From Acidobacteriota bacterium (GTDB lineage Bacteria; Acidobacteriota; Polarisedimenticolia; Gp22-AA2; AA152), in the NCBI GenBank assembly GCA_003222305.1, contig QHVQ01000079.1:1-37307 (forward strand): a stretch of 37,307 nucleotides of DNA, in the 5' to 3' direction. Numbering within the stretch: the first letter of the stretch is position 1; each line of letters starts with the position of its first letter. The position numbers were made by a program, and so were the translations under genes. Under the pieces are notes generated by a model. That model saw only the letters and a program-made list of their open reading frames with translations, had not been told where the DNA came from and did not search any database. This document shows, one piece after another, positions 1 to 37,307 of the stretch.

Positions 1-410
1 AGACCCATGGCCGTGGCCGCTCTCTCGAATTCTTCCGGCCGCACGTAGAGGAGGTAACCGTAGGCACCCCTGCCATCGGCAACCCCACTGGACGCGTACA
101 CGTTGACCTTCGCCTCGTAGAGCTTGACGTGGATCTTGGCGAAGGCCCCCAGCTCGTCGTCGCCCTGGACCAGCAGAGCGGTGTGAGGCCCGTCGAGGAT
201 CCATCCCGCCTTCCTGGCGGCATCCATCATTTTCGAAGAATCCTCCGGGAAGAGAGTCAGCTGGGTTCGCATGGGTCCGACGGGCATGCCGGTGAAGGCA
301 AGCAAATTGACGCCCAGGCCCGCCAGCTCGGAGAGCAGCTGATAGGCTTCTCCCGGCTCGTCGTCGATGGTCGTGTAGAAATAGTCAGCGCGCCGGATCG
401 TGTGGGCCAT
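1..410 (-). CDS. tandem ACT-domain protein, 3' end cut by window edge
   Basis: This reading frame is missing from the ORF track because its stop lies beyond base 1. It starts at ATG 410 behind a good ribosome site (GGAGGAGGACGC-ATG) and reads MAHTIRRADYFYTTIDDEPG. Two ACT-like units are visible: residues about 9-60 (YFYTTIDDEPGEAYQLLSEL, then a strand) and about 78-130 (LLVQGDDELGAFAKIHVKLY, then YGYLLYVRPEEF). ACT units fold as beta-alpha-beta-beta-alpha-beta and usually bind small ligands such as amino acids. No catalytic domain is seen in the 136 residues available, so this is probably a stand-alone ligand-binding or regulatory protein. The ligand cannot be named. It lies downstream of the exporter operon on the same strand, but a promoter candidate in the gap suggests separate transcription. 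Confidence 0.8.
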   Translation of the reverse strand, partial: MAHTIRRADYFYTTIDDEPGEAYQLLSELAGLGVNLLAFTGMPVGPMRTQLTLFPEDSSKMMDAARKAGWILDGPHTALLVQGDDELGAFAKIHVKLYEAKVNVYASSGVADGRGAYGYLLYVRPEEFERAATAMG

Positions 411-580
411 GCGTCCTCCTCCCCAGGATCTCAGGCCACGGGGAGACCCCGGCTCCCCTCAACCTGCGCCCCCGGTACTGCGCTTTAATGTGCTGGCCGT
501 GGTCATTCATGCGCTCTCCGACCCCGTGCTTCGCCAACCGCCTCCGTCCGGACCTCCGGGGCCGTCGCTGCGCGTGAGTC

Positions 581-608
581 ATTCTACTGCGGGTCTGCAC
601 CGGTTCAA
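581..608 (-). promoter_or_regulatory. candidate sigma70-type promoter for the ACT gene
   Basis: On the minus strand TTGAAC (603-608) is followed after 16 bp by TAGAAT (581-586). Transcription would start near 574, giving a leader of about 160 nt before the ATG at 410. The rest of the 246-bp gap (411-656) shows no convincing gene; the short ORFs there are typical of GC-rich shadow frames. Confidence 0.45.
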
Positions 609-656
609 CAGGGATCGTGGGATGGCGCCCCCGCAACCGTGAGTTGCATCGACCTC

Positions 657-1811
657 CTAGTCGAGCCGCTTGCGAAACCGTAGGGAAGCCAGCAGCAGAG
701 CCGTGGCGCCGAAAGCGCAGAGGATCGACATCTCCGGCCAGAGGGTTTCCAGACCGACTCCCTTCAGGAAGACGCCTCGGATGATGATGCTGTAATAACG
801 AAGCGGAATGGCGTATGTCACGGCCCGGATGGGCGTCGGCATGTTCTCGATGGGAAAGATGAGTCCCGACAGGTAAATCATGGGCACCATCAGGAAGAAC
901 ATCGAGGTCAGCATGGCCTGCTGCTGGGTACGGACGAGTGTGGAGACCAGAAGACCGAGGCCAAGCGTGGTCATGAGGAACGGCAGAGTGAGGGCCACCA
1001 GGCTCCCAAAATCGCCCCGTAGCGGCACGCCGAAGAGGTAGACTACCAGAAGTGTCACCAGACCCAGGTTCAACATCCCGAGGAGGGCGAAGGGCAGGAG
1101 CTTTCCGAGCATCAGCTCCCAGGGGCGAATGGGAGTGACGATGATCTGCTCGAGCGTCCCAATCTCTTTCTCACGTACCACCGCCATGGAGGGCAGAATC
1201 ATGGTGGTGAGCATGAGCGTCATGGCCAGGACGGCCGGCACGTAGAACCAGCGGCTCTTCAGATCCGGGTTGTACCAGACTCGGGGGACCAGCTCAATGT
1301 GCCCCGGGGCTGTCCGCCGTAATTCCCCGGGCGCAGAGGAGGCGGCCAGGGCTTGGACTCGGCGTTGCACCCGCCGCAGGCTTTCGGTGGAGAGGATCTG
1401 AGTGGCATAGCCTAGGCCGAGGATGGCGGAGCTGGAGTCGGTACCGTCAACCAGGATCTGCACGCGCGGCTCGCGTCCGGAAGCGACCGCCTCCCCATAA
1501 CCCGACGCGATGACGAGCCCCATCTGCGCGTCGCCCCGGATGAGCCAGGTATCCAAGTCTTCCACGCGCTCTTCGGTCCCCACCTGCTTGAAATAGCCCG
1601 AGCCGGTGAATCGCTCGATGAGGGCGCGGCTGGCGGCGGTCCGGTCCAGATCCACGGAAAGCATCGGGATATCATTCACATCGCTGTTGGCGGCATACCC
1701 CAGAGCCAGGAGCTGAATTAACGGGCCGAAGATGAGCGCCGGGATCATTCGGCGGTCGCGGCGGAGCTGGAGGAACTCCTTCACAACGATTCGTCCCAAC
1801 CGGCGGCTCAT
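657..1811 (-). CDS. ABC-2 type exporter permease (YbhR/YbhS-like), second of pair
   Basis: The ORF track merges this gene with an upstream shadow frame (657-2987). The real start is the ATG at 1811 (MSRRLGRIVVKEFLQLRRD), which overlaps the stop of the preceding permease in an ATGA. The product is 384 aa. It has the classic ABC-2 layout: a cytoplasmic amphipathic start, TM1 at about 23-41, a long periplasmic domain at about 45-185, then five hydrophobic segments. The conserved intracellular stretch VVREKEIGTLEQIIVTP lies at 211-227, and LSGLIFPIENMP at 314-325. It pairs with the permease encoded at 1808-2938, with which it shares the family motifs RVWYNP, VVREKE and SG-IFPI. Together they would form the membrane channel of the exporter. 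It is the last gene of the operon. Confidence 0.9.
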   Translation of the reverse strand: MSRRLGRIVVKEFLQLRRDRRMIPALIFGPLIQLLALGYAANSDVNDIPMLSVDLDRTAASRALIERFTGSGYFKQVGTEERVEDLDTWLIRGDAQMGLVIASGYGEAVASGREPRVQILVDGTDSSSAILGLGYATQILSTESLRRVQRRVQALAASSAPGELRRTAPGHIELVPRVWYNPDLKSRWFYVPAVLAMTLMLTTMILPSMAVVREKEIGTLEQIIVTPIRPWELMLGKLLPFALLGMLNLGLVTLLVVYLFGVPLRGDFGSLVALTLPFLMTTLGLGLLVSTLVRTQQQAMLTSMFFLMVPMIYLSGLIFPIENMPTPIRAVTYAIPLRYYSIIIRGVFLKGVGLETLWPEMSILCAFGATALLLASLRFRKRLD

Positions 1812-2938
1812 GCGGCGGTCCCCTCGCGGCTGAGCCGCACGTAGGCCGCCCCAATCACCACCGTGGCGTAGAGGATCAAAAAGAGCATCGGCTCGCGGTA
1901 GGGGGAAAGCCCCGCCCCTTTGAGGATGACGCCCCGCAGGACGATGAGGTAATAGCGCGCCGGGACCGCGTAGGTCAGGGCTTGCAGCACCGGCGGCATG
2001 GAGCGAATGGGAAAAATGAAGCCTGAGAGGAAGATGGCCGGGAGCATGGAGAGTAGGGCTCCCACCTGGAAGGCCATGGCCTGCGATTCGGCCAGGGTGG
2101 AGACCAGCAGGCCGAAGCCGAGGGCTCCAATGAGATAGAGAAGGGTGGCGAGAAAGAGGGCTCCCGGCGGTCCCTTGATCTCCACGCCGAACAGGAGCCG
2201 TGCCGCTGCCAAAATCAAAGTGGAGGCGAGGAGGGAGATGACGAGGTAGGGGATGGTCTTGCTGAGGATGAGCTGGAGAGGGCCCAGCGAGGTCACCCGA
2301 ATCTGTTCCATGGTCCCGCGCTCTTTTTCCCGCACCACCGACAGCGCCGTAGAAAGGACCGCGGTGAGCATCAAGATGAAGCCCATGAGCCCCGGGACGA
2401 GGAAGTTGGTGGAGCGCAGCTCCGGGTTGTACCAGACCCGGGGGCGGGCGCCGTCGGGCGACGCGGGCGCGGGAGCCGCTTCGGGGAAGATGCGGGTCAA
2501 CCTCGCGGCGTTGGCTTCCGCCACGAGCGCCGAGGCGTATCCCAGCACCGTGGAAGCGGTGCTGGCGTCGGTCCCGTCCAGGATGAGCTGGATGGGAGCG
2601 GAGCGCCCCGCCGCGAGGTCGCTCGCATAACGCTCCGGAATTACCAGGATCGCCTTCGCCTGTCGCAGGCGCGTGATGCGCTCCAGGTCGGCGCCCGAGG
2701 CCAGGTCGGCGGCCAGGTCGAAATAGGTGGAGTTTACGAAGGAGGCAGTCAGGTCCCGGCTGGCGGCGGTGCGGTCGCGATCCTGCACCGCGAAGAGAAC
2801 GTGTCGCACGTCGAAGTTCAGGGCGTATCCGTAGAGCAGCAGCATGAAGGTAGGGATCCCCAGCAGCATCACCAGGGTCAGAGGATCGCGGATCACATGG
2901 CGCACCTCCTTGCGCGCCACCGCCCAGGCTCTTCTCAC
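1808..2938 (-). CDS. ABC-2 type exporter permease (YbhS/YbhR-like), first of pair
   Basis: The 376-aa product begins at a GTG (2938) that overlaps the stop of the upstream ATPase in a GTGA, a sign of translational coupling. The layout is MRRAWAVARKEVRHVIRDPL, TM1 at about 20-39, and a periplasmic domain at about 43-178 that includes LILDGTDAST. It continues with RVWYNPELRS (167-176) and a membrane domain with the ABC-2 signature VVREKERGTMEQIRVT at 201-216. LSGFIFPIRSMP and PARYYLIVLRG follow near the C terminus. The partner permease is of similar length with the same order of motifs, so the two are probably paralogues acting as a heterodimer. Substrate is unknown; relatives in the ybhGFSR family are linked to export of antibiotics, cations or lipids. 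Confidence 0.9.
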   Translation of the reverse strand: MRRAWAVARKEVRHVIRDPLTLVMLLGIPTFMLLLYGYALNFDVRHVLFAVQDRDRTAASRDLTASFVNSTYFDLAADLASGADLERITRLRQAKAILVIPERYASDLAAGRSAPIQLILDGTDASTASTVLGYASALVAEANAARLTRIFPEAAPAPASPDGARPRVWYNPELRSTNFLVPGLMGFILMLTAVLSTALSVVREKERGTMEQIRVTSLGPLQLILSKTIPYLVISLLASTLILAAARLLFGVEIKGPPGALFLATLLYLIGALGFGLLVSTLAESQAMAFQVGALLSMLPAIFLSGFIFPIRSMPPVLQALTYAVPARYYLIVLRGVILKGAGLSPYREPMLFLILYATVVIGAAYVRLSREGTAA

Positions 2939-3879
2939 GGTGCACCGCCCGCGGCAGGACCGGCTTCGATGGTGTGGATGAACACATCTTCCAGCGAAGG
3001 GATGATCCGCTCCACCCTCGCAGGAAGATTGTGCTGTCGCTCCAGGATCGCCCGAGCGCTCAGGCAGGCCTTCTCCGCATCACCCACCACCAGGTGCAGC
3101 CGAGTGCCGAAGGCGGAGGCTTCCAGAACCCAGGGCTCGCCCTCCAGAGCGTCCAGGGCTTCCAGGTAGCGGGGACAGGAGATTTCGAGGATGGCCCGCC
3201 CCGCGAAGACCTGCTTCAGAGACGGAATGCTCCCCAGCGCCGCCAGGCGTCCCGCGTGCATCAGCGCAATGCGATGGCAATGCTCGGCCTCGTCCAGATA
3301 GTGGGTGGAGACGAGAATGGTGACTCCCTCGGCGCTGAGCCGATCGATGATCTCCCAGAATTGACGCCGGGAGATTGGATCGGCGCCTCCGGTCGGCTCG
3401 TCCAGGAACAGGACGCGGGGACGATGGAGTAGCGCGCAGGCCAGCGCGAGGCGCTGTTTCCAGCCGCCGGACAGAGTCGCCGTGAGCCGATGGTCGAGGC
3501 CCAAGAGCCCCGCCATCTCCAGCGTCTGCGCGGCGCGGGTGGAGAGATCCTCACCGCGCAGCGAGTAGACGCCCCCGAAGAAGCGCAAGTTCTGGGCCAC
3601 CGTGAGGTCGTCATAGAGGCTGAAGCGCTGGCTCATGTAGCCGATGCAACGCTTGACTCCCTCCGGATCGGCCGCCACGTCGATTCCCAGCACCCGGGCC
3701 GATCCGCCGGAGGGCTTCAGGAGGCCGCAAAGCATCCGGATGGCCGTGGATTTTCCCGCCCCGTTGCTCCCCAGAAGACCGAAGACTTCCCCTGCTTCCA
3801 CCGAGAGGGTAAGGTCGTCCACCGCCTTGAAAGGGCCGAAGTGCTTGGAGAGTCGGAAGGTTTCCACCGGGCGCTCCAT
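2935..3879 (-). CDS. ABC transporter ATP-binding protein (canonical NBD of the pair)
   Basis: The 314-aa protein is a complete nucleotide-binding domain. Walker A is GSNGAGKST at 37-45, the Q-loop Gln is at 84 (YMSQRFSLY), the signature LSGGWKQR is at 136-143, Walker B VLFLDEP is at 156-162, and the switch-loop His is at 193 in STHYLDEAE. The C-terminal about 90 residues (from about 220) are the accessory domain common to drug-exporter ATPases, ending in PSLEDVFIHTIE. It starts at ATG 3879, 5 bp after the TolC-like gene. It corresponds to one half of the fused YbhF-type ATPase and keeps every catalytic motif, unlike its partner encoded at 5246-6229. Confidence 0.93.
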   Translation of the reverse strand: MERPVETFRLSKHFGPFKAVDDLTLSVEAGEVFGLLGSNGAGKSTAIRMLCGLLKPSGGSARVLGIDVAADPEGVKRCIGYMSQRFSLYDDLTVAQNLRFFGGVYSLRGEDLSTRAAQTLEMAGLLGLDHRLTATLSGGWKQRLALACALLHRPRVLFLDEPTGGADPISRRQFWEIIDRLSAEGVTILVSTHYLDEAEHCHRIALMHAGRLAALGSIPSLKQVFAGRAILEISCPRYLEALDALEGEPWVLEASAFGTRLHLVVGDAEKACLSARAILERQHNLPARVERIIPSLEDVFIHTIEAGPAAGGAP

Positions 3880-3884
3880 CGCCC

Positions 3885-5249
3885 CTACCTTCCCAGAGCG
3901 CGATCCAGACGCGCCAACGCCAGACGCTGCCCGGAGAGACTCGTGGTGCGCTGGAGCCCCGCGCGCAATAGGGCGGTCTCGGCATCCAGCAGCTCCGACG
4001 AGGGGATGACTCCCGCCCGGAAACGCTCGGAGGCGACCCGGCGGTTTTCCTTCGCGGCCTCGAGATTCTTGTCGGCCAGCTCCACCTCTTCGATGGAGTT
4101 CTTCAGGTCCAGGGTTCGGCGGTTCACTTCGAAGCGGATCTGCCGGTCCAGCTCCTCGAGCTGCTGATGGGTGGCCTCTCTATCGGCTTCACCGGCGGCC
4201 ACTGCCGCCGCGGTGCGCCCGCCGTCGAAGACGTGCAGCGAGAGGCTGAGAGTGGCGTCCCAGTCGTCGTGCCACCCCTCCTCCGGCGGGAAAAAGCGGA
4301 GGTTGGGGTTGAGCACTTCATAACCGGCGGAAAGCCTGGCCTGGGGAAAACGCTCCGCCCTCTCCACGCGCACTCTGGCCTCGGCGGCTTCGACCCGAGC
4401 TTTCAACGCCGCCCGGTCGTTGCGCCGCGCCAGCGCCTCCGCCACGAGCTGCTCGAGATCCTCCCGGGGAACCTTCAACGGCTCCAGCGCTTCCGTCGGC
4501 TCGATCTCCGAATCGGAGCCCAGCCCAAGGAGCCGCAGGAGATCGGCCTGCGCGACCTCCGCGTCGCTGGCAGCGCGGATCCTCGCCAGCTCCGCCTCGT
4601 CTCGCTCCACTTGCACCGCGAGAACTTCGTTGCGGGCGGCAAGTCCCTGGCGCTGACGGGCGAGAGCATCCTGAAGATGGGCGTCGTAGGAAGCGACCGC
4701 CTCCCGGAAGACGCGCTCGCTCTCCTGCGAGGTCAGGAGGTCCCAGTAGGAGGCGGTGGCCTCCAGGACGAGATCCCCCGCTCCCGATTCCAAGTCCTTC
4801 TGGGAGGCGTTGCGCTCTTTTTCCGCGGCCAGGAGCCGGCCGGCGATCCGCCCGCCGGTGAAGAGCGGGAGCGTCAGGCCGAGCCTTGCCGCGTAACGAT
4901 TCGGCAGGTCGGGGAAGATCGCGGTGGGGCCCTGGGGAGGTGGAAAGGGCGCCACGAACTCGGGGACGTGGGATAGTCGGCTGGCCTGCGCCGAGAGGTC
5001 CAGCTGAGGCAGCCGCTCCGCGCGCGCCCCGCGCACCTGCGACTCGGCTCCCTCCTGGAGGGCCCGGAGCTGCCGGAGGCGCGGGGAGGCCCTGCGGGCC
5101 CGCTCGATGACCTCGGCGAGGCCCAGCCGGACGGGCGTGAGAGTAGGAGGCGCGGCGCTATCCTCCGCTCGTGCGCCGCCTACGGCGAGCAGGGTGCCTG
5201 CCGCGAGACTCGGGATCCAGAGGAGAAAACCACCGGGCCTTCGATTCAT
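3885..5249 (-). CDS. TolC-family outer-membrane efflux protein
   Basis: The 454-aa product carries a signal peptide (MNRRPGGFLLWIPSLAAGTLLAVGGARA). It then shows the duplicated TolC/OEP pattern: long amphipathic helices rich in Ala, Glu and Arg around strand regions, for example RYAARLGLTLPLFTGGRIAG in the first half and DATLSLSLHVFDGGRTAAAV in the second. The paired FTGGR and FDGGR strand-turn motifs are typical of the family. It would form the trimeric outer-membrane duct through which the ABC pump discharges. Its start overlaps the stop of the upstream ATPase gene (ATGA), so it is translated within the operon. It is unusual in lying between the two ATPase genes. Confidence 0.92.
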   Translation of the reverse strand: MNRRPGGFLLWIPSLAAGTLLAVGGARAEDSAAPPTLTPVRLGLAEVIERARRASPRLRQLRALQEGAESQVRGARAERLPQLDLSAQASRLSHVPEFVAPFPPPQGPTAIFPDLPNRYAARLGLTLPLFTGGRIAGRLLAAEKERNASQKDLESGAGDLVLEATASYWDLLTSQESERVFREAVASYDAHLQDALARQRQGLAARNEVLAVQVERDEAELARIRAASDAEVAQADLLRLLGLGSDSEIEPTEALEPLKVPREDLEQLVAEALARRNDRAALKARVEAAEARVRVERAERFPQARLSAGYEVLNPNLRFFPPEEGWHDDWDATLSLSLHVFDGGRTAAAVAAGEADREATHQQLEELDRQIRFEVNRRTLDLKNSIEEVELADKNLEAAKENRRVASERFRAGVIPSSELLDAETALLRAGLQRTTSLSGQRLALARLDRALGR

Positions 5250-6229
5250 GGCCGTGTCCCCTCGGTCGGGGCTCCCGCTCGCTGGGCCTCCCGAATCCGG
5301 GCGATAAATACGTCCTCCAGCGTCGGCATGGTGACCCGGAGCCCCTGCACCTGAATCCCTGCGTCACGCAGAAGCCCGGAGATCCTCGCCGCCTCGGCCT
5401 CAGCGCGCCCCGGAGGAACGTCTCCCAGGGTCAGATGGAGCCGCTCGCCGAAAGTCTCAACTTCCGTCACCTGCGCATCGAGCCGCAGGATTTCAGCCGC
5501 CTTCCGGCGGGGCGAAGCGAGCAGCTCCAGCGTGGCGCCCCGGGGGAGTTCCCGCAGCGCGTCGGGAGCGTCCACGGCCAACAGCCTTCCTCGGTCCAAG
5601 AGCGCCACGCGATGACAGCGTTCCGCCTCGTCCAGATAAGGCGTAGTGAGAAGCAGGGTGAGGCCCTGGCGCTGCAACCGCACGAGAATCTTCCAGAATT
5701 CTCGTCGCGAAACCGGATCCACCCCCGTGGTCGGCTCGTCCAACACCAGCAGTTCCGGGGTGTGGATGAGGGTGCAGGCCAAAGCCAGCTTCTGCTTCGT
5801 GCCGCCGGAGAGGCGGTCGGCCAGGCGGTCCCGGAATGGCGCCAGGCGGAGCATCTCCAGCAGCTCCTGGCGGCGCGCCCTCCATCCCTTGACGGAGTGA
5901 ATCTCGGCGAAGAAATGGATGTTCTCGTCCACCGAGAGATCGCCGTAGAGGGAGAAGCGCTGCGCGAGATAGCCGATCTTCTCGGAGAGCTTTCTCCGGC
6001 CGCCGGTCGGATCCAGACCGCAGGTGACGACCCGACCCGCGTGGGGGCGCAGCAGTCCGAGGATGAGGCGCAGCGTCGTGGTCTTTCCGGCGCCATCAGG
6101 CCCGATCAGCCCGAACATTTCACCGCGTCGCACCTGGAACGAAAGGTCATCCACCGCGATGAGGGGACCGTAGCGCCGCGTCACCCCTTTCACCTGGATG
6201 AGCATCGCTTCGTCTCCGGTGCGGCTCAT
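5246..6229 (-). CDS. ABC transporter ATP-binding protein with altered switch loop
   Basis: The 327-aa NBD has Walker A GPDGAGKT at 43-50, the Q-loop Gln at 90 (YLAQRFSLYG), signature LSGGTKQK at 140-147 and Walker B LLVLDEP at 160-166. The position normally held by the switch-loop His is Pro197 (TTPYLDEAE). The change is clear in the DNA and not at an ORF edge. The C-terminal accessory domain ends PTLEDVFIARIRE, parallel to the other ATPase. The gene starts at ATG 6229 inside the stop of the membrane-fusion gene (ATGA); ATG at residue 9 is a possible alternative start. A pairing of one canonical and one degenerate site, as in heterodimeric ABC exporters and YbhF-type tandem ATPases, is the likely reading. 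Confidence 0.92.
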   Translation of the reverse strand: MSRTGDEAMLIQVKGVTRRYGPLIAVDDLSFQVRRGEMFGLIGPDGAGKTTTLRLILGLLRPHAGRVVTCGLDPTGGRRKLSEKIGYLAQRFSLYGDLSVDENIHFFAEIHSVKGWRARRQELLEMLRLAPFRDRLADRLSGGTKQKLALACTLIHTPELLVLDEPTTGVDPVSRREFWKILVRLQRQGLTLLLTTPYLDEAERCHRVALLDRGRLLAVDAPDALRELPRGATLELLASPRRKAAEILRLDAQVTEVETFGERLHLTLGDVPPGRAEAEAARISGLLRDAGIQVQGLRVTMPTLEDVFIARIREAQRAGAPTEGTRP

Positions 6230-7200
6230 GGAGACTTTTCCGCGAGGCGAAGCCGGGCCTCGGCGGGCATCCCCGGCTTGAAGAGACCGTCGGCATTGTC
6301 CAGCTGCACCTTCACTCTGAAGACCAGCTTGACCCGCTCGTCGTGCGTCTGAACGTTCTTGGGAGTGAATTCGGCCTGTGAGGCGATAAACGAGATCCTA
6401 CCGCTCCGCTCCTGGCCCGAGTCGGTGATCACCTTCACCGCCTGACCGATCCGGATGCGGGACAGGTCCGGCTCGGCCACGTAGGTGGTGAGCCAGGCAT
6501 GGGCCAGATCGATCACCACCAGCAGTGGAGTTCCGGCTGGGACGAGCTCCCCCTGCTCCATCAGCTTCTCCGTGACCACGCCGGACACCGGGCTCGCGAC
6601 GGTGGCATCGTGCAGCTGCTGCTCGAGCTGGGCGATGCGGGCCTGCGCCGCCTGCAGGCGGGCTCGGGCGGCATCAATCTCCTCCCGGCGGTTTCCCGCC
6701 TGGAGGCGCTTGAGCCGCTCTTCCGCCGCGCGCTCGTTCGCGGCGGCGGCATCCCGTCGGGCGCGAGCATCATCCCGGGCCTTGGCCGTGCCGGATCCGG
6801 AATCAAGGAGCCCCTGCATGCGCCTGAGATCCAGCTCCGCAGCATCGAGCTCCGCACGGCTCCGGTCCACCAGGGCGCCCGCCTCGGCGATCTCCTCCTT
6901 CCGGGACCCCGCTTGACGGAGCTTCAAGTCGGCTTCTGCCTGGCTGCTCTCGGCCCGGGCGCCGTCCAGGGCGAGACGAAGGTCCACGGTATCGATGTTG
7001 GCGACCACCTGATCCGCCTTTACCATGTCCCCCTCCTTCACGGCCAGGTGCTCCAGCTTCCCGCCTACCTTCGAAGCGATTCTCACCTCGGTGGCCTCCA
7101 CATGGCCCGAGACTCTCAGCTCGGAGGGAGGGCCGCCGGATGCACAGGCTGAGAGCAGGGGGACGCACAGAAACCGAAAGAGGAAGGATCGGCGCTTCAC
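6226..7200 (-). CDS. HlyD-family membrane-fusion lipoprotein (YbhG-like)
   Basis: I place the start at the GTG at 7200 rather than the longer ORF-track start at 7254. GGAGGTGA lies at the right distance before it, and translation from here gives a clean lipoprotein signal, VKRRSFLFRFLCVPLLSAC, with lipobox LSAC at 16-19. The product is 324 aa. It contains a first biotinyl-lipoyl half (GHVEATEVRIASKVGGKLEHLAVKEGDMV), a long alpha-helical hairpin rich in Ala, Glu and Arg at about 75-185, and the second lipoyl half (ATVASPVSGVVTEKLMEQGE). A beta-barrel part follows. It should bridge the inner-membrane permeases to the TolC-like duct. The gene follows the TetR gene by 4 bp. Confidence 0.92.
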   Translation of the reverse strand: MKRRSFLFRFLCVPLLSACASGGPPSELRVSGHVEATEVRIASKVGGKLEHLAVKEGDMVKADQVVANIDTVDLRLALDGARAESSQAEADLKLRQAGSRKEEIAEAGALVDRSRAELDAAELDLRRMQGLLDSGSGTAKARDDARARRDAAAANERAAEERLKRLQAGNRREEIDAARARLQAAQARIAQLEQQLHDATVASPVSGVVTEKLMEQGELVPAGTPLLVVIDLAHAWLTTYVAEPDLSRIRIGQAVKVITDSGQERSGRISFIASQAEFTPKNVQTHDERVKLVFRVKVQLDNADGLFKPGMPAEARLRLAEKSP

Positions 7201-7204
7201 GGCG

Positions 7205-7864
7205 TCACCTCCGTTTGCGGACAGTCTTGAGGGGCTCATCCGCCTGCAGCGCACGGCTCATCAGGTTCTGGAAGTGAGCCACGTACGCCGCGGAGGCGGG
7301 GAGCCTCACCGGAAGCCTTCCCTCGCGCGCAAACCGCTCCCTCAACGGCTGGGTGGCGAAAAAGAAGACCAGCCCGCCGATGAGGCTGATGTGGGTGAGG
7401 ATGGGATCTACCCGACGGAACGATCTTTCGCGAATTCCACCTTTCACAATTTGCTGCACGGCCGCAAGGACAGCGAGGAAATAGGGGATAGTCCTCTCGT
7501 CCAAATGATGACCCCCGGAGAGGACCTCTCGCAGGATCATGGCAGGAAGGCCGGGTCGGTGATCGACCATCTCGGCGAACAGCGAGACGAAGGTCTTCAG
7601 GCGCTCGGGGGCCGGCCGGGAATCCGCCTTGAGGCCCTCGATCCGTTTTAGGGTGGGCTCGAAGGTCTCCGCCAGGATGGCCCGATAGAGCCCGTCCTTG
7701 CCCCGAAAGTGGTAGCTGATCATTGCCTTGTTGACCTTCGCGCCGCGGGCGATAGCGTCCACCGAAGCACCGTCGAACCCCCGCTCGGCGAACAGCCGGG
7801 TGCCCGCGGCAAGCAATGCCTCGCGGGTGGCTTCCGATTTTTTCTTCAGGCCAATGCTTTTCAA
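7205..7864 (-). CDS. TetR-family repressor of the export operon (CecR-like)
   Basis: The 219-aa protein has an N-terminal TetR helix-turn-helix: EALLAAGTRLFAERGFDGASVDAIARGAKVNKAMISYHFRGKDGLY, residues about 15-60. A helical ligand-binding domain follows, with a late hydrophobic stretch HISLIGGLVFFFATQP. The only possible start near the domain is TTG at 7864, since an in-frame TAA lies four codons upstream. No Shine-Dalgarno sequence is evident before it. It is the first gene of the operon and sits behind a perfect palindrome, so it is likely to repress itself and the exporter until a ligand binds. The E. coli counterpart of this arrangement is CecR with ybhGFSR. Confidence 0.92.
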   Translation of the reverse strand: MKSIGLKKKSEATREALLAAGTRLFAERGFDGASVDAIARGAKVNKAMISYHFRGKDGLYRAILAETFEPTLKRIEGLKADSRPAPERLKTFVSLFAEMVDHRPGLPAMILREVLSGGHHLDERTIPYFLAVLAAVQQIVKGGIRERSFRRVDPILTHISLIGGLVFFFATQPLRERFAREGRLPVRLPASAAYVAHFQNLMSRALQADEPLKTVRKRR

Positions 7865-7879
7865 TTGAAATAGTTACGG

Positions 7880-7907
7880 ATTCTATTCAATCAACCATTT
7901 AGTTCAA
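7880..7907 (-). promoter_or_regulatory. second candidate promoter ahead of the TetR gene
   Basis: Minus-strand TTGAAC (7902-7907) and TAGAAT (7880-7885) are 16 bp apart. The palindromic operator candidate overlaps the -35 box. If used, transcription would start near 7873 and leave a leader of only about 9 nt before the TTG start codon, close to leaderless. It competes with the upstream candidate at 7924-7952. Confidence 0.4.
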
Positions 7908-7912
7908 CTAAA
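7898..7912. promoter_or_regulatory. perfect palindrome, likely TetR-type operator
   Basis: TTTAGTT-C-AACTAAA is an uninterrupted inverted repeat of 7 bp arms around one base. It sits between the promoter candidate at 7924-7952 and the TetR start codon. Relative to a start of transcription near 7917 it would cover about +5 to +19, where a bound TetR dimer would block transcription. TetR proteins commonly bind 15-20 bp palindromes of this kind. Assignment to this regulator is inference from position. Confidence 0.6.
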
Positions 7913-7923
7913 CGGATGTTTTG

Positions 7924-7952
7924 AATGTACCGCGGCGGGCTTCCTCGGTCAA
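7924..7952 (-). promoter_or_regulatory. candidate sigma70-type promoter for the TetR-exporter operon
   Basis: Minus-strand TTGACC (7947-7952) and TACATT (7924-7929) have the ideal 17-bp spacing. Transcription would start near 7917, about 53 nt before the TTG start codon of the TetR gene and just ahead of the 15-bp palindrome. Confidence 0.5.
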
Positions 7953-7981
7953 CCGCTTTCTTGATGGAATTCTAAGAATCC

Positions 7982-8353
7982 CTAGTCCTCGGGGATCTCC
8001 GAAGGGTCGAAGCCGCCCAGGAATTCAGCCATCTCGTCGGCGCTGGTGCCTTCCTGTTTGTCGCGGTTGATGAATTCCTGGATCTCGTCTTCCAGCCTGA
8101 CCGGCTGCTCCTCCGCCGGAGGCGGAGCGGCTTTCTTGACCCGCCGCATTTTGCGGCGCTCGCGGCGAGCCTCGTCGGCATCCTGGGACGAGCCCATCTC
8201 CCGAGACTGCGAGGGGAGCGTCGAAGGGGGCGGGTCCGGAAACTCGGTGGGCAAAGACTCGGGGGAGGGGAGGAAGCCATCGATGGGGAGGCGCGCTTTC
8301 GAGAGGCGAATCTCGCGCTCCAGGCGCCGGAACAGTTCCAGCTGGCTCTTCAT
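7982..8353 (-). CDS. small charged protein of unknown function, third gene of TPR operon
   Basis: The 123-aa product is not recognised as any named family. It starts at ATG 8353 inside the stop of the TPR/coiled-coil gene (ATGA), so it is translationally coupled to it. Four parts are visible: an N-terminal helix LELFRRLEREIRLSKARLP, a proline-rich linker at about 29-48, a very basic block RRERRKMRRVKKAA at about 63-76, and an acidic C-terminal segment LEDEIQEFINRDKQEG...DEMAEFLGGFDPSEIPED. There is no signal peptide or membrane span. The basic and acidic blocks joined by flexible linkers suggest an adaptor that binds partners, possibly the two large repeat proteins encoded upstream. Function is unknown. 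Confidence 0.75.
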   Translation of the reverse strand: MKSQLELFRRLEREIRLSKARLPIDGFLPSPESLPTEFPDPPPSTLPSQSREMGSSQDADEARRERRKMRRVKKAAPPPAEEQPVRLEDEIQEFINRDKQEGTSADEMAEFLGGFDPSEIPED

Positions 8354-10377
8354 GAATTCTCCTGCTGGTACATCCGCAGACAGCGCCGCGCGTTGTCATT
8401 GAGCGGGTCCAGCTCCAGGGCCCGCTTCCAGGCCAGGATGGCCTGTTCGTGCCGGTTCAGCTTGTAGTAGGTGTTGCCCAGGTTGGTATAGGCCACCGCC
8501 GAATCGGAGCTGGTCTGAAGTGCCTGGTTGAACATCTCCAGGGCGCGGTCGTACTGCAGAGAAGTGTGATAGAGGAACCCGAGGTTGTTGTAAACCTCGC
8601 CCATGGCGGGGTCGCTCTCGATCGCTTTCCGAAAAGCCTCCTCCGCGTCGTCCGCCTTTGCCGACCTCGAGAGGACCAGCCCCAGGTTGTTCCAGGCCTC
8701 GGCACAGTGGGGCTGGACTTCCACCGCTTTGCGGAAGCTGGCCTCCGCCGGCTCCAGGGCACCCCGGTAGTAGAGGACCACGCCGCGGCTGTTGTGCTCC
8801 TGGGCCAAGCGCTGGCGAATGCGCTCCTCCTCTTCGCGGGCTGCCTGGCGATGGCTCTCGAAGGCTTTCACCACCTTCTCGTTGGACTCCCTCATCTGAC
8901 GCAGCGCGTCGTCGCCCTGCTGCACGACCTCCTCCAGGTGCGCCAACCCCGCGGCCGTGGCCTCATTCCGTTGCTGGATCTGTTGGATGGCCGAGAGGGT
9001 CAGCTCCGCGGAGGGATTCTGCTCCAGAAGGTCCCCCAGGCGGCCCAGGGTCTTGTTCGTTTCCTTTTGCGCGGCACGGACGCCGGAAATCTCCTTGGCG
9101 AGTCCGGCCAGAGCCTCGGGTCCCTGCTGGGCACCGCGCCGCATCTCGGCCAGCACCAGAGAGATCTCCTCTAGCACCTTGCCGCCGATCTCTCGCAGCA
9201 GTTGGGAGTGCTCCTCGCCCTGCTTGCGGAGGGCGGCTTCCGTCTCCTCGCGAACCAGACGCAGAAAGCCCGGAATGGCCCGAGTCTCTTCCCGCAGGGC
9301 CGTCAGTCCTGCGGCGCCTGCCTGGGCCGATTCGGCGGCACGCGATGCCAGGTCGCGAAGCGGAATCACCACTTCCTTGAGGCCTGACAATCGGTCGTCC
9401 ACGTTCTGCGTCGCCTCCCGGATTCGCTTCATCTCGTCTTGAACCGACGGCAGGGGCTGACGCGACTCCTCCAGGGCGCCCCGGACCCCCTGCACATCAC
9501 TTCGCAGGGCGGCCAGTCCTTCGGAAGCGACGCGCGACGACTCCGCCACCCGGACCGCCAGTTCCTGAAGTGGAGAAGCGGTATCCTTTAGGCCCGACAT
9601 CGTCTCTTGGACGGAGCGGGTCGCTTCTGTGAGTCTGCGAATTTCGTCCTGCAAGGGCGCGAAGGCTTGGCGCGATTCGACCAGAACCCGCTGCGCCAGC
9701 CCTTCCATGGCCGCCCGAATGGGCCCCACCCCTTCCCGTAGATCCAGGATCGACTCCTGGAGCTTGGCCAGGTCCTCGCCGAGAGGGGCCAGGGCGTCGT
9801 CGGATCGGGCTACCCGCCCGCGCAGCTCATCCAGGCGCTCGCGCAGCGCGGAGAGAGTGCGGGCGATGGAATCGGTGGCCTCCAGCGTGGCCGCGCAGCG
9901 CTCCTGCACGGCGGGGGAAGCGTCCTTGAGCTCCATCAGTGACCCGCGGACCCGCTCCGTTTCCTCCCGAAGCTCCTGCAGGGAGCTGCGCAGCGGCGTG
10001 ATTTCCTCCCGGAGGGCATCGAGCAATCCCTCCGTGCCATCCCGTCCCTTCATCGCCTGCAAGGCCGATTGGATACCGCCCAGGCCTGCCGAGAGGGGCG
10101 ACAGGTTCTCCTGGAGGATCTTCAGCGCCCAGGCGGTGGTGGCGGCGGGATCGAAGTCGCAGCGGTGCAAGGTCTCACTCGAGGTGGCCGCCTGCTCGGG
10201 ATGCTGTAGGTGGTCCTCGATCTGTTGGATCCGCCCCACGAGGCTGTGCTCCAACCCCTTGATGGACTGATCCACTTCCAGCAGGGATATGAGAATGTCC
10301 CGGCGCAGGTTGTTGTGACGCCGGTTCTCGTCGTCGGCGGTCCCGGGGGAGGGGAAAGAAAACGAGGAATCTTCCAT
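8350..10377 (-). CDS. coiled-coil protein with 70-residue repeats and C-terminal TPR domain
   Basis: The 675-aa protein has no signal peptide or membrane segment and is probably cytoplasmic. Residues about 20-60 and 85-530 are almost wholly helical heptad-like sequence rich in Glu, Arg, Leu and Ala. Within this, residues 234-303 and 304-373 are two 70-residue repeats in exact register (ESRQAFAPLQDEIRRL and ESRQPLPSVQDEMKRI), and a weaker related unit covers about 142-190. Residues about 526-661 are four consecutive 34-residue TPRs (AEAWNNLGLVLSRS, GEVYNNLGFLYHTS, AVAYTNLGNTYYKL). The long rod would hold the TPR head away from another anchoring point. It follows the 1278-aa repeat protein by 9 bp and is coupled to the small charged protein after it. 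The cellular role is unknown; a structural scaffold is an inference. Confidence 0.85.
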   Translation of the reverse strand: MEDSSFSFPSPGTADDENRRHNNLRRDILISLLEVDQSIKGLEHSLVGRIQQIEDHLQHPEQAATSSETLHRCDFDPAATTAWALKILQENLSPLSAGLGGIQSALQAMKGRDGTEGLLDALREEITPLRSSLQELREETERVRGSLMELKDASPAVQERCAATLEATDSIARTLSALRERLDELRGRVARSDDALAPLGEDLAKLQESILDLREGVGPIRAAMEGLAQRVLVESRQAFAPLQDEIRRLTEATRSVQETMSGLKDTASPLQELAVRVAESSRVASEGLAALRSDVQGVRGALEESRQPLPSVQDEMKRIREATQNVDDRLSGLKEVVIPLRDLASRAAESAQAGAAGLTALREETRAIPGFLRLVREETEAALRKQGEEHSQLLREIGGKVLEEISLVLAEMRRGAQQGPEALAGLAKEISGVRAAQKETNKTLGRLGDLLEQNPSAELTLSAIQQIQQRNEATAAGLAHLEEVVQQGDDALRQMRESNEKVVKAFESHRQAAREEEERIRQRLAQEHNSRGVVLYYRGALEPAEASFRKAVEVQPHCAEAWNNLGLVLSRSAKADDAEEAFRKAIESDPAMGEVYNNLGFLYHTSLQYDRALEMFNQALQTSSDSAVAYTNLGNTYYKLNRHEQAILAWKRALELDPLNDNARRCLRMYQQENS
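9259..9678 (-). repeat. two tandem 210-bp (70-residue) coding repeats
   Basis: The stretch encodes residues 234-373 of the coiled-coil protein. The two 70-residue units align without gaps: DEIRRLTEATRSVQETMSGL against DEMKRIREATQNVDDRLSGL, and AVRVAESSRV against ASRAAESAQA. It is an internal duplication inside a gene, not a mobile repeat. Confidence 0.8.
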
Positions 10378-10386
10378 AGCTTGCTC

Positions 10387-13300
10387 CTAGGATGTCAGGC
10401 CGAATCGAAGGACCGTCTCACCCGCCAGCTTCTGCCGTCCGGGCTCCAGTTCCTGCAGTACTATCTCTCGATAAACTCGCTGCAGCGCGGTCCGGACTTC
10501 CGGATCGGGCCCCGCCGCGTCGATCTGCTCCAGAGTACGGCAGGCCAGCAGGTAATTACCCGATCGCTCGGCGGCGAGAGCCAGGCGGCGATGGGGGCCA
10601 AGCGCCTTGAGGATTTCGGCGGCGCGGAAGTAGTCGGCGCCTTGCGCGGCGGCCTCGGAATGGATCCTCAGGAGATCGCTCGCTTCCAAGACACCGGGTC
10701 CAGAGGACAGCAGGCTGACGGCCTGAGCGGGCTCTCCAAGATCGAGCAACGCCTCGGCCAGCCGCTTCAAGTCGGAGGGGCGCGGTGGGTCACCCTGCAT
10801 GCGCTCCCGCAGCGCGCTTACCTCGTTGCGGAGGTGGGTGAGGATGCATTCGTGGACCCGGGCCATGAGTTGGTTGCGGTCGGTGGCGATCGTCTCTGCT
10901 TCGCGCAGCGCGTCGCGGGCGGCGCTCGCTTCGCCGCGCCCGAGGCGCGCACGCCAGAGGCGCACCAGCAGGATGAGTCGCTCTCCCGGCTCCCAGGAGC
11001 GCTTGAGCGCTTCCTCCAGCAGCTCGGCGGCTTCCAGGAGCTTCTCGGAGGTCAGTAGCATCTCGGAAAGGAGCGACACGAGACGGTAACTGCCGGGGTG
11101 CCTCCCATGAAGGGTGAGCGCTTGCTGCACGGCGTCTCGGAGAAGGGACGGAGTGTAGCGAACCCCGGCTTCGAGATCTTGTACCGCCGCCTCGAACTCC
11201 TGCCTGAGCGTGAGAGCCTGGGCCCGGGCCATCCGAGCCTCTCCCAGCTTGGGATCCTTCTCCACGAGCGAGGTCAATCCCTTCAGCACCTGCTCGACCA
11301 AGCCTGCCTCCCGCTCCAAAGCCTTGCGGTAAGCGCCAGCCGCCGGCGCTAGACGGCCGGCTCGAGCCAGAACCTCGGCGGCCAGGAAGGCGACGCGGGC
11401 CGTGCCGGAATCCTTCGCGATAATGGTCTCGAGCATGGCCAGCACTTCGCCCTGGGACCCCTCGGTGCGGGAAGCTGCCTGGGCGAGCTTTTCCGCCGCC
11501 GCGGGAATCTCGCCGTCCGCCAGATAGATTTCCGCCATGGCCAGATAGGGACCCGGCACCTTGGGATCCGACGCGATCATCTCGGAACACAGCTTGATCA
11601 CTTGGGGTGCGGCCGCGCGATCCACGCGGTAGGCATTCCGGCAGGCCTCGCCCGCAAGGGCTGTTTCGTTCAGAGCCCGCTGGGCCCGGGCCAGGGCCAG
11701 AAGAGCGGATGCAAGGCGGGGTGACCGGGCGAGAATCGCCTCCAGGCGTGGCAGGAGCGACCGGGCGCTCTCGGGGCGGCTCTCCAGGAGGTGTTGGATG
11801 GCATCCGTGGCGGCGGCGTCCTTTCCCAGTGAGCAGAGGATCTCCACGCGGGCCTCCGCCGCCTCAGGCAAGACGGGAAACGAGACACGGATCCGATCCA
11901 GCTCCGTGAGCACCCCTTCGGCGATCCGGGTGTCGTTGCGGAACGCTTCGAGGAGCCTCGCCACCGCGTCTTCCACCCGGCCGGTTTCGGGCAGGATCTT
12001 GCCGAGGGCCAGGGAAGCCAGAGGTAGGTTCGGGTGAAGGACCAGCAGATGCTCCAGGCGCTCCGCGGCGGTGGCCGCCAGGCTCGTGTTCTTCCGGTAG
12101 GCGTTGTAATACCGCTTCACGGCCCCGGTGCTGTCTCCCTTCTCCAGGGACACGTCACCCAGAACCAGCTGCAGCGGCGCCGTGCTGGCATCGTCCCTCA
12201 GGCGTAGCGTCTCCGAGGCCAGAGCCTGCACCTCCTCCAGCTGGCCCGAGAGGAGGAGGGCGGAGGAGAGTCCCAGCCTCACCTCGATGTCGTTGGGGGA
12301 GGCTTTCAGCGCCTCCCGGTATTTGCTCAGAATCGGGGTGAGCAGGTCCGGGTTGAGAGTTCGAATCTTGTGGAGCTCCCTTGCGGCGGCCCTGAAATCC
12401 TTCTGGTCCAGGTAGAGGCCTGCCAGGATGTAACGAACCTCCACCGTTTCCGGGTGCCGCTCCAGCAACGTTTCGAAGATTTCCCGCACTTCGTTCATCC
12501 GCTCCGGAGCAGCAGCGGCCAGATCCTTGAAGGCCTGCAACGCCTCACCCAAGGCGCCGGAGAGCAGTGCCGCCTCGCCCTGCGCGAAGCGGATCGCTGC
12601 GGGCAGGAGGTCGCGGGAGGCGAGGGAGCGATAGAGGGGGAGCGCCGCTCGGGCGGCCTCGGGGGAGGACCGGGCGGCGCTGGAAAGAAGATGCAGGGCT
12701 TCCGGCGCGCGCGCCGGATCGTTCAAAATAATCTTCTCCAGAGGCGCCAGCGCATCGAGGGACTGGCCCGCGGCGATCAGGGCCTCGGCCAACGCCAGGC
12801 ACAAGCCTGGGTGGGCGGTCTCCGAGCCCAAAGCCTCTCTCGCCCGTGCCGCCACCTCCGGCGCACCCTGAGGATCCTTGAGGAGACGGAAGCGCAGGAG
12901 CAGCGCCGCCTTCGATCGATCTCCTTCCCGCAGGAAGATCTCGGCCAATGCCCGGGCGATGGCCGCGACCGAGGTTCCCGACTCGAGCAGGGAAAGGAGC
13001 TTGGGAACCAGGATGGGGCCGTCCTCGGGCGAGAGTGCCAGAACCTTTTCGTAGCGCTCGACGCCGGCTTCACCGCGGCCGGCTTTGAAGTCGAGATCCC
13101 CCAAGAGCAGGTAAGTGCGGGCGTGGTTCGGATGAGCCCGGATCACTTTTTCGAGTGCCTTGACGGTCACCTCGTCGCCCAGCCTATCGGAGGCCAGGAT
13201 GATCGCCTCCACCGCCAGCACCGGTTTTCCGGAGGCGATGTAGGTGTCGGCCAGGGCCAGTCGCAGCCCCGGGAACTCGTCCATCTTGGGGGTCAGCTCT

Positions 13301-14223
13301 TCCAGGAGGGAGATGGTCTCTTTCTGGTGCGATCCCAACTCCGCCAGGGCTCCCAGGGCCAGGAGCATCTCCGGATACTTCGCCTCGGCGCGGCGCGCGC
13401 GGGCCAGAAGCCAAAGGAGCTCCGCTTTGCCCGGCTCCTTCTTGGCGATCCGCTCCAGCCGGACCGCCACCTCGGGCGCGGCCGCCGCGGCGTCCGCCTC
13501 CAAGGAGTGTTCCAGGTGCTTGAGCGACTCCTGGTGCTTTCCCACCTTGAGCAACAGGTCCACCAGCGTGAGGCGCAGGGGCAGGTTCTGGTAGTCGCGG
13601 GCGAGAATCGACTCCAGCCGCCCGCAGATCCGGTCCCCTTCTTCGGGGTTCTTTTCGAGGATCTGTCGGTAGGCTTGAGCCGCCCGAACGGTGTCCCCGA
13701 TCCGCTCCAACGCCAGGGCCACGTAATACGCCGAGTGAAGCGAAGTCTTGGTGAGCTTGGATAGAGGAGCGTTCTTGAGGACCGCTTCCCACTTGGCCAG
13801 ATGTCGGCCATGGTAGACGCGCAGTTCCTCGGAGGCGATTCGCTCCATCGATTCCATGGCCCGGGGATAGTCGTCCACGCGGATGAAATGCTCCGCCACG
13901 GCGTCGTAATAGGCTCCCACCGCGGCATACTTCATCTTGACTTCCTCGATGAATTCCATCACGGCGTCGATTCGGCGGGGATTACGGCGGAGAATTTTCT
14001 TGAGGCACTCGGCGGCGTCGGTCTCGCGGGAGGCCGCCAGGAGGCGGCGCGACAGCTCGAAAAGGAGAGCTTCCTTGTCGGGCTGCTTGGCCAGCGCCGC
14101 TTCCAGCGTGGCGATGGCTTTGTCGAGCTTTCCCTCGGCGGCGAGCGCCCTGGCCTTCTCCAGGGCCCGGGCTTCCGGCCCCTGGGTCAGGGACTTGAGG
14201 AGGGAGACATCGGGCAGCTTCAT
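10387..14223 (-). CDS. giant TPR-like helical-repeat protein with 52-residue period
   Basis: The 1278-aa product has no signal peptide or membrane segment. It is made almost entirely of short amphipathic helices with TPR character (Ala at turn positions, LGDLDFKAGRGEAGVERYEKVLALSP). The spacing is not the usual 34 residues. Helix pairs recur with a third helix, so equivalent anchors fall at residues 723, 775, 827, 879, 931, 983 and 1035, exactly 52 apart each time. In the N-terminal half, anchors at 203, 256, 307, 357, 409, 461 and 512 are 50-53 apart. The last about 190 residues are less regular. Such a protein should form a long superhelical scaffold for binding partners. It starts at ATG 14223 behind a weak ribosome site and a near-consensus promoter, and heads a three-gene operon with the coiled-coil TPR protein and the small charged protein. 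I do not recognise a named family. Confidence 0.85.
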   Translation of the reverse strand: MKLPDVSLLKSLTQGPEARALEKARALAAEGKLDKAIATLEAALAKQPDKEALLFELSRRLLAASRETDAAECLKKILRRNPRRIDAVMEFIEEVKMKYAAVGAYYDAVAEHFIRVDDYPRAMESMERIASEELRVYHGRHLAKWEAVLKNAPLSKLTKTSLHSAYYVALALERIGDTVRAAQAYRQILEKNPEEGDRICGRLESILARDYQNLPLRLTLVDLLLKVGKHQESLKHLEHSLEADAAAAAPEVAVRLERIAKKEPGKAELLWLLARARRAEAKYPEMLLALGALAELGSHQKETISLLEELTPKMDEFPGLRLALADTYIASGKPVLAVEAIILASDRLGDEVTVKALEKVIRAHPNHARTYLLLGDLDFKAGRGEAGVERYEKVLALSPEDGPILVPKLLSLLESGTSVAAIARALAEIFLREGDRSKAALLLRFRLLKDPQGAPEVAARAREALGSETAHPGLCLALAEALIAAGQSLDALAPLEKIILNDPARAPEALHLLSSAARSSPEAARAALPLYRSLASRDLLPAAIRFAQGEAALLSGALGEALQAFKDLAAAAPERMNEVREIFETLLERHPETVEVRYILAGLYLDQKDFRAAARELHKIRTLNPDLLTPILSKYREALKASPNDIEVRLGLSSALLLSGQLEEVQALASETLRLRDDASTAPLQLVLGDVSLEKGDSTGAVKRYYNAYRKNTSLAATAAERLEHLLVLHPNLPLASLALGKILPETGRVEDAVARLLEAFRNDTRIAEGVLTELDRIRVSFPVLPEAAEARVEILCSLGKDAAATDAIQHLLESRPESARSLLPRLEAILARSPRLASALLALARAQRALNETALAGEACRNAYRVDRAAAPQVIKLCSEMIASDPKVPGPYLAMAEIYLADGEIPAAAEKLAQAASRTEGSQGEVLAMLETIIAKDSGTARVAFLAAEVLARAGRLAPAAGAYRKALEREAGLVEQVLKGLTSLVEKDPKLGEARMARAQALTLRQEFEAAVQDLEAGVRYTPSLLRDAVQQALTLHGRHPGSYRLVSLLSEMLLTSEKLLEAAELLEEALKRSWEPGERLILLVRLWRARLGRGEASAARDALREAETIATDRNQLMARVHECILTHLRNEVSALRERMQGDPPRPSDLKRLAEALLDLGEPAQAVSLLSSGPGVLEASDLLRIHSEAAAQGADYFRAAEILKALGPHRRLALAAERSGNYLLACRTLEQIDAAGPDPEVRTALQRVYREIVLQELEPGRQKLAGETVLRFGLTS
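10966..12057 (-). repeat. seven gap-free 156-bp (52-residue) coding repeats
   Basis: This part encodes residues 723-1086. Each unit begins with a helix of the form L-E-x-I-h-x-x-x-P: LEHLLVLHP, LDRIRVSFP, LEAILARSP, CSEMIASDP, LETIIAKDS, LTSLVEKDP, ALTLHGRHP. Then comes a TPR-like helix pair (ALLALARAQRALNE...AGEACRNAY). The sequences have diverged, but the spacing is exactly 52 residues for six successive steps. Confidence 0.8.
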
Positions 14224-14303
14224 CGCCTGTCTTTCTCAAAGCGCTATCGGTCAATCAGTTAGACGGCTTCGACCGCGAAGCACGTCGCGGCCGGAACAAG
14301 GGA

Positions 14304-14331
14304 AATATAAAGATGGCAGCGCGGATTTCAA
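14304..14331 (-). promoter_or_regulatory. promoter of the TPR operon
   Basis: Minus-strand TTGAAA (14326-14331) and TATATT (14304-14309) are separated by 16 bp. Transcription would begin near 14297, about 74 nt upstream of the ATG at 14223. It lies back to back with the forward promoter at 14357-14385. Confidence 0.65.
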
Positions 14332-14356
14332 GACGCATTAGTCACTTAGCGGACTC

Positions 14357-14385
14357 TTGACTCTGGCAGGGCCTCCCGGTATATT
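14357..14385 (+). promoter_or_regulatory. promoter of the proline-rich secreted protein
   Basis: TTGACT (14357-14362) and TATATT (14380-14385) are spaced by 17 bp, close to the sigma70 consensus. Transcription would start near 14392, leaving about 65 nt to the start codon. The two -35 boxes of the divergent pair are only about 25 bp apart, so a single regulator could act on both. Confidence 0.7.
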
Positions 14386-14456
14386 GTCGCCACTCAAAAC
14401 AAGGTCCCCCATTTTCTTGTGGAAAAGATCTCTGTTTTCTCGAGGGAGGAGGAGTG

Positions 14457-15161
14457 ATGCGTTGGAGAGCGGGATTCGGAAGTCGCCTGGCTGCTGCGGC
14501 TCTGGCGGTGTCGATGAGCGGTTTCCCCGTCGGTTTCAGCCAGAGTGTCCGGTCTGCCGGGACCTTGACGGGTCGGATCTTCCGCGCCGACGGTGTCACT
14601 CCGCGCAGCGGCGTGGTGGTGAGAGTTGCAAATCTGTCCACGTCGGAGATCTTCGCCTCAACTCAAACCGACAATTCGGGACGCTACGCTTTGCCCAGCC
14701 TCCCCTCGGGACAGTACCAGTTGGCGGTGGAGGCGAACGAAGGTTTGTATGTCAATCCTGACCGGATTCCTGTCCTCCAAGGCCGGAAGACCCTGTTCTC
14801 GCTCGCACTGAATCCGTCTCGGGCGGCGGATGAACCGCCCCCACCCGACAATCCTCCCGGTCAAGAGCCTCCTCCCCAGCAGCCTCCGCCGGAGCCTCCT
14901 CCCCAGACCGAGCCCGCGGCGCAACCGCCGCCAGCGGAAGGCACGAAGCCCGAGGAGAAAAAGCCCGAGGAAAAGGGAAAGACACCCGCGGAACAGCAGG
15001 CGGAGAAGGGCAAGAAGAGGTCGGGCGGCGGGTTCTGGCGGAGCGGCTGGGGTGTGGCCGTGGGTCTTGGCGGAGGTGCCATCGTGCTGGGACTTCTGGC
15101 CGACTCTATCGCCGGAAACAGCAGTGAAGTGCCCCCTCCTCCCAGCCCCAGCACCCCCTGA
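14457..15161 (+). CDS. secreted protein: carboxypeptidase-regulatory-like domain, Pro-rich linker, C-terminal Gly-rich span
   Basis: I prefer ATG 14457 over GTG 14454 because GGGAGGAGGAG lies just upstream of it; the product is 234 aa. Residues about 1-30 look like a signal peptide (AAAALAVSMSGFPVGFSQS). Residues about 35-110 match the carboxypeptidase-regulatory-like (CNA-B/transthyretin-like) beta-sandwich: GTLTGRIFRADGVTPRSGVVV, then TDNSGRYALPSLPSGQYQLAV. A proline/glutamine-rich linker (EPPPQ units) and a Lys/Glu-rich stretch follow. Next comes the hydrophobic segment WGVAVGLGGGAIVLGLLADSIAG, then a short Pro tail. It may be anchored in the membrane by that last segment with the beta domain exposed. 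A strong promoter precedes it and a strong terminator follows, so it is a single-gene unit. It diverges from the TPR operon. Specific function is unknown. Confidence 0.85.
   Translation: MRWRAGFGSRLAAAALAVSMSGFPVGFSQSVRSAGTLTGRIFRADGVTPRSGVVVRVANLSTSEIFASTQTDNSGRYALPSLPSGQYQLAVEANEGLYVNPDRIPVLQGRKTLFSLALNPSRAADEPPPPDNPPGQEPPPQQPPPEPPPQTEPAAQPPPAEGTKPEEKKPEEKGKTPAEQQAEKGKKRSGGGFWRSGWGVAVGLGGGAIVLGLLADSIAGNSSEVPPPPSPSTP
14865..14906 (+). repeat. short direct repeat encoding EPPPQ units
   Basis: GAGCCTCCTCCCCAG occurs at 14865-14879 and again at 14892-14906, with a related CAGCCTCCGCCG between. It codes for the proline-rich linker and is a low-complexity coding repeat. Confidence 0.8.
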
Positions 15162-15191
15162 GTTGAGCCTTCTGGTTCTCTCGTAAGATTG

Positions 15192-15216
15192 AAGGGCCCG
15201 GCTCCTCCGGGCCCTT
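15192..15216 (+). terminator. strong intrinsic terminator
   Basis: AAGGGCCCGG (15192-15201), a 5-nt loop CTCCT, and CCGGGCCCTT (15207-15216) form a perfect 10-bp stem. TCGATTTCTG follows and is moderately T-rich. It lies 30 bp after the stop of the proline-rich protein gene. Confidence 0.8.
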
Positions 15217-15261
15217 TCGATTTCTGTGTCGGGAATAAGGGTGGTCTGCCTCCAGAGTTCC

Positions 15262-15291
15262 TTGACTCCCGCTGAATCGTGGGACTAATGT
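15262..15291 (+). promoter_or_regulatory. weak candidate promoter for the CBS gene
   Basis: TTGACT (15262-15267) is a good -35 box. The -10 element is unclear: TAATGT at 18 bp or ACTAAT at 16 bp. It follows the terminator and precedes the CBS gene by about 40 bp. Confidence 0.35.
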
Positions 15292-15326
15292 AACGTCTCC
15301 AGGGTGCCGTCGACTCGGGAGGACCC

Positions 15327-15788
15327 ATGAAGGCCAAGGAGATCATGACGCGGGATCCCATTACTTGCCTTCCGCAGACCACCATCGAAGACCTGTGTGA
15401 GACGCTCAGGCGGGAGAACATCAATGGGGCCCCGGTCGTGGACGAGGCCGGACGATTGGTGGGCATCGTCTCCCAGGACGACGTGATCTTCCGGCGGGGA
15501 AGACCCAACGAGGACATTCAGCCGCCCCGGGACATCAAGGATCTGTTCCAGCGCGGCTTTGCCTCCATCGCCGACAGCGACGCCGGTCCTCGCCGGGTGG
15601 AAGACATCATGACCCGGGAAGTGATTTCCGCCGACGAGGAGACGCCTATAGAGCAGCTTTGCCGCACCATGTGGGAGCGTCGGATTCACCGAATTCCCAT
15701 CACTCGCGGCGGCAAGCTGAGCGGGATCGTATCCTCGCTGGACCTGTGCAAGATCATCGCCAACGGAAAAGTCAGCCTTTCCCAGTAG
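15327..15788 (+). CDS. CBS-pair (Bateman) domain protein
   Basis: The 153-aa protein consists of two CBS motifs only. The first spans about 4-58 (AKEIMTRDPITCLPQTTIEDLCETL, then GRLVGIVSQDDVIF). The second spans about 90-147 (VEDIMTREVISADEETPIEQLCRTMWERRIHRIPI, then GKLSGIVSSLDLCKII). CBS pairs bind adenine nucleotides such as AMP, ATP or SAM and act as energy or ligand sensors. No effector domain is attached, so the partner is unknown. The start ATG 15327 is preceded by GGGAGGACCC. The 3' end overlaps the convergent ferredoxin gene by 17 bp. Confidence 0.92.
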   Translation: MKAKEIMTRDPITCLPQTTIEDLCETLRRENINGAPVVDEAGRLVGIVSQDDVIFRRGRPNEDIQPPRDIKDLFQRGFASIADSDAGPRRVEDIMTREVISADEETPIEQLCRTMWERRIHRIPITRGGKLSGIVSSLDLCKIIANGKVSLSQ

Positions 15789-16038
15789 CTTGCCCGCTTA
15801 ACCTCTTTCTGAAGAAATCGGCGTTTTTCTTGATGTAGTCTTTCCACGGCTCGGGGGCCTGCTCCGCTTCGAAGATTGCCTCCACCGGGCATTCAGGCTC
15901 GCAGGCGCCACAGTCGATGCAGATCCGGGGATCGATGTACATCTGGTCCTCGCCCGGGCGGATACAATCCACCGGGCAGACCGCGACGCAAGCACCGTCC
16001 TTCACGTCGATGCAGGGCTGGGCGATAACGTAGGCCAA
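15772..16038 (-). CDS. fdxA: 7Fe-type ferredoxin ([3Fe-4S] plus [4Fe-4S])
   Basis: I shorten the ORF-track frame to the TTG at 16038, which has GAGAGGA at the right distance and gives the usual ferredoxin start (M)AYVIAQPCIDVKDGACV. The product is 88 aa. Cys9, Cys17, Cys21 and Cys25 are in CIDVKDGACVAVCPVDC, and Cys40, 43, 46 and 50 in CIDCGACEPECP. Val12 replaces the Cys that would complete a first [4Fe-4S] site. By comparison with Azotobacter FdI, the first cluster should therefore be [3Fe-4S] and the second [4Fe-4S]. It is a soluble low-potential electron carrier. It is somewhat short at the C terminus compared with the roughly 106-residue FdI. The gene converges on the CBS gene with overlapping ends. 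Confidence 0.92.
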   Translation of the reverse strand: MAYVIAQPCIDVKDGACVAVCPVDCIRPGEDQMYIDPRICIDCGACEPECPVEAIFEAEQAPEPWKDYIKKNADFFRKRLSGQATGKG

Positions 16039-16075
16039 GCGGGAATCCTCTCGGAGTTCTGGGTGCAGGCCGCGC

Positions 16076-16104
16076 ATTATAGGCGGGCGGCGAGCGGCTA
16101 GCAA
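16076..16104 (-). promoter_or_regulatory. promoter of the ferredoxin gene
   Basis: On the minus strand TTGCTA (16099-16104) is followed after 17 bp by a perfect TATAAT (16076-16081). Transcription would start near 16069, about 31 nt before the TTG start codon. Confidence 0.65.
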
Positions 16105-16164
16105 GCGGGCGATCCGGCCGGGTCATGGCGGCATAATCCCGGTGGCGCGTCCCGGAGGAGTGTC

Positions 16165-17460
16165 GTGTTCTATGCGATCTTTCGGGCCTTCCTGAACCTC
16201 TGCCTCCGAATCATGTATCGTCGCATCGAGGCCCTGCTGGCGGCCAATCACGGGAACGCCCTGATGGACCCGCTTCTGCTCCTGGTGCTCCTACCCCGTC
16301 CCATCACTTTCCTCGCTAAGCACACGCTCTTTCGCATGCCGCTCGTCGGTTTTTTCTTGAAGCGCATCGGCGGGCTTCCGGTCTATCGGCGCCAGGATGC
16401 GACAGGGGAGTCGAAGAAGAATGAGGAGACCCTCGATGCCTGCGGGCGGATCCTGTCCAGCGGCGGCGTGGTGTGCCTCTTCCCCGAGGGAAAAAGTCAC
16501 GATGAGCCGAAACTCCAAGAATTGAGAACCGGCGCGGCGCGCATCTACTTTCGCGCCGCCCAATCGGCGACAGAGAATCCCACCGTGATTCCAACCGGAA
16601 TCAATTACGAGGCCAAGAAAGCGTTTCGATCTCGAGTGCTTGTGGTGTTTGGAAAGCCGGTTTCCGTCTCAGAACTTCTGGAGCTGGAGAGGGCCCGGCC
16701 GGAGCAAGGAGTGGCGGCGCTGACCCACCGCATCGAGGAAGCACTCACGGAGCTGATCCCGGGGCTGGATTCCTGGGAAGAGCTCGAGTTTCTCCGCGAC
16801 ATCCGGGCCCTTTTCCTGGGGCGACGCGAGGAATCGCTTTCCGAGGAAGCCGCGTCTCTGAGGCGGTTCATCCGAGCGTATCGCTTCTACCGGGAGCGTG
16901 AACCGGAAGCAGTCGCGGTCATCCGCGGCCACTGGAAGGCCTATCGCCGGCAGCTCGGGCGCTTCTCCTTGAAAGAGGAGGAAGTGGATCTCGCGGAAGC
17001 GCCTGTGCGTGCCGCCCGCTTCGCTCTCCTGAGCGCCGCCGTGATCCTGGGAGTGCTGCCCCTGGCCCTGGTCGGCCTGCTCACGCACTACCCGGCCTAT
17101 CGGATCTGTGGTGAGGTGGAGCGACGCGCAAACCGTTTCCCCGACCAGACGGCCACCTTCAAGCTGATTGGGGGGGTTCTGCTTTTCCCTCTCAGCTATG
17201 CGGTTGCGGTCGCGCTGCTCGCCTGGTGGGGCGGATGGAAAGCGGTGGCGCTTGGTACGGTCCTGCTTCCCCTGAGCGGCTGGGCTGCGCTGCGGGTGGC
17301 GGAGGAGCGGCAGCGACTCCTGGAGGGGGTCCAGGCGCTCTCTCTTGCTTTCGCGTCGGGCAAGGCCCTGCGACAGATTCGCCGGCAACGGCGCCAGATC
17401 CTCGAGAGCGTCTCGGCCCTCATCCGAGAGCATCCGCCGGAAGCGGCGGCGCTCCGATGA
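16165..17460 (+). CDS. PlsC-like phospholipid acyltransferase family protein
   Basis: The 431-aa product starts at GTG 16165 behind GGAGGAG. It carries the acyltransferase motifs: NHGNALMDP with His29 and Asp35 (catalytic His/Asp), GGLPVYRR at 69-76, FPEGKSHDEPKL at 106-117 (phosphate-binding Gly/Glu region) and VIPTGINYEAK at 141-151. This fits the glycerophosphate/lysophospholipid acyltransferase family of membrane lipid synthesis. Two hydrophobic segments lie near the C terminus (FALLSAAVILGVLPLALVGLL and GGVLLFPLSYAVAVALLAWW), as in the larger members of this family. The spacing between the N-terminal helix (MYRRIE) and NHGN is only about 7 residues, shorter than the roughly 20-25 I expect. 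The first gene of an operon with the MFS carrier (ATGA overlap) and the DNA glycosylase. Confidence 0.87.
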   Translation: MFYAIFRAFLNLCLRIMYRRIEALLAANHGNALMDPLLLLVLLPRPITFLAKHTLFRMPLVGFFLKRIGGLPVYRRQDATGESKKNEETLDACGRILSSGGVVCLFPEGKSHDEPKLQELRTGAARIYFRAAQSATENPTVIPTGINYEAKKAFRSRVLVVFGKPVSVSELLELERARPEQGVAALTHRIEEALTELIPGLDSWEELEFLRDIRALFLGRREESLSEEAASLRRFIRAYRFYREREPEAVAVIRGHWKAYRRQLGRFSLKEEEVDLAEAPVRAARFALLSAAVILGVLPLALVGLLTHYPAYRICGEVERRANRFPDQTATFKLIGGVLLFPLSYAVAVALLAWWGGWKAVALGTVLLPLSGWAALRVAEERQRLLEGVQALSLAFASGKALRQIRRQRRQILESVSALIREHPPEAAALR

Positions 17461-18770
17461 CCCATGCGGCGCGTCCCTCCCGATATCCTCTCTACGTTCT
17501 CTTTCTCCTGACCCTCCTCAACCTCCTCGATTATGTCGACCGTTACATCATCGCTTCGGTAGGGTCTCTGATCCGCCGGGATTTCGTCATCTCCGACGCA
17601 CGGTTCGGACTGTTCGGCACATTGTTCTTTCTCGTCTACCTGATCACCGCCCCGGTATTTGGCTATCTGGGGGACCGGTTCCCGCGTCGGGCCGTCCTCG
17701 CCCTGGGGGCCATCGTCTGGAGTCTCGCAACGGCGGGCGCGTCTCTGGCTCCCACCTATCTCTTCTTGCTCCTCTCCCGCGGCCTCGTGGGAATCGGTGA
17801 GGCCTCGTTCGGCACCCTCTCGCCCCCGTTTCTGGCCGACTATTTTCCAGTCCGTCAGAGGGCCCGTGTCATGGCCGTATTCTACGTGACCCTGCCGGCG
17901 GGGGCGGCGCTGGCGTACCTCCTCGCGGGGAAGCTCGGGGAGACCCATGGATGGCGATTCTGCTTCATGCTCGTGGGTCTCCCGGGACTGTTGCTGGCAG
18001 TGCCCATCTTTTTCCTGCGGGAGCCCGTGAGGGGTGGCATGGAGGGGAGGGAGACGGATCCAGCTCCCGGCCTCATGCCAGGCGGGGATGAGGATTTCTC
18101 CTATCGAAAGCGGATTTCCCATGTCGTTGCATCCTACCGGGAGCTGATCCGGAGCCGCTCCTATCTCTACACGAATCTCGGGTACGCCGCCCTGACATTC
18201 GCCATCGGAGGAATGGCCTTCTGGATGCCGCGATACCTGGAGACCATCAAGGGGGTTTCTTTCGAGGAATCGAACCGACTCACCGGAAGCATTGTGGCCC
18301 TGTGCGGCTTCTTCGGGACACTAGCCGGAGGATTTGCCGGGGACCTGGTCATGCGCTGGACGCGCCGGGCCTACTTGCTCCTGTCGGGTCTCGGGGTGCT
18401 GGCGGCGATTCCCTTCGCCCTGGGCGCCATTTTCTCACCGGAGCGAAGGGTCTACGCTCCCTGCCTCGGCGCCGCCATCTTTTTTCTCTTCGTGAACACG
18501 GGACTGCTCAACGCCGTCATCGTCAGCGTCAGTCCGCCGCGCCTGCGGTCCACCGCGGTCGCCGCCAATATCGTCATCATACACATCCTGGGGGACGCAC
18601 CTTCGCCCTACCTGATCGGGCAAGTGTCGGACCTTTCTTCACTCCAGGGTGGCATCCTGCTCGCGGTGGCGGCGATGCTGGTGTCGGGGCTCTTGTTGCT
18701 GTGGGGCTCCCGCTGGCTTCCGGGAGATCTCGAGCGGGTCGCCGGAAAGAGTCTCGGATCGCGAGGCTAG
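17457..18770 (+). CDS. MFS transporter, Spinster-like
   Basis: The ORF track extends this upstream into the acyltransferase. The proper start is ATG 17457, overlapping the acyltransferase stop (ATGA), and gives 437 aa starting MTHAARPSRYPLYVLFLLTLLNLLDYVDRY. Features of the Spinster branch of the major facilitator superfamily are present: LDYVDRYIIA in TM1, the loop 2-3 motif GYLGDRFPRR at 69-78, and SRGLVGIGEASFGTLSPPFLADYFP at 107-131. Twelve membrane segments are predicted by eye, with a long central loop near residues 185-220. Bacterial members export or take up small organic molecules. Eukaryotic Spinster proteins move sphingosine-1-phosphate or lysolipids, and the lipid-modifying neighbour makes a lysolipid substrate a possibility here, though unproven. 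Confidence 0.9.
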   Translation: MTHAARPSRYPLYVLFLLTLLNLLDYVDRYIIASVGSLIRRDFVISDARFGLFGTLFFLVYLITAPVFGYLGDRFPRRAVLALGAIVWSLATAGASLAPTYLFLLLSRGLVGIGEASFGTLSPPFLADYFPVRQRARVMAVFYVTLPAGAALAYLLAGKLGETHGWRFCFMLVGLPGLLLAVPIFFLREPVRGGMEGRETDPAPGLMPGGDEDFSYRKRISHVVASYRELIRSRSYLYTNLGYAALTFAIGGMAFWMPRYLETIKGVSFEESNRLTGSIVALCGFFGTLAGGFAGDLVMRWTRRAYLLLSGLGVLAAIPFALGAIFSPERRVYAPCLGAAIFFLFVNTGLLNAVIVSVSPPRLRSTAVAANIVIIHILGDAPSPYLIGQVSDLSSLQGGILLAVAAMLVSGLLLLWGSRWLPGDLERVAGKSLGSRG

Positions 18771-18779
18771 AAGAGACCG

Positions 18780-19619
18780 ATGGAGATCAGTGCATTGGAT
18801 TATCGGCCTGCCCGAGGGAAGTGCGGATCCAACCGCGAAAGGGCCGATGTCTGGGGAGGAGCATGGCGACGCTCGGCCCGGCGATGGGAACTTTTGGCCC
18901 CACTTATCGCCTCAGCCACGGGATGGAGAGTTTGGAACCCGGGGCGCTACGGCGAGCCGTGGCACGCCCTTTTCCGGGGTGTTTATCCCCTGGGGGTCCG
19001 GCCGCTTCTGGTGTTCGGACTCAATCCCGGTCCTTACGGGATGGCCCAGACCGGAGTCCCCTTCACCGACATCAAGCGTTTGCGAGAGCGTCTCCCGAAT
19101 CTAGCAGGACAGATCCGGCGCCGAGGAGGCAGGCTGGAGGTTCCGGGGCTGGCTCCGCCCAGCCTGCGAGCATTCCTGACGCGGAGCTTCGAGTCCTCGG
19201 CGGTGAGGGTCTATCGCTTTCTGGAGCTGGGGTGGGGAAGCGCGGAAAAAGGCTGGAAGCGCGTGGCGGTGGCGAACTCCTGCTCCCTCCTCTTCATGGA
19301 TCCGGTGGACGGAGGCAACCGGACCCCGGCGGACCTGCGGCCGGCAGCTTCCCGACTGAAGGGGGACGCCCTCGCCGCACGGAAGCTTCAGGAGGAGTGC
19401 GACCGGCTCAGAAGGCTCGCCGCCCAGGAGGCGATAGAGGCGGTGCACCCCCGGGGAGTGATCTTGCTGGGGAAGGACGTGCAAAAGGCGCTTCGGGATA
19501 TGCTGATTCGGCGTCTCGGACGGGAGGCTGTACTGGGATGGGAGCATCCGGCGAGGGCGGTGCCTGAACGTTGGGCGGGCGACCTGCTCGACGAACTGCG
19601 GAAGCGCCGCTGGAGATAA
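18780..19619 (+). CDS. SMUG1-like uracil-DNA glycosylase
   Basis: The 279-aa protein matches the single-strand-selective uracil glycosylase family. Motif 1 is LLVFGLNPGPYGMAQTGVPF at 76-95, with Asn82 in the position of the SMUG1 catalytic Asn. The mid-protein motif NSCSLLFMDPVDGGNRTPADL at 167-187 parallels the SMUG1 NYCPL...NRTP segment. HPRGVILLGKDVQKAL lies at 223-238, and His256-Pro in GWEHPAR matches the late catalytic His. It would excise uracil or oxidised pyrimidines from DNA to start base-excision repair. The first about 40 residues are not conserved and the start (ATG 18780, 9 bp after the MFS stop) lacks a strong ribosome site, so the true start could lie further in. Paired hairpins after the gene close the operon. 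Confidence 0.87.
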   Translation: MEISALDYRPARGKCGSNRERADVWGGAWRRSARRWELLAPLIASATGWRVWNPGRYGEPWHALFRGVYPLGVRPLLVFGLNPGPYGMAQTGVPFTDIKRLRERLPNLAGQIRRRGGRLEVPGLAPPSLRAFLTRSFESSAVRVYRFLELGWGSAEKGWKRVAVANSCSLLFMDPVDGGNRTPADLRPAASRLKGDALAARKLQEECDRLRRLAAQEAIEAVHPRGVILLGKDVQKALRDMLIRRLGREAVLGWEHPARAVPERWAGDLLDELRKRRWR

Positions 19620-19625
19620 GGAGAA

Positions 19626-19653
19626 GCGCCGGCCGTGGGTCTGCGGCCGGCGC
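19626..19653. terminator. strong hairpin between convergent genes
   Basis: GCGCCGGCCG (19626-19635), an 8-nt loop, and CGGCCGGCGC (19644-19653) form a perfect 10-bp GC-rich stem 6 bp after the glycosylase stop. No clear T-run follows on the plus strand; on the minus strand a T-rich TTCTCCTTATCTCC follows. It may serve both converging transcripts. Confidence 0.6.
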
Positions 19654-19658
19654 CCCCG

Positions 19659-19679
19659 CTCTCCGGAGGAAGCGGAGAG
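19659..19679. terminator. second, shorter hairpin between convergent genes
   Basis: CTCTCCG (19659-19665), a 7-nt loop, and CGGAGAG (19673-19679) form a perfect 7-bp stem. It lies just after the stronger hairpin and 8 bp before the end of the PDZ gene on the opposite strand. Confidence 0.4.
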
Positions 19680-19687
19680 AAGACGCC

Positions 19688-20944
19688 TCAGATTGCGTCG
19701 TCTTCCATGGTGAACCGCGAGGCTTCGGCGGCCTGACGCAGCGCCTCTCTGTACTGTTCCATGGCTTCACGAATCTGCCGGCTCATGGCTTCCCAATTCA
19801 GCTTGCTAAGATTTGCATATTGCATGGTCTGTTGCACTTCCTTCTCGACGTCCCGCTGGGACATCGCGGAGGCCTGCATCGCTCGCTCGATCTCCCGTTC
19901 AACGTCTCGGCCTTGCGGGAGAGAGTCCTTCACCGCCGCCTCGGCTTTTTTCATGGCTTGGTCGATTTCCAGCCGAATCCGGGAGCCATCCGGCAGCGCT
20001 TCCATCTCAGGGACGTCACTGTCCTCCTCGTCCTCATCGAGCCCCTGCTCCGGGCGGCGGCCCGGCGCCATGAAATGGCCGTGGCGCGCTTTCGGGGTGG
20101 GTCGCTCCGAAACCTCCACGTCCAGCGTTTTGTCCGCGCCGTCCCGGATCACCTTCACCGCGACTTTATCTCCGGGCTCCTTGTCCACCAGCGCTTCGCC
20201 GATGTCTCCGCGGCTGGCGATTCCCTTGCCGTCCACCATGACGATCACATCGCCGGCCCGGAGCCCAGCCCTCGCCGCCGGGGTGTCCTCCTCGACGCGA
20301 CTCACCAGCACGCCGCGGCCCCGAGGCGCCTTGAAGTAGGTCCGCAACTCTTCCGTCATTCCCTGAACCCGGACTCCAAGGTAGGTACGGGACAGGGCCA
20401 TTGAGCGGAACCCCATGGGCCCGAAGCCTTCACCCGGAGCCAGGCCGGGGAACCCCTCCCCTCTCCAGAAGTGGGCCGGAGCCTCCCCGAGGGTGGCGTT
20501 GACAGTCTTCTTCTTCCCATCTCGCATCACCACGATCTGAACCGTATCTCCAGGCTCCAGCTCCCGAATAGCCCGACGAATGTCGCCCGAATCTTCTACC
20601 TTCTTGCTGTCGATCTCGACGATCGTGTCTCCCTCCCTCAGGCCTGCCTTGTCCGCGGGGCTTTGCTCCTTCACCCCGGTAATGCTGACTCCGTCCTCCC
20701 CCTCCGAAAGGACCACGCCCAGCCAGGCATGCTTGGTTCGCGCCGCGTCGTCCTCGCTATCGGCCGGCTCAGGAGCCGGAGCGGGGGTCGCGGGCTTCTT
20801 CGCGGCCGCAGCGTGAGCGGGGGGCGCCGGGGGGACAGGCGGCGGGGTGCTGGCGCGTGTGCCGGCCGGGAGCAACAAAAGGACAGGGGACGAGAGGGAG
20901 AGGATTCTCACAAGGTATGAAGGTTTCAACGACTTATGTACCAT
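19688..20944 (-). CDS. exported double-PDZ protein without protease domain
   Basis: The 418-aa product starts at ATG 20944 behind AGGAGGA. It has an N-terminal signal sequence or anchor (LVRILSLSSPVLLLLPAGTRAS) and an Ala/Pro-rich linker to about 65. Two PDZ domains follow: about 74-152 (AWLGVVLSEGEDGVSITGVKEQSPADKAGLREGDTIVEID) and about 187-280 (TYLGVRVQGMTEELRTYF, then VEEDTPAARAGLRAGDVIVMVDG). The C-terminal 110 residues are charged helical sequence with regularly placed Glu, Gln and Met (MKKAEAAVKDSLPQ, MSQRDVEKEVQQTMQ). No HtrA-type Ser protease or other catalytic domain is present. It probably acts as a periplasmic adaptor or chaperone-like binder of exposed C-termini. It is encoded alone, downstream of tRNA-Leu on the same strand. 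Confidence 0.88.
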   Translation of the reverse strand: MVHKSLKPSYLVRILSLSSPVLLLLPAGTRASTPPPVPPAPPAHAAAAKKPATPAPAPEPADSEDDAARTKHAWLGVVLSEGEDGVSITGVKEQSPADKAGLREGDTIVEIDSKKVEDSGDIRRAIRELEPGDTVQIVVMRDGKKKTVNATLGEAPAHFWRGEGFPGLAPGEGFGPMGFRSMALSRTYLGVRVQGMTEELRTYFKAPRGRGVLVSRVEEDTPAARAGLRAGDVIVMVDGKGIASRGDIGEALVDKEPGDKVAVKVIRDGADKTLDVEVSERPTPKARHGHFMAPGRRPEQGLDEDEEDSDVPEMEALPDGSRIRLEIDQAMKKAEAAVKDSLPQGRDVEREIERAMQASAMSQRDVEKEVQQTMQYANLSKLNWEAMSRQIREAMEQYREALRQAAEASRFTMEDDAI

Positions 20945-21068
20945 TCGTGCTTCCTCCTGTTTGGTTGGGAACTCTTGGGGGGGGCGAGCTCCTGCGCCTC
21001 ACCGTCCACCATTTTCTGACAAGATTAACGATAAAAAGGATAAAAGGGTTTTCTGAAATCCTGACGGG

Positions 21069-21151
21069 TGCCGGAGGTCGGAGTCGAACCGACATGAGGT
21101 TGCCCTCGGGGGATTTTGAGTCCCCTGCGTCTGCCATTTCGCCACTCCGGC
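21069..21151 (-). tRNA. tRNA-Leu (anticodon CAA)
   Basis: On the minus strand a full class-II tRNA reads GCCGGAGTGGCGAAATGGCA onward. The acceptor arms GCCGGAG and CTCCGGC pair perfectly. The anticodon stem GGGGA/TCCCC encloses the loop CTCAAAA with CAA at 21116-21118 (decodes UUG). A long variable arm follows, and the T-arm has GGTTCGACTCC. The 83-nt length plus a post-transcriptional CCA fits tRNA-Leu; the genome has CCC, so CCA is not encoded. The short ORFs overlapping it are artefacts. Confidence 0.95.
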
Positions 21152-21277
21152 ACGCACGCGACCGGAAGAGTAATGGATCGCAGTCTCCCCAGGCAACACC
21201 CAGGCTATCGGCACGTATCCTCGCCCGAGGAATAAGGATAAGCGCCGAAGGATCTGGCGCGCCGGAAGCCGCAACCC

Positions 21278-21283
21278 TATAAT
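21278..21283 (+). promoter_or_regulatory. -10 box ahead of the beta-barrel gene
   Basis: A perfect TATAAT lies about 21 bp before the ATG at 21304, so the leader would be only about 14 nt. I see no good -35 box at 16-18 bp upstream; an activator or another sigma factor may be needed. Confidence 0.4.
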
Positions 21284-21303
21284 CTGCCGCGGAGGTGACA
21301 GAG

Positions 21304-22101
21304 ATGATCGGAAATCGGAGATTCTTGGGGCGAGCAGCGGCGGGCATTCTCCTTTTTGTAGGGTGCGGCATGGCGCTGCCCTCCACGACCTTCGCCGAGA
21401 TCGTGGGGATAGAATTCCTGGAATGGCAACAACACCTCAACGGGACCGCTCGTGTGGATAGTGACTCCTTCAAGGGTTCCGAGGTGGACCTTCAGGACGA
21501 TCTAGGTCTGCACGAAACCGACTACCTCACCCAGGAGCGGCTCTGGCTGCACTTCACCAAGAGAAGCTATCTGGTCGCCACGCATCTGGCGAGCCAACGG
21601 ACCGGCAAGGAGTTTCTCACTAGTCCACTGGTCTTCGGAGGCGTAATCTTCGCGCCAGGTGACACCATCAAGAGTCGGCTCGAAATCCGGCAGGACTCGC
21701 TTCTCTATCGCTATGACTTCATCGATTTCCCCATCTTCAAGCTGGGCATCCCGTTCGGGGCAGAACGCCTCCATTTCCGGACCGAGGTTGAGTCAAGCGC
21801 CACCGGTTTCGTGGGGGACGGGAGCGACGGGGGGACGTTTCCCGTGGTGGGATTGGCCTTGTCTATCCAGCCGATTCCCATCATCCATGTTTCCGGGGAG
21901 GCCGAGGGGATGAGGGTCAATTTTCAGGGAAACGATTATCGATTCTACGATGCCCGTGGCCAGGTGGAATTCCACTTTGCCCCCTTTGTCGGTCTAAACC
22001 TGGGTTACCGGAGGGGGGTGACGGACGTGAATCTCGAGGGGCTCGGAAAATTGGATCTTACCCAGAAGGGGCCCTACGCCACCCTGACGTTCCGTTTCTA
22101 G
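21304..22101 (+). CDS. probable outer-membrane beta-barrel protein
   Basis: I start at ATG 21304 rather than GTG 21295, because GGAGGTGA (21291-21298) is then correctly spaced. The product is 265 aa with a signal peptide (RFLGRAAAGILLFVGCGMALPSTTFA). The rest shows alternating hydrophobic and polar strands with many aromatic residues at strand ends: RLWLHFTKRSYLVATHLA, FVGLNLGYRRGVTDVNL. It ends in GPYATLTFRF; a terminal Phe after alternating residues is the usual recognition signal for the BAM assembly machinery. No family name can be given. It is a single gene followed by the CarD promoter. Confidence 0.75.
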   Translation: MIGNRRFLGRAAAGILLFVGCGMALPSTTFAEIVGIEFLEWQQHLNGTARVDSDSFKGSEVDLQDDLGLHETDYLTQERLWLHFTKRSYLVATHLASQRTGKEFLTSPLVFGGVIFAPGDTIKSRLEIRQDSLLYRYDFIDFPIFKLGIPFGAERLHFRTEVESSATGFVGDGSDGGTFPVVGLALSIQPIPIIHVSGEAEGMRVNFQGNDYRFYDARGQVEFHFAPFVGLNLGYRRGVTDVNLEGLGKLDLTQKGPYATLTFRF

Positions 22102-22113
22102 CCCGGTGATTTC

Positions 22114-22142
22114 TTGACAGGGGGAGCGGGAAAGGCTAGAAT
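22114..22142 (+). promoter_or_regulatory. near-consensus promoter of carD
   Basis: TTGACA (22114-22119), a 17-bp spacer and TAGAAT (22137-22142) nearly match the sigma70 consensus. Transcription would start near 22149, with about a 50-nt leader to the GTG start of carD. Confidence 0.8.
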
Positions 22143-22198
22143 ATACAACCAATTCAGCCGATCCCCCTCAGTGCCGGCTACAGGGTGGAGGTTCCCAG

Positions 22199-22705
22199 GT
22201 GGAATTCAAGATCGGGGATAAGGTCGTTTACCCTAATCACGGGATAGGCGTCATCGAAGCGATCCACCAAACCTCCACCGGCGAGGCCAACGGCTCCTAT
22301 TACCGTCTGCGCATTCTGGCGAATGACAGCACGGTGATGGTTCCAGCCGCCAATATTATCCAGGTGGGATTGCGCCGGGTCATCTCCCGGAAAGAAATCC
22401 AGAAAGTCTTCGGGATTCTCGAGGACGGGCAGATTGCCGTGCACACCAACTGGAAGGGTCGCTTCCAGGACAATTCCAACCGGATGCGCACCGGCGAGAT
22501 CCTGGAGGTCGCGGCGGTCCTCAAGAACCTCAGCCTTCTCAGCCAAAAGAAAAACCTCTCCTACCGGGAGCGGCGCATGCTCGACAAGGCCCGCTATCTG
22601 GTAGTCAGCGAAATCGCCGAGGTAGAGAAGATTTCCGAGGCGATCGCTGAAGAGCGGGTGGAGAAAGCCGTGGCCCGCTCGCTAAAAAGCGTCAAAGACC
22701 ATTAA
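22199..22705 (+). CDS. carD: CarD-family RNA polymerase-binding transcription factor
   Basis: The 168-aa product begins at GTG 22199 (GGTGGAGG upstream) and reads (M)EFKIGDKVVYPNHGIGVIEAI. Residues 1 to about 65 form the Tudor-like RNA-polymerase beta-subunit interaction domain shared with the repair factor Mfd (KVVYPNHGIGVI, YYRLRILANDSTVMVPAANI). The remainder is the helical DNA-binding domain with LSYRERRMLDKARYLVVSEIAEV. CarD proteins stabilise open complexes, especially at rRNA promoters, and were first described in Myxococcus and mycobacteria. This one lacks the HMGA-like tail of Myxococcus CarD, so it is the short CdnL type. It precedes the NFACT gene by 9 bp and is probably cotranscribed with it. 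Confidence 0.93.
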   Translation: MEFKIGDKVVYPNHGIGVIEAIHQTSTGEANGSYYRLRILANDSTVMVPAANIIQVGLRRVISRKEIQKVFGILEDGQIAVHTNWKGRFQDNSNRMRTGEILEVAAVLKNLSLLSQKKNLSYRERRMLDKARYLVVSEIAEVEKISEAIAEERVEKAVARSLKSVKDH

Positions 22706-22714
22706 TCTCCCTGC

Positions 22715-24457
22715 ATGGACAGTCTGATCCTGGAGGGCGTCGTTCAGCTCTTGGACCGCTCCCTCAGAGGCCGATCCCTGCTCCGCTGGGACCGGCTGGC
22801 TGAAGGGGAGTATCTGCTACGTTTCGCCACCGCCGCCTGCGACAATCTGAAAATCTCTCTCCGACCTCTCGAGCCTGCCCTCTACCGGCTTCCACATCGC
22901 GCCACACCCAGGGCCTCTTCGCCCGATTCCTTCTCGGGGATCGCGGCCAGGGAACTGGAAGGAACGACCCTCATAAAGATTGACAGACGGGGCTGCGACC
23001 GGGTGGTGGAACTGGACTGGGAACGTCCCGATGGGACCCGTCGCCGGCTGGTGGTCGAGCTGATCGGGAAGTCGGCCAATCTTCTGCTGGTGGATGGGGC
23101 GGATCGAGTTCTCGCCTTCGCCCGCAAGATGGCGAGCGCATTTCGAGCTCCGGAAGTGGGGCGTGCCTATCAACCCCCCGTGCCTCGCCCTGGATTCGAA
23201 GGAGCGACGCTGGATCCGGACCGGGCAGAGACGATGGTGCGCCATTTCGCTCCCCAGGCGGCCCCTCTGGAGGCAGTCTCCGGGTTTCTTATGGGAATCA
23301 GCCCACCTCTGGGAGCCGATTTCCCCCATCGCAAAGGCGTGCTCCAGGACCCCGTGGAAGAACTGCAAAGGATTCTCCGGGCGGCCCAGTCGGGCAACCT
23401 GAAGCCGGTCCTCTATACGCCGCTGTCGCCTGAAGAGATGCTGCTTCGCCCCGAAGTGTCGCCGCATCCGCCGGTCCTCGCACCGCTACCCCTGGCCAAG
23501 CCCCCCGCCCCCGTGGCGACCCACTTTCAGGACTGCGAGGAGGCTTGCCGATTGACTGCGCGACTGCTGGAGGCCCGGCACCGGTCCCAGCAGCTCAGGG
23601 AGAGGATTTCCGGGGCCCTCCATCGGGAAGAGGCACGGTTGAAAAGGCTTCTGACCAAGCTGCAGCGGGAGTTCGAAGAGTCGGCGCAGGCCGAGATCCA
23701 CCAGCGTTATGGAGATCTGATTCTGGCTTGCCCGGCCGCGAAGGTTGAGGGAGAGGCCATCGTAGTCCAGGACCTGTACGCTCCGGAAGGAGGGGAGCTG
23801 AGAGTGCCGGCCGATCCGGCGCTGTCGCCCCGCGGGAATGCGGAGAAGCACTACGCGCGGGCGCGGAAGCTTCGGAGGGGCGCTCAGAAGATCCGCGAAA
23901 GGATGGCGAGTGCCGCATCTGAGCAGGGTGCCGTCGCCATCTGGCGAGGAAGGCTTCAGGGCGTGGTCACGCTGCCGGACCTCTCAGAGCTCGAGTCGGC
24001 GCTCATCGGGGCGCGCCTTCTTCGGCCGGCCCGCGGTGAGCTTCCCCGCCGGCAGCGGCCTGCCGGTGAGAGTGATCCGGGAATCCGCAAGTACAGGACC
24101 GAGGACGGCTTTGTGATCTTGGTCGGGAAGACGAGCCGCGACAACGACCGGCTGACATTCCAGGAGGCCTCGTCTCACGACTTCTGGTTCCACGCCGCGG
24201 ATCGGTCGGGCGCGCACGTGGTCGTGCGCAATCCCTCGCGCCTCAAAGAGCTTCCCAGGTCGGTGGTTCTCTCGGCGGCGCGCATCGCCGCGCATTTCAG
24301 CCGGGCGCGCGGGAAGGGAAAGGTGAAGGTCCATTACACCCTTCGCAAGCATGTGCGCAAGGGAAAAGGATTCGTTCCTGGACTGGTGACCATCCGAAAT
24401 CACCGGACCCTGGAAGTCGAGCCGGGCATCCCCGGGGAACCGGAGCGCGACGGCTAG
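22715..24457 (+). CDS. NFACT-family protein (RqcH/FbpA-like)
   Basis: The 580-aa protein has the full NFACT layout. An N-terminal NFACT-N domain covers about 1-220 (MDSLILEGVVQLLDRSLRGR, LVVELIGKSANLLLVD). A helix-hairpin-helix-like middle follows, then a coiled coil at about 285-330 and 370-400 (RLTARLLEARHRSQQLRERISGALHREEARLKRLL, AEKHYARARKLRRGAQKIRERM). The C-terminal NFACT-R domain lies at about 460-570 (KYRTEDGFVILVGKTSRDNDRLTFQEASSHDFWFHAADRSGAHVVVRN). In this family RqcH binds stalled 50S subunits and adds an alanine tail to nascent chains. Asp95-Arg96 in GCDRVVELDW lies where the functional Asp-Arg pair of RqcH is expected. It shares a transcript with carD. Some relatives are annotated as fibronectin-binding, but the ribosome-rescue role is better supported. 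Confidence 0.9.
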   Translation: MDSLILEGVVQLLDRSLRGRSLLRWDRLAEGEYLLRFATAACDNLKISLRPLEPALYRLPHRATPRASSPDSFSGIAARELEGTTLIKIDRRGCDRVVELDWERPDGTRRRLVVELIGKSANLLLVDGADRVLAFARKMASAFRAPEVGRAYQPPVPRPGFEGATLDPDRAETMVRHFAPQAAPLEAVSGFLMGISPPLGADFPHRKGVLQDPVEELQRILRAAQSGNLKPVLYTPLSPEEMLLRPEVSPHPPVLAPLPLAKPPAPVATHFQDCEEACRLTARLLEARHRSQQLRERISGALHREEARLKRLLTKLQREFEESAQAEIHQRYGDLILACPAAKVEGEAIVVQDLYAPEGGELRVPADPALSPRGNAEKHYARARKLRRGAQKIRERMASAASEQGAVAIWRGRLQGVVTLPDLSELESALIGARLLRPARGELPRRQRPAGESDPGIRKYRTEDGFVILVGKTSRDNDRLTFQEASSHDFWFHAADRSGAHVVVRNPSRLKELPRSVVLSAARIAAHFSRARGKGKVKVHYTLRKHVRKGKGFVPGLVTIRNHRTLEVEPGIPGEPERDG

Positions 24458-24483
24458 ATGAGGCGCGCCGCACCGCCAGGTTC

Positions 24484-24498
24484 CCCCGCGGAGCGGGG
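24484..24498. terminator. small GC hairpin between convergent genes
   Basis: CCCCGC-GGA-GCGGGG is a 6-bp stem with a 3-nt loop, in the 55-bp gap between the ends of the NFACT and DUF4097 genes. There is no T-run, so termination here is only a possibility. Confidence 0.3.
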
Positions 24499-24512
24499 CC
24501 GGAGAGTGGAGA

Positions 24513-25835
24513 CTACGGGCGTCTTTTCCCTGCGGAGGCGGGCTCGGAGGAAAGAATGGAAATGGTGGAGTGCGAGGTGGTGAGGCGGTAACGGGCCTGG
24601 CCGTTCCCGACCACGCCGGCGAAGCGGGAAGGCCGGTCCTCAGGAAGGTGCAGCTCCGCGATGTTGCTTTCCACTTCGCCCTGCTCGGTGCGGGCGTCCA
24701 GACGGAATCCTTTCCCGGCCGGAGAAGTGACTTCAATCTCCTGGTTGGTGGTGGCCACTTCGATGTCCGAGCCGGGTCGGACGATTTCCACGGGCGTGTG
24801 CGTTGCGGCGACCAGGATGGGACCCCGAACGTCGCTGAGCTTCACGCTGCTGGCGGATGCCTGAACCTTCACGGCTCCCTTCACGAAGCTCGCCTCCAGG
24901 GGATCCGCCTGTACGGTGGCGTTGAGGCTGCCCTCGACATTCTCGACGGTGACGTCGCAGTGGGGAGCGTTCAGCTTCACATCGGCGCCCGCGCGCTCCA
25001 GCCGCACTCTTCCATGCTCGTTCACCAGTTCCAAGGCCCCCCGCACATCCTCGAGCGTGATGTCCGAATTGCTGGCGGTCACACGCACCTCCCCGCCCAC
25101 TTTGGAAATCCCCAGATCGCCATGGCTGTGGGTCGCCTTCAGACTTCCCGCGAGCCGTGAGAGGGTGGTGTCTCCGTGCTCACACGCGACCTCGGTGGTG
25201 CTCGCCAGGTCGCTTCCCTCGATGTCGCCGTGAGTGGTCCGCAACACCACGGCGCCCTGCACCCGGTGCAGGGTGATGGAGCCATTGTCGTTCAGCACCT
25301 CCAAGCTTCCGCCGATGTCGGCCACGTCCACGTCTCCGTGGGCGGTCTTGAGCACTACGTCCCCCTTTAACCCATGGACCGTCACCGAGCCGCTCTCGGT
25401 GACGACCTGGAGCCTGCTTTGGACCGGGACCATCAAGGTGAATTGGGTTTCGAGCCCCGAGCGAGGGGAGCCCACGGTCCGGGCGAGAAGCCCGCCGGAG
25501 ACCGGAAGGATTTCCAGGTGGAGCTGGGCGGCTTCGATGGCGGCCTCCTCTTCTTTCTCCTGGTGAATCTGCTTCTTGACTTCTACCCGGACCTTCGGCT
25601 CGCTCCAGGTCATGACTTCCACGTCGCCGCGACCTGCTTCCAGCGCCAGGTGACCGCCGGTAGCCAGCTGTGCCTCTTGCGCTTCGGTAAAGGTGTGCAG
25701 AGGGCCCCGAAGAAATTCCAGCCCCTCCACCCGCACATGGGCGGGAAGGATACCCTGATGGAGCTTGTGGGCCACCGTAATGCCGCTGCCGAGCAGCAGG
25801 AAAAGGATCAGCAATGCGACGTCCCGCCGGGTCAT
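24513..25835 (-). CDS. DUF4097-type beta-solenoid protein, membrane-anchored
   Basis: The 440-aa product starts at ATG 25835, overlapping the stop of the small membrane gene (ATGA). An N-terminal signal anchor (VALLILFLLLGSGITVAH, about 6-23) exports it. Residues 148-381 are thirteen consecutive 18-residue repeats without a single gap, of the form HGDVDVADIGGSLEVLND. Hydrophobic residues alternate, His/Asn-Gly-Asp opens each unit and Gly sits at about position 10-11. This is the DUF4097 (putative adhesin) right-handed beta-solenoid pattern. Such proteins often accompany LiaI/LiaF-type membrane proteins and envelope-stress systems, and its partner here fits that. A cell-envelope structural or sensing role is likely; a precise function is not known. 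Confidence 0.88.
   Translation of the reverse strand: MTRRDVALLILFLLLGSGITVAHKLHQGILPAHVRVEGLEFLRGPLHTFTEAQEAQLATGGHLALEAGRGDVEVMTWSEPKVRVEVKKQIHQEKEEEAAIEAAQLHLEILPVSGGLLARTVGSPRSGLETQFTLMVPVQSRLQVVTESGSVTVHGLKGDVVLKTAHGDVDVADIGGSLEVLNDNGSITLHRVQGAVVLRTTHGDIEGSDLASTTEVACEHGDTTLSRLAGSLKATHSHGDLGISKVGGEVRVTASNSDITLEDVRGALELVNEHGRVRLERAGADVKLNAPHCDVTVENVEGSLNATVQADPLEASFVKGAVKVQASASSVKLSDVRGPILVAATHTPVEIVRPGSDIEVATTNQEIEVTSPAGKGFRLDARTEQGEVESNIAELHLPEDRPSRFAGVVGNGQARYRLTTSHSTISILSSEPASAGKRRP
24693..25394 (-). repeat. thirteen gap-free 54-bp (18-residue) coding repeats
   Basis: This stretch codes for residues 148-381 of the DUF4097 protein. Units include SGSVTVHGLKGDVVLKTA, NGSITLHRVQGAVVLRTT, HGDTTLSRLAGSLKATHS, NSDITLEDVRGALELVNE and ASSVKLSDVRGPILVAAT. 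DNA identity between units is low, so this is an ancient protein-level repeat. Confidence 0.85.
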
Positions 25836-26044
25836 TTCCCTGGCTCTATCCTTTCCTGTTGCTTGGTGGAGAAGTACCGGATGAGCTTGTTGACACCCAG
25901 TACGATGATCATAACGGGCCAGAACCTCCAGAGGTTTTGCAGAATGCGCAGCTCAGGCTTCAAGTAATGAAGCTGGAGAAGTACTCCTAGCGCGAGGATC
26001 AGGAGCCCCCAGGTGAGCGATTCGGTTCGGTTCCGGACGGCCAT
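25832..26044 (-). CDS. small LiaI/LiaF-like transmembrane protein
   Basis: The ORF track runs further upstream, but the ATG at 26044 has GGAAGGAGGG before it and gives a compact 70-aa protein: MAVRNRTESLTWGLLILALGVLLQLHYLKPEL. Two hydrophobic segments (about 11-25 and 40-56) flank a short loop, with the order SLTWGLLILALGVLLQL...LWRFWPVMIIVLGVNKLI. This is the LiaI/LiaF-like (DUF5668) transmembrane hairpin, marked by the W-R-F-W-P-h-h-I-h-x-G pattern. A basic tail follows. It is translationally coupled to the DUF4097 protein, a pairing known from LiaF-like envelope-stress proteins, where the two modules may be fused. Confidence 0.8.
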   Translation of the reverse strand: MAVRNRTESLTWGLLILALGVLLQLHYLKPELRILQNLWRFWPVMIIVLGVNKLIRYFSTKQQERIEPGK

Positions 26045-26111
26045 AAGCGGCACCCTCCTTCCACCGGCTAGAACGGAAGTCTCAGCGAAAAAGTTCAGCC
26101 AAGGACCACGG

Positions 26112-26141
26112 TTGACGGCCCTGGGAGCGCTAGTGTACATT
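26112..26141 (+). promoter_or_regulatory. candidate promoter for the flippase-nrdR operon
   Basis: TTGACG (26112-26117) and TACATT (26136-26141) are 18 bp apart. Transcription would start near 26148, about 115 nt before the ATG at 26263. No coding sequence of good quality lies in the leader. No clear promoter was found for the opposite-strand membrane gene in this 218-bp gap. Confidence 0.4.
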
Positions 26142-26262
26142 CCCGGCCGATTCGGCTCCAGCGCGTCGCCTCCGCCAGCCCTCGCGCGGGGAAGTCCGAT
26201 CCCGCTAGATCCAACTGCCACGTGGCCTTCACCGCGAAAGAGAGCGGGGAGCCGGTCCCTGG

Positions 26263-27285
26263 ATGAAGCGCTATCTCTGGTTCGGACTCAGTCTCCTGCT
26301 CTCGCTCATTCTCATCCTCATCTGCTTCCGTGACACCGATCCGCGCGAGGTGGCCCGCGCGCTCTCGCTGGCCCATCCGGGCTACCTGGCCCTGGCGGTG
26401 GCGATCGGAGTGGTGAGCTTCACGGGCCGGGCGCTGCGGTGGCGGACGCTCCTTTCGCATCTCAGGCCGGGCGTGCCTCTCGGCGGGCTGTTCAGCTGCA
26501 CGGTCATCGGCTTCATGCTGTCGTACGTGCTTCCGCTCCGGGTGGGCGAGCTCGCGAGGCCGATCCTCCTGGCGCGACGCGAGAAGATGAGCAAGGCGTC
26601 GGTCATCGCTACGGTGGCGGTGGCGCGGATGATGGATTTCTTGACCGTGCTCCTCTTCTTCTCCATCTACCTCATCGGTTTTTCCTCGCGCCTCCCGGTC
26701 GCCGGATCCCCCTGGATCCAGCAGATGCGCGCGCAGGGGATCCAGGTCGGATGGGTCATCCTGGCGGCGGTGCTCGGTCTGTACATTACCGTGCTGACTC
26801 GGGACCGTGTCTTCCGGTTCCTGGAGGCGAAGACGCGCGAGGGGAGCGTCCTCCGGAAACTGGTAGATTTCCTCCACGCCATGGTGCGGGGCTTTGAGGT
26901 CCTGAAGGGAGGCCGTGCGCTCGCGGTCGGGATGCTCTACACTTTGGCGACCTGGTCGCTGATCGACCTGAGCATTCTCGCGGGCTTGAAGGCATTCGGC
27001 CTGCCGATGGACTTCATCGACGTGTTTCTGCTGCTCGCATTCCTGGCGGTGGGGATTGCCGTGCCCACTCCCGCCGGGCTGGGAAGCTACCAGTTTCTCG
27101 GAATGAAGTGCCTGGAAGAGGTCTATGGCATCCACAGCGAGGTCGCGCTGGCGGCCATCTGGGCGCAGTGGTGCATCGCCGTGGTTCCGGTGATGGCTCT
27201 GGGAGCGATTCTCATCTGGAAGGAGGGACTCTCGGTGGGTCAGGTTGGCAGGATGCTGCAGTCCGAGCGAGAGGCATCGCGGTGA
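26263..27285 (+). CDS. lysylphosphatidylglycerol synthase-like TM protein (UPF0104, flippase-like)
   Basis: The 340-aa integral membrane protein starts at ATG 26263 and has about eight hydrophobic segments, beginning [19 protein letters not shown]. Family signatures are present: [55 protein letters not shown] at 53-107 (conserved G-x-x-x-N/S-x-x-L-P-x-R-x-G-E-h-x-R) and the late [17 protein letters not shown] at 266-282. This is the membrane domain shared by MprF-type lysyl-PG flippases and by archaeal AglD. No aminoacyl-transferase domain is attached, so it probably moves a lipid or polyprenyl-linked intermediate across the membrane. The stop overlaps the GTG start of nrdR. Confidence 0.88.
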
Positions 27286-27740
27286 AGTGCCCGTTTTGCG
27301 GACACCCCGAGGACAAGGTCGTCGACTCCCGCGAAGGGAAGGAGGGGCGCGTTGTGCGGCGCCGCCGGGAATGCCTCTCCTGCTCCCGGCGATTCACGAC
27401 CTATGAGCGGGTTGATGAGATCCCGTACATGGTCGTCAAGAAGGACGGCCGCCGGGAGGCGTTCGACCGCAACAAGCTCCTCACCGGACTGGTGAAGGCC
27501 TGCGAGAAGCGGCCCGTCCCGATGAGCAGTCTCGAAGCCGTGGTCGACGAAGTGGAAAACCTGCTCCAGGAAAGTCCGGAGAAGGAGCTCCCGGCTGATC
27601 GAATCGGCGAGAGGCTGATGGAGCGATTGAAGGTGCTGGACCAGGTGGCCTACGTGCGCTTTGCGAGTGTCTATCGACAATTTGGGGACCTAAACGCGTT
27701 CATGGAAGAGCTCAACAGGCTCCTGGGACAGAGAAAATAA
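27282..27740 (+). CDS. nrdR: transcriptional repressor NrdR
   Basis: The ORF-track frame is extended upstream; the real start is GTG 27282 in the GTGA overlap, giving 152 aa, the normal NrdR length. The N-terminal zinc ribbon is (M)[42 protein letters not shown], with CPFC and CLSC as the four Cys ligands. An ATP-cone follows from about residue 49 ([30 protein letters not shown]). NrdR senses ATP/dATP and represses ribonucleotide reductase genes at NrdR boxes. No reductase gene or NrdR box pair was recognised in the window. Coupling with a flippase gene upstream is probably incidental. Confidence 0.96.
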
Positions 27741-27754
27741 GGAATTACCGTGTC

Positions 27755-27783
27755 TTGCATCCTTGCTGGCCCATCATTATATT
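27755..27783 (+). promoter_or_regulatory. promoter of the hsp20-lon operon
   Basis: TTGCAT (27755-27760), a 17-bp spacer and TATATT (27778-27783) resemble sigma70 elements. Transcription would start near 27790, about 20 nt before the Hsp20 start codon. I see no CIRCE inverted repeat and no clear sigma32 -10 element (CCCCATNT). Confidence 0.6.
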
Positions 27784-27809
27784 AGGCGGCGAAGTCCGGG
27801 GGCCCTGCC

Positions 27810-28253
27810 ATGGAACCCTTCCGACCCTTCTTTGAGCTGAACCGGATCCAAAACGAGATCAACCGACTCTTCGAGCAGATCTCCGAGGTGGAGCCAGGCA
27901 ATGTCTCCTCGGGGGGCTGGACCCCCAACGTGGATGTCTACGAGGCAGGAAACGATCTGGTGGTGAAATTCGAGCTCCCGGGGGTTAATCCGAGCAGCGT
28001 GAAGCTCTCGGTGAACGGGAATAGCCTCATCCTCGCCGGCGATAAGCCACGCCTCGAGGCCCATACGGGCGCCAAGTTTCACTGCCTGGAGCGCGGGTTC
28101 GGCACCTTTCGCCGGGTGGTCCGCCTCAGCGTGCCTATCAACACCCACAAGGCCAACACCGAGTACCAGGACGGTCTTTTGAGGGTGACGTTTCCCAAGG
28201 TCCCCAATCGCCGGGGGGAGGAAGTGGTGATCCCTGTTCAGGAGAGCGCATGA
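27810..28253 (+). CDS. small heat-shock protein (Hsp20/alpha-crystallin)
   Basis: The 147-aa protein starts at ATG 27810 (MEPFRPFFELNRIQNEINRLF). Its alpha-crystallin domain covers about 37-130: WTPNVDVYEAGNDLVVKFELPGVNPSSVKLSVNGNSLILAG, then FGTFRRVVRLSVPINTHKANTEYQDGLLRVTFPK. The usual A-x-x-x-n-G-v-L consensus is represented by ANTEYQDGLLRVTFPK. The C-terminal I-x-I/V docking element is VVIPVQES (I-P-V). It holds unfolding proteins in solution under stress. It is translationally coupled to lon (ATGA overlap), linking a holdase directly to a protease. Confidence 0.95.
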   Translation: MEPFRPFFELNRIQNEINRLFEQISEVEPGNVSSGGWTPNVDVYEAGNDLVVKFELPGVNPSSVKLSVNGNSLILAGDKPRLEAHTGAKFHCLERGFGTFRRVVRLSVPINTHKANTEYQDGLLRVTFPKVPNRRGEEVVIPVQESA

Positions 28254-30664
28254 CGAGCTACCGGGCCGACCTTCCCGACGATCAGCTCAAGATTCCCAAG
28301 CAGCTTCCCGTGCTGCCGCTCCGGGACCTCGTCGTCTATCCGTTCATCATCGTTCCCCTCTCCGTGAGCCGGGAACGGTCCCTGAAGGCTGTGGACCTGG
28401 CTCTGGCGGAGAATCGAATGATTCTACTGCTGACTCAGAGGGACAGCACGGTGGAGGAGCCCACCGAGACCGATCTGTACCCCATCGGGACCGTTGCAGT
28501 CATCATGCGGATGCTTAAGCTCCCCGACGGTCGAATCCGGGTGCTGGTGCAGGGAGTAAGTCGAGCCAAGGTCGAGGAGTTCGAGACCGGACTCCCTTAT
28601 CTGCGGGCGCGCATCACCCGCATCGTGGAGCAGTCCTCCGGCGCTTCCCTTGAGCAGGAGGCCCTCCTGCGCAGCGTGAAGAAATCGTTGGAAAAGTGCT
28701 CCGCATTGGGTAAGTCCATCTCGTCGGAAGTGATGGTTATCGCCGGAAACCTTGAGGACCCCGGGCGGCTGGCCGACCTGACGGCATCGAACCTGGAAAT
28801 GAAGATCGAGGATGCGCAGATGGTGTTGCGCATCGTCGAGCCCGTGCAGCGACTGCGCAAGGTAAACGAGCTTCTCAACAAAGAAATCGAGCTGCTCACC
28901 ATGCAGCAGGAGATCAATACGCATGCCCGGGAGGAGATCGATAAGTCTCAGCGGGAGTATTTTCTCCGTCAGCAGCTCAAGGCCATTCAGAGCGAGCTGG
29001 GGGAGGGGAACGAGCTGGCGGAGGAGATTGAGCAGTACCGGGAGAAGGTGGAGAAAGCCGGCTTGAACAAGTCCGTGCTGGAGGAGGTGGAGCGCCAGAT
29101 CAAGAAGTTGGAACGCATGCACCCCGACTCGGCGGAGACCGCCACGGTCCGCAACTACCTGGACTGGATGGTGGCGCTCCCCTGGTCCAACCTGACCAAG
29201 GATAACCTGGACCTGGCCAAAGCCAGCGCAATCTTGGACGAGGACCATTACGGCCTGGAGCCCATCAAAGAGCGGATCCTCGAGTACCTCTCGGTTCGCA
29301 AGCTCAAGAAGAAGATGAAGGGCCCGATCCTCTGCTTCGTGGGACCGCCCGGCGTGGGGAAGACCTCCTTGGGACGGAGCATCGCCCGCGCCCTGGGCCG
29401 TAAATTCGTGCGCATCTCCTTGGGGGGCGTGCGTGATGAAGCGGAGATTCGCGGGCACCGGCGCACCTACGTGGGCGCCATGCCAGGGAAGATCATCCAG
29501 AGCCTCTTCCAGGCCGGCTCCTCCAATCCGGTGCTGATGATGGACGAGGTGGACAAGATCGGTGCGGACTATCGGGGGGATCCCTCCTCGGCGCTGCTCG
29601 AGGTGTTGGACCCGGAGCAGAATTCCAGCTTCCGGGACCACTACCTCAACGTCCCCTACGATCTCTCCAACGTGATGTTCATCACCACGGCAAACCTGCT
29701 GGACCCTATCCATCCGGCCTTCCGCGATCGGATGGAGGTGATCCAGCTCTCCGGATACACCGAGGAGGAGAAGCTCCACATCGCCCGTCGCCACCTGATC
29801 CCCAAGCAGATCGAGGAGCACGGACTCATGTCGGATCAGGCGGCCTTCAGCGACCAGTCGCTTCGGGCCATGATCAGCGGTTATACGCGGGAGGCCGGGC
29901 TCAGAAATCTGGAGCGGGAAATCGCCAAAGTCTGCCGCAAGGTGGCCCGCACCGTGGCCGAGGGGAAGACCACGCCCACGCGGGTCACGGCGGCGGCGCT
30001 GGAACACTTCCTGGGAGTGCCGAAGATCGTCCCCGAGGTGGCGTTGAAGGTGAACCAGATCGGTGTCGCCACGGGACTGGCCTGGACCGCCACGGGAGGC
30101 GATATCCTCTTTGTGGAGGCTACCAGTATGCCGGGCAAGGGCAAGCTGATCCTCACCGGGCAACTGGGCGACGTCATGCGGGAGTCGGCCCAGGCGGCCC
30201 TCTCCTACGCCCGTTCGCGTGCCCGAGAGTTCGGCATACCCGACGATTACTTCGCCAACCGGGACATCCACGTCCATGTGCCGGAAGGGGCCATTCCCAA
30301 AGACGGCCCATCGGCCGGCATCACGATGGCTACCGCCATGCTGTCGGCGTTCATCGAACAACCCGTGGAGCGTGCCATCGCCATGACCGGTGAAATCACG
30401 CTGCGGGGAAACGTCCTCCCCATCGGGGGCGTCAAGGAGAAGATGCTGGCCGCCAAGCGTGCGAAGATCGGCGCAGTGATCCTTCCCGAGGGAAATCGTA
30501 GGCACCTGGAAGAGATCTCCCGGGAAGTCCGAAAGGGTCTTGTGTTTCACTTCGTCTCCGACGTGAAAGAGGTCTTTTCCCTGGCGCTCGACGGGACCGC
30601 GGCGAGAGATTCCCGCCGGGAACGCGCCCGCGGAGGCGATCCCGGCCGCTACGCTGCCCTCTGA
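28250..30664 (+). CDS. lon: ATP-dependent Lon protease
   Basis: The 804-aa product has the whole LonA layout. An N-terminal substrate-recognition domain covers about 15-205 (LPVLPLRDLVVYPFIIVPLSVSRERS). Coiled-coil helices follow, with REYFLRQQLKAIQSELGE. In the AAA+ domain, Walker A GPPGVGKTS starts near 365, Walker B LMMDEVDK follows, and the sensor regions include NVMFITTANLLDPI. The protease domain has the catalytic dyad Ser688 (PKDGPSAGI) and Lys731 (GGVKEKMLAAKRAKI), 43 residues apart as in E. coli Lon (679/722). It degrades damaged and regulatory proteins in the cytoplasm. The gene overlaps the end of the Hsp20 gene. The large antisense ORF 28424-31072 is a codon-bias shadow. Confidence 0.98.
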   Translation: MTSYRADLPDDQLKIPKQLPVLPLRDLVVYPFIIVPLSVSRERSLKAVDLALAENRMILLLTQRDSTVEEPTETDLYPIGTVAVIMRMLKLPDGRIRVLVQGVSRAKVEEFETGLPYLRARITRIVEQSSGASLEQEALLRSVKKSLEKCSALGKSISSEVMVIAGNLEDPGRLADLTASNLEMKIEDAQMVLRIVEPVQRLRKVNELLNKEIELLTMQQEINTHAREEIDKSQREYFLRQQLKAIQSELGEGNELAEEIEQYREKVEKAGLNKSVLEEVERQIKKLERMHPDSAETATVRNYLDWMVALPWSNLTKDNLDLAKASAILDEDHYGLEPIKERILEYLSVRKLKKKMKGPILCFVGPPGVGKTSLGRSIARALGRKFVRISLGGVRDEAEIRGHRRTYVGAMPGKIIQSLFQAGSSNPVLMMDEVDKIGADYRGDPSSALLEVLDPEQNSSFRDHYLNVPYDLSNVMFITTANLLDPIHPAFRDRMEVIQLSGYTEEEKLHIARRHLIPKQIEEHGLMSDQAAFSDQSLRAMISGYTREAGLRNLEREIAKVCRKVARTVAEGKTTPTRVTAAALEHFLGVPKIVPEVALKVNQIGVATGLAWTATGGDILFVEATSMPGKGKLILTGQLGDVMRESAQAALSYARSRAREFGIPDDYFANRDIHVHVPEGAIPKDGPSAGITMATAMLSAFIEQPVERAIAMTGEITLRGNVLPIGGVKEKMLAAKRAKIGAVILPEGNRRHLEEISREVRKGLVFHFVSDVKEVFSLALDGTAARDSRRERARGGDPGRYAAL

Positions 30665-30715
30665 TCGCAGGGACCAGGCCCCCCCAAGGCATCGCCTTTC
30701 TCCGGAGGCATCAGA

Positions 30716-31783
30716 TTGGCCCGCGGGCGCGCCTGGAGTGAGGAGGATCTGGTCCGCCTTATTCGCCGGATCTTCCCGATTCCCCGGCGGCAGGTCCCGG
30801 TCTCCATCGGCGATGACGCCGCCGTCCTCTGTCTCCCACGCGCCTCCCGTCTCGTCCTGACCACCGATCAGATGGTGGAAGGGATTCACTTCCGCCGCTC
30901 GACCCACCCTCCGCACCTCCTGGGAGAGAAAGCCCTGGCGGTAAACTTGAGCGATCTTGCGGCCATGGGGGCTTTGCCGCGATGGGCCCTTCTCAGTCTC
31001 TTCCTTCCTCCCGATCTCTCGCGAGCGGATCTCGAGGCGGTGCTGCGCGGGATGGCGCGGCGCGCACGCCAAAGCCGGGTGGAGCTCATCGGCGGAAACA
31101 TCACAGTCTCGAAGGTCCTGGCGTTGGATTTGGCCCTGGTTGGCACGCTCGCGGCCGGGGCTCGGCCTCTTCTACGCCGGGGGGCGCGGCCCGGCGACAC
31201 TCTCTTCGTCTCAGGAAGGCTGGGAGGCTCCGCGACGGGCCTGTACCTCTTAGAAGGAGGCTGGCGGTGGCGCCGCGGTTCGGCCTGGAAACGCGGTGCC
31301 CCCCCGGACATGAGGCAGCCCGCCACTCGGGCCTTGAAGCTGCACCTGGCGCCCGAGCCTCAGGTGGAGATCGGCTCTCTCCTCGTACGGCACGGTCTCG
31401 CTTCGGCGGCCATGGATCTCAGCGATGGTCTTTCTCGGGACCTCTGGCGGCTATGCGAAGCAAGCGGTGTGGGGGCGCGCCTTGAATCAAACGCCCTCCC
31501 CCTGGATCCGTCGACCGTGAAGCTGGTGGGGGAGAAGGAGGCGCTCCGGCTGGCCCTGCACGGCGGCGAAGACTATCAGCTGCTGTTCACCGTTCGCCGC
31601 TCACGCAGAAGGGAATTGTCACGCTACCTCCCCTCGGGCCGACTGTACCCCATCGGCAGAATCGTACCTAAGCAAGAAGGGATCATGCTGGAGGACGAAG
31701 CAGGGAGGGCCCGACCCCTCCTGCCCCTCGGCTATGATCACTTTCGTGCCTCTCGCACTCCACAAGGATCCCGGCGGCGCTGA
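30716..31783 (+). CDS. thiL: thiamine-monophosphate kinase
   Basis: The 355-aa product starts at TTG 30716, with CCGGAGG at a 7-bp distance. It matches ThiL of the PurM/SelD-like ATP-dependent kinase fold: VSIGDDAAVLCLP near the N terminus, TTDQMVEGIHFR, GEKALAVNLSDLAAMGALP (metal- and ATP-binding Asp residues), LIGGNITVS, MDLSDGLSRDLWRLCEASGVG and LHGGEDYQLLFTV. It converts thiamine monophosphate to the active diphosphate. It follows lon by 51 bp and may be read through from it. The C-terminal RASRTPQGSRRR tail is not conserved. Confidence 0.95.
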   Translation: MARGRAWSEEDLVRLIRRIFPIPRRQVPVSIGDDAAVLCLPRASRLVLTTDQMVEGIHFRRSTHPPHLLGEKALAVNLSDLAAMGALPRWALLSLFLPPDLSRADLEAVLRGMARRARQSRVELIGGNITVSKVLALDLALVGTLAAGARPLLRRGARPGDTLFVSGRLGGSATGLYLLEGGWRWRRGSAWKRGAPPDMRQPATRALKLHLAPEPQVEIGSLLVRHGLASAAMDLSDGLSRDLWRLCEASGVGARLESNALPLDPSTVKLVGEKEALRLALHGGEDYQLLFTVRRSRRRELSRYLPSGRLYPIGRIVPKQEGIMLEDEAGRARPLLPLGYDHFRASRTPQGSRRR

Positions 31784-31849
31784 GCCGGGGCGCTCGCCAC
31801 GACTTTCCGCGCCCGGTGAGGGTAGAATATCCGGCGGAAATCGAGCCGG

Positions 31850-31969
31850 ATGAAGCCCTTGCGAGAAATCATCAAAAAACGTCTAGACGCCGCAGCCGCG
31901 TCCGCCGTTTTATGGGAGGAATCCATTCCTCACTCGCGGCCTGGGCTGTGTCGTCCCGGGGTCCGTTGA
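31850..31969 (+). CDS. 39-codon ORF, possible dciA/DUF721 remnant
   Basis: A short frame not in the ORF track reads MKPLREIIKKRLDAAAASAVLWEESIPHSRPGLCRPGVR and stops 2 bp before the sigma-factor ATG. Its first part resembles the N terminus of DUF721 (DciA-like) proteins, which often read M-K-P-h-x-E-I-h-x-x-x-L...h-W-E-x-h-V-G, but the match is short and the rest of the domain is absent. It could be a decayed gene, a leader peptide for the sigma operon, or chance. No strong ribosome site precedes it. Confidence 0.25.
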   Translation: MKPLREIIKKRLDAAAASAVLWEESIPHSRPGLCRPGVR

Positions 31970-31971
31970 GG

Positions 31972-32553
31972 ATGGAAGAGCGGGAGCTCATACGAAGGGC
32001 CCAGGGAGGGGACCTCCCGGCCTTCGAGCAGTTGGTGAGGGGATGGCGTGACCAGGTATTTCGAATTGCCCGGCAGATCGTCGGAGACGAAGAAGGCGCC
32101 AAGGATGTGGCGCAGATGGTCTTCATTCGGCTCTGGCAGGGCCTGGGGCGGTACCGCGAAGGAGGCTCGTTCGCCGCGTACCTGCACCGCATCACCGTGA
32201 ACTTGGCCATCGACTTCCACCGCCAACAGGCCCGGCGCCACCCGACCGACTCGTGGGACCCTGTCGCCCTGGATCAAATCCCATCCCGGCCGCAAGATCC
32301 CAATGCCTCCCTCGCACCGGGGGAGGTTCAACGAGTATTTCGGGTGCTTTCCGCAAGGCTGACCCCGCGGCAGCGCGCCGTATTCGTCCTGCGGGAAATC
32401 GAAGAAGTTTCAACGGAGGATGTTGCGGAGATTCTCGGCATGAGGCAGTCCACGGTCCGAAACCACGTGCTGGAAGCGCGAAGGATCCTCCGGGAGGGGC
32501 TGGCGCGGCTCTTTCCCGAGTACGCGCGCGGGCAGGAAGGGCGGGAGAAATGA
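31972..32553 (+). CDS. ECF-type sigma factor
   Basis: The ORF track starts at 31816, but the family pattern begins at ATG 31972 (MEERELIRRAQGGDLPAFEQLV), giving 193 aa. Region 2 is at about 9-85: WRDQVFRIARQIVGDEEGAKDVAQMVFIRLWQGLGRYREGGSFAAYLHRITVNLAIDFHRQQARR. Region 4 is at about 125-180: LTPRQRAVFVLREIEEVSTEDVAEILGMRQSTVRNHVLEARRIL. Region 3 is absent, as in all ECF sigma factors. It would direct RNA polymerase to a specific set of promoters. It overlaps the next gene (ATGA), which encodes a single-span membrane protein, and a pilus cluster follows on the same strand, so it may control that operon. A possible -10 box (TAGAAT, 31823-31828) has no good -35. Confidence 0.92.
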   Translation: MEERELIRRAQGGDLPAFEQLVRGWRDQVFRIARQIVGDEEGAKDVAQMVFIRLWQGLGRYREGGSFAAYLHRITVNLAIDFHRQQARRHPTDSWDPVALDQIPSRPQDPNASLAPGEVQRVFRVLSARLTPRQRAVFVLREIEEVSTEDVAEILGMRQSTVRNHVLEARRILREGLARLFPEYARGQEGREK

Positions 32554-32939
32554 ACGACCCTCGCGATCCCTCGGCCTATTTCAGAAGTCTTAGGGAATCC
32601 AATCCCAAGGAGGAATTCTGGATCGGCTTCTGGCCTTCGGTGCGGGCCGGGATTCGGGAGGCGGAGCTGACCCGCCGGCCTATCCTGACGCGGACCGGGG
32701 CGCTCCTGCTCGGTTCTTCCGCCGGAGTGATGGTGGCCGCCGCAGTGCTCGTGCTGGGATTTCTCGTCGTCCCGGCGCTGCGAGTCCACCCGGTCCCCTC
32801 TTCCCCCGGGGAGGCCGCTGTCCCAGAGGCGATGACTCGCGCGGAGGAAGCCGCGCCTCCCCCCGTTATGGAGGGTCATCCTGATAGTGGACGAATCGAT
32901 CGACATTTGAGGATCGCAGGTCACGGCCACGAGCCGTAA
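32550..32939 (+). CDS. single-span membrane protein, possible anti-sigma factor
   Basis: The 129-aa product starts at ATG 32550, overlapping the sigma-factor stop (ATGA). Residues 1 to about 48 are cytoplasmic (MNDPRDPSAYFRSLRESNPKEEFWIGFWPSVRAGIREAEL). One membrane span follows at about 51-75 (GALLLGSSAGVMVAAAVLVLGFLVVPAL), then a short Pro/Glu/His-rich outer tail. The position next to an ECF sigma gene and the cytoplasm-in topology suggest an anti-sigma partner. The Cys/His zinc motif of ZAS anti-sigma factors is absent, so this is inference from context. Confidence 0.75.
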   Translation: MNDPRDPSAYFRSLRESNPKEEFWIGFWPSVRAGIREAELTRRPILTRTGALLLGSSAGVMVAAAVLVLGFLVVPALRVHPVPSSPGEAAVPEAMTRAEEAAPPPVMEGHPDSGRIDRHLRIAGHGHEP

Positions 32940-32954
32940 GCGAGGAGTCTAGCC

Positions 32955-33689
32955 ATGAAGTGGAGCGCCGGAAGGGCTGCCAGAGCTTCGGTCGTCTGCC
33001 TCCTCGTTATCCTTTGCGACGGGTTTCTCCTTTCCCACACGGCTCCGACCCCGAAGGGCACGCACCTCCCCACGCAGCTCTTTGCCGTGCGGTTCAAGGA
33101 TGTGAACGATGTCTATCTGCTCATCGAGCCCCTCCTCTCGGCACGGGGCTCGGTGCAGATGCAGCCGCGGCTGAAGACCCTGGCAGTCACCGACGACGAG
33201 GAGACCCTGAAGAAAATCGAAGCGATGATTCAGAGCTACGACCTTCCCCCCAAGAACGTGGATGTCGCCCTCCAACTGATCCTGGCCACCACGGAGAAGC
33301 AGCCCGAGAAGATCTCCCCGCGCATTCGGGGCGTCATCGAGAAGCTCAACGAGATTTCCACCCGCTGGTCGGATTATCGCTTGCTGGGGAGCACCACCAT
33401 CACGGCGAGCGAAGGAGACAAGGCCAGCGTGGAGATGGGGGAAGATTACCGGATCAGCTTCGCCGTGGACTACGTTTCCGACGAGCAGAGGCTGGTGCGC
33501 TTCAAGCGCCTCACCCTGGACCGCCGGGACGCTTCGAGGGACCCGGAAGCAAACGGCGAGACCTACAGCCGGGTGCTGGATACGGCGTTCAGCCTGAAGG
33601 AGGACAAGCTCCTCGTCTTGGGCGCCACGAAGCTGGAGAGCAGCAACCGGGCGCTGTTCATGACCATCACGGCTTCCGCACGACCCTAG
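32955..33689 (+). CDS. exported secretin-N-like protein without secretin barrel
   Basis: The 244-aa product starts at ATG 32955 behind GAGGAG. It has a signal sequence (ASVVCLLVILCDGFLLSHTA). Residues about 41-97 look like the N-domain repeat of secretins (NolW-like): LFAVRFKDVNDVYLLIEPLLSARGSVQMQPRLKTLAVTDDEETLKKIEAMIQSYDLP. The remaining 150 residues are beta-rich (YRISFAVDYVSDEQRLVRFKRL, FMTITASARP) but do not match the pore-forming secretin domain. It lies 15 bp after the membrane-protein gene and 12 bp before pilC. It may be a periplasmic or outer-membrane accessory that docks on a secretin encoded elsewhere. Confidence 0.75.
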   Translation: MKWSAGRAARASVVCLLVILCDGFLLSHTAPTPKGTHLPTQLFAVRFKDVNDVYLLIEPLLSARGSVQMQPRLKTLAVTDDEETLKKIEAMIQSYDLPPKNVDVALQLILATTEKQPEKISPRIRGVIEKLNEISTRWSDYRLLGSTTITASEGDKASVEMGEDYRISFAVDYVSDEQRLVRFKRLTLDRRDASRDPEANGETYSRVLDTAFSLKEDKLLVLGATKLESSNRALFMTITASARP

Positions 33690-33701
33690 GGAGTTTCGAT
33701 C

Positions 33702-34919
33702 ATGCCCGAGTTTATCGCCAAAATGGGAACCGCCGACGGGGACGTCATCGAGCGCGTTTATCTCTCCGAGAACGTGGACTCGCTGCGGCGCGACCTGGAA
33801 CGGAAGGACTTTCTGGTCTTTTCCATCCGTCGCAAGGCGAGCTTCGCCTCGCTGATCCCGGGCCTGGGGCGCAAACGGATCAAGATGAAGGAGTTTCTGG
33901 TTTTCAACCAGCAGCTCGCGGCGCTGATCCAGGCCGGGCTTCCCATCATCTCTTGCCTGGATGTTCTGCTGGAGCGGCGGAAAAACCCGGTGTTCAAAAA
34001 GGCTCTCTCCGATATCCGGGACCAGGTGAAAGCAGGCACGGCCCTTTCGGAGGCGTTTACCTCCCAGGGGGACCTGTTCCCTCCCATTTACTCCGCTTCC
34101 CTGGCCTCGGGGGAGCGCAGCGGTGAGGTGGCCTCGGTCCTCCGCCGCTACATCGTCCACACGAAGAAGGTGTTGGGCCTGAAGAGCAAGGTGATCGCGG
34201 CCCTGATCTATCCCGCCATCCTTTTTTGTATGTCATTCGTAGTCGTCGGAGTGCTGATCTACTACGTCATCCCCAAATTCTCGGAAATTTATGAGGGATT
34301 CGGCGGCATCGAGAATCTTCCCCTCATCACGAAGGTGCTTCTGGCGTTCTCCACTTTCGCTACGCATAACGCCCTGATCATGGTGGGCGGGATTCTGGCG
34401 GGATTCATAGGCTTCAGCGCCTGGCGGCGCACCCCCTCGGGCTCAGTGACCGTGGACGGATGGATTCTGAAAATCCCGCTCGTGGGCGGCATTGTGCACA
34501 AGTACTGCATCTCGCGCTTCACCCGAACCTTGGGAACGCTGGTGGCCGGCGGGATCCCGCTGGTCAATTCGCTGGAGATCGCCGCCCCGGCCGCGGGGAA
34601 CAAGCTGTTCGAGAAGCGTCTCACGAAGGTGCCCGGGCGGGTCCGGGAGGGGAATGCCCTGGCGGGTTCGCTGGAGGAGACTAGGCTCTTCTCCGACTTG
34701 GCCCTGGAGATGATCAAGGTGGGGGAGTCCACCGGGGCGCTCCAGGAAATGCTGGATAATGTCTCATCCCTCTACGACGAGGAGATCGATGACAGCCTCC
34801 AGAACATCGAGGCGCTCATGGTGCCTGTCATGCTGGTGTTCATGGGAATGGTCATCGCGTTCATCATGCTGGCCATCTACCTGCCCCTCATCAAGAGCTA
34901 CGGGATGCAGGGGCATTAG
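33702..34919 (+). CDS. pilC: type IV pilus / type II secretion inner-membrane platform protein PilC (GspF family)
   Basis: The 405-aa protein has the typical duplicated GspF domain. The first half is FLVFNQQLAALIQAGLPIISCLDVLLERRKNPVFKKAL...SGERSGEVASVLRRY, residues about 65-155. A membrane segment follows (VIAALIYPAILFCMSFVVVGVLIYYVIPKF). The second half is RFTRTLGTLVAGGIPLVNSLEIAAPAAGNKLFEKRL...MIKVGESTGALQEML, closing with MVPVMLVFMGMVIAFIMLAIYLPL. The N-terminal about 60 residues (FIAKMGTADGDVIERVYLSENV) are the short beta-strand extension often seen in PilC. It sits in the inner membrane and couples the ATPase PilB to pilin assembly. It precedes pilB by 27 bp. Confidence 0.93.
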   Translation: MPEFIAKMGTADGDVIERVYLSENVDSLRRDLERKDFLVFSIRRKASFASLIPGLGRKRIKMKEFLVFNQQLAALIQAGLPIISCLDVLLERRKNPVFKKALSDIRDQVKAGTALSEAFTSQGDLFPPIYSASLASGERSGEVASVLRRYIVHTKKVLGLKSKVIAALIYPAILFCMSFVVVGVLIYYVIPKFSEIYEGFGGIENLPLITKVLLAFSTFATHNALIMVGGILAGFIGFSAWRRTPSGSVTVDGWILKIPLVGGIVHKYCISRFTRTLGTLVAGGIPLVNSLEIAAPAAGNKLFEKRLTKVPGRVREGNALAGSLEETRLFSDLALEMIKVGESTGALQEMLDNVSSLYDEEIDDSLQNIEALMVPVMLVFMGMVIAFIMLAIYLPLIKSYGMQGH

Positions 34920-34946
34920 GGGCGCACGAGCGCCAGGAGGCAGGTT

Positions 34947-36623
34947 TTGGCACAAGAAGAGAAGGATCGCAAGAGCGCGGCCGCAGGGTTGGCCGAAGCG
35001 TCGGCGGTGGCCCTCCCGCCGCAGCTCCCGCGCGAGCCCGAGACCCTCTCGGAGGACCTGCACGCCCAGCGCTTGGCGGAGCGACTGAGAATTCCTTACG
35101 TGAATCTCAAAGACTTCCAGATCGATGCCGAGCTGTTCCGGTCCATTCCGGTGGACCTCATGTTCCGCTACAACTTCGTCCCCTGGAAGGTGGAGGAAGG
35201 GCGGCTGGTGGTGGTCATCGCGGACCCCAGCAACGTCCTCATGATGGACGATCTGGAGTTGTTGCTGGGCCGCCCTCTGGTCCCCGCCGTGGGGAGTCCT
35301 TCCGCTATCCAGGAGATCTTGAAGAAGAGCGAGTCCTCGCAGCGGGTGCTGGAGGAGGCCACCGAGGAGTTCAAACTCCAGCTCATCCAGGAGGACGAGG
35401 CCGGCGAGGACCAGCTCACCATCGACAAGCTCACCTCCGACCAGAGCCCCATCGTCAAGCTGGTGGACACCACCATCTTCAACGCCCTCCAGCGCCGGGC
35501 CTCGGACATCCACATTGAGACCCGGGACCGGGAGGTGATGATCAAGTATCGGATCGACGGCGTACTTATCAACGCCATGGAGCCCATCGACAAGAAGTTC
35601 CACTCCACCATCATTTCCCGCATCAAGGTCATGTCCGAGCTGGACATCGCCGAAAAGCGCGTGCCACAAGACGGCCGTTTCAAGCTGAAAATCCGTGGGA
35701 GGGCCATCGATTTCCGCGTCTCCATCATGCCCAGCGTTCACGGCGAGGACGCGGTCATCCGGATCCTGGACAAGGAGTCCGTGAATGAAGAATTCGCAGA
35801 GCTGAGGCTGGACGTACTGGGATTCACGCTCGAAGACCTCAGAAAGCTCAGAAAATTTATCCGGGAACCCTACGGGATGATTCTGGTCACCGGTCCGACG
35901 GGAAGCGGCAAGACCACCACCCTCTACGCCGCCCTGTCGGAGATCAAGAGCGTGGAGGACAAGATCATCACCATCGAGGATCCCGTGGAGTATCAGCTCC
36001 AGGGAATCACCCAAATCCCGGTGAATGAGAAAAAGGGGCTCACCTTCGCTCGGGGCCTGAGGTCCATTCTCCGCCACGATCCGGACAAGATCATGGTGGG
36101 AGAGATTCGCGACGAGGAAACGGCGCAGATCGCCATCCAATCGGCGCTCACGGGACACCTGGTTTTCACCACCGTCCACGCCAACAACGTGGTGGACGTG
36201 TTGGGGCGTTTCCTGAACATGAAGGTGGAGCCCTACAACTTCGTGTCGGCTCTGAACTGTATCGTGGCCCAGCGGCTGGTGCGGCTCATCTGCACCCGCT
36301 GCAAGCACCCCGTGCGGTATCCCCGGGCGATCATCGAGGAGAGCGGTCTGGATCCGGCGCGCTACGCGGATCACGTCTTCCAGGAGGGCCGAGGGTGCCT
36401 GGACTGCAACGGCACCGGCTATAAGGGACGGATGGCCATCGCGGAGATTCTGGACATGTCCGATCGCATCAGGCAGCTAATCCTGGATCGGCGCTCGGCG
36501 GCGGAGATCAAGAAGGCTGCACGGGAAGAGGGGATGGTCTTCATGCGTGAGATGGCGGTGGCCCGAGCCCTCGAAGGGGTCACCACCCTGCGGGAAATCA
36601 ACAAAGTCACTTTTGTGGAGTGA
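34947..36623 (+). CDS. pilB: type IV pilus assembly / secretion ATPase PilB (GspE family)
   Basis: The 558-aa product starts at TTG 34947, six bases after a perfect AGGAGG. One GspE N-terminal (MshEN-like) domain covers about 35-120 (LAERLRIPYVNLKDFQIDAELFRSIPVDLMFRYNFVPW). The AAA-type core follows with the Asp box and Walker A GPTGSGKT at 316-323, then Walker B and His box (ILRHDPDKIMVGEIRDEETAQIAIQSALTGHLVFTTVHAN). The zinc-binding Cys pairs are Cys449/452 (CTRC) and Cys484/487 (CLDC). The order Walker A, Asp box, His box and tetra-Cys marks an assembly ATPase rather than the retraction ATPase PilT. It powers polymerisation of a pilus or pseudopilus. The large antisense ORF here is a shadow. 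Confidence 0.95.
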   Translation: MAQEEKDRKSAAAGLAEASAVALPPQLPREPETLSEDLHAQRLAERLRIPYVNLKDFQIDAELFRSIPVDLMFRYNFVPWKVEEGRLVVVIADPSNVLMMDDLELLLGRPLVPAVGSPSAIQEILKKSESSQRVLEEATEEFKLQLIQEDEAGEDQLTIDKLTSDQSPIVKLVDTTIFNALQRRASDIHIETRDREVMIKYRIDGVLINAMEPIDKKFHSTIISRIKVMSELDIAEKRVPQDGRFKLKIRGRAIDFRVSIMPSVHGEDAVIRILDKESVNEEFAELRLDVLGFTLEDLRKLRKFIREPYGMILVTGPTGSGKTTTLYAALSEIKSVEDKIITIEDPVEYQLQGITQIPVNEKKGLTFARGLRSILRHDPDKIMVGEIRDEETAQIAIQSALTGHLVFTTVHANNVVDVLGRFLNMKVEPYNFVSALNCIVAQRLVRLICTRCKHPVRYPRAIIEESGLDPARYADHVFQEGRGCLDCNGTGYKGRMAIAEILDMSDRIRQLILDRRSAAEIKKAAREEGMVFMREMAVARALEGVTTLREINKVTFVE

Positions 36624-36629
36624 GGTGGC

Positions 36630-37307
36630 ATGGCGCCTCCCCGGATGGAGATGTTCCTCCAGAAGATCGGCCTCGCGCAGGGCGTAAGCACCAGACCGTT
36701 GAAGCCGCGCTACCCCCGGGTGGCCGTCACCATCCTGTCGGATCGCGTGGGGGCCGTGCGCCTGGCGCCGCCCCTCATCCCGAAGAAGGGAGAAGGCGCG
36801 CGGCTGATGGTGGCTGCTTCCGAGGAAGTGCCTCTCCCGGCGGGGACGGTGGTTCCTGCATTGACCCGCGCCAACTTCTTGGATCCTGCCCCGGTGGAAC
36901 AGGCGCTTCGGATGGCTCTCAAAAAGGTGGCGTCCTGGGAGGATCGAGTCTGCTTGGTGATTCCCGACAGCGTGGCGAGGGTCTCGATCTTGAGGTTCAA
37001 CCGGATGCCGGCCACGCGTCGCGAAGTACTAGACCTGATCCGCTTTCGCATGCAGAAGGTTCTCCCCTTCCGCATCGAGGAGGCGGCCCTGGATTACCAG
37101 CTCCTTTCCAATCCGGAGGTCCCCGAGCCCGATTTCCTGGTGACGCTGGCCCAGCGGACGGTCCTCTTCCAGTACGAGCGACTCCTGACCGGGATGGATC
37201 GGCTCCCCGGCCTGGTGGATCTGGAAAGCTTCAACTTGGTCAACTTGCTGGCGAGCGGTGCGGATCATTTGGCTTGGGAGAAGGGAGACTGGGCGCTGGT
37301 AAATGCG
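36630..37307 (+). CDS. pilM: PilM/GspL-like actin-fold pilus protein, 3' end cut by window edge
   Basis: The frame begins at ATG 36630, 6 bp after pilB, with GAGGTG upstream, and stays open through base 37307 (226 codons). It is absent from the ORF track because no stop is reached. The sequence reads MAPPRMEMFLQKIGLAQG, then RYPRVAVTILSDRVGAVRLAPP, LIPDSVARVSILRFNRMPATRREVLDLIRFRMQKVLPFRIEEAALDYQLL and RLPGLVDLESFNLVNLL. The pattern R-x-E-h-x-x-h-I-R-F-x-h-x-K-h-L-P-F-x-h-E-E-h-x-h-D-Y resembles PilM/GspL-type cytoplasmic proteins that link the assembly ATPase to PilN/PilO. The rest of the operon (PilN, PilO and others) presumably lies beyond the window. Confidence 0.75.
   Translation, partial: MAPPRMEMFLQKIGLAQGVSTRPLKPRYPRVAVTILSDRVGAVRLAPPLIPKKGEGARLMVAASEEVPLPAGTVVPALTRANFLDPAPVEQALRMALKKVASWEDRVCLVIPDSVARVSILRFNRMPATRREVLDLIRFRMQKVLPFRIEEAALDYQLLSNPEVPEPDFLVTLAQRTVLFQYERLLTGMDRLPGLVDLESFNLVNLLASGADHLAWEKGDWALVNA

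Follow-up and report, generated by a model that had tools for sequence, protein, structure and literature searches.

Repeat solenoids are classed by the number of helices in each unit and by their period. The canonical TPR, represented by the Pfam models TPR_19 and TPR_16, the consensus CTPR proteins and the TPR domain of O-GlcNAc transferase, is a 34-residue hairpin of two helices, A and B, whose signature lies at positions 7, 8, 20, 24, 27 and 32. The classes covered by a recent review of TPR-type repeats are 34-38 residues long, and one of 50-52 residues was not found there (PMC12691811). A 52-residue or three-helix TPR was likewise not found in the literature searched, which counts as weak evidence, subscription journals being mostly outside that scope. 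Among the large TPR proteins, the eukaryotic scaffolds IFT139/TTC21B, SKI3/TTC37 and CTR9 are subunits of large assemblies, and the large cytoplasmic protein SgmX of Myxococcus recruits PilB, the pilus ATPase, to the cell pole (PMC7519303).

The protein studied here, which we call the scaffold for its putative role, is encoded in a window of 37,307 nucleotides, the whole stretch of Acidobacteriota DNA that was analysed (Table 1). It is a real and regular variant of the well-known TPR architecture, of modest novelty. It shares with the canonical TPR the A-B hairpin and the signature positions, but differs from it by a period of 52 instead of 34 residues and by a predicted third helix per unit. 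Several Pfam TPR models score above their cut-offs and match many stretches of the protein, TPR_19 being the strongest quoted. The best NCBIfam match, which reflects TPR similarity, is PrsT (PEP-CTERM TPR, TIGR02917; 2.8e-36); identity with PrsT was rejected on the score of 124.8 bits, far under the curated cut-off of 312.2. A three-helix solenoid of the ARM/HEAT type was also rejected, since only TPR models exceed the Pfam cut-offs.

Table 1. Features of the scaffold, of the genes that follow it and of other parts of the window.
Feature	Coordinates	Strand	Evidence
Scaffold protein, 1278 aa, TPR-variant solenoid, module gene 1	10387..14223	-	ORF and translation; Pfam TPR_19 4.3e-38
N-terminal classical two-helix TPRs (residues ~16-94)	13942..14178	-	Pfam TPR_19, TPR_16 at 21-84; modelled helices
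Solenoid, 17 predicted three-helix (A-B-B') units of ~52 residues (residues ~159-1096)	10936..13749	-	AlphaFold2 secondary structure, lag analysis, unit HMM
Predicted extra helix between two units (residues 521-535), register shift +18	12619..12663	-	AlphaFold2 models; units at 472 and 542
Single plain two-helix TPR within the solenoid (residues 646-678)	12190..12288	-	AlphaFold2 model; Pfam TPR_17 at 635-665
Helix C, gap-free exact 52-residue register (residues 723-1043)	11095..12057	-	Sequences at 723, 775, 827, 879, 931, 983, 1035
Conserved C-terminal tail RQKLAGETVLRF (residues 1263-1274), predicted disordered	10402..10437	-	pLDDT and conservation
Partner, 675 aa, long coiled coil and C-terminal Asn-rich classical TPRs	8350..10377	-	Pfam; alignment of 14
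Third gene, 123 aa, charged, probably disordered	7982..8353	-	Alignment, genome distribution, hydropathy
Long ORF without Pfam match	24516..25835	-	
Long ORF without Pfam match	26098..27135	-	
Type II secretion/type IV pilus-like genes (secretin-type domain, T2SSF, T2SSE with MshEN)	32955..36623		

When the scaffold is compared with itself without gaps at all lags from 5 to 399 (BLOSUM62, against 200 shuffles), the strongest signal falls at lag 52 (z 10.8); next come 104 (z 8.5), 156 (z 6.4) and then 70, 34 and 122. If the comparison is limited to residues 700-1110, z is ~10 at both 52 and 104; for residues 200-560 it is 5.1 at lag 52. These values confirm the strong gap-free 52-residue period that a sequence-only reading of this DNA had ascribed to the protein. 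The seven helices that it had placed exactly 52 residues apart are indeed found at that spacing (Table 1), and their proposed motif, L-E-x-I-h-x-x-x-P, holds for the proline at +8 in six of the seven (serine in the helix at 931), but the LE start is present only at 723, 827 and 931. The looser series that it had described towards the N-terminus is also real: a unit HMM for which residues 734-1045 of the orthologues were the sole seeds also picks up units elsewhere in the protein, at ~214, 318, 368, 420, 472, 542 and 594, in a register that slips by ~2 residues and is interrupted by the extra helix listed in Table 1.

The consensus of this HMM is PEAYLALARILAALGRVAAAVEALREALRLDPSL followed by AERVLEELEALLAADPGS. 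Positions 1-34 of the unit are a canonical TPR, with conservation peaking at the six signature positions, small or hydrophobic residues at 7, 8, 20, 24 and 27 and proline at 32 (consensus AEARLALAEALLAAGRFDEAVEALRAALRLDPEL), and the unit profile aligns with consensus TPRs at residues 1-37. Positions 35-52 form a further predicted helix of 18 residues, helix C, with its own conserved positions at 39, 42 and 50. The idea that the 52-residue repeat stands instead of classical 34-residue TPRs therefore finds no support, as a canonical TPR is present in every unit, and classical TPRs are not replaced throughout either: a tandem 34-residue period with two helices is absent from the solenoid and is found only at the N-terminus (helices modelled at 16-29, 33-44, 50-64, 67-80 and 82-94) and in the single repeat at 646-678. 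Of the suggestion of a distinct repeat class, what survives is that the period and the third helix set these units apart; the unit fits better as a TPR subtype of the form A-B-B', its helix C being similar to helix B. The similarity between helices B and C was matched by none of 2000 column permutations, and the A-B and A-C comparisons were not significant by the same test. This suggests, without proof, that helix C arose by duplication of helix B, although the likeness could be due instead to a shared amphipathic register and a common 'DP' end.

Full-length relatives of ~1257-1300 residues, one of them split by frameshifts, occur in 14 other genomes, spread between the genus of the window itself and a second class of the phylum; a near relative, at locus L031, belongs to a metagenome-assembled Acidobacteria genome. 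With the window's own copy, the full-length scaffold is present in 15 of the 396 Acidobacteriota genomes sampled. A two-unit profile detected no other protein at E <1e-10 in 100 genomes, and the plasmid records gave no match. The frameshifted copy of G008, which also has masked bases, was left out of the alignments A2 and A3. In alignment A2 (the scaffold and 13 orthologues), where identity falls to 23% and few indels are seen in the solenoid, lag 52 outscores every other lag from 20 to 129 in all 14 sequences (z 6.4-12.8), so that the 52-residue period is a property of the family and not of one sequence. The control consisted of 505 ORFs, none shorter than 300 residues, from all the loci retrieved, some 60 of which had been chosen for TPR families, and is a partly redundant sample of ORFs rather than a full proteome. 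In this sample, a best lag of 52 or 104 at z of at least 6 was seen only in the scaffold family, and the other periodic TPR ORFs mostly peak at 34 or its multiples and have z near 0 at lag 52, which bears out the view that the scaffold is unlike ordinary tandem TPRs. At L034 and L052, around contig 10 of G003, several ORFs match themselves strongly at a period of 81 residues.

Could the scaffold nevertheless be an ordinary TPR protein, in which degenerate 34-residue repeats are spaced by chance with some inserted helices and do not make up a separate repeat type? A positive signal is seen at lag 34 too, in the scaffold and its orthologues (z 3-6), and both the many Pfam TPR matches and the plain TPRs of the N-terminus and residues 646-678 speak in the same direction. 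We hold this to be quite improbable, since lag 52 exceeds lag 34 in every orthologue tested, the other TPR proteins sampled have z ~0 at lag 52, and a third helix is predicted by AlphaFold2 in all the solenoid units but one. Furthermore, lags 34, 70 and 122 equal 52-18, 52+18 and 104+18, as expected if each unit of 52 residues holds similar helices spaced by 18.

AlphaFold2 run on residues 1-908 without an alignment gave a mean pLDDT of 68, with helix triplets where the model is confident. Run on residues 79-1278 with 14 sequences, a shallow alignment dominated by two families, it gave a mean pLDDT of 86.7 and A/B/C triplets throughout, the three-helix units starting at 159, 214, 267, 318, 368, 419, 472, 541, 594, 679, 734, 787, 838, 890, 942, 994 and 1046 (protein residue = model residue + 78). 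The prediction agrees with the TPR-like hairpin plus third helix per 52-residue unit that had been anticipated, over ~900 residues and 17 units; the pTM of 0.40 means that the overall superhelix path is not to be trusted. Against solved structures, the Foldseek search returned IFT139/TTC21B, SKI3/TTC37 and CTR9 as best matches (E 5e-17 to 1e-11), and O-GlcNAc transferase. The first three are of similar size to the scaffold, but the similarity is local, with 11-14% identity, TM ~0.1 and partial profile matches, and the global TM-scores, normalised by query length, are as low as 0.08-0.18 against TPR superhelices of known structure. No closer match was obtained among viral proteins, where the TM-scores were low. 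A sequence/profile search of solved structures returned ordinary TPRs; it bears on the A-B hairpin but not on the unit of three helices.

Another family of the phylum invites comparison. The SgmX-like TPR proteins (NF052243) are also large and have a period other than 34 (54, with 34 and 20), but in them the extra helix lies, by eye, between A and B instead of after B, and they carry long acidic linkers. Members at L064, L061 (1498-3903) and L019 have the appearance of a three-helix TPR derivative with its extra helix placed differently. Given the 54-residue period of these proteins, the scaffold family is probably not the only one to contain three-helix derivatives of the TPR.

The scaffold is the first gene of a three-gene operon. 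The partner begins 9 bp downstream of the scaffold stop, and the third gene overlaps the partner stop by 4 bp. The third protein matched no known family, and its alignment reveals a conserved N-terminal motif, LFRRLE...DAFLP. The partner directly follows the scaffold in 14 of 14 loci examined, the small gene follows the partner wherever the contig extends far enough and the gene can be recognised, and the arrangement is conserved across the sampled families, among them f21, which belongs to a different class. In 100 genomes, the scaffold and the partner occur in the identical 15, of which 14 also have the small gene; the exception is G014, whose contig ends just past the partner. The small-protein match in G018 is weak (1.8e-5), and in G006 the scaffold contig ends within the partner, the partner and the small gene being matched on another contig. 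The hypergeometric probabilities of this co-occurrence (~4e-18 for scaffold and partner, 3e-16 for the small gene) count the genomes as independent and, the genomes being related, exaggerate how remarkable the coincidence is; the co-occurrence is also seen in five families outside f1, the family of the window. In the families f2, f5 and f9, the partner N-terminus carries a conserved four-cysteine motif, CPxLS...EC....C.F...DC, that resembles a metal site (L036:7687-9078, L041:11002-12546 and L043:11335-12339); this motif is absent from the partner in f1, f8 and f21.

In the loci compared, no neighbour beyond the three genes is conserved that points to a process. Pilus-like genes (T2SSE/PilB-type, T2SSF, secretin-type domain; ~32.9-36.6 kb) do lie in the window, and the combination of a large TPR protein with a coiled-coil partner could be that of a regulator of motility or type IV pili acting like SgmX. 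We consider this unlikely: the pilus genes are ~20 kb away and are not kept beside the module in other genomes, the scaffold has no match to SgmX (NF052243 is absent from its NCBIfam matches at E up to 1), and the SgmX-like proteins form a separate family with a period of 54 that is present in the phylum, including the genus of the window. Helical repeats longer than the TPR are often RNA binders (PMC12691811), which would make the scaffold an RNA-binding or RNA-processing protein of the PPR/OPR kind; this is very improbable, as Pfam and NCBIfam give TPR rather than PPR or OPR, the protein is slightly acidic (172 K+R, 181 D+E) and its partners have no RNA-related domain. A role in anti-phage defence might be imagined, since the scaffold is large and repetitive, its operon is patchy in distribution and the coiled coil of the partner has weak PADLOC matches to JetC and ZorA; we regard it as hardly credible. 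These matches are coiled-coil similarity only, the module has no nuclease, NTPase or other effector, and, unlike mobile defence genes, it is kept at one constant place in nearly all the sampled members of one order.

The model we favour, with somewhat more belief than doubt, is that the scaffold is a cytoplasmic TPR-derived protein which probably forms a single assembly with the two proteins encoded downstream. Hydropathy reveals neither a transmembrane segment nor a signal-like N-terminus in any of the three proteins, whose location would be the cytoplasm. In the scaffold, some 17 units, each made of a canonical 34-residue hairpin (A, B) and an 18-residue third helix, would stack into a long α-solenoid. 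The coiled coil of the partner would drive oligomerisation, and the groove of its Asn-rich classical TPRs would bind a short conserved peptide, which may be either the C-terminal tail of the scaffold or the N-terminal motif of the small protein, LFRRLE...DAFLP. A disordered tail that is conserved often serves to bind a folded partner. In the scaffold, disorder is predicted for the final residues (pLDDT <50), and RQKLAGETVLRF, the candidate ligand (L-x-[GA]-E-T-x-L-x-F), is among the most conserved 12-residue windows of the protein (0.43, against a mean of 0.29); this tail looks like a docking peptide. We put forward only tentatively, and with more doubt than belief, the wider view that A-B-B' is a distinct TPR class, born of the duplication of helix B and endowed with its own superhelix geometry, that would form the framework of a cytoplasmic assembly of three proteins, undescribed so far and confined to some lineages of Acidobacteriota.

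In conclusion, a natural, gap-free three-helix derivative of the TPR that extends over ~900 residues would be a test case for the effect of an added helix on the pitch and the groove of a superhelix, and would also serve as a template for design. The strict linkage of three genes, together with a tail of the docking type, makes this module an unnamed and testable candidate complex in a poorly studied phylum.
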